46,535 nucleotides of DNA from a virus, in IMG/VR virus record IMGVR_UViG_3300009104_000033, positions 1-46,535 of that record; one strand, written 5' to 3'. Under the pieces are notes generated by a model, which did not search any database, was not told the DNA's origin, and saw only the letters and a list, made by a program, of their open reading frames with translations. A program made the position numbers and the translations under genes. Positions 1 through 46,535 of this stretch are shown in pieces (the stretch's first letter is position 1; the number at the start of each line of letters is the position of its first letter).

Positions 1-281
1 CAAAAGTTGGCAGAATGTGTACGGTTTCAGTTACATCTAACTATGTCGCAACATCAGGAACAGTACCAACATACTACCTTCTCGCTTTACCTTTTACTGC
101 TGCTGATACAGCAAGTGGTCTGGCTGGCGGTGGTTTTGGTCAAGAAACTGGACAAACAGGGGCAGGAATGTTGATAAAGGTTGAGGATAATTCAACTAAC
201 GCAATCATATGGAGATATAACGGTGCGGCTGTTCCTGCCAATAGTTACTTTTCACTATCTTTTACTTATCAAACAACTTAA
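1..281 (+). CDS. C-terminal end of a fibre/virion protein (5' truncated)
   Basis: The reading frame is open from the window edge (first full codon at position 3) to the TAA at 279-281, so the gene begins outside the window. The first internal ATG is at 15, but codons before it are also coding (K-V-G-R before MCTVSV). The residues are rich in T, S, G and A with a beta-type pattern (AGGGFGQETGQTGAGM), as in the C-terminal domains of phage fibres. The gene order (capsid genes at the right edge, head-tail connectors just downstream here) suggests it is the end of the long fibre gene that leaves the window at 46535. The direct junction is out of frame, so this link is inferred. Confidence 0.65.
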   Translation, partial: KVGRMCTVSVTSNYVATSGTVPTYYLLALPFTAADTASGLAGGGFGQETGQTGAGMLIKVEDNSTNAIIWRYNGAAVPANSYFSLSFTYQTT

Positions 282-330
282 CAATAATTATGTCTAGTGG
301 ATTCTAGGCACGGAAATAAAGGAAAATAAA

Positions 331-600
331 ATGGCAATAACAAAAACAACAGTAGCAGATAAGATTGAAACCCTTGAAAATGGAAGCGTTCAAGTAAGGA
401 CAGCGACTGTAATTAAGGAAGGTGGTACAGAGCTAACTCGTACTTTTCACAGGCACATCTTAGTGCCAAGTACCAAAACAGGTGATACTTGGGGTGATAC
501 AGATATATCTGGTGAAGATGCAAGAGTACAAGCAATCTGTAATGCAGTATGGACAAGCTCAGTTAAAACAGCTTATCAAGAAGCACAAGACGCAGAGTAA
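331..600 (+). CDS. Hypothetical phage protein, 89 aa
   Basis: A small soluble protein with an AGGAAA ribosome site before the ATG. It has no signal peptide or membrane segment. It starts with threonine-rich sequence (MAITKTTVADKIETLENG) and ends acidic. It lies between the fibre C-terminus and the head-tail connector genes, so a virion or assembly role is likely from context only. I do not recognise the family. Confidence 0.7.
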   Translation: MAITKTTVADKIETLENGSVQVRTATVIKEGGTELTRTFHRHILVPSTKTGDTWGDTDISGEDARVQAICNAVWTSSVKTAYQEAQDAE

Positions 601-655
601 TTGGAGACAAGCAAACAATTTGATATGATAATAATTTTAATAACGGAGAAAACTT

Positions 656-973
656 ATGGCAGACGCTAAAGAAACCCAAAACGAAGAACCTAAATTCATG
701 TACCGCTACCCTAATGAGGAAGGCGAAGTACAAGAAATAGATGCGCAAACATTCAGCGATCAAGGCAAATTAGCCTATCAAAAGATAGCTGATTTAAGTA
801 AGCGCAAAGCGGAACTTCAAAGTGCGCTCACTGAAGTAGAGGTTTTAACCAACTTCTATAATCAAGTGATTCAGCAAACGGACATTAATCCACCTGAAGA
901 AAATGGCGAAGATACTTCTGTAACTATGGAAGAAGCCATTGAAATTGCAGAGGAAGCAGAAAAGGACAGCTAA
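656..973 (+). CDS. Hypothetical acidic coiled-coil protein, 105 aa
   Basis: The start is set by a GGAGAA ribosome site at about 645. Residues 30-70 look like a helical hairpin (KLAYQKIADLSKRKAELQSAL), and the C-terminus is very acidic (EEAIEIAEEAEKDS). Similar small proteins occur beside structural genes in marine phages as I recall, without a known function. Its stop codon shares one base with the ATG of the connector gene (TAATG), so the two are probably translationally coupled. Confidence 0.75.
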   Translation: MADAKETQNEEPKFMYRYPNEEGEVQEIDAQTFSDQGKLAYQKIADLSKRKAELQSALTEVEVLTNFYNQVIQQTDINPPEENGEDTSVTMEEAIEIAEEAEKDS

Positions 974-1635
974 TGGCAGGTCTAACTGTAAGTGTCACCC
1001 CTACTCAAGAGCCAGTAACGCTACAAGAGGTTAAGGAATACTTGCGGTTAGAGGACAGCGTAGATGAACGCAATCTACAGCCGATGGTTGAAGCAGCGAG
1101 AAGCTATGCAGAGGAGTATATGAATAGAGCTTTAATGAGCCAAACTCTAGTGCTTTATTTAGACAGCTTCTCTGACAAAGACGATCCTTTGTGGGAAGGG
1201 GTAAGAACTGGACCATATATGAACTTTCACAAGGACTATATAGTCCTTCCCAAATCCCCAGTAAGTTCAGTAACCAGTCTCAAAACCTACGATGATGAAG
1301 ATACAGCAACGACATTTGCAGCTTCCAGATACTATGTGGATACTGCAAGCGTTCCTGCGAGGATTGTCTTACGCACAGGAGAGAGCTTTCCGACTGCGCT
1401 AAGAGTAGCCAATGCAATAGAGGTAACTTATGTTGCAGGCTCAACATCGCCTTACAGCGTTCCTGAGCCTATTAGATTGGGTGTGTTGCAGCATATCGCC
1501 TTTCTTTATGAACACAGAGGGGACATGGGAGAATATCTACAAGCGAGGAGTGTACCGCCCATGATAAAAACAATGTATGCACCTTACAGAGTTCACGCAG
1601 GTCTTGGGTCTAGTTCATTAATGGCTTATGGATAA
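973..1635 (+). CDS. Head-tail connector protein (HK97 gp6-like)
   Basis: This 220-aa protein resembles the gp6/gp15 adaptor family that forms a ring under the portal and joins head to tail. The N-terminal region, VTLQEVKEYLRLEDSVDERNL followed by a helix containing AARSYAEEYMNRAL, is the usual signature, and the middle has the beta-rich segment IVLPKSPVSSVTSLKTYD seen in this family. The position just before the head-closure and gp10-like genes agrees. It is coupled by TAATG overlaps to both neighbours. Confidence 0.85.
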   Translation: MAGLTVSVTPTQEPVTLQEVKEYLRLEDSVDERNLQPMVEAARSYAEEYMNRALMSQTLVLYLDSFSDKDDPLWEGVRTGPYMNFHKDYIVLPKSPVSSVTSLKTYDDEDTATTFAASRYYVDTASVPARIVLRTGESFPTALRVANAIEVTYVAGSTSPYSVPEPIRLGVLQHIAFLYEHRGDMGEYLQARSVPPMIKTMYAPYRVHAGLGSSSLMAYG

Positions 1636-1838
1636 TGGCTAATGAGACAACAATCTCTAAGCTAGAGGCGCATGAAAAAGAGTGCGCTATCCGCTATGAA
1701 TACATAGAAAGGGAACTTAGCAGTATTCATGGTCGCTTAGAAAAGGGAAACGCAAGGTTTTCTAAACTGGAAGCGATGATCTGGGGTTTATATGTAGTCG
1801 CAGCAGCTTTCGGTGCAGGCAAGTTTATGGGGTTATAA
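1635..1838 (+). CDS. Small coiled-coil membrane protein (XhlA/holin-like)
   Basis: A 67-aa protein with an N-terminal helical, charged region (SKLEAHEKECAIRYEYIERELSS) and one C-terminal membrane segment (MIWGLYVVAAAFGAGKFMGL). This layout matches haemolysin XhlA-like and some holin-like phage proteins. It sits inside the head-tail joining genes rather than beside the lysozyme, so the holin role is only a suggestion; it could act at the membrane during DNA entry or assembly. Confidence 0.7.
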   Translation: MANETTISKLEAHEKECAIRYEYIERELSSIHGRLEKGNARFSKLEAMIWGLYVVAAAFGAGKFMGL

Positions 1839-2174
1839 ATGCCAAGAGGAACGAGTCTAGGCAGAATGCGCCATAAAGTAACCTTACAAAGCCCCACTGC
1901 TACAGCAGATACAGGTGGAGGGAGAAGTGTGGCATGGGGTACGCTCAAAGAAGTCTATGCGGACATCCAGCCCCAACAAGGTCGGTATCAGTTCCAACAC
2001 GGACAAGAAAAAGAAAAGGTCACGCATAGAATAATCATGCGCTATAGAGCTGATATAGGTACAAACTACAGAATAAAATTTGGCTCCAGAATCTTTAACA
2101 TCCACAGTATTACTAACGCAGACGAGAGAAATCGTTGGTTGACTTTGATGTGCGAGGAAGGAGGGGGAACTTAA
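1839..2174 (+). CDS. Head closure / head-tail joining protein (SPP1 gp16-like)
   Basis: A 111-aa protein of the phage head-tail joining family. It begins with the typical RMRHKVTLQSPTATADTGGG segment, then WGTLKEVYADIQPQQG, and ends with the characteristic NRWLTLMCEEGG. Members form the stopper ring that closes the portal after DNA packaging. It starts directly after the stop of the small membrane protein gene, and its own stop overlaps the next ATG (TAATG). Confidence 0.85.
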   Translation: MPRGTSLGRMRHKVTLQSPTATADTGGGRSVAWGTLKEVYADIQPQQGRYQFQHGQEKEKVTHRIIMRYRADIGTNYRIKFGSRIFNIHSITNADERNRWLTLMCEEGGGT

Positions 2175-2605
2175 TGACAACTGCCAAAGTGACGACAAAC
2201 GCTGCACAAGTAAAAACAAGAATGAAGAAAAGGGGAAAGTCAGCAGAAAATGAAATAAAGCGGTTGCTTGTTGCTGCGACAGACAGGGTTCATGCAACAG
2301 TCATTAATGGAATTAGCAAGCAAGGAAGGGGTAGATGGTATGGAAAACATCAAGCCTCAGCAGCAGGAGACTACCCTGCGACTGATTTAAAGGGATTAAG
2401 AATGAATATGTCTAAGCAAATGGACCTTGTTAATAAAATAGGTAGAGTAACCTCCAGCGCAAATTATTCTAAGTATTTGGAATACGGAACAGTTAATATG
2501 GCTCCAAGACCTTTTATGGTCCCATCGTTGGAGAAAAACAGGGCTATCATAATGAGATCGTTTAGAGATGCAGGATTGTTGAGGAAAGGGGGCAAGTCTG
2601 GATGA
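2174..2605 (+). CDS. HK97 gp10-like tail completion protein
   Basis: The start is taken at the ATG at 2174, which overlaps the previous stop as TAATG; an upstream in-frame ATG at 2135 would run into the head-closure gene. The 143-aa protein has the family features: a basic N-terminus, a central NMSKQMDLVNKIGRV segment, then YSKYLEYGTVNMAPRPFMVP, which is the conserved YLE-GT-M-RPFM motif of HK97 gp10 and related neck proteins. It probably joins tail tube to head. Confidence 0.87.
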   Translation: MTTAKVTTNAAQVKTRMKKRGKSAENEIKRLLVAATDRVHATVINGISKQGRGRWYGKHQASAAGDYPATDLKGLRMNMSKQMDLVNKIGRVTSSANYSKYLEYGTVNMAPRPFMVPSLEKNRAIIMRSFRDAGLLRKGGKSG

Positions 2606-3006
2606 CCATTAAGCAATTTGCCCTACAGGAAGCTCTGTATGCTCGTTTAAGCAACGATTCTACCCTTAACAGTACCTATGGGGCATCGGTGTATGATGAG
2701 ACCCCAGAAGGCTCAGGATACCCTTATGTTGTTTTAGGAGAAACCACAGCAATAGACTACAGCACAAAAGATGTAGCAGGAAGTGAAAATACAGTCACAT
2801 TTCATGTGTGGTCACAGTATAGAGGAGCAAAAGAAACAAAGAACATTATGGACAGATTGCATGATTTATTGCATGATTATAGTCTGAGTGTAACAGGAGC
2901 TAATTTAATCAATTTAAGATTTGAATTTAGCGATCTTGTTCGTGACCCAGATGGGATAACGAGGCACGGAGTTATGCGATTTCGTGCTATTTTATTAGGC
3001 AGCTAG
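2602..3006 (+). CDS. Tail terminator protein (DUF3168-like)
   Basis: A 134-aa protein matching the DUF3168 family of tail terminators: LQEALYARLSNDSTLN at the start, GYPYVVLGETTAIDYSTKD in the middle and VTFHVWSQYRGAKETKNIMD after it. Such proteins cap the tail tube at its head-proximal end. The ATG overlaps the gp10-like stop as ATGA. It lies directly upstream of the major tail protein, as in many siphoviruses and gene transfer agents. Confidence 0.85.
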   Translation: MTIKQFALQEALYARLSNDSTLNSTYGASVYDETPEGSGYPYVVLGETTAIDYSTKDVAGSENTVTFHVWSQYRGAKETKNIMDRLHDLLHDYSLSVTGANLINLRFEFSDLVRDPDGITRHGVMRFRAILLGS

Positions 3007-3065
3007 ATAGCTTTATTAAATACAGAGGGAAAATAAATACTTTCCTCATAATTTAGGAGAAAAAG

Positions 3066-3479
3066 ATGGCAGCACAAAAGGGTCAATCCATGCTGATGAA
3101 AGTGGGCAATGGTGGAAGTCCAGAGACTTTTACAACCATTGGCGGTCTTAGATCAACCAGTCTCACTGTAAACAATGAGTCTGTTGATGTAACGAACAAA
3201 GACAGTTCAGGTAAAAGAACGCTTTTAGCAGCAGCAGGAGTTCAATCAATATCTGTAGCAGGAAGCGGTGTTTTTACTGATGCGACTTCAGAAACAACTA
3301 TAAAGACCAATGCTTTAGCAGATACCCAGAACAACTACCAATTCTTAGTCCCAGATTTCGGAACATTTACTGGTGCTTTCCAAGTTACGAGCCTTGAATA
3401 TGCAGGCGAGTACAACGGTGAAGTCACATACAGTATGAGTTTTGAATCAGCAGGGGCTATTACATTTGCAACAGTTTAG
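3066..3479 (+). CDS. Major tail tube protein
   Basis: A 137-aa protein of the phage major tail protein (TP901-1/GTA) family. It contains LMKVGNGGSPETFTTIGGLR, VTNKDSSGKRTLLAAAGVQS and SMSFESAGAITF, all typical of the tube subunit. It has its own strong GGAG ribosome site and a 59-base leader, while its neighbours are overlapped, consistent with high expression. It polymerises on the tape measure to form the tail tube. Confidence 0.88.
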   Translation: MAAQKGQSMLMKVGNGGSPETFTTIGGLRSTSLTVNNESVDVTNKDSSGKRTLLAAAGVQSISVAGSGVFTDATSETTIKTNALADTQNNYQFLVPDFGTFTGAFQVTSLEYAGEYNGEVTYSMSFESAGAITFATV

Positions 3480-3491
3480 TAGGCAACTAAT

Positions 3492-3737
3492 ATGAGTTGG
3501 CAAGAAGTAAAAATAGGCACTGGTAAGTCGGCTATATCTGGTTTTCAAAAAGGAGATGTTGTTTCAGCGCTTCCTTCTTTGAAGGTAGAGGACAAGATTG
3601 TCTTAAATGGCGTACCTACCCCTGTTCTTTCTTATGAATTAGACGATAGGGAAGAACAATTATTAATAACCGTACTTCCAAAAGGAAGCAAAAAGAAGGA
3701 GAAGTCAGATGACAAATCCATTAAAGGGGCAAGTTGA
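3492..3737 (+). CDS. Hypothetical tail-region protein, 81 aa
   Basis: A small protein with an ordered, beta-type first half (KIGTGKSAISGFQKGDVVSA) and a lysine-rich tail (KGSKKKEKSDDKSIKG). It lies between the tube gene and the tail chaperone gene and overlaps the latter by 29 bases. I do not recognise it; a role in tail assembly is likely from position only. Confidence 0.7.
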   Translation: MSWQEVKIGTGKSAISGFQKGDVVSALPSLKVEDKIVLNGVPTPVLSYELDDREEQLLITVLPKGSKKKEKSDDKSIKGAS

Positions 3738-4053
3738 GGTTCAACTAGGCTCTGAGACTTACAAGGCTAGACTAACCATAGATGCTATTGTTCAAATAGA
3801 AGAAAAAGTAGGCTGTGGAATAATAAAGTTGGCACAGAAGATGTCTGAGGCTGACATCAGAATGTTTGATATTATCAGCGTTTTAACGCCTGCATTAAGG
3901 GGCGGAGGCAATGATATAACAGAGAAGGATGTCAAAAAGATCATCACCAATGTAGGCATTGTGGAAGCAACCACAGTAGTTGCGAACTTAATTGCAGCAT
4001 CTCTAAGCGATTCAGGAGAAGAAACTGAGGGAAAGCCAGTGGAGGAGGAATAG
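3709..4053 (+). CDS. Tail assembly chaperone, short form (GTA TAC-like)
   Basis: This 114-aa protein resembles the gene-transfer-agent tail chaperone family: VEVQLGSETYKARLTIDAIV, then IEEKVGCGIIKLAQKM, and an acidic end. In lambda terms it corresponds to gpG, which coats the tape measure before the tube polymerises. A GGGAAAG slippery heptamer at 4029-4035 lies eight codons before the stop, so some ribosomes should move to the -1 frame and make the longer product ending at 4256. Confidence 0.82.
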   Translation: MTNPLKGQVEVQLGSETYKARLTIDAIVQIEEKVGCGIIKLAQKMSEADIRMFDIISVLTPALRGGGNDITEKDVKKIITNVGIVEATTVVANLIAASLSDSGEETEGKPVEEE

Positions 4054-4256
4054 TAGATGAATCCCTCCCCATCAGGCGTTATATGGAAATCTGTATAGGC
4101 ATGATCGGTATGCAGCCCACAGAGTTTTGGAACGCTTCGCCCAATGAAGTCTATGCTGCTATTGAAGGGTTTAGAGAGTTCAACACATCAAACAATGAAA
4201 AGCCAATGAGTAAAAATGAACTTGAGAAATTAATGGAGCTACATCCAGACGAATAA
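3709..4256 (+). CDS. Tail assembly chaperone, -1 frameshift product (gpGT-like)
   Basis: The -1 frame is open from 4029 to the TAA at 4254-4256. It encodes MIGMQPTEFWNASPNEVYAA, the signature of the small GTA rcc01693/TIGR02216-like tail chaperone. After slipping at GGG AAA the product would be about 182 aa: 109 aa of the short form plus 73 aa of the second frame, with no need for a separate start. An ATG at 4083 could also give a 57-aa protein alone, but it lacks a clear ribosome site. The stop overlaps the tape measure ATG as TAATG. Confidence 0.75.
4029..4035 (+). promoter_or_regulatory. Programmed -1 frameshift slippery site
   Basis: The heptamer reads G GGA AAG in the frame of the short chaperone, a fit to X XXY YYZ. 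Phage lambda uses the same heptamer, GGGAAAG, between genes G and T. After the shift the frame continues for 73 codons into a recognised chaperone domain. Confidence 0.8.
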
Positions 4257-6196
4257 TGGCAGTACCTATAGATCAATTAGTTATAGAGATCAGAGCTGAG
4301 ACCGCACAGCTTAGGAAGGGTCTTGATAAAGTTAATAAGAAACTAGACACAACAGGTAAGACAGCTACTAGGCTGGGCGGTACTATGAAAAAGCTAGGCG
4401 CAGCTTTGGTTGCATTGGGAGTGGCAAGGCTCGGACAGAATGTAGTTAATACCATACGACAGTTTGAAGACTTAGAAGCAACCTTGCAAGCCAACACTGG
4501 CGATGCAAAAGAAACTGCTGCAGCGATGAAGATGATTACTGAGTTCACCGCAACCACCACCTTCCAAATAGATCAAGTAACAAAAGCCTTTTTGGAGATG
4601 AGGCGTATAGGTATCAAACCTACTAAGGATGAAATGGCTGGTATGGGTAAGGTTGCAGCAGCCCAGAATGTGTCCATAGATGAACTAGCTAAAGGTGTCT
4701 TCATGGCAGGTACAACCAGTATAGAGACCCTTCAGCGTATGGGTTTTGAAGCCAAGACTCAAGGTGACAAAATGGTCATTGCTTTTGGTACTGGGACTGA
4801 CCGACTAGAAAAAAGTATTGGCAAGAATGTAAAAGAGGTAATGAAGTTTGTAGCAGAAGTGGGTCATCTCAAGTTTGCTACTGCGTTAGAAGACAGGTTA
4901 AACACGCTCTCTGGAGCCATATCAAACTTAGGGGACCAAGCCTCATTATTCTCTGTGGCAATAGGCGAGGCTGGAATGAGAGATGCTTTGATAGAGTTTT
5001 CTCATGCTTTAAGAGAGATAACATTAGAGCAAACAGGCGGTGGCGGACTAGCAGAGGTGTTGGGGGTTCTTGCAAGTATGCTAACTGGCGTGTTGATAAT
5101 CGCATTGAAGGCTTTGAATACAATAGCAAGAATTACAGTATCTCTTTGGAATAGGTTGGCACAGACTTTTGACTTTGTATTACTTGGTATTTTGGAGTTT
5201 GCTAAGGGTTTTCCAGACGCACTTAATGAGCTGATGACAGACTTTACAGAGTTTATAAACAAAGCTATAGACCTTTATAACGAATTGCCAGCTATGCTGC
5301 GAGGCGAACAACTAGACCCTGTTGATTGGCAGTTCAGCACAGAGGGCTTAGATAATTGGATAAAAGAAATAAAAGACCGAATGGCAGACAGAGACCTAAA
5401 GTTTTTGACTGGCGATCCAGATGTTGAAGATGATGTCTCTCCATTTCAACAAGCAAACGAAGAATATAAACAGCAGATGAAGAACATAGCTGCTTTACAG
5501 TCCAGATTAAAAATGGGCAAGTTATCACTTGAAGAAATGGCTATAGCGCAGGAGATATTGAATGAAGCGTTAGAAAGCGGTAATCACAGTTTTGAACAAG
5601 TCAATGCCCTATGGAGAAAGGTTTTAGAAAGCTCAGGACCAATGGGTAAAGCAATGGCAACCATTGCTAGTGAGGTTGAAAGTCTCTCTAGTTCCTTTGC
5701 AGATGACTTGGTGGATTCTTTAATGAAGGGCGAGAGCGCACTAGAGTCGTTTAAAAACTTTGCACTAAATATAGTCCAAGCGGTTATATCTGCCTTTATG
5801 GAGCTGATGGTAATACAGCCTATAGTGGATGCCATCTTGGGAGCATTTGGAATGAGTATGCCGAAAGGGGGAGTAGGATCAGGAAAGGAAGGAGCTGGCG
5901 GTGGAGCGTTGAGTGGGGGACAGCCAGTATTAGTGGGTGAGCGTGGTCCAGAGTTATTCTTGCCTTCAAGCTCAGGAACCCTGCTCAATAACATGAACAC
6001 TAAAAACGCAATGGGAGGCGGTCAAAATATCGTTGTAAATCAATCACTTAACTTCTCCACTGGGGTTATTCCAACAGTCCGAACTGAAATAACCAAGATG
6101 TTACCGCAAATAGCAGAGGTGACGAAAGCCAGTGTCTTTGATGCAGCTAACAGAGGGGGGCAGTTTGGTAAAGCATTAAGAGGGAGCGTAGGATAA
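4256..6196 (+). CDS. Tail tape measure protein
   Basis: A 646-aa protein. The N-terminus has the tape-measure pattern IRAETAQLRKGLDKVNKKLD, followed by a GGTMKKLGAALVALGVARLG segment and the TP901-type domain (FTATTTFQIDQVTKAFLEMR). A hydrophobic stretch near residues 270-300 may be the membrane-active part. The C-terminus carries GGQPVLVGERGPELFLP near residue 560, common at tape-measure ends. From length, at roughly 1.5 Angstrom per residue, the tail would be near 100 nm; this is an estimate from the family rule. Confidence 0.92.
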   Translation: MAVPIDQLVIEIRAETAQLRKGLDKVNKKLDTTGKTATRLGGTMKKLGAALVALGVARLGQNVVNTIRQFEDLEATLQANTGDAKETAAAMKMITEFTATTTFQIDQVTKAFLEMRRIGIKPTKDEMAGMGKVAAAQNVSIDELAKGVFMAGTTSIETLQRMGFEAKTQGDKMVIAFGTGTDRLEKSIGKNVKEVMKFVAEVGHLKFATALEDRLNTLSGAISNLGDQASLFSVAIGEAGMRDALIEFSHALREITLEQTGGGGLAEVLGVLASMLTGVLIIALKALNTIARITVSLWNRLAQTFDFVLLGILEFAKGFPDALNELMTDFTEFINKAIDLYNELPAMLRGEQLDPVDWQFSTEGLDNWIKEIKDRMADRDLKFLTGDPDVEDDVSPFQQANEEYKQQMKNIAALQSRLKMGKLSLEEMAIAQEILNEALESGNHSFEQVNALWRKVLESSGPMGKAMATIASEVESLSSSFADDLVDSLMKGESALESFKNFALNIVQAVISAFMELMVIQPIVDAILGAFGMSMPKGGVGSGKEGAGGGALSGGQPVLVGERGPELFLPSSSGTLLNNMNTKNAMGGGQNIVVNQSLNFSTGVIPTVRTEITKMLPQIAEVTKASVFDAANRGGQFGKALRGSVG

Positions 6197-7062
6197 TGGC
6201 TGTTATAACAATGCCAAACACACCAAACTTTATAACAAGTACCTTTAGGTTAAGGAGAGCTATAGCAATATCAACATCTCCCTTTTCAGGAAAGGTGAGA
6301 ACACAAGAATTTGACAATGTTGGCTGGGAAGCAGAAGTAGCTTTGCCTTTGATGAGAAGGTCACAAGCAGCAGAATGGCAAGCGTTTATAGCGAGATGTA
6401 AAGGACCAGTCAATACATTCAAGTTTGCTGATCCAGACGCACTAACGAATACTGGAACCTATAGCACAGGGCATTTAATACTTAATAGTAGAGTCAGCAA
6501 TACCAATGTTGCTCTAACTGTAACCAATCGCAATACCTTTACCGCAGGAGCTAGTACATTTGGTTCATGTGTAGTTGGCGACTATATTCATGTAACTGGC
6601 ATGGCAAATGATGAGAATAACGGAACACATAAGATAGTTACCGCTACGAGTGCTACTGTCGTGGTTGTGGACACTGCTCTAACGAATGTTAGCTCTACTG
6701 CAGGGTGCAAGGTTCAAAACAATGTAAAAGGCGCAGAGGGGCTGAATATGGTGGGGTCTACAAATGGTGCAGCAGGGACAATAAAGAAAGGTGATTATTT
6801 GGCTATTCTTAACGCAACGAGTGCGACAGCCGACCCAGTTCAATTATTAATGGTTACTGAAGATGCAACAGATACTTCAGGAAGTCCTCATAAGTTTGGA
6901 GTAAGAACGACCCCTAAATTAAGAACGACACCTACCAACGCCACTTATGTTTTATTCTCTAGCCCTAAAGGAATGTTCAGAATGATTGATCCAGCTTTTG
7001 ATTGGTCAGCCAACTATAACTCCAATTACACGATGGGCTTTTCTTGTATTGAGGTTATCTAG
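6196..7062 (+). CDS. Distal tail-like protein
   Basis: A 288-aa protein. The N-terminal part reads FRLRRAIAISTSPFSGKVRT, then WEAEVALPLMRRSQAAEWQA, a pattern common to distal tail/tail-tip adaptor proteins of marine siphoviruses. The order tape measure, this gene, a DUF2163-like gene and an NlpC-like gene mirrors the gene transfer agent tail tip (gp12-gp14). It overlaps the tape measure stop (TAATG). The exact family name is uncertain. Confidence 0.75.
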   Translation: MAVITMPNTPNFITSTFRLRRAIAISTSPFSGKVRTQEFDNVGWEAEVALPLMRRSQAAEWQAFIARCKGPVNTFKFADPDALTNTGTYSTGHLILNSRVSNTNVALTVTNRNTFTAGASTFGSCVVGDYIHVTGMANDENNGTHKIVTATSATVVVVDTALTNVSSTAGCKVQNNVKGAEGLNMVGSTNGAAGTIKKGDYLAILNATSATADPVQLLMVTEDATDTSGSPHKFGVRTTPKLRTTPTNATYVLFSSPKGMFRMIDPAFDWSANYNSNYTMGFSCIEVI

Positions 7063-7691
7063 TGGCAACCAGAGAAGGCATAGATGCAGCAATTACAGCT
7101 AGGCTTGGGGCAGATAACGCAGAACCTTTTTTTGCGGTTAAAGCAGAATTTGATACAGACGACATCTTAGTCTGGAGTGGCACAGGCGATTTAAGTATAA
7201 GCAGCGAAACCTACACAGGTGCAGGCACTCTACTAACGATAGGCGCAATAGAGGAAGATACGGAGATTAGCAGTAAAGGAATAGCTGTAGGTTTATCTTA
7301 CATGGATAAAACAATACTCAATTACGCTCTTACAGAAAGTTACCAGAACCGCCCTATAACCATACTTCTAGGTTTTTTAATGGGTGGAAGCAATGAGATA
7401 GCAGGGACAATGACAGTGTTTAAAGGGCGTATGCAGTCCATGAAAATCAATGATACTGCAGATGGTGCAAACATACAGCTCACCGCAGAGAACCGCTTAA
7501 ACGATCTCAAAAGACCCAGAGGCTACAGATATACCAACGATTCTCAACAACACCTTTTCTCAGGAGACAAAGGGTTGGGTTGGATTCAAACACTACAAGA
7601 ACAACAAGTGCTATGGGGCAGAAAAAGTGAGGTCTATGGTGGAAGCGGTGGGGATGATGGTTCAGGTGGAAACTATAATATTATGAGGTAA
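7062..7691 (+). CDS. Tail hub-like protein (DUF2163-like)
   Basis: The start is GTG at 7062, overlapping the previous TAG (TAGTG); no ATG is better placed. The 209-aa protein has a DUF2163/baseplate-hub-like layout: FFAVKAEFDTDDILVWSGTG, TYTGAGTLLTIGAIEEDTE, and MTVFKGRMQSMKINDTADGA. A glycine/serine-rich tail ends the protein. It is predicted to be part of the tail tip together with the genes on both sides. Confidence 0.78.
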   Translation: MATREGIDAAITARLGADNAEPFFAVKAEFDTDDILVWSGTGDLSISSETYTGAGTLLTIGAIEEDTEISSKGIAVGLSYMDKTILNYALTESYQNRPITILLGFLMGGSNEIAGTMTVFKGRMQSMKINDTADGANIQLTAENRLNDLKRPRGYRYTNDSQQHLFSGDKGLGWIQTLQEQQVLWGRKSEVYGGSGGDDGSGGNYNIMR

Positions 7692-7697
7692 TGGGCA

Positions 7698-8129
7698 TTG
7701 GCAATAAAGAAACAAGGAGACTGGGTAACAACGCTGATGAATTTTATACAAGAAGTCTATGAGAAACCTTTTGTATGGGGAGAGTGGGATTGTTGTGTAT
7801 TTGCTGATGAAGCACTATACAGAATCACAGGAAAAAGAGTCATTCCTAAAGCTATCTCTGGTTGGAAAACTGAAAAGGAAGCTAGGGAAACGATTAAGAA
7901 GTATGGTAAAACGCTAGGAGAATCTCTACACAAAGCTGCCAGTAAAGCTGGCATGGAAGAAATAGAACTTCCCTATTTAACCACAGGCGATCTTGTCTGT
8001 TTAAAATCCGAAGACGGAAATGAACTCGCTGCAATATGTGATGGTCAATGGTTGTTTGTGCCTACGGATGATGGGCTAGTCAACAAATCTAAAGACATGG
8101 CATTAAGAGCTTGGAGGGTGAATGGCTAA
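7698..8129 (+). CDS. NlpC/P60-like tail-tip peptidase (DUF6950-like)
   Basis: A 143-aa protein translated from a TTG at 7698; the ATG at 7691 is in another frame and stops early, and the next in-frame ATG (7737) would cut the conserved N-terminus. The motif KPFVWGEWDCCVFADEAL places the likely catalytic cysteine at C32 in the usual WG-DC context. The fourth place in the GTA-like tail tip order fits a cell-wall hydrolase used at entry. The usual histidine is not obvious to me, so activity is uncertain. Confidence 0.75.
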   Translation: MAIKKQGDWVTTLMNFIQEVYEKPFVWGEWDCCVFADEALYRITGKRVIPKAISGWKTEKEARETIKKYGKTLGESLHKAASKAGMEEIELPYLTTGDLVCLKSEDGNELAAICDGQWLFVPTDDGLVNKSKDMALRAWRVNG

Positions 8130-10923
8130 AGCGCTTAAAAACGCAATCATAGCAGCGATAGTAACTTTTGTTACTTTTACGATATTAGGACCAGCAGGAA
8201 TGAATTTACTTTCCTCCACATTTGTTATGTCAACTGCGGTGGCTACTGCAGCAGTCGGAACATTTGTCGCTTCAGGAATTGGCAACCTGATGTCCAAAGG
8301 CGTAGATGTCGGGGCTGGAAACTTTGGTACAAAGATGACCATAAAGGGAGCTGCCAACCCAAGACAGCTAATCTATGGAGAATGCGTGGTTGGTGGGACG
8401 CTTTGTTATATAGACACCAAAGGCACAGACAATAACCGCTTACAAATGGTGATCGCTTTTGCAGGACATGAAGTAAATGATATTGTAGATGTGAGGGTTA
8501 ATGGCGAAGTTTTATCAACAGGCACATCAACAATAAACTCAACCACAGTTTATACAGCGACCAATGCCAATTACACCAACACAGATAACGATAACGCTTG
8601 GACAAGCGGAAGATTAATTCGTTACACCAAACATTTAGGTACATCAGATCAAGCCTACGACCAATACGCTGCCAATCAGATAGGAAATACTTGGACTTCA
8701 AATCACAGACTCAGAGGAATAGCTTACATCTTTATCCAGTTTATATTTGATACGGAGAAGTTTTCAGGGGGGATGCCTCAAATAACAGCCAAAATTCAAG
8801 GCAAGAAAGTTTATGACCCAAGAACAACAAACACAACCTTTAGTAAAAATCCAGCCCTTTGTATTCGTGATTATTTGACAGACACAACCAATGGATTAGG
8901 CGCATTAAGCACAGAGATCAATGACAGCTCAGGCACAGTAGGGACAACGAGTAATTATCCAACCAGCACAGGAGGTGGGTTTGTTACAGCAGCCAATATT
9001 TGTGACCAAGATGTTAATGATAGCAGTGGCAGCGCAGAGGACAGATACACGATGAATGGGTTTTTCCATACAGGAGGAGAGCCTGCAGCAGTAATAGAAT
9101 CAATGCTAAGTGCTTGTGCTGGGAAAATAAGTTATTCCAACGGAAAGTTTAATCTTTTTGCAGGAGCAGCGCAGACTCCAACGCTGACAATTACAGATGA
9201 CGATATACTGTCACCAGTTAATATAGCAACACAGCCTGATACTTCTAATCTATTTAATGGTGTCAAAGGCATCTATGTGGATGCTCAAAACAAGTATCAA
9301 GCTGCTGATATACCAATACATCAAAACTCCACTTACTTAAATGCAGATACTCCAAGTGGTGGAGCTACTGTCAATTATGAGAAATACATGGAGCTACAGT
9401 TCCCATATACGCAAAGTGAATCCACAGCACAACGATTGGCGAGAATAGGCTTAAAAGCAAACCGACAAACAGCTACTGTTTCTATGACAGTCAGCTTAAA
9501 GTTCTATCAGTTGCAAGTAGGAGATTGGGTCAAAGTAACCAATTCAAGAATGAGCTGGACTAATAAGTATTTTGAAGTTATGGGAATGGGCTTTGATGCA
9601 GTAGGAGGAGGATCGGGCGAAGAAGCACAATACTTGGCTGTTGTTTTGGTATTAAAAGAAACCGCTACGGATGTCTTTGCCTTTGATACCAGCAATGATT
9701 ATGAAAGCTCCGTTACAGTAGAAACGCCAACTACCACAGACCCAACTACAGCCACAGTAGCAGCTCCTACCAATTTAACTTTAACCAATGTAACCACCTT
9801 TGCTGTTAATTTTCACAGGGTAAAAGTGGCTTGGACTGCTGCAGCACCTGCAACAATAATGAACACAGAAATACAATATAAAGTCACCAGTGAAGCGGAC
9901 AGCACTTACTCAACCGCAGCCCTTGTTCCTAGAGAGACTGAAATAACTTTTATTAATGGGTTAGCTGCCAATACACAACACACAGTAAGAATAAGGCACA
10001 AAGGCAGATTTGGAAATTACAGCTCATGGGTTAGTGCGAACATAACAACTGGCGGAACTTCTATTGGAAGCGATGATATATTAAATTCTGAAGTAGATGT
10101 AACTGCAACTACTTTTACTACAGGTTCTGGTGTTCCCTCAGATAGTACAACGCCTGACCCCAACCCAGAAGGTTCCTCATATCTGAGAACAGGAGTAACT
10201 CCGAATACCCTATATATTAGTAATGGAACCAGTTGGGTTTTACAAGGTGTCAATAGTGATACAACCTATACATTACCCACACACACATCAGGAAGCGGAG
10301 TTCCAAATAACAACACCACACCTTCACCAAATCCTTTGAACTCAACTTATTTGAATACCGCTACTACCCCAGACACTTTATATATTAGTGATGGAACTAA
10401 TTGGGTTTTAATGGGGACAAACAGCGATACTGTTTACACCCTACCGAACAATGTATTAATCGGAGCGCCTTCAGTAGACGGACAAACAATAACATTCACA
10501 AGGAACTCTGGTTCTTCTTATACGCTAGACACACAAGACACAACATATTCTGCTAACCAAGTTATAGATTGGACAGTAAGCCAATCTGGAAATATACACT
10601 CTGGAAACTATACAGACACTGTTTATACCTTGCCCAGTGGTGTGCCGACAACTGTTTCTACCTCTGGCTCTGGTTCTGGTGCAACGATAACATTTACAAG
10701 AGGAGCTGGAGGGAATGTGGTTTTTACTAATACGGACACTACATACACAATAGATACTGTTCCCAATTCCCCCTTTGATTCAGGTGGTGATATTGATACT
10801 AACTTTAGTCTCAATGCAACAATGGCTATGGGAACAACCAATGCAGCTCACAAAATAACAGTCGGCAGCAATCTAACGATAGATGGCGACAATGAAAGAA
10901 TACTAATAACGGATGCGACCTAA
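8122..10923 (+). CDS. Tail tip central protein (TipJ-like, host specificity)
   Basis: A 933-aa protein. The N-terminus has hydrophobic, glycine-rich helices (residues 5-60), followed by the conserved TKMTIKGAANPRQLIYGE-VVGGTL-Y segment of phage tail tip J-like proteins. Around residues 545-640 there is a fibronectin type III-like domain (APTNLTLTNVT... RIRHKGRFGNYSSW). The C-terminus carries two tandem 53-aa repeats with TLYIS-GT-WVL (nucleotides 10119-10443), then more beta repeats. It is likely the base for the fibre proteins encoded next. Confidence 0.85.
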   Translation: MAKALKNAIIAAIVTFVTFTILGPAGMNLLSSTFVMSTAVATAAVGTFVASGIGNLMSKGVDVGAGNFGTKMTIKGAANPRQLIYGECVVGGTLCYIDTKGTDNNRLQMVIAFAGHEVNDIVDVRVNGEVLSTGTSTINSTTVYTATNANYTNTDNDNAWTSGRLIRYTKHLGTSDQAYDQYAANQIGNTWTSNHRLRGIAYIFIQFIFDTEKFSGGMPQITAKIQGKKVYDPRTTNTTFSKNPALCIRDYLTDTTNGLGALSTEINDSSGTVGTTSNYPTSTGGGFVTAANICDQDVNDSSGSAEDRYTMNGFFHTGGEPAAVIESMLSACAGKISYSNGKFNLFAGAAQTPTLTITDDDILSPVNIATQPDTSNLFNGVKGIYVDAQNKYQAADIPIHQNSTYLNADTPSGGATVNYEKYMELQFPYTQSESTAQRLARIGLKANRQTATVSMTVSLKFYQLQVGDWVKVTNSRMSWTNKYFEVMGMGFDAVGGGSGEEAQYLAVVLVLKETATDVFAFDTSNDYESSVTVETPTTTDPTTATVAAPTNLTLTNVTTFAVNFHRVKVAWTAAAPATIMNTEIQYKVTSEADSTYSTAALVPRETEITFINGLAANTQHTVRIRHKGRFGNYSSWVSANITTGGTSIGSDDILNSEVDVTATTFTTGSGVPSDSTTPDPNPEGSSYLRTGVTPNTLYISNGTSWVLQGVNSDTTYTLPTHTSGSGVPNNNTTPSPNPLNSTYLNTATTPDTLYISDGTNWVLMGTNSDTVYTLPNNVLIGAPSVDGQTITFTRNSGSSYTLDTQDTTYSANQVIDWTVSQSGNIHSGNYTDTVYTLPSGVPTTVSTSGSGSGATITFTRGAGGNVVFTNTDTTYTIDTVPNSPFDSGGDIDTNFSLNATMAMGTTNAAHKITVGSNLTIDGDNERILITDAT
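10119..10443 (+). repeat. Two tandem repeats in the tail tip gene
   Basis: Two copies of about 157 bases (10119-10275 and 10287-10443) encode related units: GSGVP, then a proline/asparagine-rich stretch, then TLYIS-GT-WVL and TYTLP/VYTLP. They look like duplicated linker or carbohydrate-facing modules at the tail tip. Confidence 0.7.
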
Positions 10924-11348
10924 TGGCAAATAGAGTGGCATTAGATGTTAATGGTTGTCGTATATCTCAAGAAGGCGATAATGTATTAAGTCCTTCAGAA
11001 CCCTTATTGTTTGACTCTGCCTCTACTAGATCAGGCATGGTTTATGCAGGGGGAAATCAATCTTCTGCAAGCTCCACTGGGGTTAATTGGTCAGCCACGA
11101 AAGGAACGCTAGGATATATTCCTTTAATTATAGGCACAGACGATAACGCAGGAAGCAAGGAAACCTTTTCTAATGATGTAGAAGAATATTACGAAGGTGG
11201 AGATTTATTAGAGTCTACAACAACCCATGTAATACCTAGAGATATTGACAGTCATGGTGGATCAAGAACTGCAACAAATTTAAAGTTCTTAGTTCTAAGA
11301 ATACCAATGCAATATGGAAAGATGACTACAGCGAGCTTATGGGATTGA
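10923..11348 (+). CDS. MANRV-family fibre-like protein 1, 141 aa
   Basis: The first of three adjacent related genes. It starts MANRVALDVNGCRISQEGDN and continues with a beta-rich domain including LGYIPLIIGTDDN. Small proteins with this N-terminus follow the tail tip gene in many uncultured marine phages as I recall. They are probably tail-tip or fibre subunits, with the shared N-terminus as a docking part and the variable rest as the receptor-facing part. The start overlaps the previous TAA. Confidence 0.75.
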   Translation: MANRVALDVNGCRISQEGDNVLSPSEPLLFDSASTRSGMVYAGGNQSSASSTGVNWSATKGTLGYIPLIIGTDDNAGSKETFSNDVEEYYEGGDLLESTTTHVIPRDIDSHGGSRTATNLKFLVLRIPMQYGKMTTASLWD

Positions 11349-11349
11349 T

Positions 11350-11808
11350 ATGGCGAATAGAGTAGTATTAGGAAAAAGCACCAACACCAATCTAGGACAC
11401 TCTACTGATTATGGGCTATATATTTCAAGATCAGGGGACAATATAGAAAGCTGTACCAAAGATCAGTTGGTTCTCAATACAGACAAGGTGGGGAACGCTT
11501 CAGGGGCGACAGATGTAGGACAATTTCAAGTGGTTCCACAAACAGTTAGTGGTAATGCGGTAGGGTCAGCTCAATTAAGTGTTAGTGGAAGTACAACTGT
11601 GTCTGTATCTTTTACTAATCTCACAAGCACAGGACATCTTTTATATGCAGCCTTTGATGGAACAATAGCCAGTGAGTCCAATGTTAATAAACTATTTAGA
11701 ACCAATTACTCAGGGGCTTCCTCTGGAAATTGGGAAAATCTGGGTGATACTGCAATCACAGCTAATGTTATGGTAATGAAAGGTTTTAGTACCAACGCAC
11801 TGTTCTAA
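11350..11808 (+). CDS. MANRV-family fibre-like protein 2, 152 aa
   Basis: The second member of the tandem family, starting MANRVVLGKSTNTNLGHSTD and then DYGLYISRSGDNIESC. The C-terminal two thirds are serine/threonine-rich beta sequence (VSGSTTVSVSFTNLTSTGHL) unlike that of its neighbours. It starts one base after the stop of copy 1, and its own stop overlaps the ATG of copy 3. Confidence 0.75.
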   Translation: MANRVVLGKSTNTNLGHSTDYGLYISRSGDNIESCTKDQLVLNTDKVGNASGATDVGQFQVVPQTVSGNAVGSAQLSVSGSTTVSVSFTNLTSTGHLLYAAFDGTIASESNVNKLFRTNYSGASSGNWENLGDTAITANVMVMKGFSTNALF

Positions 11809-12362
11809 TGGCTAACAGGGTATTAATAGGAAAACGAGGCTCTGACTATGGGTTGTTTATCTCTCAAAAGGGGGTAGATGTTACTGATACCAGTAGCACT
11901 GTACCTTTAGCCTTTGATTCAAGAACACACGCTGGTCTGGTGATTTCAGCCAAAGGGGAAAATAGTCTTGCTCCGCCTGCATCCAATAGTGGCGGAATAG
12001 ATAATCCAACCACAGCCACTATTTCTCATGGATTAGGTTATACGCCTCTGGTTGCGGTGAGATGGTGTTTAGCAGGGGATTTAAGCTCAGGGGTAGCAAC
12101 TAAAATGTACTCACCTTATAGGTATAGACGAGAAGAATTAGATACCCAAGAAGAAGGCGAAGAAACGGAAGAAGCGGTAGCGACAAATGAGTTGGGTTGT
12201 ACTATTGCGGTCAATTCTAGTAATTTGATTATCTATAATAATTATTTTGGTAGCAGTCAAGAAGGAGATTTTGGAGAGCATTTTGGCACAGGGAAACAAA
12301 CGATTTACTATACTTATGTTATCTTTAAAGCAAAAGATACAACAGGTGGGAATGGCTTATGA
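11808..12362 (+). CDS. MANRV-family fibre-like protein 3, 184 aa
   Basis: The third and longest copy: MANRVLIGKRGSDYGLFISQ, then a domain with ISHGLGYTPLVAVRW, which resembles LGYIPLIIG in copy 1. An acidic insert (EELDTQEEGEETEEAVATNE) interrupts the domain. The three copies share their first 40 or so residues and differ after that, as expected for host-recognition proteins under diversifying pressure. Confidence 0.75.
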   Translation: MANRVLIGKRGSDYGLFISQKGVDVTDTSSTVPLAFDSRTHAGLVISAKGENSLAPPASNSGGIDNPTTATISHGLGYTPLVAVRWCLAGDLSSGVATKMYSPYRYRREELDTQEEGEETEEAVATNELGCTIAVNSSNLIIYNNYFGSSQEGDFGEHFGTGKQTIYYTYVIFKAKDTTGGNGL

Positions 12363-12775
12363 TTTTTAACATCTTTTACGATTCCAACAAGGACATCGCT
12401 TGGTGTTCTAGTGCTGATGTCACAGATCAAATAAAAACAGATCAAGCTGCATTAGGTCTTACTCATGTGGCATTGGATTTAGCCCAAATACCAGAATGTG
12501 ATAAATACTATGTGAATGATGATGCCGATGGGGTGGTTGAATACAGCAGTTTCAGCTTATCCTTTTCTGCCACTACTATAGATATAGACGCAACGATAAC
12601 TATAACTGGTTGTCCAGCAGGAACAGAATTATTTATGGATGGCGTGTCTCAAGGAACATACTCTACTGGAACATTAACATTAACAGGAACGATGGCAGGC
12701 TCATACGCTTTAACCTTTAAAAAGGCTAAATATTATGATGCAGGTCAGCAGATAACAGTCTCAAGGAAAACATGA
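12359..12775 (+). CDS. Hypothetical tail-associated protein, 138 aa
   Basis: It starts MIFNIFYDSNKDIAWCSSAD and has a C-terminal beta domain with a PEGA-like stretch (GCPAGTELFMDGVSQGTYST and a final GSYALTFKKAKY). PEGA-type domains bind surfaces or act as spacers in other proteins, so a fibre-tip or accessory role is possible. It overlaps its neighbours by four bases on each side (ATGA). Confidence 0.7.
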   Translation: MIFNIFYDSNKDIAWCSSADVTDQIKTDQAALGLTHVALDLAQIPECDKYYVNDDADGVVEYSSFSLSFSATTIDIDATITITGCPAGTELFMDGVSQGTYSTGTLTLTGTMAGSYALTFKKAKYYDAGQQITVSRKT

Positions 12776-12960
12776 ATATCAATTTAGTTAAACCCAGTGC
12801 AGCCTATTCAGATAAACGGAAAGCCTATTACCAGACATTAGGAGATCAATTAGATTTGCTTTACCATGATATTACCTCTGGTAAATTTGGTGACGATGCT
12901 AAAACATCTAACTTTTATTTGGGTAGAAAGGCAGTCAAAGATAAATACACAAAGGAGTAG
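12772..12960 (+). CDS. Small hypothetical protein, 62 aa
   Basis: A charged helical protein (AYSDKRKAYYQTLGDQLDLL). The KRKAYYQTLGDQLDLLYHDI pattern recalls the small phage proteins encoded after fibre genes that resemble tail-fibre assembly factors. No function can be assigned. It overlaps the previous gene by four bases. Confidence 0.65.
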   Translation: MNINLVKPSAAYSDKRKAYYQTLGDQLDLLYHDITSGKFGDDAKTSNFYLGRKAVKDKYTKE

Positions 12961-12963
12961 ATT

Positions 12964-13362
12964 ATGAATGACAATTACAGACCTAGTGGTCAATTTGCAG
13001 GCGACATGGATCGCAACGAAGTGGAGATGGACTTAAATAAGTTCATGGCTATGATAGAGGAGATCGGTCAATTAAAAGACAAGATCAGGGAGTTAGAAGA
13101 TGTTAAGAACAATAATCCGCACCAACGCTGGATATTCTTAGCGCAAGCGGTGGATTCTTGGCGGATATTCCCAAGAGCATTTTTAACTGTATATATAATA
13201 TTGCTCTATTACACTGTGGTTTGGTTCATGGATTTACCAGACCCAACCTTTGAGCAATCAGGTTTAATCTCAGTAATAGTTGGAGCAGGGGCAGCTTGGT
13301 TCGGACTTTATGCAGGAACGAGTGGAAGTTCTAAAAGTTTCAAGGGTGAAGATAAGGGTTAA
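12964..13362 (+). CDS. Two-TM membrane protein, putative holin
   Basis: 132 aa. The N-terminal half is charged and helical (EVEMDLNKFMAMIEEIGQLK), followed by two membrane segments, AFLTVYIILLYYTVVWFMDL and LISVIVGAGAAWFGLYAGTS, with a short loop. The ending GAGAAWFGLYAGTSGSSKSF resembles the holin-like membrane proteins of gene transfer agents and marine phages. It sits before two further small membrane proteins and the curli genes. A holin role is plausible but unproven. Confidence 0.7.
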   Translation: MNDNYRPSGQFAGDMDRNEVEMDLNKFMAMIEEIGQLKDKIRELEDVKNNNPHQRWIFLAQAVDSWRIFPRAFLTVYIILLYYTVVWFMDLPDPTFEQSGLISVIVGAGAAWFGLYAGTSGSSKSFKGEDKG

Positions 13363-13655
13363 TGGAGTATTTCAATCTTATAGCAGAAGTAGGCGCACCC
13401 ATAGCAGGAGCTTTGGTCGCAGGGGTGTTTATCTTTATTATTATGAAACAGATTATGGGTGGGGTAGTGAATCAAATCAACACCCTTAAAGGCTTTACGG
13501 AAAGTTTAATCACTAGAGTTAAAACCATAAACAACGATATGATTAGATTGGACACCAGTGTAAGTGCTGCTTTGGAATTGACACCAGACCTTGACCGAAT
13601 AGCTAGAACTGAAAACTTTGTAGAAGATGGAACCATAGATGCCAGACGAGACTAA
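13362..13655 (+). CDS. Small membrane protein with coiled coil, copy 1
   Basis: 97 aa with an N-terminal membrane segment (GAPIAGALVAGVFIFIIMKQ) followed by a coiled-coil region with TRVKTINNDMIRLDTSVSAA. It is clearly related to the next gene: both have an N-terminal membrane helix and then I-x-x-(L/N)NDMIRL. The layout recalls BhlA/UviB-type holin-like proteins. It is coupled by a TAATG overlap to both sides. Confidence 0.7.
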   Translation: MEYFNLIAEVGAPIAGALVAGVFIFIIMKQIMGGVVNQINTLKGFTESLITRVKTINNDMIRLDTSVSAALELTPDLDRIARTENFVEDGTIDARRD

Positions 13656-13909
13656 TGGATATAGCCCAATTAATCGCAGACTTTGGATTCCCCATTGTGG
13701 CGATGGTTGGTCTTGGTTACTTTGTTTACTTTGTCTGGGTTATGATTACAAAGGTCATAAACCCTACCATTAAGGATATGCACTTTACATTGATTAAACT
13801 CATTGACCAAATACGAATGTTAGATAACGATATGATTAGATTACAACAAAAGGTGAACACAGTTTTGCAGATGAAAGAGAATGAAAAGAAAAGCAAACAA
13901 ACCAAGTGA
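13655..13909 (+). CDS. Small membrane protein with coiled coil, copy 2
   Basis: 84 aa, a paralogue of the preceding protein. It has one membrane segment (FPIVAMVGLGYFVYFVWVMI) and then MLDNDMIRLQQKVNTVLQM. The duplication suggests that the pair works as a hetero-oligomer. The C-terminal lysine-rich end overlaps the csgF-like gene by 29 bases, which ties this membrane pair to expression of the curli cassette. Confidence 0.7.
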   Translation: MDIAQLIADFGFPIVAMVGLGYFVYFVWVMITKVINPTIKDMHFTLIKLIDQIRMLDNDMIRLQQKVNTVLQMKENEKKSKQTK

Positions 13910-14447
13910 TGTAGTATTTCAATACTATAAGAAAAAACCCAACTATAAGTTGATGGTTATAGTTTTGATAAATCTTTTTTTCTTGTTAGCAGTGGGTAAT
14001 CTATACTCAGATCAATTAGTGCATAAGTTCGGTAGTCCCAGTTTTAATGGAATTAATCAATCCGCACACTACTTAACGATTGATGAGCAGGAAAGAACTA
14101 GAGCAGAAAAGATTGCCGAAGATATACAGGATGCTTTGGAAGAAGCAGAGCGTGAAGCTGATAATACAGTGCTTGCCAAGTTTATTCGTAATCTGGAATC
14201 AAGGATTTATTCAACACTGGCAAAGGATATTTCTGAGTCTTTGTTTAACTATTCTGGTATTCCTACCGCAGATAATCCTATTGCAGGGGAGATAAACCTA
14301 GAGGGCAACATACTAAAATGGATCAATGATGGGACCACCATTACCTTAATTATTGAAGAATGGTTTGATGGGGTGCTTATATCTACGACAGAGATTGTTA
14401 TTCCAGTAGGTAGTTTTGGTGGTTGTTGGGTTGATTGTGACGGATGA
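13881..14447 (+). CDS. csgF: CsgF-like curli assembly factor
   Basis: 188 aa. After a basic start and a hydrophobic signal segment (MVIVLINLFFLLAVGNLYS), the mature part begins with HKFGSPSFNGINQS, matching the F-x-x-P-x-F-x-G segment with which E. coli CsgF plugs into the CsgG pore. The rest follows the family plan: a helical stretch ending in LAKDISESLFNY and a C-terminal beta sheet (NILKWINDGTTITLIIEEWF). The ATG at 13953 is an alternative start giving a normal-length signal peptide. It overlaps csgG by four bases. Known role: stabilises CsgG and holds curlin at the cell surface. Confidence 0.8.
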   Translation: MKRKANKPSDVVFQYYKKKPNYKLMVIVLINLFFLLAVGNLYSDQLVHKFGSPSFNGINQSAHYLTIDEQERTRAEKIAEDIQDALEEAEREADNTVLAKFIRNLESRIYSTLAKDISESLFNYSGIPTADNPIAGEINLEGNILKWINDGTTITLIIEEWFDGVLISTTEIVIPVGSFGGCWVDCDG

Positions 14448-15280
14448 AATGGTTATTTGTCATAGTGGCTTTTTTTCTTAATGGCTGTGCTTCCATAGCC
14501 CTCAACTCCGATAATGAAAACTGCTTAGACCCCTTTTTCCTCTGTGTTCAAGGACCACAAATAGTACCGACTGCAGCTACCCAGCTATTAAATCTTCCGC
14601 CCCCAAACAATAAAGCAGTAGTGGCTGTTTATGATTTCCCAGATTTAACAGGGCAAAGAAAGTCCAACGATAATATAGCCAGTTTCAGCACAGCAGTAAC
14701 TCAAGGTGGCGTGGATATTCTGATAGCTGCTCTACGAGATGCAGGTAGGGGTAACTGGTTTGCGGTGGTGGAAAGGTCAGGCTTGGATAGTTTGACTAGA
14801 GAAAGACAGCTCATTAAAAACACCAGAGATACTTATGCAGGAGAAGGGGGAAATGTTCTCAAGCCCTTGCTTTACGCAGGTTTAATCCTTGAGGGTGGGA
14901 TTATTTCTTACGATACCAACCTTAGAACAGGGGGAACAGGAGCCAGATATTTAGGCATAGGCGCTAAAAATCAATACAGGGAAGATAAAGTAACTGTGTC
15001 TCTAAGGGCAATATTGGTGCAGACAGGAGAGGTGCTGCTTACTGTGACCTCTACAAAAACTATTTTATCCACAGGCAGAGGCACTGATTTGTTTCGTTTT
15101 TATGAATTGGGAACAGAACTAGGTGAATACGAAAGCGGAAGCACAGAGAACGAGCCTATAGGTCATGCTGTTAGAGCAGCTATAGAGGCTGCAGTGTATG
15201 GTTTGGTTATTCAAGGATTGGAAAAAGAGGTCTGGGATTTTAATTATGATACACTTATATCAGAAGTTACGGAGGATTAA
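14444..15280 (+). CDS. csgG: CsgG-like curli secretion channel (outer-membrane lipoprotein)
   Basis: 278 aa, close to E. coli CsgG in length. It has a lipobox ending at C15 (FFLNGC) and then AVVAVYDFPDLTGQRKSND, FSTAVTQGGVDILIAALRDA, FAVVERSGLDSL, ILEGGIISYDTNLRTGGTGA and TSKTILS-like TSTKTILS; all match CsgG block by block. The pore-constriction phenylalanine is kept (F81) but the neighbouring asparagine of E. coli is serine here (S80). CsgG forms a nonameric outer-membrane pore for unfolded curlin. The C-terminus is shorter than in E. coli. Confidence 0.92.
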   Translation: MKWLFVIVAFFLNGCASIALNSDNENCLDPFFLCVQGPQIVPTAATQLLNLPPPNNKAVVAVYDFPDLTGQRKSNDNIASFSTAVTQGGVDILIAALRDAGRGNWFAVVERSGLDSLTRERQLIKNTRDTYAGEGGNVLKPLLYAGLILEGGIISYDTNLRTGGTGARYLGIGAKNQYREDKVTVSLRAILVQTGEVLLTVTSTKTILSTGRGTDLFRFYELGTELGEYESGSTENEPIGHAVRAAIEAAVYGLVIQGLEKEVWDFNYDTLISEVTED

Positions 15281-15281
15281 G

Positions 15282-15959
15282 ATGAAAATACTTCTTAGCG
15301 TTATTATATTGTTTGTCTCGGCAAGTGCGTTTGCAGGCAACAACGATATATATATAACACAAACAGGGACTGGGCTAACCTTGACGATTGACCAAATAGG
15401 AGCAACCAACAAAGTCGGTACTTCACAGGCAAGGGTTACACTCAGTGGAACCAGCATGACAGTTGACCTAGATCAGATTGGCGATACCAATACAATCGCT
15501 GCCAGCATCCTACAAGGTAATTCTTCTAGTTGGACATACAAGGCAACAGGAGATAGTAATGTGGGAACATTTGCGGTGGGAGCCACAGGTGATTCTGCAA
15601 GCACAGACTTTGACTTTGAAGCGACAGGGGATTCAAATGTGTTGACCTTCACACAGGGGGATGCAGCAACAGCTACAGGCGGTAATCAGGATTTTGTGGT
15701 TACAGGCACATCCAATGATATTAATGTGAAATGTAATGTTGTGGGCTGTATTAATAACTGGACTGTTTCTGGAAACTCCAATGATATAGATACAATACAA
15801 TCAGGCAGACAAGATCACGATATTACAGTTGCCCTTACTGGAAGCTCTAACAATGTAGATGTTGACCAAACCGATACAGCGAGTACCAATGTAGCCAATA
15901 TAGTTTCAACCACGACTAATGGGGTTATTAATGTGGATCAATGTGCAAGTGGCTGTTAA
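15282..15959 (+). CDS. Curlin-like secreted repeat protein 1
   Basis: The start is the ATG at 15282 with a GGAGG ribosome site; the frame also extends upstream inside csgG. The 225-aa product has a clear signal peptide (MKILLSVIILFVSASAFA) cut before GNND. The mature chain is made of short repeats with the curlin pattern, such as DIYITQTGTGLTLTIDQIGA, TMTVDLDQIGDTN-type units and many G-x-SN or GDSN turns. CsgA/CsgB repeats carry the same Q-x-G-x-x-N pattern. It is the likely amyloid substrate of the CsgG pore encoded just upstream. Two cysteine pairs are unusual for curlin. Confidence 0.8.
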   Translation: MKILLSVIILFVSASAFAGNNDIYITQTGTGLTLTIDQIGATNKVGTSQARVTLSGTSMTVDLDQIGDTNTIAASILQGNSSSWTYKATGDSNVGTFAVGATGDSASTDFDFEATGDSNVLTFTQGDAATATGGNQDFVVTGTSNDINVKCNVVGCINNWTVSGNSNDIDTIQSGRQDHDITVALTGSSNNVDVDQTDTASTNVANIVSTTTNGVINVDQCASGC

Positions 15960-17023
15960 TTTTACTGGCAGGGTCACTTAACGCAGCAGAAATTGGGGAA
16001 ATCTCAGAGCTGAGAGGAATTGGGGAGATCACTCGCCAGAATACTAATGATGCTCTTGTTGCAGAACTAGACTCCGATATTTATTCTTTTGATGATGTAC
16101 GAACAGGAAATGGTCGTATGGCAATACAGTTCTTGGATTCTTCTATATTAAAGCTGACCGAACACTCCAAAGTAGTCATAGACAACTATATCTATGACCC
16201 AGACCCAAGCAAAACCAAACTAGCTCTGAATATGGCATCAGGCACAGCCCGATTTATAACAGGTAAACTTGGGGGAATTAATAAAAATAATATTCGTATA
16301 AGAACACCGAGCGCCAGTATTGCGATAAGAGGCACGGATTTTACGACTACAGTAGATGAATTGGGCAGGAGCCTGATTATACTGCTCCCTAATCCAGATG
16401 GTACTTCCTCTGGTGAGATTGCGGTGGAAACATGGTCAGGAACAGAAATACTTAACGAGCCTTTTCAGGCAACAATGGTGTCCACTTTTGAATCCAGACC
16501 CACTAAAGCGGTTGTTCTGGGAAATATAACACTGGGTCTAATAGATAATATGCTTATTATCAACAAACCCCCTGCGATTGTGCAGGCTGTTGAGGAACAA
16601 AGCGGTGAAGTAAAAACGGAATTAGACAAAGACTTCTTTGAGGATGCTCCTGATTTGGATAAAGATTTCTTGGAAGTTGAGGAAGAAATAAGTCGTTTGG
16701 ATATAGACCTGTTGAGTTTTGATTTCCTAGTGGATTTGTTAGCCATTGTGGAAGCAGGAGCGAAAAAGAAAAACACATCAGGGGGAGAATTGGAAGGTGT
16801 GGAATTGACTGGTATTATTCCAAAATATGATCCGACCTACCAGACCTACACTTTTGTAGATGGGGCTTATCTGTATTTGGTGCATCAGGGAACCAATACT
16901 TTTGATATTGCTCTGGATAAGTACGCTGCAGCTTATCTGAATATAGATACTGCAGGAATTGTAATGGAGATAGAAGTTAATGGCGCAGGCGATAACACTA
17001 TTATTATTTTTCAGTCTCCTTAG
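15941..17023 (+). CDS. FecR-domain periplasmic protein with curlin-like C-terminus
   Basis: 360 aa, overlapping curlin-like gene 1 by 19 bases. It has a signal peptide (MCKWLLILLAGSLNAAE) and then a FecR-type domain: GEITRQN, DVRTGNGRMAIQFLDSSIL, LTEHSKVVIDNYIYDP, and IRIRTPSASIAIRGTDFTTT. A middle acidic helical part (residues 210-265) follows. The end contains LYLVHQGTNTFDIAL and NGAGDNTIIIFQ, which look like curlin repeats. FecR domains bind cell-wall or signalling partners in the periplasm; here the protein may anchor or sense the curlin-like fibres. Confidence 0.82.
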   Translation: MCKWLLILLAGSLNAAEIGEISELRGIGEITRQNTNDALVAELDSDIYSFDDVRTGNGRMAIQFLDSSILKLTEHSKVVIDNYIYDPDPSKTKLALNMASGTARFITGKLGGINKNNIRIRTPSASIAIRGTDFTTTVDELGRSLIILLPNPDGTSSGEIAVETWSGTEILNEPFQATMVSTFESRPTKAVVLGNITLGLIDNMLIINKPPAIVQAVEEQSGEVKTELDKDFFEDAPDLDKDFLEVEEEISRLDIDLLSFDFLVDLLAIVEAGAKKKNTSGGELEGVELTGIIPKYDPTYQTYTFVDGAYLYLVHQGTNTFDIALDKYAAAYLNIDTAGIVMEIEVNGAGDNTIIIFQSP

Positions 17024-17783
17024 TTTCAATGCGTTGGCAGGTAACAACCTGATAACCATTCAAACCAAAGGCACTGGAACAACGATAACAACCAAGCAGG
17101 CAGGCAGTAGCAATACCACAGGCATTTATTGTGGTCTGGGAAGTTTTGATAATTCATTGGTCAATACCCATAACTGCGATAACGCCACCATTACTGCCAA
17201 TGTAACTGGTGTTTCTAATATCGTTTACTCACAATCGGTATGGTCAAACCACGATGGACAGAGTTGGATTACTACTGTAACAGGGGATGATAATTACGCA
17301 GTTATAGACATGGATGAAGATGACAATACCTCAACCATTATTCAAACAGGAGATGACAACCAAGCGTGGATATTAGGTTCTGGCGATGACAATGTGTATA
17401 AGATAGAGCAAACAGGAGATGACTACTACGCCAAAATCTATGCCTTTGGGGATGATTCTGATGTTTGGATAACACAAGAAGGCACAGGAAATCATAATGC
17501 TTATGTTCTTAATTATCCAAATGCTGACAATAATTCAACCAGACTAATCCAAAAAGGCTCAGGAAATAAAGATGCTGATATATTCTTTTATAGTGGTGCT
17601 GACGACAATGATGTTAATTTAACCCAACAGGGAAACGGAGCGCATGGCTCAAACATGAAGTTCTACACAGATGACTATGATGTAACAGTGGTTCAAAAGG
17701 GAGCCACAAACAAATCCTATGTAGCGACTTTTAACTGCACTACAAACTGCACTAAAACCATAAGCATAACGCAGAGTGATTAG
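16980..17783 (+). CDS. Curlin-like secreted repeat protein 2
   Basis: 267 aa, starting inside the end of the FecR gene (44-base overlap) with a GGAG ribosome site. Its signal peptide ends LLSFNALA before GNN, the same junction as curlin-like protein 1. The mature chain has repeated units such as STIIQTGDDNQAWILGSGDD, YKIEQTGDDYYAKIYAFGDD and DVNLTQQGNGAHGSN: the curlin Q-x-G-x-x-N pattern with many GDD turns that could bind calcium. Two Cys-x-x-x-Cys pairs lie near the C-terminus. It ends the plus-strand unit, overlapping a minus-strand gene. Confidence 0.8.
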   Translation: MAQAITLLLFFSLLSFNALAGNNLITIQTKGTGTTITTKQAGSSNTTGIYCGLGSFDNSLVNTHNCDNATITANVTGVSNIVYSQSVWSNHDGQSWITTVTGDDNYAVIDMDEDDNTSTIIQTGDDNQAWILGSGDDNVYKIEQTGDDYYAKIYAFGDDSDVWITQEGTGNHNAYVLNYPNADNNSTRLIQKGSGNKDADIFFYSGADDNDVNLTQQGNGAHGSNMKFYTDDYDVTVVQKGATNKSYVATFNCTTNCTKTISITQSD

Positions 17784-18820
17784 ATTTTGGGTCTAATTAA
17801 TCTGCTTGATTTGTAGATTTTTTTGCCCTTCTCAAAAGTTAAGTGTTCTTTTACAGTGGCATTAATAACTACGAACTTGTCTAAAGGAAGAAGGGTCTCC
17901 TTAATTCTGGGGTTGTCAGCAAGATATTCATAGCTTATTTTTTTATTAAACGATGAGTCTAATGCTCCATTGGTTATAAACCGCTTTCCATCTTCAGTTA
18001 TCCATTTGAGTTTAAGTTGTAGTCCATACCCACCCTCAATTATTTCCCACTCTAATAACATAGCTTTGACTTTGGTTTTTTCGCCTGTTTTACCTATATG
18101 TTTGTTTGCGTTCATTGGTATATGGCGACCCAAGACCTCTACAGTTTTGGCTATGTTTTTTTCAACTTCGTTTTTGAAAATCTTTTTATTTTTCCAGCGA
18201 CATATCTCTTTGGGCTGTATTGTTTCTATGACAGACCAAGAACCTTCGTAAATATCATCGTCAGGCTCTCTAGGGTCAAAATGGTTTCTAGCCCCTCTAA
18301 TACAATTTGCCAATCCTTTCTTCAGAGCTTTGTTCCCAATGGCAATCCGTTTTCTGAACTTATCTTTAGAATCAAGAGCTAAAGCAATAGCAATCTTTTG
18401 TCTCTCTTTTTCAACATCATCAGAGGCGTTGTAGTCTATCCCACAGCCCTTTTTACCACTGTGTGTTTCGCTAACAGGTATATGCTTTAAGCTAGAGCCA
18501 AAATGATTGGTCTCAAAAGAGATTTTAAATTTGTGGTTTTTTATTTTTTCACCGACAATAAGTTCGGGGTTGTTTGCGATTCTCTCATGGTAGCCCCATT
18601 TAGAATGTGTCTCTTTTTCCTTCTCTATATATTTATTAGCCTTCTCAACAGCCTTATCAAGATCAGCGCCTAAGATTTCCTCATGACCGTTATATGTCAC
18701 TATGAAGTCTTGGGCGTGGCTTTTATCGGGATTAATATATGCAACCACAGACCTAAGCGTGTACCTTTTGTCTTTTTCACCCATAGAAATATAATAAAAA
18801 ATTATTCGTTTTTCTTTCAT
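17780..18820 (-). CDS. Unknown protein, possible nucleic-acid binding, 346 aa
   Basis: No family recognised. The last part (GGYGLQLKLKWITEDGKRFI, then FVVINATVKEHLTFEKGKKI and a final SSRL) resembles the OB-like ATVKxH ends of phage zinc-finger/ssDNA-binding-like proteins. It is translated from an ATG overlapping the upstream stop (ATGA). It is the last gene of a three-gene minus unit and meets the curlin-like gene 2 tail to tail with overlapping stops. Confidence 0.7.
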   Translation of the reverse strand: MKEKRIIFYYISMGEKDKRYTLRSVVAYINPDKSHAQDFIVTYNGHEEILGADLDKAVEKANKYIEKEKETHSKWGYHERIANNPELIVGEKIKNHKFKISFETNHFGSSLKHIPVSETHSGKKGCGIDYNASDDVEKERQKIAIALALDSKDKFRKRIAIGNKALKKGLANCIRGARNHFDPREPDDDIYEGSWSVIETIQPKEICRWKNKKIFKNEVEKNIAKTVEVLGRHIPMNANKHIGKTGEKTKVKAMLLEWEIIEGGYGLQLKLKWITEDGKRFITNGALDSSFNKKISYEYLADNPRIKETLLPLDKFVVINATVKEHLTFEKGKKIYKSSRLIRPKI

Positions 18821-19011
18821 GTGTCTAACCTCTCTGGATACATAAGATCAAGATTCTTTTGAGTTAAATCTTTAAGAACCTCAAGGTTGTGTTTTAGTTG
18901 TTCTTCTTCCTCATCAGAAAAGTAGCCACAACCGAGCTTGGGATAAACTCGGTTGCAGATTTCTATGATTTGGACAGTGGTATCTTTCAAAAGCTCCATA
19001 TCAGTAATCAT
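18817..19011 (-). CDS. Small hypothetical protein, 64 aa
   Basis: A soluble, acidic, mostly helical protein (EEEEQLKHNLEVLKDLTQKN) between two larger minus-strand genes, overlapping one by ATGA and the other by TAATG. No family recognised. The overlap on both sides shows it is a real part of the operon rather than a chance ORF. Confidence 0.65.
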   Translation of the reverse strand: MITDMELLKDTTVQIIEICNRVYPKLGCGYFSDEEEEQLKHNLEVLKDLTQKNLDLMYPERLDT

Positions 19012-19937
19012 TATTCGCTCTCTCCATATTCAATTCCAAATTTATCAGCACACACTGGACCCACCCCAGCAAGAATGGACTCTTTAACTGTAAGCCCTCT
19101 GCCACAGCAACCGCATTTTCCAGTCTTTCTTGCGTACTTGATAGTGGCTTCGCTGATGTTTTCTGAGACTCTAACCAAAGCGTCAACAGATTCTTTAGGT
19201 GTTCTCCATCCAAAGAACTCACCCTCTGGGCTGATCTTACCAGCATACTCTCCGTCTTCTTTAACATAGACAAAGTTAGGGTTTGCACTGTTTGGTTTGG
19301 CAAGCGTGAAGATAAACACTTTGTCGCTTTCTTCATCTACAGCCCTGAGAACTGGTTTAACCAGTTTGTTTTCTTTTGCGGTAGTCAAAGGCTCTCTGAT
19401 TCCAGAAAGATCAATAACCGCTTTTGGCTTGGCTTCTTCCTTCTTCTTATCAAGGTAGTCAGCTTCTCTAGCTATAGCGTTATAGACCGCTTGAGTCTGT
19501 TTCTCGGTAAGATCGCCATACTTCCTTGCAGAGTCATAAAGACTGCGGAAGAAAGAGTTGGGCATCTTTTTGCTTTGCTCTGAAGGAAAAGCATTTGCAA
19601 AGATGTGTTCAGCTATCTCCTTGTTGCAGTGCATGAAATCAGACCAGTTATCAGACAGTTCTTTTTCTTTTCTTTTGATCCTAGCAACTTTTGCCTTCTT
19701 CCTAGAGTCAGCAGAAGTTAAAAAGTAGCCCTTACCTTTACAGGTGAAACAATCAGAACGAGGCTGATGAAGGCGAACCCCCTTATATTTGCCAGTACCG
19801 CCACAACGCACACAAGGGTACTTGGTTCGGTTATCGGGCTTGGTTTCAGTTGAAGGCTCAAGATCAGAGAGCCTCTCAAGACTAGAGAAGCCCCAAAATT
19901 TATCGCCTTTAGTAAGCGTAGTTTCCATTTTTTTCAT
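19011..19937 (-). CDS. DnaJ-type zinc finger + DUF6011-like protein, 308 aa
   Basis: The N-terminal half carries a DnaJ-like zinc module, C42-x-x-C45-GGTG and C63-x-x-C66-KGKG. The C-terminal end has GKCGCCGRGLTVKESILAGV followed by GPVCADKFG, the signature of the DUF6011 family found in phage replication-type genes. Two zinc sites are therefore expected. With the OB-like 346-aa neighbour it may act on DNA or RNA. Translation starts after a GAGGATAATAAAATG leader, which recurs before 27311. Confidence 0.78.
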   Translation of the reverse strand: MKKMETTLTKGDKFWGFSSLERLSDLEPSTETKPDNRTKYPCVRCGGTGKYKGVRLHQPRSDCFTCKGKGYFLTSADSRKKAKVARIKRKEKELSDNWSDFMHCNKEIAEHIFANAFPSEQSKKMPNSFFRSLYDSARKYGDLTEKQTQAVYNAIAREADYLDKKKEEAKPKAVIDLSGIREPLTTAKENKLVKPVLRAVDEESDKVFIFTLAKPNSANPNFVYVKEDGEYAGKISPEGEFFGWRTPKESVDALVRVSENISEATIKYARKTGKCGCCGRGLTVKESILAGVGPVCADKFGIEYGESE

Positions 19938-19970
19938 TTTATTATCCTCAATTTATGTAAAAAGGTTAGT

Positions 19971-20000
19971 ATAGTATGCAACAACACATGAAAAAGTCAA
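19971..20000 (-). promoter_or_regulatory. Possible promoter for the minus-strand unit 17780-19937
   Basis: Read on the minus strand: TTGACT (19995-20000), an 18-base spacer and TACTAT (19971-19976). It lies in the first codons of the cyclase gene, so the two divergent units share their start region. The -10 match is only moderate. Confidence 0.4.
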
Positions 20001-21796
20001 TACATATTGGAATACTTTTTATACTTATAGTGTTGGGTGTTCCCCTTATTTTTCAGGTCTCTCCATTAGAAACGCTGAAACTGAAGACCTTTGATGCCTA
20101 TATTCCCCAGCAAGAGCCTTCTAACTACTTCTCTATTCTCAATATAACAGAGGAAGATATAGCCAAAGAAGGGGGCTATCCCTTGCCTAGACAACGCCTA
20201 GCTGAGATTCATAATGCCTTAATGGAGCGTGGAGCTATCGGTGTGGGTTGGGTGATTGCCTTTCCACAGCCAGATCGCTTTGGTGGGGATAAGTATTTTG
20301 CACAGAGCCTATCTCAAGGACCAGCAGTGATTGCTGCCTTTGAGAACGACAACGGAGAGTACCCATTAACCACAGGCACAGTGATATTGGGAGAAGATAG
20401 GGGTGGTTATAAAGCTACAGGGGTCGTAGAAAACATAGACATTCTAAAGGAAAGTGCCAGTCAAGGTATAGCGGTAGCCCCAGTGGAAGTGGATATGTTG
20501 GTCAGAAGGATGCCTTTATTGTTAAGAACGCCTGATGGATGGGTCTCAGCCTTCGGAACTGAGGTCTTAAAGGTTCTTGCAGGAGCTGATACCTATGTCA
20601 TTAAAACCAATAACAATGGCTTAGAGGAGATTAGAGTGCGTGGAATACCGCCTGTTCCAGTGGATTCTTTAGGTAGAAAGTGGATCAGTTGGGTAGATAC
20701 TCCCCAGTTTGAGCTAAGTGAGGTGTGGTCAGGAGAAGCAGAAATAGAAGGAAGGTTTGTCTTTGTCGGTGTCACAGCTTTGGGGGTAATGCCTCAAATA
20801 GCGAGTCCTGCAGGTCTCTTGGAACCGCATAAAATACAGGCAGCTCTCTCAGAGTCCATATTGATTCCCAACAGTCCTTATATACCAGACTATGCCCTAG
20901 CCTTAGAAACGCTTTTATTCTTGCTCTCAGTGGCTCTTATGTGGCTTCTGCTGAACGCTTTAGGGATAACATGGGGGGTAGCAGCAGGAAGCACTATTTG
21001 GCTCTCTACGGGCTATTTTGGCTATTGGCTCATTCAACAGGGATTATTGATAGATGTGACATGGGCATTGATCTCGCAGTTTATTACAGCGACTGTCGCT
21101 TTCTATCTCCGATTCAGAGAACAGTTCAAGCTCAGACAACAAATCAAGAAACAGTTTGAACATTATCTTGACCCCAGACAGGTTAAACGATTACAAGACA
21201 ACCCAGAACTATTAAAGCTAGAAGGTGAAAGAATGGAAGCCACCTTCCTGTTTACCGATGTCAGGGGCTTTACCTCTATGTCTGAGAAGCTACAACCAGA
21301 AGAAGTTACCGAGATTATTAACATTGTGTTGACCCAGCAGGTAGAGGCAGTGCAACTGTTTGGGGGCATGGTGGATAAGTTTATTGGGGATGCTATGATG
21401 GCGATATTCAATGCTCCCTTGCCTTTAAAGGATCATCAAGACGCTGCCATTAATGCAGGCATTGTTATTATGGAAAACATGGAAAAGGCAAATGACATAC
21501 TGGCTGAGAAAGGAATTGAACAAAAAATAGAGATTGGAATTGGCGTTAATACAGGTGAAGCGGTGATTGGAAACATGGGGTCCGATACTCGTTTTGACTA
21601 TTCTGCCATAGGGGATTGCGTCAATCTAGCAGCTCGCCTTGAGTCTTCCACAAAAGAAGTGGGTTGTCCTATACTTATTGGTCGTGCTACTATGAAGCGA
21701 TGCACTTTTACTTTGGTGGAGAAAGACCCTATCAAAGTGAAAGGCAAGGCTAAAGATATAAAAATCTATACTTTGGGAGAAAAATATGGGTATTAA
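19976..21796 (+). CDS. CHASE2-domain class III adenylate cyclase
   Basis: 606 aa. Domains in order: membrane helix (residues 9-26), CHASE2 extracytoplasmic sensor (about 35-280, with YFSILNITEEDI, YPLPRQRLAEIHNALMERGA and RFVFVGVTALGV), three further membrane helices (about 300-385), then a class III cyclase domain. Metal aspartates D428 (FTDVRGFT) and D472 (KFIGDA), adenine-selecting K468 and D547, and transition-state N550 and R554 are all present, so it should make cAMP. It probably faces the periplasm with its sensor. It heads the lysis unit. Upstream AAAGG is the ribosome site; an ATG at 19988 is an alternative start. Confidence 0.92.
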   Translation: MQQHMKKSIHIGILFILIVLGVPLIFQVSPLETLKLKTFDAYIPQQEPSNYFSILNITEEDIAKEGGYPLPRQRLAEIHNALMERGAIGVGWVIAFPQPDRFGGDKYFAQSLSQGPAVIAAFENDNGEYPLTTGTVILGEDRGGYKATGVVENIDILKESASQGIAVAPVEVDMLVRRMPLLLRTPDGWVSAFGTEVLKVLAGADTYVIKTNNNGLEEIRVRGIPPVPVDSLGRKWISWVDTPQFELSEVWSGEAEIEGRFVFVGVTALGVMPQIASPAGLLEPHKIQAALSESILIPNSPYIPDYALALETLLFLLSVALMWLLLNALGITWGVAAGSTIWLSTGYFGYWLIQQGLLIDVTWALISQFITATVAFYLRFREQFKLRQQIKKQFEHYLDPRQVKRLQDNPELLKLEGERMEATFLFTDVRGFTSMSEKLQPEEVTEIINIVLTQQVEAVQLFGGMVDKFIGDAMMAIFNAPLPLKDHQDAAINAGIVIMENMEKANDILAEKGIEQKIEIGIGVNTGEAVIGNMGSDTRFDYSAIGDCVNLAARLESSTKEVGCPILIGRATMKRCTFTLVEKDPIKVKGKAKDIKIYTLGEKYGY

Positions 21797-21977
21797 TTTA
21801 TTAGGAATCATAGGATTGCTCGGAATAATCTGCTTGGTAGCCAGTGTTATTGCAGCGTTGACTGAAACGCCTAGTGATGATAAATGGTTAGGTAAAGCCT
21901 ATAAGTGGGTCATTGATGGACTCGCTTTAAATATTCTGAAAGCAAAAAATCAAGCAACAAAAGCAAAGGGGAAATAA
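21786..21977 (+). CDS. Small membrane protein, 63 aa (holin-like)
   Basis: One hydrophobic segment (LLGIIGLLGIICLVASVIAA) near the N-terminus, then SDDKWLGKAYKWVIDGLALN and a basic end. It overlaps the end of the cyclase gene by 11 bases. Similar 60-aa proteins sit in lysis regions of marine phages as I recall. Given the lysozyme lacks a signal peptide, this is one of the candidates for the holin. Confidence 0.7.
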   Translation: MGINLLGIIGLLGIICLVASVIAALTETPSDDKWLGKAYKWVIDGLALNILKAKNQATKAKGK

Positions 21978-21979
21978 CC

Positions 21980-22204
21980 ATGAAACAACTTATGTTTTTA
22001 AGTGTTATTTTATTGGCTTCTGGGTGTTCAACATTGGAATCAACAATTCAAGCAGGCAAAGATATTGCAGGTGCAGTTGTTGATGATGTTGTAGATGTCA
22101 CCAAAACAGCTATCTCTATACCAGTCGGTGCAGTTGGAACAGTCGTTGATAAATTAGAAGAACAAACAACAGACCAAGAGCCAGACGCAGATAAAGATAA
22201 ATAG
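21980..22204 (+). CDS. Small lipoprotein, 74 aa
   Basis: A signal peptide with a perfect lipobox (VILLASGC, acylation at C16). The rest is a soluble stretch rich in valine and aspartate (IAGAVVDDVVDVTKTAISIP) with an acidic end. It resembles small entericidin-like lipoproteins in design only. Its place between a membrane protein and the spanins suggests an envelope role in lysis. Confidence 0.7.
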   Translation: MKQLMFLSVILLASGCSTLESTIQAGKDIAGAVVDDVVDVTKTAISIPVGAVGTVVDKLEEQTTDQEPDADKDK

Positions 22205-22209
22205 AGGGT

Positions 22210-22650
22210 ATGAAACTCTCTATGGCATTAGGGGCAGCTCTCTTTCTAGTCTTGAGTGCTTTTTTCGCTTATCGTACTGTCATGGTCGCTAAGATTGAGA
22301 AGCATGAAATAGAGCTGCAAACCTGTGTTAATAACCAAGCTGTGTTAGAGGGCAAGATCACTGAGCAGAACAACACCATTCAGAAGCAGATAGACAACGC
22401 AAAGAAAACCCAAGCACAGATACAGACGCTCAATAGCCAATACCAGAACTCGCAAAAAGCAGTCTCAGACCTGAGAAATAAGTTTGCAAGACACAATCTT
22501 GAAGGCATGGCACTAGCCAAACCCACCCTATTACAAGGTAAGGTTAATAAAGCCACAGCCAGAGTGCTTGCAAATTTAACAGTAATTACCAACCCAGAAC
22601 AATTTAATGAAGAAGTTAATACCAATACTGATTCTAGTAATAACAACTAG
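22210..22650 (+). CDS. Inner-membrane spanin (Rz-like)
   Basis: 146 aa. An N-terminal membrane anchor (residues 5-22) is followed by a periplasmic coiled coil (EITEQNN-type heptads up to KAVSDLRNKF) and ARHNLEGMALAKPTLLQGKV, the end typical of Rz-like proteins of T4-like and marine phages. The i-spanin joins the o-spanin across the periplasm to fuse the membranes at lysis. The o-spanin gene starts inside its 3' end, as for Rz/Rz1. Confidence 0.82.
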   Translation: MKLSMALGAALFLVLSAFFAYRTVMVAKIEKHEIELQTCVNNQAVLEGKITEQNNTIQKQIDNAKKTQAQIQTLNSQYQNSQKAVSDLRNKFARHNLEGMALAKPTLLQGKVNKATARVLANLTVITNPEQFNEEVNTNTDSSNNN

Positions 22651-23002
22651 CGGTTGTTCAACACTAGGCGTTCTCGGTGGTCTGGGAGAACGAGCAGTCC
22701 CAGAAGTGAATCCAGTTGAAGTGGTAACAGTAAGCAAGCTACCGCCCATCTATCATCCACCCCTACCAGAGCCTATAGAATCGGCTAATTTAGAGTGGAA
22801 GATATTATCGCCAGATGTCATGCAAGCAGAACTGGATAAAATGAACGCAGGGGAAGAACCGAGAGTGGCGTATTATGGCTTGACTTCTCAAGGTTATGAA
22901 AACCTATCAATGACAATGGGCGAGATTACAAGATACATTGAGCAAATACTACATATCGTAGGATATTATCAAGAACTAGATGAGGAAGAAGAAGATGAGT
23001 AA
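22607..23002 (+). CDS. Outer-membrane spanin lipoprotein (Rz1-like)
   Basis: 131 aa with a lipobox (VITTSGC, C17) and proline-rich sequence after it (KLPPIYHPPLPEPIES), as in o-spanins. It starts 44 bases before the end of the i-spanin gene in another frame, the classic Rz/Rz1 arrangement. It is longer than lambda Rz1, with an extra C-terminal helical part that ends very acidic. Confidence 0.8.
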   Translation: MKKLIPILILVITTSGCSTLGVLGGLGERAVPEVNPVEVVTVSKLPPIYHPPLPEPIESANLEWKILSPDVMQAELDKMNAGEEPRVAYYGLTSQGYENLSMTMGEITRYIEQILHIVGYYQELDEEEEDE

Positions 23003-23405
23003 TGCACCAGATGCGTTTGTCTATAACGCAGAATTAACAAAAATCATAGACGGAGACACCCTTAGATGCCATTTGGACTTAGGAATGTCATGTTGGCTAC
23101 ACAACCAAACAGTGAGGTTGGCAGGAATAGATACACCTGAATCAAGGATCAATATCAAAAGATACCCCCATAGGGCTGATGAAAAGGTCTTGGGATTAAA
23201 AGCTAAAGAGCGATTAAAGGAGTTATGCAGTGGAAGGTTTAAAGTTAAATCATTGGGTAAAGGCAAATACGGAAGAATCTTGGGGATTCCTTATACTGAA
23301 GATGGCGATGATATTTGCGCTATTCTTATTGACGAGGGGCTGGCATCAGAATACTGGGGCGGAACCAAGACCGCTAAAATCCAACCAGACGGAACATGGG
23401 CGTAA
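22995..23405 (+). CDS. Thermonuclease-like (SNase) nuclease
   Basis: The start is the ATG at 22995 (overlap of eight bases with the o-spanin gene); an upstream in-frame ATG at 22980 is less likely. The 136-aa protein has the staphylococcal nuclease fold: TKIIDGDTLRCHLDLG (D19, D21), VRLAGIDTPE (R41, D46, E49) and GKYGRILG (R94), so all catalytic residues are present. No signal peptide is visible, so it would act in the cytoplasm, for example on host DNA or RNA. Its position inside the lysis unit is notable. Confidence 0.88.
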   Translation: MSNAPDAFVYNAELTKIIDGDTLRCHLDLGMSCWLHNQTVRLAGIDTPESRINIKRYPHRADEKVLGLKAKERLKELCSGRFKVKSLGKGKYGRILGIPYTEDGDDICAILIDEGLASEYWGGTKTAKIQPDGTWA

Positions 23406-23406
23406 T

Positions 23407-23859
23407 ATGTCAGTAAGAGTAACTTCCAAAGAAGGCATAGCGTTAATAAAAAAGTTTGAGGGGTGTGAACTAACAGCTTATCAAGATAGTGTGGGTGTCT
23501 GGACTATAGGTTATGGTCATACCAAGAATGTCTGTGAGGGCGATTGTATAACGATGGGTGAAGCAGATCGTATGCTGGAAGAAGAACTGGTTGAGTACGA
23601 AGGCTACATTAACGACATGGTAAAAGTTGAGTTAAGTCAAAATCAATTTGATGCCTTAGTCGCATGGGTATACAATTTAGGACCAACAAACCTATCTCAG
23701 AGTTCGTTATTGCGCGAGCTAAACAATGGAAATATTGCAAAAGTGCCGAGTGAAATGAGGCGCTGGAATAAGGCAGGAGGTAGAGTATTAGACGGTCTAA
23801 TCAGAAGAAGGGAAGCAGAGGCTTTGCTTTTTCTTGGTGAAGACTGGTATGAAGTATAG
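23407..23859 (+). CDS. Endolysin, GH24 lysozyme
   Basis: The start is the ATG at 23407, two bases after the nuclease stop. The 150-aa protein is a T4/P22-type lysozyme with the catalytic triad E18-x8-D27-x5-T33 (FEG, AYQD, VGVWTIGYGHT). The rest contains SQNQFDALVAWVYNLGP and LDGLIRRREAEALLF, also typical. There is no signal peptide, so release needs a holin. It cuts peptidoglycan at lysis. Confidence 0.93.
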   Translation: MSVRVTSKEGIALIKKFEGCELTAYQDSVGVWTIGYGHTKNVCEGDCITMGEADRMLEEELVEYEGYINDMVKVELSQNQFDALVAWVYNLGPTNLSQSSLLRELNNGNIAKVPSEMRRWNKAGGRVLDGLIRRREAEALLFLGEDWYEV

Positions 23860-24202
23860 TTACGAATATGAACTTGAAGACGGAAGCGTATTAAAAATGG
23901 CGTTGTCCAACAAACAAAGCAAACGATTAGGTGCGATTATTTCAGTCGTGTTTGAGGAAGACCTACCCTCTGGGTTTGATAAGGAATTAGAAAAGGATGG
24001 ATTCATAGCCCCTACCAATAATGCTATAGGCTACGAATACAGGCTTACAGAAAAAGGATTAGATGAAAAGAACCGCCTAGCTACATTAGCTGGGCTGAAT
24101 ATAAAATACCAGAGCGAAAGAGACAGAAATGCCATACAAGCCAAAGAAGCCAAAAAAGCCGAAGCCACGAAGGAAGTGGTGATCGGTGCATCGGAAATCT
24201 AA
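23849..24202 (+). CDS. Hypothetical soluble protein, 117 aa
   Basis: The ATG at 23849 overlaps the lysozyme end by 11 bases. The protein starts MKYSYEYELEDGSVLKMALS, has SKRLGAIISVVFEEDLPSGF and a basic lysine/alanine-rich C-terminus (AIQAKEAKKAEATKEV). I do not recognise it. It is the last larger gene of the lysis unit. Confidence 0.65.
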   Translation: MKYSYEYELEDGSVLKMALSNKQSKRLGAIISVVFEEDLPSGFDKELEKDGFIAPTNNAIGYEYRLTEKGLDEKNRLATLAGLNIKYQSERDRNAIQAKEAKKAEATKEVVIGASEI

Positions 24203-24284
24203 ATCGGAGTTTAACTACAGGCGAGGATTCTGGATACTCTACGCAGCTCTATTGGTTCAATCATTTGCATTCTTCGTAACATAA
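24186..24284 (+). CDS. Possible small membrane protein, 32 aa
   Basis: Starts at GTG 24186, inside the end of the previous gene, behind a GGAAG sequence. It encodes a basic N-terminus and one hydrophobic segment (GFWILYAALLVQSFAFFV). The single-TM design and the overlap are like other genes here, but the short length and GTG start make this only a candidate. Confidence 0.4.
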   Translation: MHRKSKSEFNYRRGFWILYAALLVQSFAFFVT

Positions 24285-24330
24285 AAAAAGGGGTAGTCGG
24301 AAGGAAGAACGCAAAAACCAACTACCCCTT
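24283..24330 (-). terminator. Rho-independent terminator, probably bidirectional
   Basis: On the minus strand a 13-bp stem (24318-24330 with 24288-24300, one U-G wobble) with a 17-base loop is followed by seven U. On the plus strand the inner 10 bp are perfect, with a C-A mismatch above, followed by a T-rich stretch after 24335. It lies between the converging lysis unit (plus) and the minus-strand candidate small RNA. Confidence 0.8.
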
Positions 24331-24447
24331 AGTTATTTTTTTAAAAGTCTTACAAGTTCTGTAACCCTTCAATAAATCATCATCTATCTATTGTTACTCT
24401 TACAGCTTACTTTGGATGTCTCCGTTTGAGTACCGCTTTGCTTTTAA

Positions 24448-24466
24448 CAGATTAATTAATAATCTG
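24448..24466. repeat. Perfect inverted repeat, 7-5-7
   Basis: CAGATTA, five spacer bases (ATTAA), TAATCTG. It falls 10-30 bases into the predicted small RNA, so it may be the first hairpin; it could also be a protein-binding site. Confidence 0.65.
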
Positions 24467-24482
24467 GTAACTAACGAAGCGC

Positions 24483-24511
24483 ATATTAAGTACAATATGG
24501 AATACTGTCAA
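24483..24511 (-). promoter_or_regulatory. Sigma-70-type promoter of the candidate small RNA
   Basis: On the minus strand: TTGACA (24506-24511, exact consensus), a 17-base spacer and TAATAT (24483-24488). The predicted start is near 24476. It is the best promoter match I see in the window. Confidence 0.75.
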
Positions 24512-24519
24512 GTCTTTTT

Positions 24520-24855
24520 TTAGAAGGGCAACCCATCATCTTCTGGGTTGTCAGGGTTGTGTGGGCTTTCGTTCCATAAAGACTCAGCTTTAACCATTCC
24601 AGTTGCCTCATGGAGTCCGCAGTGTTTGAATAGATTGGCTTCGGTCCCGAACTTAGTGTGTAACAAAGAATGGTGCTTGTGGCATAAAGGAATTGCGTTC
24701 TTGTCGTTGGCTTTCATTCCCATGCCCCTTGACCCATCAAAAGGTTTTAATAAATGGTGTGCTTCCACCAGACCACTGCAATGATTGTCTATTGTGCATC
24801 TGCGCTGCTTAACCCAGATCAGGTGTTCCTTATTTCTATACTGCTTGTTTGCCAA
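24520..24855 (-). CDS. HNH endonuclease-like protein
   Basis: 111 aa from a TTG at 24855 (the preceding gene overlaps; there is no closer ATG). It has a zinc-knuckle HNH layout: C20-x5-C26, VEAHHLLKP (H33/H34), IPLCHKHHSLLH (C58, H61, H62, H66). This resembles the DUF968/HNH nucleases of phage recombination regions. It is the last gene of the minus early unit and stops just upstream (for that strand) of the candidate small RNA promoter. Confidence 0.8.
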   Translation of the reverse strand: MANKQYRNKEHLIWVKQRRCTIDNHCSGLVEAHHLLKPFDGSRGMGMKANDKNAIPLCHKHHSLLHTKFGTEANLFKHCGLHEATGMVKAESLWNESPHNPDNPEDDGLPF

Positions 24856-25033
24856 CCCTTAATGTCTCCAATAAGGGCTTAGTATATTGTCTTTCAAAGA
24901 CAGCTCTTGCTTCTTCATCTGAATAAGATCGTTGATTATATTTATGTCTTTCATCATTATTCATTATACGCCAAGCAGAATAGTTAGCCTCATAGCTAAT
25001 GCTTTTGTCATAGGTAAATTTATAGTTATCCAT
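24836..25033 (-). CDS. Hypothetical protein, 65 aa
   Basis: A charged, helical protein with aromatic residues (YKFTYDKSISYEANYSAWRI, then DEEARAVFERQYTKPL). No family recognised. It starts two bases after the stop of a 31-aa membrane protein gene and overlaps the HNH gene by 20 bases. Confidence 0.65.
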   Translation of the reverse strand: MDNYKFTYDKSISYEANYSAWRIMNNDERHKYNQRSYSDEEARAVFERQYTKPLLETLRVGKQAV

Positions 25034-25035
25034 TG

Positions 25036-25131
25036 TTACATCTCCGCATTATCATCATCAAAGTAAAGCAACGCATAGGCAGGTAGAGCGAAACAGATAA
25101 TTATTCCTAATAAATATAACAGCTCAGTCAT
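25036..25131 (-). CDS. Tiny membrane protein, 31 aa
   Basis: ATG at 25131, overlapping the previous gene by eight bases; stop TAA at 25036-25038. The sequence is one hydrophobic helix (LLYLLGIIICFALPAYALLY) with a short acidic end (FDDDNAEM). The exact tiling between two genes and the overlap supports a real gene. Confidence 0.55.
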   Translation of the reverse strand: MTELLYLLGIIICFALPAYALLYFDDDNAEM

Positions 25132-25402
25132 TGCTCATCTTCTCATTTAAAAAGTTTTTGGTAAACAAGTCCAACAGCTCATTAATCAGCATATAAGCGT
25201 CAAACCAGTACAGCTCTTTACCGCTTTCTGTATTAATAATCAATGGAATTAGCTCCAATATTTCTTCTTTGTCTAGTTCGTATATAAACAGCCTGCTGTC
25301 CTCTGGGCTAATGGATTGCGTAAACAAGGGTTCACTCCAAGACTTGGTTTGGTTTTCTACAATGCTGTTTAAAATCTTTGCTGCTTTTTGTTTCTTGTCC
25401 AT
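25124..25402 (-). CDS. Hypothetical protein, 92 aa
   Basis: A helical acidic protein (SPEDSRLFIYELDKEEILEL, later YWFDAYMLINELLDLFTKNF). It shares one base with the stop of the 45-aa membrane protein gene (TAATG). No family recognised; a host-interaction role is typical for small early genes but not shown. Confidence 0.65.
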   Translation of the reverse strand: MDKKQKAAKILNSIVENQTKSWSEPLFTQSISPEDSRLFIYELDKEEILELIPLIINTESGKELYWFDAYMLINELLDLFTKNFLNEKMSND

Positions 25403-25539
25403 TATATTCCTTCTAGGCTACGATCTAAATATCTAACAATAATGTCTATCAAAACTGCAGGAGCCAATAGAGCTGCCAATATCAAAACGAGGGCGCAGAA
25501 ATAGATATACAAAAGCGATGTCCAAATCTTAGTTATCAT
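25402..25539 (-). CDS. Small membrane protein, 45 aa
   Basis: ATG at 25539, 11 bases inside the end of the preceding gene; stop overlaps the next ATG (TAATG). One long hydrophobic region (SLLYIYFCALVLILAALLAP, then AVLIDIIV) followed by RYLDRSLEGI. The tiling on both sides argues that it is expressed. Confidence 0.6.
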   Translation of the reverse strand: MITKIWTSLLYIYFCALVLILAALLAPAVLIDIIVRYLDRSLEGI

Positions 25540-25747
25540 TCTTCTTCCTTAAATCATGTTCGTGTCCTTTCTCATCAACACAGTGTTCCCAGTAATACTG
25601 GTCTATAAGATGGGCAATTACATAACTGTTAGTGGCGTTGTCAGTTTGTTGGCAAATCCGTTTCAGCTTCTTAGAAGTATCTGAGTCAATTCGGATAGAC
25701 ACCCTCTGCTTATAGGGTATCTTTTGCATGGGGCTGATGGGTTCCAT
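25529..25747 (-). CDS. Ribbon-helix-helix-like protein, 72 aa
   Basis: After a short N-terminus it has QRVSIRIDSDTSKKLKRICQ, then a helix with NATNSYVIAHLIDQYYWEHC, the beta-helix-helix order of ribbon-helix-helix DNA-binding proteins. Such proteins usually act as dimeric repressors in small phage operons. An in-frame ATG at residue 7 is also possible. It overlaps the previous gene by one base. Confidence 0.65.
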   Translation of the reverse strand: MEPISPMQKIPYKQRVSIRIDSDTSKKLKRICQQTDNATNSYVIAHLIDQYYWEHCVDEKGHEHDLRKKNDN

Positions 25748-26082
25748 TATTCCCAGTCAAACATAGAGGGGTGCAGTTCAGCATATTTCTCCAAGTTCAT
25801 TCTCTCAAAAGTATCAAGCCACCTTAAAGGTATCTCCCTTCTTCTGGTGATATGGTCTGCCAGATCAAGCTGCTTGTCTTTAAACAGGTCAAGAAGAACA
25901 TTTACATCTGACTTGTACTCTATATAGAAATGAGACCCATCCTTAAACGAGAACGGAGTGAACATAGTTTCCTTGCCCCCCATTCTCTTTAGGTCAGTAT
26001 GGCTTATTTTAAAATAGCCATGCCCCCCATCGTGAAGATAGTGGACCTCTGGTTCCGCCTTCAAATTAACTACATTGTTCAT
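25747..26082 (-). CDS. Hypothetical DGGHGY-family early protein, 111 aa
   Basis: It contains HYLHDGGHGYFKISHTDLKR and SHFYIEYKSDVNVLLD. Many phages carry a small protein with a similar GHG(W/Y) start and YLE-D-D end, of unknown function. The ATGA overlap couples it to the previous gene. Confidence 0.7.
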   Translation of the reverse strand: MNNVVNLKAEPEVHYLHDGGHGYFKISHTDLKRMGGKETMFTPFSFKDGSHFYIEYKSDVNVLLDLFKDKQLDLADHITRRREIPLRWLDTFERMNLEKYAELHPSMFDWE

Positions 26083-26243
26083 ATAACTCTCCTAATTATT
26101 CCATTGGGGTACTTTAGAGCTTTAAGAAACTTATCATAGTCTCTGCCACTCAGCACCTCATATAAATCCTTTATTTTAATGTTATCAAAGGATCGGTTGT
26201 ACTTCGCTTCCATTTCAGCTTTAACGCTATTAAAGTAGTGCAT
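26079..26243 (-). CDS. Hypothetical protein, 54 aa
   Basis: I prefer the ATG at 26243 (MHYFNSVKAEMEAKYNRSF) because AAGGTGGGG lies 7 bases upstream; the ATG at 26270 would overlap the preceding gene by 26 bases and has no ribosome site. Basic, helical. No family recognised. Confidence 0.6.
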   Translation of the reverse strand: MHYFNSVKAEMEAKYNRSFDNIKIKDLYEVLSGRDYDKFLKALKYPNGIIRRVI

Positions 26244-26244
26244 T

Positions 26245-26451
26245 CTAATACCCCACCTTAACTTTTTCATTTTCTGAAACAGCAGCCAGCCTGCTCCCTT
26301 TATAGCCTCTCAAGTGCCATGTTCTTGTTAGGTAGTCAAAGTAGCTTTCCTTTTCATCTGGGTATTCTGAACCGCCTATCCCCTGTCCGTAGTTATCGGA
26401 CAGGTGACAAGCATAGAGATACACAGCTTTTTCAAAGTGAATCATCTTCAT
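26245..26451 (-). CDS. Hypothetical protein, 68 aa
   Basis: A soluble protein rich in aromatic residues (KAVYLYACHLSDNYGQGIGG, SYFDYLTRTWHLRGYKGSRL). No family recognised. It sits 14 bases after the 281-aa gene, in the same unit. Confidence 0.6.
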   Translation of the reverse strand: MKMIHFEKAVYLYACHLSDNYGQGIGGSEYPDEKESYFDYLTRTWHLRGYKGSRLAAVSENEKVKVGY

Positions 26452-26465
26452 TAAACTATCACTCC

Positions 26466-27311
26466 TTAGAGAAGGCGTAAAGACTTCTTCTCTGCTTGTG
26501 TACCATAGTGGTAGAAAGCCTTGAGAATGCGTCTAACGATGGACTGTGGCGTTACAGGAGTACCTATTTGTTCAGGACTCCCTTTTATTCTGTTGCCCAT
26601 GTCTCTTATCTCTCTAAGAGATGCACCGCTTCTAAAGGCATCCAGTTCTTGTTGATGCACCATTTTAGAAAGGTTTTTAGGGGGAACCTCTATCTTTATA
26701 AAAACAGAGGTGCAACCACCTAGCACAATCGGAATCAACTCCAAATCATCGTAGGAGTATTTCATTAGACTCCAAAAGAATGCTTTGTCGTGGATGACTT
26801 CAGGTTTAGGTTCTTCTTCAGGTTCAACTTTTAGCACAGGTTTTTTTCGCACTGTGGCGTTGGCAAGTGCGCTGGTCATGGCGTTGGTCCTGTTAGACCT
26901 AGCCTGCATATGTTGCGCTGCCTTCTTAATGTCAAGGTGGTTATTAACAATGACTGTCTTAGGTGCTGGTTCTTTCTGCGGTTCAGGGATGCTTTCAACA
27001 TACACCTGATCTTCGGTCACGATCTCACGCTCAAGAACCTTCTCTGCGCCATCTGAAAAGACGACCTTTTTAACCACTTCAGTTTGCTCAGTAACAACTG
27101 CGCCTTTGACTTCTTTCCATTGGCTGGGGTTGTTCAGTTCGCTGATGGTAACTGTGGTGGTTTCTTTGGTGGATACATTGCCAAGAGTAATGATCTCTCT
27201 GGTATATCCATTGATACAGTCTTGCAGCACATCTGCAACTTCGTAATGTTCGTTTCCAGCCTTACAGACTTTCTCAAACACCATTCCGTTTCTTAGGGTT
27301 TGTAGCTTCAT
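26466..27311 (-). CDS. Unknown two-part early protein, 281 aa
   Basis: The N-terminal 90 residues are beta-rich (NGMVFEKVCKAGNEHYEVAD); a proline/lysine-rich linker follows (VESIPEPQKEPAPKTVIVNN), then a C-terminal helical domain with HTH-like spacing (FRSGASLREIRDMGNRIKGS, PVTPQSIVRRILKAF). I do not recognise it. A DNA-binding or partner-binding role is possible. Its leader matches that of the 308-aa zinc-finger gene (21 of 22 bases). Confidence 0.65.
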   Translation of the reverse strand: MKLQTLRNGMVFEKVCKAGNEHYEVADVLQDCINGYTREIITLGNVSTKETTTVTISELNNPSQWKEVKGAVVTEQTEVVKKVVFSDGAEKVLEREIVTEDQVYVESIPEPQKEPAPKTVIVNNHLDIKKAAQHMQARSNRTNAMTSALANATVRKKPVLKVEPEEEPKPEVIHDKAFFWSLMKYSYDDLELIPIVLGGCTSVFIKIEVPPKNLSKMVHQQELDAFRSGASLREIRDMGNRIKGSPEQIGTPVTPQSIVRRILKAFYHYGTQAEKKSLRLL

Positions 27312-27326
27312 TTTATTAGCCTCAAT

Positions 27327-27527
27327 TTATAGCAAAGACTGGGCATCTCTGCGTTGATTTAATTTGATAACCATTAGGTCTAACAGCGTTTCGTGTGCTG
27401 TTCTCCCATCCCTAGTGGCTATCTCTTTTAGGTCAGCAGTAAGACTCAGGTAGAGATCAACAAATGAGTTTATCTCATCGTCATCTACTGACTGTTCTAA
27501 ATCCATAATAAGTTTTTTAATTTGCAT
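27327..27527 (-). CDS. Hypothetical protein, 66 aa
   Basis: A helical acidic protein (DLEQSVDDDEINSFVDLYLS, then HETLLDLMVIKLNQRRDAQS). No family recognised. It overlaps the zinc-ribbon gene by 11 bases. Confidence 0.62.
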   Translation of the reverse strand: MQIKKLIMDLEQSVDDDEINSFVDLYLSLTADLKEIATRDGRTAHETLLDLMVIKLNQRRDAQSLL

Positions 27528-27687
27528 TGTGTTTCCTTATGCAGTCACCGCAAATCACATCTTCTCTTTTAATCTTGTTGGTGTGACAAAGCTGACAAAT
27601 GTATTTCAAGCCCTTCTTTGATGAACTCTTGCTTTTGATCTCTTTCCAAGATTCTTTAACTTTCTTAATGTGTTGTTGGTTGTTCAT
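27517..27687 (-). CDS. Zinc-ribbon small protein, 56 aa
   Basis: Start taken at ATG 27687; the frame is open upstream to a TTG at 27711, which is not better supported. After a basic helical part there are two knuckles, CQLCHTNK and CGDCIRKHN, about 13 residues apart, as in a four-cysteine zinc ribbon. It is likely DNA- or protein-binding. The parS-like palindrome and a larger inverted repeat lie upstream of it. Confidence 0.65.
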   Translation of the reverse strand: MNNQQHIKKVKESWKEIKSKSSSKKGLKYICQLCHTNKIKREDVICGDCIRKHNAN

Positions 27688-27726
27688 TTCTATTTGGTCA
27701 ATGTAGTCCAATATGTCATATCATGC

Positions 27727-27798
27727 AACCCCTTTTTGTCATATTCTTTATGTTCCACATGGAACATCTTAAAAAACATCAACAATATCAAGGGGTTA
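27727..27798. repeat. Nested inverted repeat between early genes
   Basis: AACCCCTT (27727-27734) and AAGGGGTT (27791-27798) flank a shorter palindrome at 27750-27767. The 100-base gap at 27712-27811 contains no ORF. The outer arms could form a long stem in the transcript, and the inner one a protein-binding site. Confidence 0.6.
27751..27766. promoter_or_regulatory. parS-like palindrome
   Basis: TGTTCCACATGGAACA is a 16-base palindrome with a two-base centre. It matches the ParB-binding parS form TGTTCCACGTGGAACA except at the centre (CA in place of CG), and the general parS consensus at 13 of 16 positions. The palindrome extends one base on each side (27750-27767). It may recruit host ParB, or be an operator of a phage regulator. 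Confidence 0.45.
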
Positions 27799-27811
27799 CA
27801 CATACAAAGAT

Positions 27812-28171
27812 TTAAAACCTAGCTTTAGGCTTATCCTCTTTTTCTTCTTTCTCTTGTAAAGAAATGCTGGTGAACTCCGTTCCTTCACCACTCATCTTGC
27901 GCCACCCACCCAGCTTATAGCTCTGACCATTCATGGTCACTGCTCCACCGATGTCGGGACTTTTTGGAGAAAGTTTGCTTTCCTCATCATTGAGGTGTAA
28001 CAAGCCAGCCGAGACCATAAACTCGTACTTGGGTTTACCCATATCGTTCTGTGATTCTATGATGGCAACATAGTGTTTCTTTCCATCCAGAGTCAAAGAA
28101 CCCTTGCGTAGAACCTTTGATGTAGTTTCGTGCCACAGGTAGCCTGATTTTTCGTTGTCGTATTCACTCAT
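27812..28171 (-). CDS. SSB-like / DUF736-like protein, 119 aa
   Basis: A beta-rich protein: GSLTLDGKKHYVAIIESQND, GGAVTMNGQSYKLGGWRK, ending FTSISLQEKEEKEDKPKARF. The order and the end resemble DUF736-like and small ssDNA-binding-like proteins, which would fit its place beside the ERF annealing gene. It starts with a good AGGAG site and overlaps the winged-helix gene by eight bases. Confidence 0.55.
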   Translation of the reverse strand: MSEYDNEKSGYLWHETTSKVLRKGSLTLDGKKHYVAIIESQNDMGKPKYEFMVSAGLLHLNDEESKLSPKSPDIGGAVTMNGQSYKLGGWRKMSGEGTEFTSISLQEKEEKEDKPKARF

Positions 28172-28439
28172 TGTTTTGCTCCTGAGTTAAAAGGCGATAT
28201 TTATAGCCCTTGCCTGTTGCTCTGCGCTTTCTCTCAATCACCTCACCATAGGGCGGTAGGTTAAACTTCGCCCTGCGGTCAGGTTTTCGGAGGTTCCTAA
28301 TAGCTGCGGAAATAGATGGTTCTCCGTAGAAGGTGTTGGTCTTGTCTTTAATGACAGACTGTAACTCCCAGAAGGTCCAATAATTCCCATCACGCATACA
28401 AAGGAACACGCAATCATCCAAAGAATACTTCTTAGGCAT
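28164..28439 (-). CDS. Winged-helix-like DNA-binding protein, 91 aa
   Basis: Start at ATG 28439 (overlap of eight bases with the ERF gene); an upstream GTG at 28448 is possible. It reads YSLDDCVFLCMRDGNYWTFW, ELQSVIKDKTNTFYGEPSIS and AAIRNLRKPDRRAKFNLPPY, the helix and wing pattern of small winged-helix proteins. It could regulate or help the recombination genes around it. Confidence 0.65.
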   Translation of the reverse strand: MPKKYSLDDCVFLCMRDGNYWTFWELQSVIKDKTNTFYGEPSISAAIRNLRKPDRRAKFNLPPYGEVIERKRRATGKGYKYRLLTQEQNNE

Positions 28440-29094
28440 TAGAAGCACTCTCGCCTTTGAACTGTTGGGACAGCTCTATGGCTTCGTTAAAAGGAACACT
28501 ATCATCATCCAGTGTCGCAAATGCCTTCTTCATAACCTCATAGTTAAGATTAAAGACCTTCACATGATCTTCGTCTGAAGGATCACCAAAGGTTTCTTTC
28601 CATGTGGCTAGTACATCGTGGGCATCAACACAGGACTTTAACAGCCCCCCTTTGATGTTCAGCAAATCGTAAGTCTTCTTCTTTGGTTTCTTAACCGCAG
28701 TCGCTGGCTTAATTCTTTGCATTGCTTTCTCAGCATCATCATCCTCATCTTTGGTGGCAATACCAGTAGCCATCATAAGAGAGTACCTCTTACAGTAGCT
28801 GAGTGCCGAACCGAAGGCTTGGGGATCGTTCTTGGGCGCAGGTATAAAAACCTTGCCACTAGATACTGAGCCACCATATCCCATGAAGACAGTCTCCACA
28901 CACATCCCATTTTCACTTTCGTGACTGATCTGTTGTATGTAGATGCCCTCAGCGTTCAATGCTGGTTTCACAGTGTCAAAGACATTCTTCAGGGTGGCAT
29001 AGCCACTCTTAAAGAAAGGGTTTTCCTCGTCTTTAACTACATGGTCAATTTGTTGTTGCGCTCTGACCAGTGCGCTTATCAATGTTTCATTCAT
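28432..29094 (-). CDS. ERF-family single-strand annealing protein
   Basis: Start at ATG 29094, which overlaps the nuclease stop as TGATG and has GGAGAATAAATTG before it; an ATG at 29109 is in frame but covers that ribosome site. The 220-aa protein has the ERF signature: NPFFKSGYATLKNVFDTVKP, ETVFMGYGGSVSSGKVFIPA and DPQAFGSALSYCKRYSLMMA then TGIATKDEDDDAE. It anneals ssDNA during recombination-dependent replication, and pairs with the RecB-like nuclease next to it. Confidence 0.9.
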   Translation of the reverse strand: MNETLISALVRAQQQIDHVVKDEENPFFKSGYATLKNVFDTVKPALNAEGIYIQQISHESENGMCVETVFMGYGGSVSSGKVFIPAPKNDPQAFGSALSYCKRYSLMMATGIATKDEDDDAEKAMQRIKPATAVKKPKKKTYDLLNIKGGLLKSCVDAHDVLATWKETFGDPSDEDHVKVFNLNYEVMKKAFATLDDDSVPFNEAIELSQQFKGESASNA

Positions 29095-29909
29095 CAATTT
29101 ATTCTCCATATTTGTCTAGCTGCCTCTCTCTCCTTGTTTGTCCACTGCCACTGGTCAAGGTCAGGAAAGTACAGGTTAGCTATTTGGGTTTTATCATCTG
29201 AATAGGAAAGAACATTCATTATAGTAATGGCTGCTCGTTTCACTTCTTCAAGGTATTTGTCCACATCATCAACGACAATGGGTCGGACCTCATTTTTCAT
29301 TTTGGTCACATGCACATAGTCAGCGATGGGAACTTTGCCAGTAGCAGCAGCGTAGATCGCCAACTGTCTATTGACAGGCGAAGGCACAACACTAGGCATC
29401 CGACTAACTGTTTTGATGTCTCGCACTGTGTCTTCATATTCCAGATCAAGGTATCCAATAATAGGAATTGGAAGCTCCTCAAGCTGTAATTCTATTTTTA
29501 CTTGGTAGTCAACCAAGCCTTTCAGCTCCTTATAATAGGCAACTGATGTCTCTATGTATCTTTGTAGGTTGTCTCTTTCGGTCTTGGCTTTGCCCTCATC
29601 AAACTCTGTGTTGTGTTTTTTGAGGTGTGCAATGAGGCTGTCGTAGCCTTTAAAGGATAGCTCTAGGTTCTTATTAAGGGCGGTGCGAGTCTTCTTCCTT
29701 ACCCATTTGTTGTTCTTGGTCTTATAGAAGCCCTTTGATCTTCCTGTTGCCTCATCAACAATAGTCCCTCTGGTGGTGGCTGCGTTGCCTTCCCACTTAA
29801 TGCCGAACAGGTATCTTAGTATCCATTGGGAAGGGTTGGATATGAATAGGTTAATGGAAGACGCGCTCAAGTGATCTATCTCAAACTTATCAAAAGGGTT
29901 ATTAGTCAT
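29094..29909 (-). CDS. RecB/Cas4-like PD-(D/E)XK nuclease
   Basis: 271 aa. LSASSINLFISNPSQWILRY is the usual N-terminal SxxxxxxxCPxxF-like start without the cysteine; the RGTIVDEA helix follows. Catalytic residues: D155 (GYLD), D164-I-K166 (RDIKTVSR), and the Q182-x3-Y186 motif (RQLAIYAA). Such exonucleases work with annealing proteins such as ERF. It starts 74 bases from the divergent regulator gene, behind a TTGCAA-17-TATTAT promoter. Confidence 0.87.
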   Translation of the reverse strand: MTNNPFDKFEIDHLSASSINLFISNPSQWILRYLFGIKWEGNAATTRGTIVDEATGRSKGFYKTKNNKWVRKKTRTALNKNLELSFKGYDSLIAHLKKHNTEFDEGKAKTERDNLQRYIETSVAYYKELKGLVDYQVKIELQLEELPIPIIGYLDLEYEDTVRDIKTVSRMPSVVPSPVNRQLAIYAAATGKVPIADYVHVTKMKNEVRPIVVDDVDKYLEEVKRAAITIMNVLSYSDDKTQIANLYFPDLDQWQWTNKEREAARQIWRIN

Positions 29910-29928
29910 TTTAAAATCCTCATCTTTG

Positions 29929-29958
29929 TTGTATCATGTGAATCCAATCTGACATAAT
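29929..29958 (+). promoter_or_regulatory. Possible promoter of the Cro-like regulator
   Basis: TTGTAT (29929-29934), an 18-base spacer, CATAAT (29953-29958). Its -10 overlaps the -10 of the opposite promoter almost completely, so the two could not fire together easily. Confidence 0.45.
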
Positions 29959-29982
29959 AAGTCCATAAAGGAATAATTGCAA
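29954..29982 (-). promoter_or_regulatory. Promoter of the nuclease-ERF unit
   Basis: On the minus strand: TTGCAA (29977-29982), a 17-base spacer and TATTAT (29954-29959). The -35 touches the start of the plus-strand regulator gene (29984). Confidence 0.55.
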
Positions 29983-29983
29983 G

Positions 29984-30190
29984 ATGAAAATAGAACAATA
30001 TCTTAAAGAAACTAAGACCAGTCAGTCTAAGTTCTGCAAAGGACTGGAAGAAGCGACTGGGCAAGCTCTCTCTCAAGGGGGTCTGTCTAAGTATGTGACT
30101 GGGGTAAGGATTCCAAGAAGAAGTGAAATGAAGGCGATTCATCAGTTCACTGGTGGTAAAGTCACGCCTAACGATTTCTTCCTTGATTAG
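29984..30190 (+). CDS. Cro/YdaS-like HTH regulator, 68 aa
   Basis: The only plus-strand gene in the early region. It has an HTH with EQYLKETKTSQSKFCKGLEE and LSQGGLSKYVTGVRIPRRSE, and then the family ending FTGGKVTPNDFFLD, typical of Cro/YdaS-like phage repressors. AAGGAA is the ribosome site. It is placed head-to-head with the nuclease-ERF unit across a 74-base control region, so it likely represses that unit and itself. A longer antisense ORF here (minus, 29906-30337) is rejected. Confidence 0.82.
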   Translation: MKIEQYLKETKTSQSKFCKGLEEATGQALSQGGLSKYVTGVRIPRRSEMKAIHQFTGGKVTPNDFFLD

Positions 30191-30202
30191 CATTTCAGGG
30201 GT

Positions 30203-30290
30203 TTTTCTCAAAATAGCAGCTCCATAGGCTTCGTTTAAGAGCGTTTTGGAAGTGGGGTAATACCCTAGCATCCCCCTATTTTGAAAATCT
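30203..30290. repeat. Inverted repeats between converging genes
   Basis: CAAAATAG (30209-30216) and CTATTTTG (30276-30283) form perfect arms that extend with A/T pairs and one bulge. In the loop is a perfect short palindrome, GGGTA-A-TACCC (30255-30265). The region separates the stop of the HTH gene from the stop of the primase-helicase gene. It could end or process transcripts; there is no clear U-tract. Confidence 0.5.
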
Positions 30291-31980
30291 ATATGGTGGT
30301 CGTGTCCCAATCTATACTCTCCTTTTCTATAAAACACTTCTTCTCTAGGTCGTAGTAGAACTTGGCGGTTCCAATAGCCCCATAGAGGTCTTGTTCTCTG
30401 ATCTTTCTGGTCAACACGCTAACCGAGTTGTCTTCAAAGTCTCGGTGAATGGTTAGCACCGCATCACTCATGTTGTGCCAGTGAGCTGCCCCACTGATGT
30501 CATAGGCGGTAGGCGGAAGGTAGCTCCCATCGTTGGCTTTAGGTAGCTTCGTGGGGTGGGCAACCACCGCAACCCAAGACTCGTAAACCCTAGCAAATCT
30601 TTTTAGGGTGCTGATAAAGTCTCTAATGTATTCGTCTTCCCTTTGGTTCTGTCCTCTTTTTGCGCTGACTTCGTTGAAGGGGTCAATGACTAGGTGGCAG
30701 CCGTACTTAAAGACAGCCTTCTTAGCAATGTCCACAATCAGCTCCACAGATGGCAACGCATCTCTGGTCTCTATAAAGAAGAAGTGGTCTTGAATAAAGG
30801 CTAGTGCATCATCCAGTTCTTCTCTGGTCATGCGGTTTGAAAACCCCTCGTCAAAACTTTTCTCCTTATACATCTGCGCCAGCCTTCTGATATGAAGTTG
30901 GGTGCTGTGTTCTGGGGAGAAGATGGCAAACCGCCAGTTGTGGTTCTTGCTCAGGTTCAACAGTATCTGATCTAGGAAGATTGACTTGCCGTGATTGGGT
31001 ATGCCTGTGATTACCGACAGCGTTCCCTTCATTACCTTATAGATGTCATCCAGTTTGCCCATGCCAATCGTTGTGGGCTTGGTGTAGTTGCCTTCATAAA
31101 GGTCTATGACATGGTTGCGATAGTCTTCGGTGGTGTAGAGTCCATCAATGGGGTAGGGTACTGCCTCTTGTATAATTCGTTTAAGAACATCCTTTCCGTG
31201 CTTTACAAGGACATCGTTTGCGTCTTTGCAGTTGTCAGGTAGCTCAACATACCAGCAGATGTCTTTGCCGAACCGATGCAGCAGTTCGGAGTGCAGAGCT
31301 TGTCCGCTTTTGTCCTGATCCAAGAACAGGATAACTTTCTTAGCCTCAAGTGGGGAGTTCTCTAGGGCTTTGAATCTAGCATCGTTCTTATCGTACTTGG
31401 CTTCTGAGGGCGCACCATCAGGTAGAGTGGTTGCTTGATAACCGACCTCATGGCAGCTCAACACATCCATCTCTCCTTCTACAAAGACTAGGTGGTCCGT
31501 TTTGCACACTCTGTCGTAGTTATAAATTATGCGCTTGGCGTTGGGTGACTGCCTAAAGTTCTTTTTGACTGTCCTGTACTTAACATTCAGAAGTGTCCCA
31601 TTCTGTCCGAAGTATTGGAAGGCGATCCAGTCGTCTTCATTGAATATCTTGAAAGCATCAACAGTCTCTTTGCTGATGCCTCGTTTCTCAAAGAAAGAGT
31701 AGAGAAAGTTATCTTTGGTCTTCTTTACTGGCACTACAGGCTTCACATACTTCTTCTTAAAAGTCTTTATGCCGATCTTATTACCCACCCCACCCTTGAA
31801 GTCACAGTGATGGCAATTCCACACTGCCGAGTAGTCTGGGTTAATGGTTAAAGATAAAGGGTTGTCTCTATTGTTGTGCCGATGGGGTTGGCATTCTGGA
31901 CACTTGATCTTCTGGCTGCCGACATCGTAATGTCTTGGCTTGATACCCTTCTGGGCAAGTTCGCTGTCTAGCTGATACAT
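30289..31980 (-). CDS. Primase-helicase (T7 gp4/Twinkle-like)
   Basis: 563 aa. An N-terminal zinc site (C27, C30, C56, C59), a TOPRIM primase part (FVEGEMDVLS with E168, and FLDQDKSG with D221/D223), then a RecA-like DnaB-type helicase: Walker A GIPNHGKS (326-333), FAIFSPEHS, and HLVIDPFNEV as Walker B. It unwinds DNA and primes synthesis at the fork. No DNA polymerase gene is present, so it probably loads host polymerase. AGGAG precedes the ATG. Confidence 0.92.
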   Translation of the reverse strand: MYQLDSELAQKGIKPRHYDVGSQKIKCPECQPHRHNNRDNPLSLTINPDYSAVWNCHHCDFKGGVGNKIGIKTFKKKYVKPVVPVKKTKDNFLYSFFEKRGISKETVDAFKIFNEDDWIAFQYFGQNGTLLNVKYRTVKKNFRQSPNAKRIIYNYDRVCKTDHLVFVEGEMDVLSCHEVGYQATTLPDGAPSEAKYDKNDARFKALENSPLEAKKVILFLDQDKSGQALHSELLHRFGKDICWYVELPDNCKDANDVLVKHGKDVLKRIIQEAVPYPIDGLYTTEDYRNHVIDLYEGNYTKPTTIGMGKLDDIYKVMKGTLSVITGIPNHGKSIFLDQILLNLSKNHNWRFAIFSPEHSTQLHIRRLAQMYKEKSFDEGFSNRMTREELDDALAFIQDHFFFIETRDALPSVELIVDIAKKAVFKYGCHLVIDPFNEVSAKRGQNQREDEYIRDFISTLKRFARVYESWVAVVAHPTKLPKANDGSYLPPTAYDISGAAHWHNMSDAVLTIHRDFEDNSVSVLTRKIREQDLYGAIGTAKFYYDLEKKCFIEKESIDWDTTTI

Positions 31981-32000
31981 TGTTATCTCCTATCATTTTA

Positions 32001-32696
32001 TTATCCTGCAATCGCATTCAAATTAGTCTTCTTCATTTTTTTCTTATAATCATTTGAACTGTAGTCCAAATACCTTCGTTGATTCAACCATGTTGCACAG
32101 TGCGGAATGAATTGTTCTTCCGTTTTGTTAAACTCGGTCTCCTCTACAAATCTTTTTAGCCACATCTTCATCGCTGAAGGACTGCAACTTTTAATCTCTT
32201 TCTCGTACCTCACCCTAGCTTGATGCTTGCCCACCTTTCTTGGATAGAGTTTCCAAAATGACTCAAACTCATTATCTGTATCTTTCTTTTGTTTCTTTTC
32301 TTTAGTATTGGTGGGGGTGTAGCCCTCTACCTCTAGGGGGGTGGAGACATCGGGGGTAGGGGGCTGTGTACCTGTGGGGGTCTGTACACCCTCCCCCCTT
32401 ATGGATTGCTCTACTGCCTCATCTAGGGTAATGCTAAGGTGGTATCTGTTGCTGATGTTTCCGCCATCTGGTCTAAACCTATGCTCCACCTTGAGATGAC
32501 CTAGCTTTTTAAACTTGGCGATAATACTACGGATGTGTTTTAAGTCTTTGAGTCCTGCGATGTCCGCAATGTGTTGGTGGCTTGGGTAGCAACTACCTTT
32601 CTCATCGGCATAGTTTGCTAGGATAATTAATATGAGCTTCTCTGTTGGTTTAAGTCCTTTGACTTGGATGGCTTTGTTGAGGCAAGAAATAGACAT
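32001..32696 (-). CDS. Replication initiator-like winged-helix protein
   Basis: 231 aa. The N-terminal part (LNKAIQVKGLKPTEKLILII, DEKGSCYPSHQHIADIAGL) is a winged helix as in RepA/lambda O-like initiators. A proline/threonine-rich linker (residues 90-130) follows, then FESFWKLYPRKVGKHQARVR and IPHCATWLNQRRYLD, typical of phage replication proteins that work with a helicase. The linker DNA is full of G tracts and may hold the origin, as in lambda O. The gene starts without a clear ribosome site, next to a predicted transcription start. Confidence 0.82.
   Translation of the reverse strand: MSISCLNKAIQVKGLKPTEKLILIILANYADEKGSCYPSHQHIADIAGLKDLKHIRSIIAKFKKLGHLKVEHRFRPDGGNISNRYHLSITLDEAVEQSIRGEGVQTPTGTQPPTPDVSTPLEVEGYTPTNTKEKKQKKDTDNEFESFWKLYPRKVGKHQARVRYEKEIKSCSPSAMKMWLKRFVEETEFNKTEEQFIPHCATWLNQRRYLDYSSNDYKKKMKKTNLNAIAG
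32313..32380 (+). repeat. G-tract cluster, possible G-quadruplex/origin region
   Basis: Five runs of at least five G on the plus strand: 32313-32317, 32336-32341, 32352-32356, 32359-32363, 32376-32380. The last four have loops of 10, 2 and 12 bases. Two of the units are similar (GGGGGCTGTGTACC and GGGGGTCTGTACACC). It lies in the linker of the initiator-like gene in an otherwise AT-rich genome. Confidence 0.6.
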
Positions 32697-32704
32697 GACG
32701 CTAA

Positions 32705-32733
32705 ATCATAATGGAAGTAAAAAGAAAAAGCAA
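32705..32733 (-). promoter_or_regulatory. Possible promoter of the initiator-primase unit
   Basis: On the minus strand: TTGCTT (32728-32733), a 17-base spacer, TATGAT (32705-32710). Transcription would begin near 32698, almost at the ATG (32696), so the mRNA would be nearly leaderless; this fits the missing ribosome site. Confidence 0.45.
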
Positions 32734-32775
32734 ATACATAACGGAATCATGCCCCCTCTGTTTTCGGGAAAGTAT

Positions 32776-32790
32776 TTAGAATCATTCTAA
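32776..32790. repeat. Perfect 15-base palindrome upstream of the initiator gene
   Basis: TTAGAAT-C-ATTCTAA, seven-base arms around one base. It overlaps the stop of the 52-aa gene and lies 45-60 bases upstream of the proposed promoter. It is a good candidate operator. Confidence 0.6.
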
Positions 32791-32945
32791 TCATCCTTTT
32801 TTACTATGCGTGAATGAATCTTGAGATCACCATTCTCTAAAACGATCCTAACTTTTACTCTTTCATCGTCTTTTAGTTTTGGCATTTGTTCATCCATGTG
32901 CGTCTTCATAGCCATCTGGAATTTTTCTTTCTGTTCTTTGTTCAT
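32787..32945 (-). CDS. Small hypothetical protein, 52 aa
   Basis: Below the usual size for ORF calling, but well supported by a GGGAGG ribosome site eight bases before the ATG at 32945. The protein is basic and helical at first (MNKEQKEKFQMAMKTHMDEQ), then beta-like (VKVRIVLENGDLKIHSRI). No family recognised. Confidence 0.6.
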   Translation of the reverse strand: MNKEQKEKFQMAMKTHMDEQMPKLKDDERVKVRIVLENGDLKIHSRIVKKDD

Positions 32946-32948
32946 GGT

Positions 32949-33119
32949 TCAAACCTCCCTTTTAAATATGAGTTCTTCTTGTTTTGTTTTTACAGCACCT
33001 TTTTCTTCGTTTGTATAGTTGTTGTTTTCATCTAAGATGCCTGCTCGTCTAGCATAAGCGCTCCAGTTATAACCAGAGCCATCTGGGTTCTTAATAATTA
33101 TGTCTGGTTCTTTATTCAT
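32949..33119 (-). CDS. Small hypothetical protein, 56 aa
   Basis: ATG at 33119, overlapping the previous gene by eight bases; stop TGA at 32949-32951. It contains IIIKNPDGSGYNWSAYARRA and an acidic-basic end. Its last codons (KREV) are at the same time the ribosome site of the next gene. No family recognised. Confidence 0.6.
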   Translation of the reverse strand: MNKEPDIIIKNPDGSGYNWSAYARRAGILDENNNYTNEEKGAVKTKQEELIFKREV

Positions 33120-33339
33120 CGGTTATCTCCCATGTCATCTTCGCAATCGCTTTGGCGAAGTCTTCAATTCCCATGTCATCTGGAATATTGCTTTGCACCT
33201 CCACTTGCTCTATGAACTTTCTGACTAGGTGATTCAGTTCTTTCCTTGTAATCATCTTCTTGGCTTTAGTGTTGTGATACTTCTGACCAAGATTCAGTCT
33301 TTGCTCATCATTGAGTTCTATTGATATGTTTGTTTTCAT
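33112..33339 (-). CDS. Small early protein, 75 aa
   Basis: MKTNISIELNDEQRLNLGQK then RKELNHLVRKFIEQVEVQSN: a beta strand followed by helices, in the order of small ribbon-helix-helix-like proteins, though the fit is weak. An AGGAGAATAAAATG leader precedes it, the same as for the gene at 33587. Confidence 0.62.
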   Translation of the reverse strand: MKTNISIELNDEQRLNLGQKYHNTKAKKMITRKELNHLVRKFIEQVEVQSNIPDDMGIEDFAKAIAKMTWEITDE

Positions 33340-33350
33340 TTTATTCTCCT

Positions 33351-33587
33351 TCAGTCTATGTTTGTCAGTTCGTTGACTCTTTTCACCACACCCTCAATAA
33401 TCTTCCTGTGTGATTTCAATAGTTTGATTGTCTCCCTTAGACCTTCTTTGTCTTTCCCCTCAGACCACCTTAGCTGCCTTTCCCTTTTGGTCAGCTCCGA
33501 ATCAATCTGATAGAGGCAATGGTCCCACCCACTATAGAAGTAAATTAGTCTTACTTCCTTTAGGTTTAATTCAATCCAATCTTTCAT
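33351..33587 (-). CDS. First early gene, hypothetical, 78 aa
   Basis: Start at ATG 33587 because AGGAGA lies seven bases before it; an in-frame ATG at 33620 has no ribosome site. The protein (KDWIELNLKEVRLIYFYSGW, then KLLKSHRKIIEGVVKRVNEL) is basic and helical. It is the first gene after the leftward early promoter at 33632-33660, so it is probably made first in infection. No family recognised. Confidence 0.65.
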   Translation of the reverse strand: MKDWIELNLKEVRLIYFYSGWDHCLYQIDSELTKRERQLRWSEGKDKEGLRETIKLLKSHRKIIEGVVKRVNELTNID

Positions 33588-33631
33588 TTTATTCTCCTTA
33601 TTCAAGTTATTATTTTTCAAGCCATATAGTG

Positions 33632-33660
33632 ATTATACCATAATGGGATAATTATTTCAG
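33632..33660 (-). promoter_or_regulatory. Leftward early promoter
   Basis: On the minus strand: CTGAAA (33655-33660), a 17-base spacer and TATAAT (33632-33637, exact consensus). Predicted start near 33625, just before the first early gene at 33587. The -35 is one of the repeated CTGAAA elements. Confidence 0.65.
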
Positions 33661-33768
33661 AACTAAATTCTCTGAAAACCTTGCTGGGCGGGCTTTTCAG
33701 CGATATTGGGTCTATAGGTAAAGCCTTTCAGGGGGACAAAAATTATTTTTATTTTTTTTTTAAAGATT

Positions 33769-33797
33769 TTGAAATGCTTTCCGAAATGCCATATAGT
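33769..33797 (+). promoter_or_regulatory. Rightward promoter for terS and the late genes
   Basis: TTGAAA (33769-33774), a 17-base spacer and TATAGT (33792-33797). Predicted start near 33804, 15 bases before the terS ATG. The -10 lies inside the second copy of the 13-base direct repeat. Confidence 0.6.
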
Positions 33798-33818
33798 GAT
33801 GGGAATATTTGAAAATTA

Positions 33819-34388
33819 ATGACCAAAAAATCTACAAAAGCCAAACTCACTGAAGACCTCGCTTCTCGTATTAGAACCGAGTTTGTGCAAGGGGTAGAGA
33901 TGGAAACAGGCGAAGTCGTCAGATACACCATTGACCAATTAATTACCAAACACAATGTCGCACAGACCACTCTCTATAGAAGGGCGAGAAAAGAAAACTG
34001 GAAAGTATTGAGAGAGCAGTTCCAAACGAAGCTGGATCAGGAGAGAGCAGAACAGAGAATCCAGAGTATGTCCACAGAATCAAAAAAGTTTGATGACAAG
34101 AGTTTGTTGCTTGCCACCCAACTCATCAATCAGGTTGGTCATATAGTTAAGAAAAACCAAACAGCAATAGAACAGAACAACAGAAGTTACCCCCCAAGCC
34201 AGTTGCTCAGTCTTGCCAACACTGCGGTCACAGCGCAGAGGTTAGCAAAATTAGCTTTAGGCGAAGCCACAGAGAAACTAGACTTAAATGCAAACATACA
34301 AGAAACAGAAGCATTCAGAAACGCTATGGAATTACTGGACACAGTTGCAGAGCAACGCAGAGAGAGCGACAGTAAATCTATACACTGA
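33819..34388 (+). CDS. terS: Terminase small subunit
   Basis: 189 aa. It has an N-terminal HTH-like region (YTIDQLITKHNVAQTTLYRR, then ARKENWKVLREQFQ), a central helical region and a C-terminal acidic/basic end. It is the first gene of the rightward unit and overlaps terL by about 100 bases. TerS recognises the packaging site on phage DNA and brings in TerL; the site is often in or near its own gene. Confidence 0.82.
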   Translation: MTKKSTKAKLTEDLASRIRTEFVQGVEMETGEVVRYTIDQLITKHNVAQTTLYRRARKENWKVLREQFQTKLDQERAEQRIQSMSTESKKFDDKSLLLATQLINQVGHIVKKNQTAIEQNNRSYPPSQLLSLANTAVTAQRLAKLALGEATEKLDLNANIQETEAFRNAMELLDTVAEQRRESDSKSIH

Positions 34389-35592
34389 TTGGCTACAAAC
34401 AGCAAGATCAAAACAACTAGCACCCAAAGAAGAACACCACATTTGGATGATCCTAGCAGGGCGTGGTTGGGGGAAGACTAGAACAGGCGCACAAGACCTA
34501 GCTCTTTATGCCTTGAGAAACCCCAATACTATCTGTGCGGTGGTCGCACCAACACACGGAGATTTAAGGAGAGTCTGCTTTGATGGAAACTCAGGTCTGA
34601 TGTCAGTGATACCAGAAGAATGTTTGACCACAGAATCAAAAGGCTATTCATCATATAGGGGCGAAGAAATAAAACTGTTCAACGGATCAAAGATTGTTGG
34701 CTATGCTGCCATCCAACCAGAACGATTAAGAGGACCGCAGTTCCACCGAGCATGGTGTGATGAGCTGGCAAGCTGGAGATACCCTGAAGCCTTTGACCAA
34801 CTGATGTTTGGATTAAGGTTAGGCGACAGTCCTCAGTGTGTGATAACCACCACACCGAGACCCACCAAGCTCATTAAAGAACTCGTTGATAGAGATGATG
34901 TAGTGGTCACTAAGGGTAACACCTTTGAGAACGAAGAAAACCTCGCAGAAACAGCCCTAGAGATGCTTAAAAGGCGATATGAAGGCACTACTCTGGGTAG
35001 GCAAGAACTGTATGCAGAGATCGTTGATGAGGTAGAGGGTGCGCTTTGGAGTATGCGTCTTATTGAGGAGAACAGGGTTGCTGAAGAACCAGAAAGCTTT
35101 AGACGAATTGTGGTGGCGATTGATCCTGCGGTGACTTCAAATGAGAACAGCGATGAGACAGGAATAATTGTTGCAGGGGTAGATAACCAGAATAATTATT
35201 ATATACTAGACGATGTTAGTGGTAACATGAGTCCTGACGCATGGGCTAAGAAAGCAGTGCAGTGTTACTATAATTGGGAAGCCTCAAGAGTAGTAGCGGA
35301 AGTAAATAATGGCGGAGACTTAGTGGAACGGATCATTAGACAAGTAGATGCAAACATTCCATATACTGCGGTAAGAGCTTCCAGAGGGAAAATGGTAAGA
35401 GCAGAACCGATTGCAGCTCTCTCAGAAAGACACCTTCTTAAATTTGTAGGTAGCTTTCCAGAGCTAGAGGACCAGATGTGTTCGTACACAGGTGACAGAA
35501 AGCAGAGCAGCCCAGATAGGCTTGATGCGATGGTTTGGGCTATGACAGAACTGTCTCGCTCAACAGGTCAGGCACAATGGAGAATAACATAA
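34288..35592 (+). CDS. terL: Terminase large subunit
   Basis: 434 aa from the first ATG; a TTG at 34345 would reduce the 101-base overlap with terS, and I cannot decide. ATPase part: Walker A AGRGWGKT (57-64), Walker B RAWCDE (D158, E159), and the ITTTPRP coupling motif. Nuclease part: VVAIDPAV, NSDETGIIVAGVD, and a final SPDRLDAMVWAM. It is the packaging motor and cuts genome units from concatemers. The stop overlaps the portal ATG. Confidence 0.93.
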   Translation: MQTYKKQKHSETLWNYWTQLQSNAERATVNLYTDWLQTARSKQLAPKEEHHIWMILAGRGWGKTRTGAQDLALYALRNPNTICAVVAPTHGDLRRVCFDGNSGLMSVIPEECLTTESKGYSSYRGEEIKLFNGSKIVGYAAIQPERLRGPQFHRAWCDELASWRYPEAFDQLMFGLRLGDSPQCVITTTPRPTKLIKELVDRDDVVVTKGNTFENEENLAETALEMLKRRYEGTTLGRQELYAEIVDEVEGALWSMRLIEENRVAEEPESFRRIVVAIDPAVTSNENSDETGIIVAGVDNQNNYYILDDVSGNMSPDAWAKKAVQCYYNWEASRVVAEVNNGGDLVERIIRQVDANIPYTAVRASRGKMVRAEPIAALSERHLLKFVGSFPELEDQMCSYTGDRKQSSPDRLDAMVWAMTELSRSTGQAQWRIT

Positions 35593-36980
35593 TGGCGTGG
35601 TACAACAGATTATTCAAAGGCATCTTTGCCATAGGCAATGATGAAATCAAACAAGCCCCAGTGGTTCAATATTATGGGGTCGGAGCATCAGCACCCAGTA
35701 AAGACAAGTATGAAGATTTAGCCGAAGACGGCTATATTAAAAATGCTATTGCTTATCGCTGTGTCAATGAGATCGCACAAGGTGCGTGTTCCGTACCCTT
35801 CAAAGTAATGAGTGGTGAAGATGTTATAGAAGAACACCCAATCTTGAGTTTATTAAATAGACCGAACCCAACAATGTCTGGCTCTGAATATTTTAGTGCT
35901 TTATACAGTTACCTATTACTCTGCGGAAACTCTTATGTATTAAGAAGCGGTCCTGAGTTTGGAGAGCCACAAGAACTGCATTTGCTCAGACCCGATAGAA
36001 TGAGAATCAAGGGCGGAATAAGAGCAATCCCAGAAGCCTATGAATATGTGGTCAATGGTAGAGTCGTGGAGAAATACGGAATAGATCAGGACACAGGAAC
36101 AGGTGAAGTCAAACACATGAAGATGTGGCATCCACTGGATGACCATTATGGGCTATCTCCAATGGCTGCTGCTGCGGTGGACATAGACCAGTACAATCTA
36201 GCTGGAAAGCACAATGTAAACCTTTTGTTTAATGGAGCAAGACCATCGGGCGCGGTAATATTCAAACCCCAAGATGAATCAGGAATGCCGACCTATCTCA
36301 GTGAATCACAGCGACAACAGCTACTAACCGACCTCAAGAATCGCTTTAGCGGAACCAACAACACAGGCAGACCTCTATTATTAGAGGGAGACTTTGATTG
36401 GAAAGAGATGGGGCTGACACCTAAAGACATGGACTTTCTCAACCTTAGACACTTATCCGCTAAGGATATTGCCCTTTGTTTTGGAGTACCTAGTCAACTA
36501 ATAGGGGTTCCAGATGCACAGACCTATTCTAATATGGCAGAAGCAAGACTGGCTTTATGGGAAGAAACCATCATTCCATTAATGAGAAGGGTGGAGTCCG
36601 ATCTAAACGAATGGTTGATGCCACAATTCAGCGATGATCTTGTTTTGGTCTATGACTACGATTCTATAAACGCCCTAACAGAAAGAAGGCGAATGGTTTA
36701 CGACAATGTAATCCAAGCGGTCAGAGAAGGTGTTATGACAAGAAACGAAGCCAGAGAACGACTAGACATGGAGCCGATTGAAGGCGGAGATGACATTTAT
36801 ATAAATGCCAGCTTGTTCCCACTTGGCATGGATGTCCCAGATGAAGACAAAACCGCAACCGCAGAAGATGATGTGCAGTTTGAAGATGTGTATGGTGATG
36901 AAGAAAAGCTAAACGAAAGAGCAGTCTCATTGTTGAAAGATGGTAGCACGAAGAAGAAATCTAGCGGTACGGAAGCCTAG
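35592..36980 (+). CDS. Portal protein (HK97 family)
   Basis: Start at ATG 35592 (TAATG overlap; GGAGA eight bases upstream); the frame is open further upstream inside terL. The 462-aa protein has AYRCVNEIAQGACSVPFKVM, HPILSLLNRPNPTMSGSEYF, LLLCGNSYVLRSG and DRMRIKGG, all typical of HK97-type portals, then FGVPSQLIGVPDAQTYSNMA. Twelve copies form the DNA channel at one capsid vertex. Confidence 0.93.
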   Translation: MAWYNRLFKGIFAIGNDEIKQAPVVQYYGVGASAPSKDKYEDLAEDGYIKNAIAYRCVNEIAQGACSVPFKVMSGEDVIEEHPILSLLNRPNPTMSGSEYFSALYSYLLLCGNSYVLRSGPEFGEPQELHLLRPDRMRIKGGIRAIPEAYEYVVNGRVVEKYGIDQDTGTGEVKHMKMWHPLDDHYGLSPMAAAAVDIDQYNLAGKHNVNLLFNGARPSGAVIFKPQDESGMPTYLSESQRQQLLTDLKNRFSGTNNTGRPLLLEGDFDWKEMGLTPKDMDFLNLRHLSAKDIALCFGVPSQLIGVPDAQTYSNMAEARLALWEETIIPLMRRVESDLNEWLMPQFSDDLVLVYDYDSINALTERRRMVYDNVIQAVREGVMTRNEARERLDMEPIEGGDDIYINASLFPLGMDVPDEDKTATAEDDVQFEDVYGDEEKLNERAVSLLKDGSTKKKSSGTEA

Positions 36981-37794
36981 AAACCCAAGCAGGTTATTCA
37001 GGCGCAGAATCAACTATGGCTATGAGGTAAGGGCGCAGCTAAGGCTAAGAAACAGCCTAGAGCTTATTTTATTCTCAAGACTACAAACGCTTATTAGAAA
37101 GTTTGTGATGATACAGGCTGAGGACTTTTCTAATAACCAGTTGTTTTTAACCAGAGCCGAAAAACAATTCTTGGAAGACCTGAAGCTGTTAATGGGAAGC
37201 CACTATAAAAGAGTGTTTATGGCAATGTATGAAAGGAACAGCATGGTCTATCGCAACCTAGAGAAGAAACAAGATGACCCTTTTGACTTTAGCAATGTCA
37301 ACTTTGAGAGGTTGGTAGGTGGATACATAGCGTCTAATACATTGCGCTTAGAGGGGATTTCAAGGACTCTGGCAAACAAGATCAAAGACTATATAGAGAA
37401 AGGGGCAGAGGAAGGCAAGGGACCGAGAGAGATAGCAAGGAGCCTTAGAAAAGTTGCACCAACATTGAGCAGAACAAGAGCCTTAACCATAGCTAGAACC
37501 GAAACGAGCAATGCAGCGTCATGGGCAAACCACAAATACCATGTGGATTTAGGAGATGAGTTAGGGATAGATTTTTGGAAACGCTGGGTTGCTGTCTCTG
37601 ATGGTAGAACCAGACCAGAACACAGAGAGGCAAATGGACAAACAGTACCAATGGATGGAAAGTTTAAACTGTCCCACCCAAAAGAGGGAATGGTAGAGAT
37701 GGACAGAGTAGGCGATCCATCAGGCGGTGTTTACCATATTATTAACTGCAGGTGCGTAATTACATACGCAGAAAATCCAGAGGATTTGTTGTAA
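36940..37794 (+). CDS. Head morphogenesis protein (SPP1 gp7-like)
   Basis: 284 aa, overlapping the portal end by 41 bases. The N-terminus is strongly basic. The C-terminal half has the SPP1 gp7/phage Mu F-type domain: ARTETSNAASWANHKYHVDL, WKRWVAVSDGRTRPEHREAN, YHIINCRCVITYA. Such proteins are minor head proteins linked to the portal. Confidence 0.87.
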   Translation: MVARRRNLAVRKPRNPSRLFRRRINYGYEVRAQLRLRNSLELILFSRLQTLIRKFVMIQAEDFSNNQLFLTRAEKQFLEDLKLLMGSHYKRVFMAMYERNSMVYRNLEKKQDDPFDFSNVNFERLVGGYIASNTLRLEGISRTLANKIKDYIEKGAEEGKGPREIARSLRKVAPTLSRTRALTIARTETSNAASWANHKYHVDLGDELGIDFWKRWVAVSDGRTRPEHREANGQTVPMDGKFKLSHPKEGMVEMDRVGDPSGGVYHIINCRCVITYAENPEDLL

Positions 37795-37846
37795 ATTTTG
37801 AAGATTTTAAGTACAGTTGTTAAATAAACTTTGGAGATAGCCACTT

Positions 37847-38629
37847 ATGAGTGAAATAGTATCTGAAACTGAAGGTGCTTTAGCTGTCCAAGTTGATTAT
37901 GACTTAGAAGATTCCAGTGGGAATGACGCAGAGCCTAAAGAACAAGAATCATTAGATGTAGAGATAAAGACTGAACACTTTGAAATCGGTTCAGAATTGA
38001 AAGCCGAAGGAGAAGAAGAAGGGGTCTTTGTTGGTTATGGTTCTATATTTGGGAATAAAGACTTAGGCAATGATGTCGTAGAGAAGGGAGCCTTCTTAAA
38101 AAGCCTCAACGATACAGGCGCAAGAGGAGTCAAGCTCCTTTGGCAACACAAGACCGATCAGCCCATCGGCATATTTGAAGAAATTAGAGAAGACAAGAAA
38201 GGACTCAAGGTTAAAGGAAAACTAGCTTTGGGAACTCAAGGGGGTAGCGAAGCATACGAACTGATGAAAATGGGCGCACTAGATGGTATGAGCATAGGAT
38301 ACCGAGCAGACCCAGCTAAACAGAAGTATGACGAAAAGAACAAAAGGCGATTACTAAAGGAATTAGACCTTATGGAAATCAGCCTAGTAACCTTTCCCAT
38401 GAATCCAAGAGCAAGGATTCAAGCAGTGAAAGGCGAAGAAATGAACATCAGGGATTTAGAAAAAGGAATGCGAGATGCTTTCAGCTTTTCTAGGTCTGAT
38501 GCTAAAGTCGCAGCAAAAGCTGTGCATGACACTTTTAATCAGCGAGATGCTGAAGAAAAAGATGACATAGAACTCTTAGAAGCCATACGGCAAACAACAA
38601 CATTCTTAACAAATTTAACAAAAGGATAA
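37847..38629 (+). CDS. Prohead protease (HK97 gp4-like)
   Basis: 260 aa. After an acidic N-terminal extension of about 55 residues comes the U35 protease core: VFVGYGSIFGNKDLGNDVVE, LLWQHKTDQPIG (catalytic His near residue 102) and LDGMSIGYRADP (Ser near 148), with LMEISLVTFPMNPRARI. It matures the capsid by cleaving the scaffold/delta domain. The C-terminal helical part may act as scaffold. Confidence 0.9.
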   Translation: MSEIVSETEGALAVQVDYDLEDSSGNDAEPKEQESLDVEIKTEHFEIGSELKAEGEEEGVFVGYGSIFGNKDLGNDVVEKGAFLKSLNDTGARGVKLLWQHKTDQPIGIFEEIREDKKGLKVKGKLALGTQGGSEAYELMKMGALDGMSIGYRADPAKQKYDEKNKRRLLKELDLMEISLVTFPMNPRARIQAVKGEEMNIRDLEKGMRDAFSFSRSDAKVAAKAVHDTFNQRDAEEKDDIELLEAIRQTTTFLTNLTKG

Positions 38630-38633
38630 AACC

Positions 38634-39854
38634 ATGAGTGAAGATATCGTTAAGGAAGCAATAGAAGAAATGGGTAATGCGTTTGAAGAATTTAAGAAAA
38701 CAAACGACCAACGCCTTTCTGAAATTGAAGAAAAGGGTTCTGCTGATCCTTTAACTGAATCTAAATTAGCCAAGATAGAGGAAGATTTAGACAAGTTAGA
38801 AGATGTCAACCAATCGTTGACTAAGCAAGCTCAGGCTCAAGATGAAGTAAAAGAGCAAGTTGATCGTATTGAAACTATGTTGAAAAGACCTGAATTGGGA
38901 TTATCAACACAGTCTATAGACGAGAAAGCTCAGGTCTTTGAAAAGTATTTGAGAAAGGGTAAAGAGTCGTTAGATGAGATGGAACTTAAAGTTCTAACTG
39001 TCTCTAACGATACCACTGGCGGATATTTGGCTCCACCTGAATATGTGCAAGAACTTCTTAAAACAGTGACAGAAATGTCGCCTATTAGAAGTGTTGCCAG
39101 AGTCAGGCAAACAGGTCAAAGATCAGTCCAAATGCCTAAGCGAACAGCTAGTTTTTCAGCCCAATGGGTTGCAGAAAGTGGCACTCGTTCAGAAACTACA
39201 GGGTGGGCTGTGGGAATGGAAGAAATTCCAACTCACGAAATGTACGCCCTAGTTGATATATCAGAACAAGATTTAGAAGATACTGTCTTTGATCTTGAAG
39301 CTGAAATGTCAAGTGAGTTTGCTGAGCAGTTTGCTAAAGCAGAAGGTACTGCCTTCGTTAGTGGTAATGCAGTAGGTCGCCCTGAAGGTCTTTTGACCAA
39401 CGGGTCAGTAGGTGAAACTGTTAGCGGACACGCTAGCACAATCCTTGCTGATGGCTTGATTTCACTGGTTCACGCAGTAAAAAGTGACTATGCTAGAAAT
39501 GGAACTTTTGTTTTTAACAGAACTTCATTAGCAGCAATTAGAAAACTTAAAGATACTGCTGGACAATATGTGTTCCAAGCTGGCATGAGTTTAATCGGTG
39601 GTGCGCCTAGCACCATACTCGGCTATCCTTATATAGAAGCAACCGATATGCCAGATGAAGGTAGTAATACCTATCCTGTGCTTTTCGGTGACTTCTCAAG
39701 GGGCTATATGATTGTTGACAGAGTACAGACAGCTATCTTGCGTGATCCTTTCACACAAGCTACTTCTGGAAATGTTCGCTATGTAGCCAGACGCAGAGTT
39801 GGTGGGCAAGTCATTCAAGCTGAAGCTATTAGAAAGCTGAAGTGTTCAACATAA
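38634..39854 (+). CDS. Major capsid protein (HK97 fold)
   Basis: 406 aa. The first 105 residues are a coiled-coil delta domain, removed by the protease in this family. Then the HK97 fold: LKVLTVSNDTTGGYLAPPEY, RSVARVRQTGQRSVQMPKRT, GMEEIPTHEMYALVDISEQD, and a final YVARRRVGGQVIQAEAIRKL. The start is set by a good ribosome site close after the protease stop. Confidence 0.94.
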   Translation: MSEDIVKEAIEEMGNAFEEFKKTNDQRLSEIEEKGSADPLTESKLAKIEEDLDKLEDVNQSLTKQAQAQDEVKEQVDRIETMLKRPELGLSTQSIDEKAQVFEKYLRKGKESLDEMELKVLTVSNDTTGGYLAPPEYVQELLKTVTEMSPIRSVARVRQTGQRSVQMPKRTASFSAQWVAESGTRSETTGWAVGMEEIPTHEMYALVDISEQDLEDTVFDLEAEMSSEFAEQFAKAEGTAFVSGNAVGRPEGLLTNGSVGETVSGHASTILADGLISLVHAVKSDYARNGTFVFNRTSLAAIRKLKDTAGQYVFQAGMSLIGGAPSTILGYPYIEATDMPDEGSNTYPVLFGDFSRGYMIVDRVQTAILRDPFTQATSGNVRYVARRRVGGQVIQAEAIRKLKCST

Positions 39855-39864
39855 GGGGTAGTAT

Positions 39865-40329
39865 ATGAAAGATTTATCTAACAATATTAATCCTGCGGTC
39901 TCTATTATCAATGCAGTTAAAACTGCAGCAGGTAATGGTACTGGGGTTGACCTTCAAGGTTACGAAAGCGCAACAGTCTTGGTTGATGTAGGTGCTGAAG
40001 GAGATACTCTCTCTGGATCAGTTTATTTTGAAATCTCATTGGAGCATTCTGATGATGATTCAACTTATTCTGATTGCGCCCAAGCTGACATCATAGATGG
40101 AACTATCGCTGCAGGCGGTATATTCTTGAAACTTGATGGCACAACTGGCGGAAACCCTGATAGTGCAGGCGGAATTTTCCGTGTGGGCTATATCGGTGGT
40201 AAGAGGTATGTCCGTGTCGTTCTCGCTAAAACTGGCACACACTCTAACGGAACACCTATCGGTGCTATGATCGTTAGAGGACACGCTAGAAATAGTGTAG
40301 ATAACGCATTTACTGCGCATAACGCTTAA
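39865..40329 (+). CDS. Capsid-associated protein (possible head decoration), 154 aa
   Basis: A beta-rich protein: VDLQGYESATVLVDVGAEGD, SVYFEISLEHSDDDSTYSDC, GGKRYVRVVLAKTGTHSNGT. This form follows the capsid gene in many marine siphoviruses and is often seen as a head protein. The role is inferred from position. Confidence 0.72.
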   Translation: MKDLSNNINPAVSIINAVKTAAGNGTGVDLQGYESATVLVDVGAEGDTLSGSVYFEISLEHSDDDSTYSDCAQADIIDGTIAAGGIFLKLDGTTGGNPDSAGGIFRVGYIGGKRYVRVVLAKTGTHSNGTPIGAMIVRGHARNSVDNAFTAHNA

Positions 40330-40345
40330 CCCAAAAGGTTAGAAG

Positions 40346-40372
40346 GAAGGTGAAATGATATATCCGACCTTC
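40346..40372 (+). other. Stem-loop after the capsid genes
   Basis: In the 134-base gap 40330-40463, GAAGGT (40346-40351) pairs with ACCTTC (40367-40372), followed by GTTTT. It is a weak stem and could only attenuate transcription below the highly needed capsid genes. Nothing else is seen in the gap except the ribosome site of the next gene. Confidence 0.35.
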
Positions 40373-40463
40373 GTTTTGAGTTTAAAGGGGTGGGAAGTCT
40401 GGTAGTTCTTCCGCTACATATAAGGACACCCACTCCCTCATTTTAATTAAGGAAACAATATAA

Positions 40464-40826
40464 ATGGCAAAAGGCAAAAAATACAGAATCATAGTTCCCA
40501 AAGCAGGAGCTGCAGACGAGTTTGGAGCAACTTCAAAATTATACCCAGTAGATGAAATCGTAGAGCCTGTTGATACATGGCAAGATGATGTCATGCAAAC
40601 ATTTGTAGAAAATGGTTGGGCTACTGAAGTAAAAGTAGATGCACCAGATGAGGTTGCAGAAGAACCTAAAAGAGCTAGAAATGAAGACGGCACTTTAAAA
40701 GGAGATGACCCAGATACCCCAGATGTGAACGAAGCATGGGAAGGTGGTGAGGCTCCAAAGAAGAAAGCGTCTAAAAAGAAAGCACCTGCAAAGAAAAAGG
40801 CGACAGCTAAGAAAAAGGCTAAGTAA
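40464..40826 (+). CDS. Acidic-then-lysine-rich protein (histone-H1-like tail), 120 aa
   Basis: The N-terminal 65 residues form a small domain (KKYRIIVPKAGAADEFGATS, VENGWATEVKVDAP). A linker with DDPDTPDVNEAWEGG follows, then a C-terminal lysine/alanine/proline tail made of KKA/KKK repeats (KKKAPAKKKATAKKKAK), as in histone H1-like proteins. It may bind DNA or the capsid inside. It is followed directly by a hydroxylase gene. Confidence 0.75.
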   Translation: MAKGKKYRIIVPKAGAADEFGATSKLYPVDEIVEPVDTWQDDVMQTFVENGWATEVKVDAPDEVAEEPKRARNEDGTLKGDDPDTPDVNEAWEGGEAPKKKASKKKAPAKKKATAKKKAK

Positions 40827-40832
40827 TGCGCC

Positions 40833-41396
40833 ATGAGGTCTATGTGGCACATTTGGCAGTCTGCTCTGAGTAGCGAGGTCTGCGAACAACTATTATCTTT
40901 GCCTAAAACCCCTCTGTCTGATGGACAAGTGGGTATCAACAGTGAAAAATCAGGACTAGAGGAAGAAGTCCGAAGATCACAAATATCAGTCTTTCCCCAT
41001 AATTCAGATCAAGCCAAAGCGGTGAATGAGCTGTTATCTCCGTTTGTCATAATGGCAAATAGAGAGAATTTTGGATTTAGACTAAACAATTTTAGCGAAT
41101 TTCAATATACTGAGTATAATGAATCCGAAAAAGGATTTTATGACTGGCATCAAGATGTCCAATGGTTAAAGGATATTGAGAGTCAAAGGAAGATTTCGGT
41201 GACAGTCCAATTATCAGATGATGATTACGAGGGCGGTGAGTTTGAGTTCCATAAGGACATACCACAGCCCAGTAATATCCGCAGTCGTGGAACAGTAATA
41301 GTGTTTCCTTCTTTCTTTTATCACAGGGTAACACCAGTGACGAAAGGGGTAAGGAAAGCCATAGTAGGATGGTATGAAGGAAATTGTTTTACATAG
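40833..41396 (+). CDS. 2-oxoglutarate/Fe(II)-dependent hydroxylase
   Basis: 187 aa (a second in-frame ATG lies at 40842). The double-stranded beta-helix core is present: iron ligands H106 and D108 (DWHQDVQW) and H164 (YHRVTPV), with R174 for 2-oxoglutarate (KGVRKAIVGW). It resembles prolyl-4-hydroxylase/PKHD-type enzymes, which hydroxylate protein side chains. Placed in the virion gene block, it may modify a structural protein such as the KKAPAK-tailed neighbour or the fibre; substrate unknown. Confidence 0.87.
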   Translation: MRSMWHIWQSALSSEVCEQLLSLPKTPLSDGQVGINSEKSGLEEEVRRSQISVFPHNSDQAKAVNELLSPFVIMANRENFGFRLNNFSEFQYTEYNESEKGFYDWHQDVQWLKDIESQRKISVTVQLSDDDYEGGEFEFHKDIPQPSNIRSRGTVIVFPSFFYHRVTPVTKGVRKAIVGWYEGNCFT

Positions 41397-41407
41397 GAGA
41401 TTTTTAA

Positions 41408-41761
41408 ATGACTGCAGGTTATCATCACTTCGTCATTGAACAAGGCGCAACATTTAGTAAAACTTTAACACTCAAGGATTCAGCAGGTAGTGTTATAAAC
41501 CTTACTGGTTATTCAGCAGGGGAGATGGATTTAAGAACCAACCACGATGCCAGTGCTACCTTTCTCACACTAACAACAAGCAATAGCAGAATGGCTTTAG
41601 GCGGTTCTGCAGGCACAGTCACATTGACTATATCAGCCAGTGACACATCAGCACTAGATATACAAGACGGAGTTTATGATCTGGAAATAACCGATGCCAG
41701 CTCCAATATATACAGAATTTTAGAAGGGACTTTTCAAGTCAGACCACAGGTAAGTAAATAA
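41408..41761 (+). CDS. Virion protein, BppU-N-like, 117 aa
   Basis: A small beta protein: FVIEQGATFSKTLTLKDSAG, GYSAGEMDLRTNHD, VYDLEITDASSNIYRILEGT. This resembles the N-terminal domain of baseplate/fibre proteins of the BppU type. The stop overlaps the fibre ATG (TAATG), so it may be a fibre adaptor. Confidence 0.7.
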   Translation: MTAGYHHFVIEQGATFSKTLTLKDSAGSVINLTGYSAGEMDLRTNHDASATFLTLTTSNSRMALGGSAGTVTLTISASDTSALDIQDGVYDLEITDASSNIYRILEGTFQVRPQVSK

Positions 41762-44700
41762 TGGCAATAAGCACAATATCAGTCAGCTCAACCGATACAG
41801 TCAATACAGTCACTGTAACTGATGCGAGCAATATAGAAGTCGTAACAGTAGGAGAACAGGGGTTAGCTGGACCAAATACGATATTGGGCAGAAGTGCAGC
41901 CGATGTCACTGCAGGCTCTAGTGATGCAGGAACGCTATTAGTTTACGATCACAGTAATACCAACTGGACAACCACAGACCGATATTCAAGCACCATCTCT
42001 GTAGGCGGACTCACTGTAGCCAGTGGGGGAATTACCTCTACGCCAACATTAAGAGTTGCCACTGTTCAATATACTGATGGCGATGCTGCCTTTTCAATTA
42101 GTGATGGCGGTGGAGTCAATATACCTGCATTAACAGTAACGACATTAAGCACAGCAGGAAAAGTTACTTTAGATAACAACGAGATAGAGGGTGGCAATTT
42201 TGACATCAATGGTGGGGATATTGCTAGTGCCACAACCATCAATAAATCACCTGTAATCACCCTAGCAGGAGACTTGTCTGGGACTGCCACTCTCACTAAT
42301 TTAGGCAACGCCACCTTAACCGCAACGATAACTGCCGATGCGACAGCTCTAGGTACAGACACCACAGGAGCTTATGTTGAAACTATATCAGCAGGAGAAG
42401 GGATAGATGTAAGCGGTTCAGGTAGCGAAACAGCAACAGTTACGATAAGCGCTGAAGATGCCAGTGATTCAAACAAAGGTATTGCGAGCTTTAGTGCTAC
42501 TGATTTCTCAGTATCAAGTGGAGCAGTAACACTCCAAGCAGAGAGAATACAAGATTTAGTAGGGGCGATGGTTTCTTCCAATACCGAGACAGGTATCACC
42601 GTAGCTTATCAAGACGGAGATGGAACATTAGATTTTTCAATCGCTGATGCTTCTGATAGCGTAAAAGGTATCGCCACCTTTGATGCAACGGACTTTTCTG
42701 TTAGTTCTGGTGATGTAACGATCAATGCAGAAAGAATATCCGATATTGTCGGAGCAATGGTTACTTCCAATACAGAAAGCGGAATAGCAGTAACTTATCA
42801 AGATGGCGATAATACGATAGATTTTGATGTGGGCGATTTTGATATTGCTTTAACTGGTGATGTTACAGGTAGCGGAACAGTCACGAATTTAGGGAATGTC
42901 AGCATTTCTACAACAGTAGCTGCAAACAGTGTAGCTCTAGGAACAGACACGACAGGCAATTATGTCGCAACCATAACAGGCGGAACAGGAATAGACTCCG
43001 ATGCAGCAACAACTGGCGAAGGAACAACGCACACATTAAGCCTAGACCTAAATGAATTAGCCACAGAAACCACGATTGCTGATGCCGACTTTATAGCAAT
43101 GGTAGATGCCACTGATGATGGCTCTGGAAAGATTACTTTTGAGAATTTAGAAGATGCCATATTCTCCTCTGTCAGTGGAGATGTCGCCATTGCAGAAGAT
43201 GGAACCGCTACTATACAAGCAAACAGCGTTGCTCTGGGTACAGACACAACTGGTAACTATCTGCTTGAAATAGCAGTGGGTGAAGGATTAGATGTTTCTC
43301 ATACTCAAAGTGAAGGCTCTACAGCTACGCTCTCAGCAGAATTAGCAACAGAAACAAACGCAGGGGTAGCCACCTTTGATGGTACAGATTTCACAGTTTC
43401 TTCAGGCGATGTCACCTTAAACGCAGAAAGAGTCCAAGACATCGTTGGAGCAATGGTTGGGTCAAACACCGAATCAGGTATAGCAGTAACCTATGAAGAT
43501 GGCGATGGAACGCTGGACTTCAATGTGAATGATCCAACCATAACCATAGATGGAGATATGAGTGGGTCAGCTACGATGACCAATCTTGGAAATACCACAA
43601 TCACTTCAACCCTAGATACAGTCAATTCCAATGTAGGCTCTTTTGGTTCAGCAACCGCAATACCAGCTCTAACAGTTAATGCAAAAGGATTAGTCACAGC
43701 AGTTAGCACTAATTCCATAGCAACCAGTTTCACATTATCAGCCGATAGTGGTTCTAATGACACCTTTAACACAGGGGAAACGCTGACCTTTAGCGGAACG
43801 ACCAACGAAATAGAAACCGCAGTATCAAACAACGCCATAACCATAGGGCTACCAGACAATGTAACGATTGGGGGAAATCTAACTGTTACAGGCAACTACA
43901 CAGTCAATGGAACAACCACAACAGTCAATACCGCAACTTTAGATGTTGAAGACCCTTTAATTAAACTGGCAAAGGCTAACAATTCTTCCGACTCAGTGGA
44001 TATAGGGATATATGGTCTATACGACACTTCAGGTTCACAAGATTTATACGCAGGGCTGTTTAGAGATGCCAGCGATAGTGGAAAATGGAAACTCTTTAAA
44101 AGCCTACAGCCAGAACCCACAACCACAGTAAACACAAGCGGAACTGGCTATGCAGTAGATACTCTAGTTGCTAATTTAGAAGGCGATGTTACAGGGGATG
44201 TTACAGGTGCTTTAACTGGAAATGCCAGCACTGCAACCGCATTAGCAACAGCAAGGACAATAGGCGGAACTTCATTTGATGGTACTGCAAATATAGCAGT
44301 AGCTTTATCGGCAACTGCAACAGCACTAGCCACTGCTCGTACTATTCATGGTGTCAGTTTTGACGGAACAGCGAATATAGACCTCACCGAAGTAGTACAA
44401 GATACAGTCGGTGCAATGTTCTCTAGTAATACAGAGACAGGAATTACAGTCACCTATGAGGATGGAGATGGCACTATTGATTTGGTGGTGGGTACTCTCA
44501 ACCAAGACACCACAGGTAATGCAGCAACAGCAACTGCACTAGCAACAGGTCGCACAATAGCCCTCTCAGGCGATGTAGCAGCCTCTGGCGTGAGTTTTGA
44601 TGGCACAGGGAACATTACCCTTAGTACGACCATTCAAGCCAACAGCGTGGCTTTAGGGACTGACACTACTGGTAACTATGTAGCCACAGTTGCGGATGCT

Positions 44701-46535
44701 GGGAACTCTCATATCACAGTAGCCAACTCTGGTGCGGAAAGTGCAGCAGTTACACTTAATATTACAGATAACGCAGTCGGTCTTGCTCAAATGGCAGGTC
44801 TGGCTAGAGGTAAGATTATATATGGTGATTCTTCAGGCAATCCTGCAGCTCTTGCAGTGGGTTCTAATGGTCAGGTCTTAAAGTCAGACGGAACGGACAT
44901 AGCTTGGGGATCAGATTCAGGATTATCAACTGAGGAAGTCCAAGACATTGTGGGGGCTATGTTTAGCAGCAATACGGAAACAGGTATCGCTGTAACTTAT
45001 GAAGATGGTGACGGAACGATTGATCTGGTGGTTGCCACTTTAAACCAAGACACAACTGGAAACGCTGCCACTGCCACAGCTCTTGAAACAGGAAGAACTA
45101 TTGGCATGACAGGTGATGTTGTTTGGACATCAGCCTCTTTTGACGGATCAGGAAATGTTACAGGTTCAGCAACAATACAGGCTAATTCGGTAGCTCTAGG
45201 CACAGATACAACAGGAAACTATGTTGATAATGTTACTGGGGGTACAGGGGTTTCAGTATCAGGTAGTGCTGGGGAAGGCTGGGAGCCTGCAATATCTATA
45301 GGACAAGCTGTAGGAACAAGTGATTCCGTTACCTTTGGTTCATTAGCTGTAGATAACTTTACGCTTAATGGCACTGAATTAGACCTCTCTAGTGGCGATT
45401 TCTTACTTGATGTCGCAGGGGATATAACCTTTGATGCCGATGGGGGCGATATTGTCCTTCAAGATGGTGGCACACAATTCGGTAAGATTTCAAAAGCCAC
45501 CAATAACATTACTCAATTCAATACGACAGATGCCTTTATTGTGCCTTTGGGAACTACAGGACAAAGACCAACTGGTACAGCAGGAATGTTTAGGTACAAC
45601 TCCACAGATGGCAAGTTTGAGGGTTATACAACTGGTTGGGGTGAAATAGGCGGTGGTGGAAGCGGATTATTCAGCACCAATAAGTTTAGCCCTAATGGTT
45701 CAACCACAGCATTTACCCTATCCACAGCACCTGCTGATGAAGATAGAGTCATGGCATTTATTGATGGTGTCTATCAAAACAAAGATTCTTACACGCTTTC
45801 TCAAGAAACAATCACCTTTGATACTGCACCAGAAAATGGCAAAACCTTAATAGTCCATGTGGTCGGCAGCACAGTATCAGGGGCAAACGCTAATTTAGAC
45901 ACCTTTACAGGAGATGGCTCAACAACCGCCTTCACACTAAACCTAGACCCAGTGACTGAGAACAACACTCAAGTCTATATAGATGGCGTTTATCAAAACA
46001 AATCAGGCTATTCTGTAAGCGGAACCACACTGACATTTAGTGCAGCTCCTGCTAATACTGCAGCCATTGAAGTTGCGACCTTTACTCAAAACACATTAAA
46101 CGCACCTGCAGATAGTTCTGTTACCAGTGCTAAGTTAAGTGGGGCATTGGTTACACCTTCAAGCCTAGATATTAATGGTAATGAGTTAATCCTAGATGCT
46201 GATGCCGATACCTCAATCACAGCAGACACAGACGACAGAATAGACATCAAGGTAGCAGGAACCGATCAAATACGAATACAAGATGGCTCAATAACGCCAG
46301 TTACCTCAGATGACATAGATTTAGGCAGCTCTAGCAAACAATTCAAAGATGCCTTTATACATGGAACGCTAGAAGCCGATGCAATTACAGTGGATGGCAC
46401 AGCTCTAAACGAATACATAGCCGATACAATCGGTGCTATGGTTGGCTCTAATACTGAGACAGGTATTACTGTAACTTACGAAGATGGAGATAATACATTA
46501 GACTTTGTAATAGGTACACTTAACCAAGATACTAC
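41761..46535 (+). CDS. Giant repetitive fibre protein (3' truncated by the window)
   Basis: The frame is open from ATG 41761 to the window end (more than 1591 codons). It is rich in T, S, G, A, D and N and made of repeats: six 26-aa units with (V/I)GAM(V/F)xSNTE(T/S)GI, five QANSVALGTDTTGNY-type units, and near the end VPLGTTGQRPTGTAGMFRYN and two F-DGVYQNK units (VMAFIDGVYQNK, QVYIDGVYQNK) common to marine phage fibres. It is probably an elongated side or tail fibre that contacts the host. The C-terminus may be the part at 1-281. Confidence 0.88.
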   Translation, partial: MAISTISVSSTDTVNTVTVTDASNIEVVTVGEQGLAGPNTILGRSAADVTAGSSDAGTLLVYDHSNTNWTTTDRYSSTISVGGLTVASGGITSTPTLRVATVQYTDGDAAFSISDGGGVNIPALTVTTLSTAGKVTLDNNEIEGGNFDINGGDIASATTINKSPVITLAGDLSGTATLTNLGNATLTATITADATALGTDTTGAYVETISAGEGIDVSGSGSETATVTISAEDASDSNKGIASFSATDFSVSSGAVTLQAERIQDLVGAMVSSNTETGITVAYQDGDGTLDFSIADASDSVKGIATFDATDFSVSSGDVTINAERISDIVGAMVTSNTESGIAVTYQDGDNTIDFDVGDFDIALTGDVTGSGTVTNLGNVSISTTVAANSVALGTDTTGNYVATITGGTGIDSDAATTGEGTTHTLSLDLNELATETTIADADFIAMVDATDDGSGKITFENLEDAIFSSVSGDVAIAEDGTATIQANSVALGTDTTGNYLLEIAVGEGLDVSHTQSEGSTATLSAELATETNAGVATFDGTDFTVSSGDVTLNAERVQDIVGAMVGSNTESGIAVTYEDGDGTLDFNVNDPTITIDGDMSGSATMTNLGNTTITSTLDTVNSNVGSFGSATAIPALTVNAKGLVTAVSTNSIATSFTLSADSGSNDTFNTGETLTFSGTTNEIETAVSNNAITIGLPDNVTIGGNLTVTGNYTVNGTTTTVNTATLDVEDPLIKLAKANNSSDSVDIGIYGLYDTSGSQDLYAGLFRDASDSGKWKLFKSLQPEPTTTVNTSGTGYAVDTLVANLEGDVTGDVTGALTGNASTATALATARTIGGTSFDGTANIAVALSATATALATARTIHGVSFDGTANIDLTEVVQDTVGAMFSSNTETGITVTYEDGDGTIDLVVGTLNQDTTGNAATATALATGRTIALSGDVAASGVSFDGTGNITLSTTIQANSVALGTDTTGNYVATVADAGNSHITVANSGAESAAVTLNITDNAVGLAQMAGLARGKIIYGDSSGNPAALAVGSNGQVLKSDGTDIAWGSDSGLSTEEVQDIVGAMFSSNTETGIAVTYEDGDGTIDLVVATLNQDTTGNAATATALETGRTIGMTGDVVWTSASFDGSGNVTGSATIQANSVALGTDTTGNYVDNVTGGTGVSVSGSAGEGWEPAISIGQAVGTSDSVTFGSLAVDNFTLNGTELDLSSGDFLLDVAGDITFDADGGDIVLQDGGTQFGKISKATNNITQFNTTDAFIVPLGTTGQRPTGTAGMFRYNSTDGKFEGYTTGWGEIGGGGSGLFSTNKFSPNGSTTAFTLSTAPADEDRVMAFIDGVYQNKDSYTLSQETITFDTAPENGKTLIVHVVGSTVSGANANLDTFTGDGSTTAFTLNLDPVTENNTQVYIDGVYQNKSGYSVSGTTLTFSAAPANTAAIEVATFTQNTLNAPADSSVTSAKLSGALVTPSSLDINGNELILDADADTSITADTDDRIDIKVAGTDQIRIQDGSITPVTSDDIDLGSSSKQFKDAFIHGTLEADAITVDGTALNEYIADTIGAMVGSNTETGITVTYEDGDNTLDFVIGTLNQDT
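42559..46506 (+). repeat. Six 78-base repeats in the fibre gene
   Basis: Copies at 42559-42636, 42748-42825, 43444-43521, 44407-44484, 44950-45027 and 46429-46506 encode (V/I)GAM(V/F)xSNTE(T/S)GI(T/A)V(T/A)Y(Q/E)DGD(G/N)T(L/I)D. All are exactly 26 codons. They resemble one another also in DNA, so they can recombine or break assemblies. Confidence 0.82.

Follow-up and report, generated by a model that had tools for sequence, protein, structure and literature searches.

The closest described counterparts of the locus reported here are the type VIII secretion (T8SS) modules of pelagiphages, for which the order HK-CsgF-CsgG-CsgA/B-FecR-CsgA/B-adenylate cyclase was published in 2022 from podoviruses and myoviruses (PMC9599517). 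These modules, found in HTVC023P-type podoviruses, pelagimyophages, and HTVC008M (PMC9599517, PMC7029224), have the same genes in the same order as our locus and likewise lack CsgE, which has been cited as enhancing rather than essential (PMC7029224). Methylophilales phage Melnitz, a myovirus of OM43, also encodes CsgF, CsgG, a curlin-repeat protein, FecR, a second curlin-repeat protein, and a cyclase. Its set was described as lacking csgA and csgB (PMC9004378), although we found curlin-repeat genes there, and its CsgG is 43% identical to ours. E. coli curli (type VIII secretion) have CsgG and CsgF homologues and curlin repeats in common with our locus, where CsgE is missing and no separate CsgB was identified, and which instead carries FecR, small membrane genes, and a CHASE2 cyclase. 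What curli genes do for phages has puzzled researchers since 2020; the proposals are sibling capture, superinfection exclusion, uptake, and lysis timing.

The window analyzed here (46,535 nucleotides, positions 1 to 46,535 of IMG/VR record IMGVR_UViG_3300009104_000033) belongs to a lambda-like siphovirus, a marine virus of bacteria, unlike Melnitz and the pelagiphages that carry the published module. A first-pass annotation of the sequence had proposed a minimal curli-type operon of five overlapping genes. All five ORFs, encoding CsgF, CsgG, curlin-like 1, FecR-domain, and curlin-like 2 proteins, were confirmed in position and on the plus strand (Table 1), but the CsgG and curlin 1 genes abut with a 1-base gap, and the set is larger than first thought, with small membrane genes upstream and a CHASE2 cyclase downstream. 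The evidence supports the view of a secretion cassette and two candidate substrates for it, whereas the claim that its full presence in a phage is remarkable does not stand beside the modules already published. What is new is the lysis-gene setting and the phage type; similar sets are known from other marine phages. We read the locus, with a probability of roughly 0.55, as a phage-borne type VIII cassette by which the infected cell exports curlin-repeat fibers late, in step with lysis.

Table 1. Curli-type block and neighboring lysis genes in the window.
Feature	Coordinates	Strand	Evidence
HOL, 132 aa, N-terminal coiled coil, hydrophobic helices, possible holin	12964..13362	+	phrog_10198 (unknown function)
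TM1, 97 aa, one N-terminal TM and coiled coil, holin-like	13362..13655	+	phrog_18771
TM2, 84 aa, TM1 paralogue	13655..13909	+	same searches as TM1
CsgF-like pore partner, signal sequence then LVHKFGSPSFNG	13881..14447	+	PF10614 4.6e-5; phrog_35372 6.8e-31; alignment
CsgG outer-membrane channel lipoprotein	14444..15280	+	PF03783 7.3e-56; PDB CsgG 6e-44
Curlin-repeat protein 1, candidate fiber subunit	15282..15959	+	Curlin_rpt 6.8e-4; GxxN spacing; all-beta model
FecR-domain protein, C-terminal curlin-like strand GDNTIIIFQSP	15941..17023	+	PF04773 5.5e-12; C-terminal motif
Curlin-repeat protein 2, candidate fiber subunit	16980..17783	+	Curlin_rpt 4.2e-10
CHASE2 sensor and class III adenylate cyclase	19976..21796	+	PF05226 2.2e-25; PF00211 8.5e-20; phrog_35576 4.6e-123
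Inner-membrane spanin (Rz-like)	22210..22650	+	phrog_739 8.2e-7
Outer-membrane spanin lipoprotein (Rz1-like)	22607..23002	+	phrog_812 2.5e-11
SNase-domain nuclease, recurrent in lysis cassette	22980..23405	+	PF00565 2.1e-11
Lysozyme endolysin	23230..23859	+	PF00959 1e-48; phrog_7 5.9e-63

The identities first assigned to the CsgG, CsgF, and FecR-domain products are all borne out by profile searches (Table 1). CsgG matches the E. coli CsgG structures over residues 37–267, and its lipobox reads LNGC, with C15 invariant in the CsgG alignment. For CsgF, the PF10614 score of 24.0 bits lies just below the cut-off of 25.8, and the assignment draws also on the PHROG match, the same place in the loci, and a conserved HxFxxPxFxG segment downstream of the signal sequence in the family alignment; the CsgF profile found no match in the PDB. 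A scan for bacterial CsgG returned mostly Bacteroidota among the matches listed. The CsgG of Salmonella phage S.Kent 1-2-1, on an unverified contig of 1.5 kb, clusters with bacterial CsgG in the tree and was rejected as bacterial contamination.

Both curlin-like proteins carry signal peptides that, by eye, end before GNN, and their repeats, as originally noted, exceed chance: each contains nine GxxN motifs against 2.15 (curlin 1) and 2.56 (curlin 2) in shuffles, and the strict QxGxxN form occurs twice in curlin 1 and five times in curlin 2 (0.11 and 0.14 in shuffles). Curlin 1 falls 0.7 bits short of the Curlin_rpt cut-off (20.0 vs 20.7 bits, four stretches) and is related to curlin 2 (hhalign E = 1.8e-8). 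Its AlphaFold2 model is an all-beta repeat (pLDDT 83, pTM 0.80), as had been predicted; a fold search against the PDB gave no significant match, the top hits being mostly beta-solenoid proteins and the CsgA fibril ranking 43rd. No separate CsgB was identified in the window, whose two curlin-repeat proteins cannot be assigned to CsgA or CsgB by sequence, and both are candidate formers of amyloid fibers.

The FecR-domain protein has a fold match to PupR (3.5e-4) and a signal-like sequence at its N-terminus, with FecR as its sole Pfam domain; features of a FecR/PupR-type anti-sigma regulator were not found, neither an anti-sigma domain in Pfam nor a TM segment above threshold. It ends in an [ILV]x[ILV]xQ strand common to phage FecR proteins (84/85) and phage curlins (159/163), which occurs in 11 of 113 bacterial curlin-like proteins and in none of six bacterial FecR proteins. 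Only the terminal strand is shared: homology of the entire FecR C-terminal domain to curlins was rejected on a non-significant hhalign comparison (prob 6%). Among ~33 bacterial loci examined, four have a FecR-domain gene directly 5' of a CHASE2 cyclase on one strand, and two further loci have the pair on opposite strands; these pairs resemble the phage pair but for the missing curlin-like strand. The cyclase, with which the published module ends, retains the K/GD catalytic motif in 70/71 relatives and in the window is displaced by two minus-strand genes, a 2.2 kb interruption.

The order [HOL]-TM-TM-CsgF-CsgG-curlin-FecR-curlin-cyclase is near-invariant over ~120 viral contigs, and the cassette occurs in a lineage of T5-like siphoviruses as well. 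Two "bacterial" loci that contain the whole module (L165 and L166) were judged to be phage contigs binned in MAGs because their gene order (TTFGARAC) is the same and they branch within the viral part of the tree. The CsgG of the window and that of a podovirus fragment are 99.6% identical at the protein level (dS 0.10), but their cyclases are only 65% identical, which indicates that the cassette moved recently. Every gene, curlins included, is under purifying selection (dN/dS 0.016–0.20 where estimable). Recent exchange between siphovirus and podovirus, combined with this selection, points to a real benefit.

In many loci, spanins, nuclease, and lysozyme directly adjoin the curli block, on either side; in the window the lysozyme domain occupies residues 74–197, and the true start of that gene may lie downstream. 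The link to lysis is not universal, since no detected lysis gene directly adjoins the cassette in pelagimyophages or T5-like phages, and a spanin or lysozyme was detected within 2.5 kb in only 15 of the 34 loci having 1.5 kb on both sides. The block is also dispensable for the lysis cassette, because sister phages keep the same holin-like, spanin, and lysozyme genes without it; L341 and L342 have 82 bp where their relative L062 has a 5.75 kb curli block.

The one-strand position of the block between tail genes and spanin/lysozyme genes suggests that it would be expressed late. This bears on superinfection exclusion, suggested in PMC9599517, in which a fiber coat would block receptors or trap competing phages. 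A surface coat fits exported curlins, and exclusion may be a purpose of the export system, not a different machine, but we consider it somewhat unlikely, as late expression would come when exclusion pays least. Our doubts are greater about an outer-membrane pore of CsgG and CsgF that weakens or depolarizes the envelope and so helps or times lysis, with the curlins as passengers, an idea proposed earlier for Melnitz (PMC9004378) and raised again in the first-pass annotation. The block has holin-like, spanin, and lysozyme genes as neighbors both in the window and in many podoviruses, which agrees with this idea; however, the window already has spanins and lysozyme, the sister lysis cassettes do without the block, and a pore alone needs neither the curlins nor FecR, which are conserved in fixed order under purifying selection.

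CsgE (PF10627) was absent by HMM from the window and 15 related records, with a positive E. coli control, in line with the initial reading. The channel, so ungated, has been suggested to take up nutrients or macromolecules (PMC7029224, PMC9599517), which we find improbable because it leaves two conserved curlin-repeat substrates, CsgF, and the curlin strand on FecR unexplained.

Upstream of csgF, where the published pelagiphage module has a histidine kinase, the window encodes TM1 and TM2, homologues of the HTVC008M and Melnitz genes at the same place. Neither has a kinase domain in Pfam; of the 31 proteins in their family, 23 hit phrog_4898 "holin" (best 2.6e-5), and the best YvrJ match is 0.0038. 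Judged by sequence, the genes published as "histidine kinases" are holin-like membrane proteins of 84–97 aa, and we reinterpret them as part of the lysis cassette. HOL has no Pfam match, and its by-eye assignment as a GTA-type holin was rejected for want of Pfam support. HOL relatives adjoin Rz, Rz1, lysozyme, and SNase genes in phages without curli genes, and HOL-TM-TM lies inside lysis cassettes without the curli block in three contigs; the idea, drawn from six annotated records, that TM genes are strictly curli-specific was withdrawn when they were found without curli genes. HOL, TM1, and TM2 would be lysis-cassette membrane proteins, probably of holin type, with which size, TM segments, PHROG 4898 matches, and position agree. 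That TM1 and TM2 are signaling proteins and that FecR regulates the module in an iron-dependent way, as the annotation in PMC9599517 and the near-constant company of the TM genes (preceding csgF in 81/81 loci with flank) might suggest, is very improbable given these small, kinase-free, holin-like proteins, their occurrence apart from curli genes, the features of FecR described above, and the bacterial FecR relatives that adjoin CHASE2 cyclases.

Lysis-timed fiber export, our preferred reading, is favored by the homology of all parts, the near-invariant order, purifying selection, lysis-gene adjacency, HOL or HOL-TM-TM in curli-free lysis cassettes, the L341/L342 junction, the shared FecR/curlin end strand, and the all-beta model of curlin 1. 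Against it stand the lack of CsgE in 16 records, the absence of a significant fold match and the sub-cut-off Pfam score for curlin 1, Melnitz infections without clumping (PMC9004378), and a lysis link seen in under half of the flanked loci. CsgG and CsgF, whose homology is clear, would assemble into a ring-shaped outer-membrane channel, and both curlin-repeat proteins would reach the periplasm via Sec and exit through CsgG. FecR, sharing the curlins' C-terminal strand, may anchor, cap, or nucleate them and link them to the cyclase at its CHASE2 sensor; the cyclase would raise cAMP, and the HOL, TM1, and TM2 proteins may set the timing. The likely benefit would be a fiber coat that binds neighboring cells, debris, or virions around the burst, or that protects the dying cell against other phages.

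A broader and more tentative proposal, to which we give less than even odds, is that a mobile curli block in marine phages, spanning at least four structural lineages, plugs into a holin–spanin lysis cassette to make an amyloid timed to lysis, with FecR not an iron regulator but a structural fiber member, bearing a curlin-like end strand, that ties the amyloid to the CHASE2 cyclase. The lysis-cassette setting, the block-free relatives, the corrected "histidine kinases", and the FecR/curlin end strand turn the earlier proposals into testable alternatives. If true, an amyloid made by phages and set free around the time of lysis would matter for how cells aggregate in the ocean.

The five open reading frames that the first-pass annotation had read as a curli secretion operon are present at the positions it gave (13881-17783). 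In order, their products match CsgF, CsgG, curlin repeats, FecR and again curlin repeats, and the absence of CsgE that it had noted was confirmed. Repeat spacing in both curlin-like proteins exceeds that of shuffled sequence, and the structure model of curlin 1 is the expected all-beta repeat (pLDDT 83). Upstream of CsgF, the module also includes HOL and two small paralogous membrane genes, TM1 and TM2. In every module gene with an estimate, dN/dS is well below 1, with a small caveat from overlaps between reading frames. The minus-strand gene listed below has no Pfam match, and in near-identical fragment L003 it is absent, with ~120 bp in its place; the difference is a recent gain or loss.

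Coordinates of module genes and other features in the window
Feature	Position	Strand	Remark
Open frame	3-281		
HOL (132 aa)	12964-13362	+	possible holin
Gene between curlin 2 and cyclase	17780-18820	-	
CHASE2 adenylate cyclase	19976-21796	+	also part of module; two minus-strand genes between it and curlin 2
Oxygenase-like protein (by eye)	40833-41396		between capsid and tail genes
Tail-fibre-like ORF	41761-46533		very long, repetitive

The tail-fibre-like ORF extends past the right end of the record and an open frame begins at its left end; permutation or incompleteness of the record is possible. By gene content the phage is a siphovirus, with genes for an HK97-type capsid, portal, terminase, tape measure and J-like tip protein. 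Module-bearing relatives comprise podoviruses (phrog_3287 neighbour; including phage DSL-LC04, Roseobacter CRP-901 and HTVC023P), a lineage with a terminase 49% identical to that of T5-like Vibrio phages, a tape measure and a major tail protein, and myoviruses. In the CsgG tree, window and podovirus sequences interleave, and all module-bearing phage sequences separate from the bacterial CsgG sampled, bacterial sampling being limited. Between the window and podovirus fragment L002, DNA identity is 95.8% over the CsgF-to-curlin-2 stretch versus about 65% over the cyclase; CsgG differs by 1 non-synonymous and 18 synonymous changes (dS 0.098) and FecR has a dS of 0.041, whereas the cyclase protein is only 65% identical, indicating that the cassette was exchanged recently. 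A 37.9-kb podovirus contig (L007) matches the window at 79% over 4.7 kb, from HOL through curlin 2. Brevundimonas jumbo phage Kabachok (L073) has a lone, distant CsgG-family protein (28% identity) without other module genes, and two separate contigs of one Sphingobacteriales MAG (L166 and L248), both with phage-type FecR-cyclase genes, are likely binned phage contigs.

A full cassette in a phage had been called remarkable, but the order is already published: CsgF/CsgG and associated genes were described in pelagimyophages (PMC7029224, 2020) and in methylophage Melnitz, with lysis timing proposed (PMC9004378, 2022), and PMC9599517 (2022) gives the complete order HK-CsgF-CsgG-CsgA/B-FecR-CsgA/B-AC for both myoviruses and HTVC023P-type podoviruses and describes transfer between these groups. 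Thus, the window cassette is an already known kind of module. T8SS passages of that paper treat podoviruses and myoviruses only, and Siphoviridae are mentioned there for other genes. We equate the TM proteins with its HK genes by their place in the order rather than by sequence-by-sequence comparison. The window's TM proteins are 84-97 aa long, with a single TM at the N-terminus and a tail resembling a coiled coil; a kinase domain search of the TM proteins gave no match, 23 of the 31 family members match a PHROG annotated as holin (best 2.6e-5), and homologs occupy the same place in HTVC008M and Melnitz.

The window's plus-strand order is tail genes, HOL-TM1-TM2-CsgF-CsgG-curlin-FecR-curlin, cyclase, Rz, Rz1, SNase and lysozyme. 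The same spanin, nuclease and lysozyme genes recur immediately 3' of the cyclase or immediately 5' of HOL (about 120 contigs), and a spanin or lysozyme was detected ≤2.5 kb away in 15/34 loci flanked by 1.5 kb on each side, using HMMs seeded from the window, which other lysis-gene types may escape, on loci selected by similarity to it. HOL relatives in phages without curli genes adjoin Rz/Rz1, lysozyme or SNase. At least one TM gene lies 5' of csgF in 81/81 loci with flank; a scan begun from the TM family found CsgF/CsgG in 76/80 loci, and three other TM-family loci with flank run HOL-TM-TM and then directly into lysozyme or spanins. Contigs L341 and L342 align with L062 on both sides of one point, where they have 82 bp and L062 has 5.75 kb; no CsgG was found elsewhere in L341/L342, both fragments. 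These HOL/TM-only loci and alignments indicate that the genes from CsgF to the cyclase form a separate block set into a lysis cassette, and either state, with or without it, could be ancestral. Variants include a cyclase-less module (L149, L150), with curlin-FecR-curlin followed directly by Rz-Rz1-lysozyme, and the order HOL-TM-TM-CsgF-CsgG-curlin-FecR-cyclase (HTTFGARC), with one curlin-repeat gene detected, in L385, L389, L395 and L400 and likewise in L066/L067 and L158/L159. In contig L023, a relative of the oxygenase-like protein adjoins the curli module.

In the FecR model (mean pLDDT 69), the FecR domain matches PupR-type structures and is followed by a low-confidence linker (205-278) and a C-terminal beta domain. 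A C-terminal [ILV]x[ILV]xQ occurs in 84/85 distinct phage FecR proteins (about 1.3 expected from shuffling) and 159/163 phage curlin-like proteins, against 11/113 bacterial curlin-like proteins and 0/6 bacterial FecR proteins near CHASE2 cyclases, counts drawn from related, hence non-independent, phage sequences for a motif spotted first and counted afterwards. This common ending points to a role of phage FecR in binding, capping or nucleating the curlins. Because FecR-CHASE2 gene pairs are found repeatedly in bacteria, FecR and cyclase may have been acquired together, forming a sensor pair. The catalytic K/GD motif of the cyclase is conserved in 70/71 relatives.

The first-pass annotation had also listed, as a possible role, a CsgG pore weakening the outer membrane before lysis, and the block does sit in a lysis cassette, but this explanation is weakened since lysis cassettes without the block exist and the curlin substrates are conserved. 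Late, lysis-coupled export of curli-type fibres is the best-supported reading; possible roles of the fibres are gathering cells, holding debris or virions, and blocking other phages.
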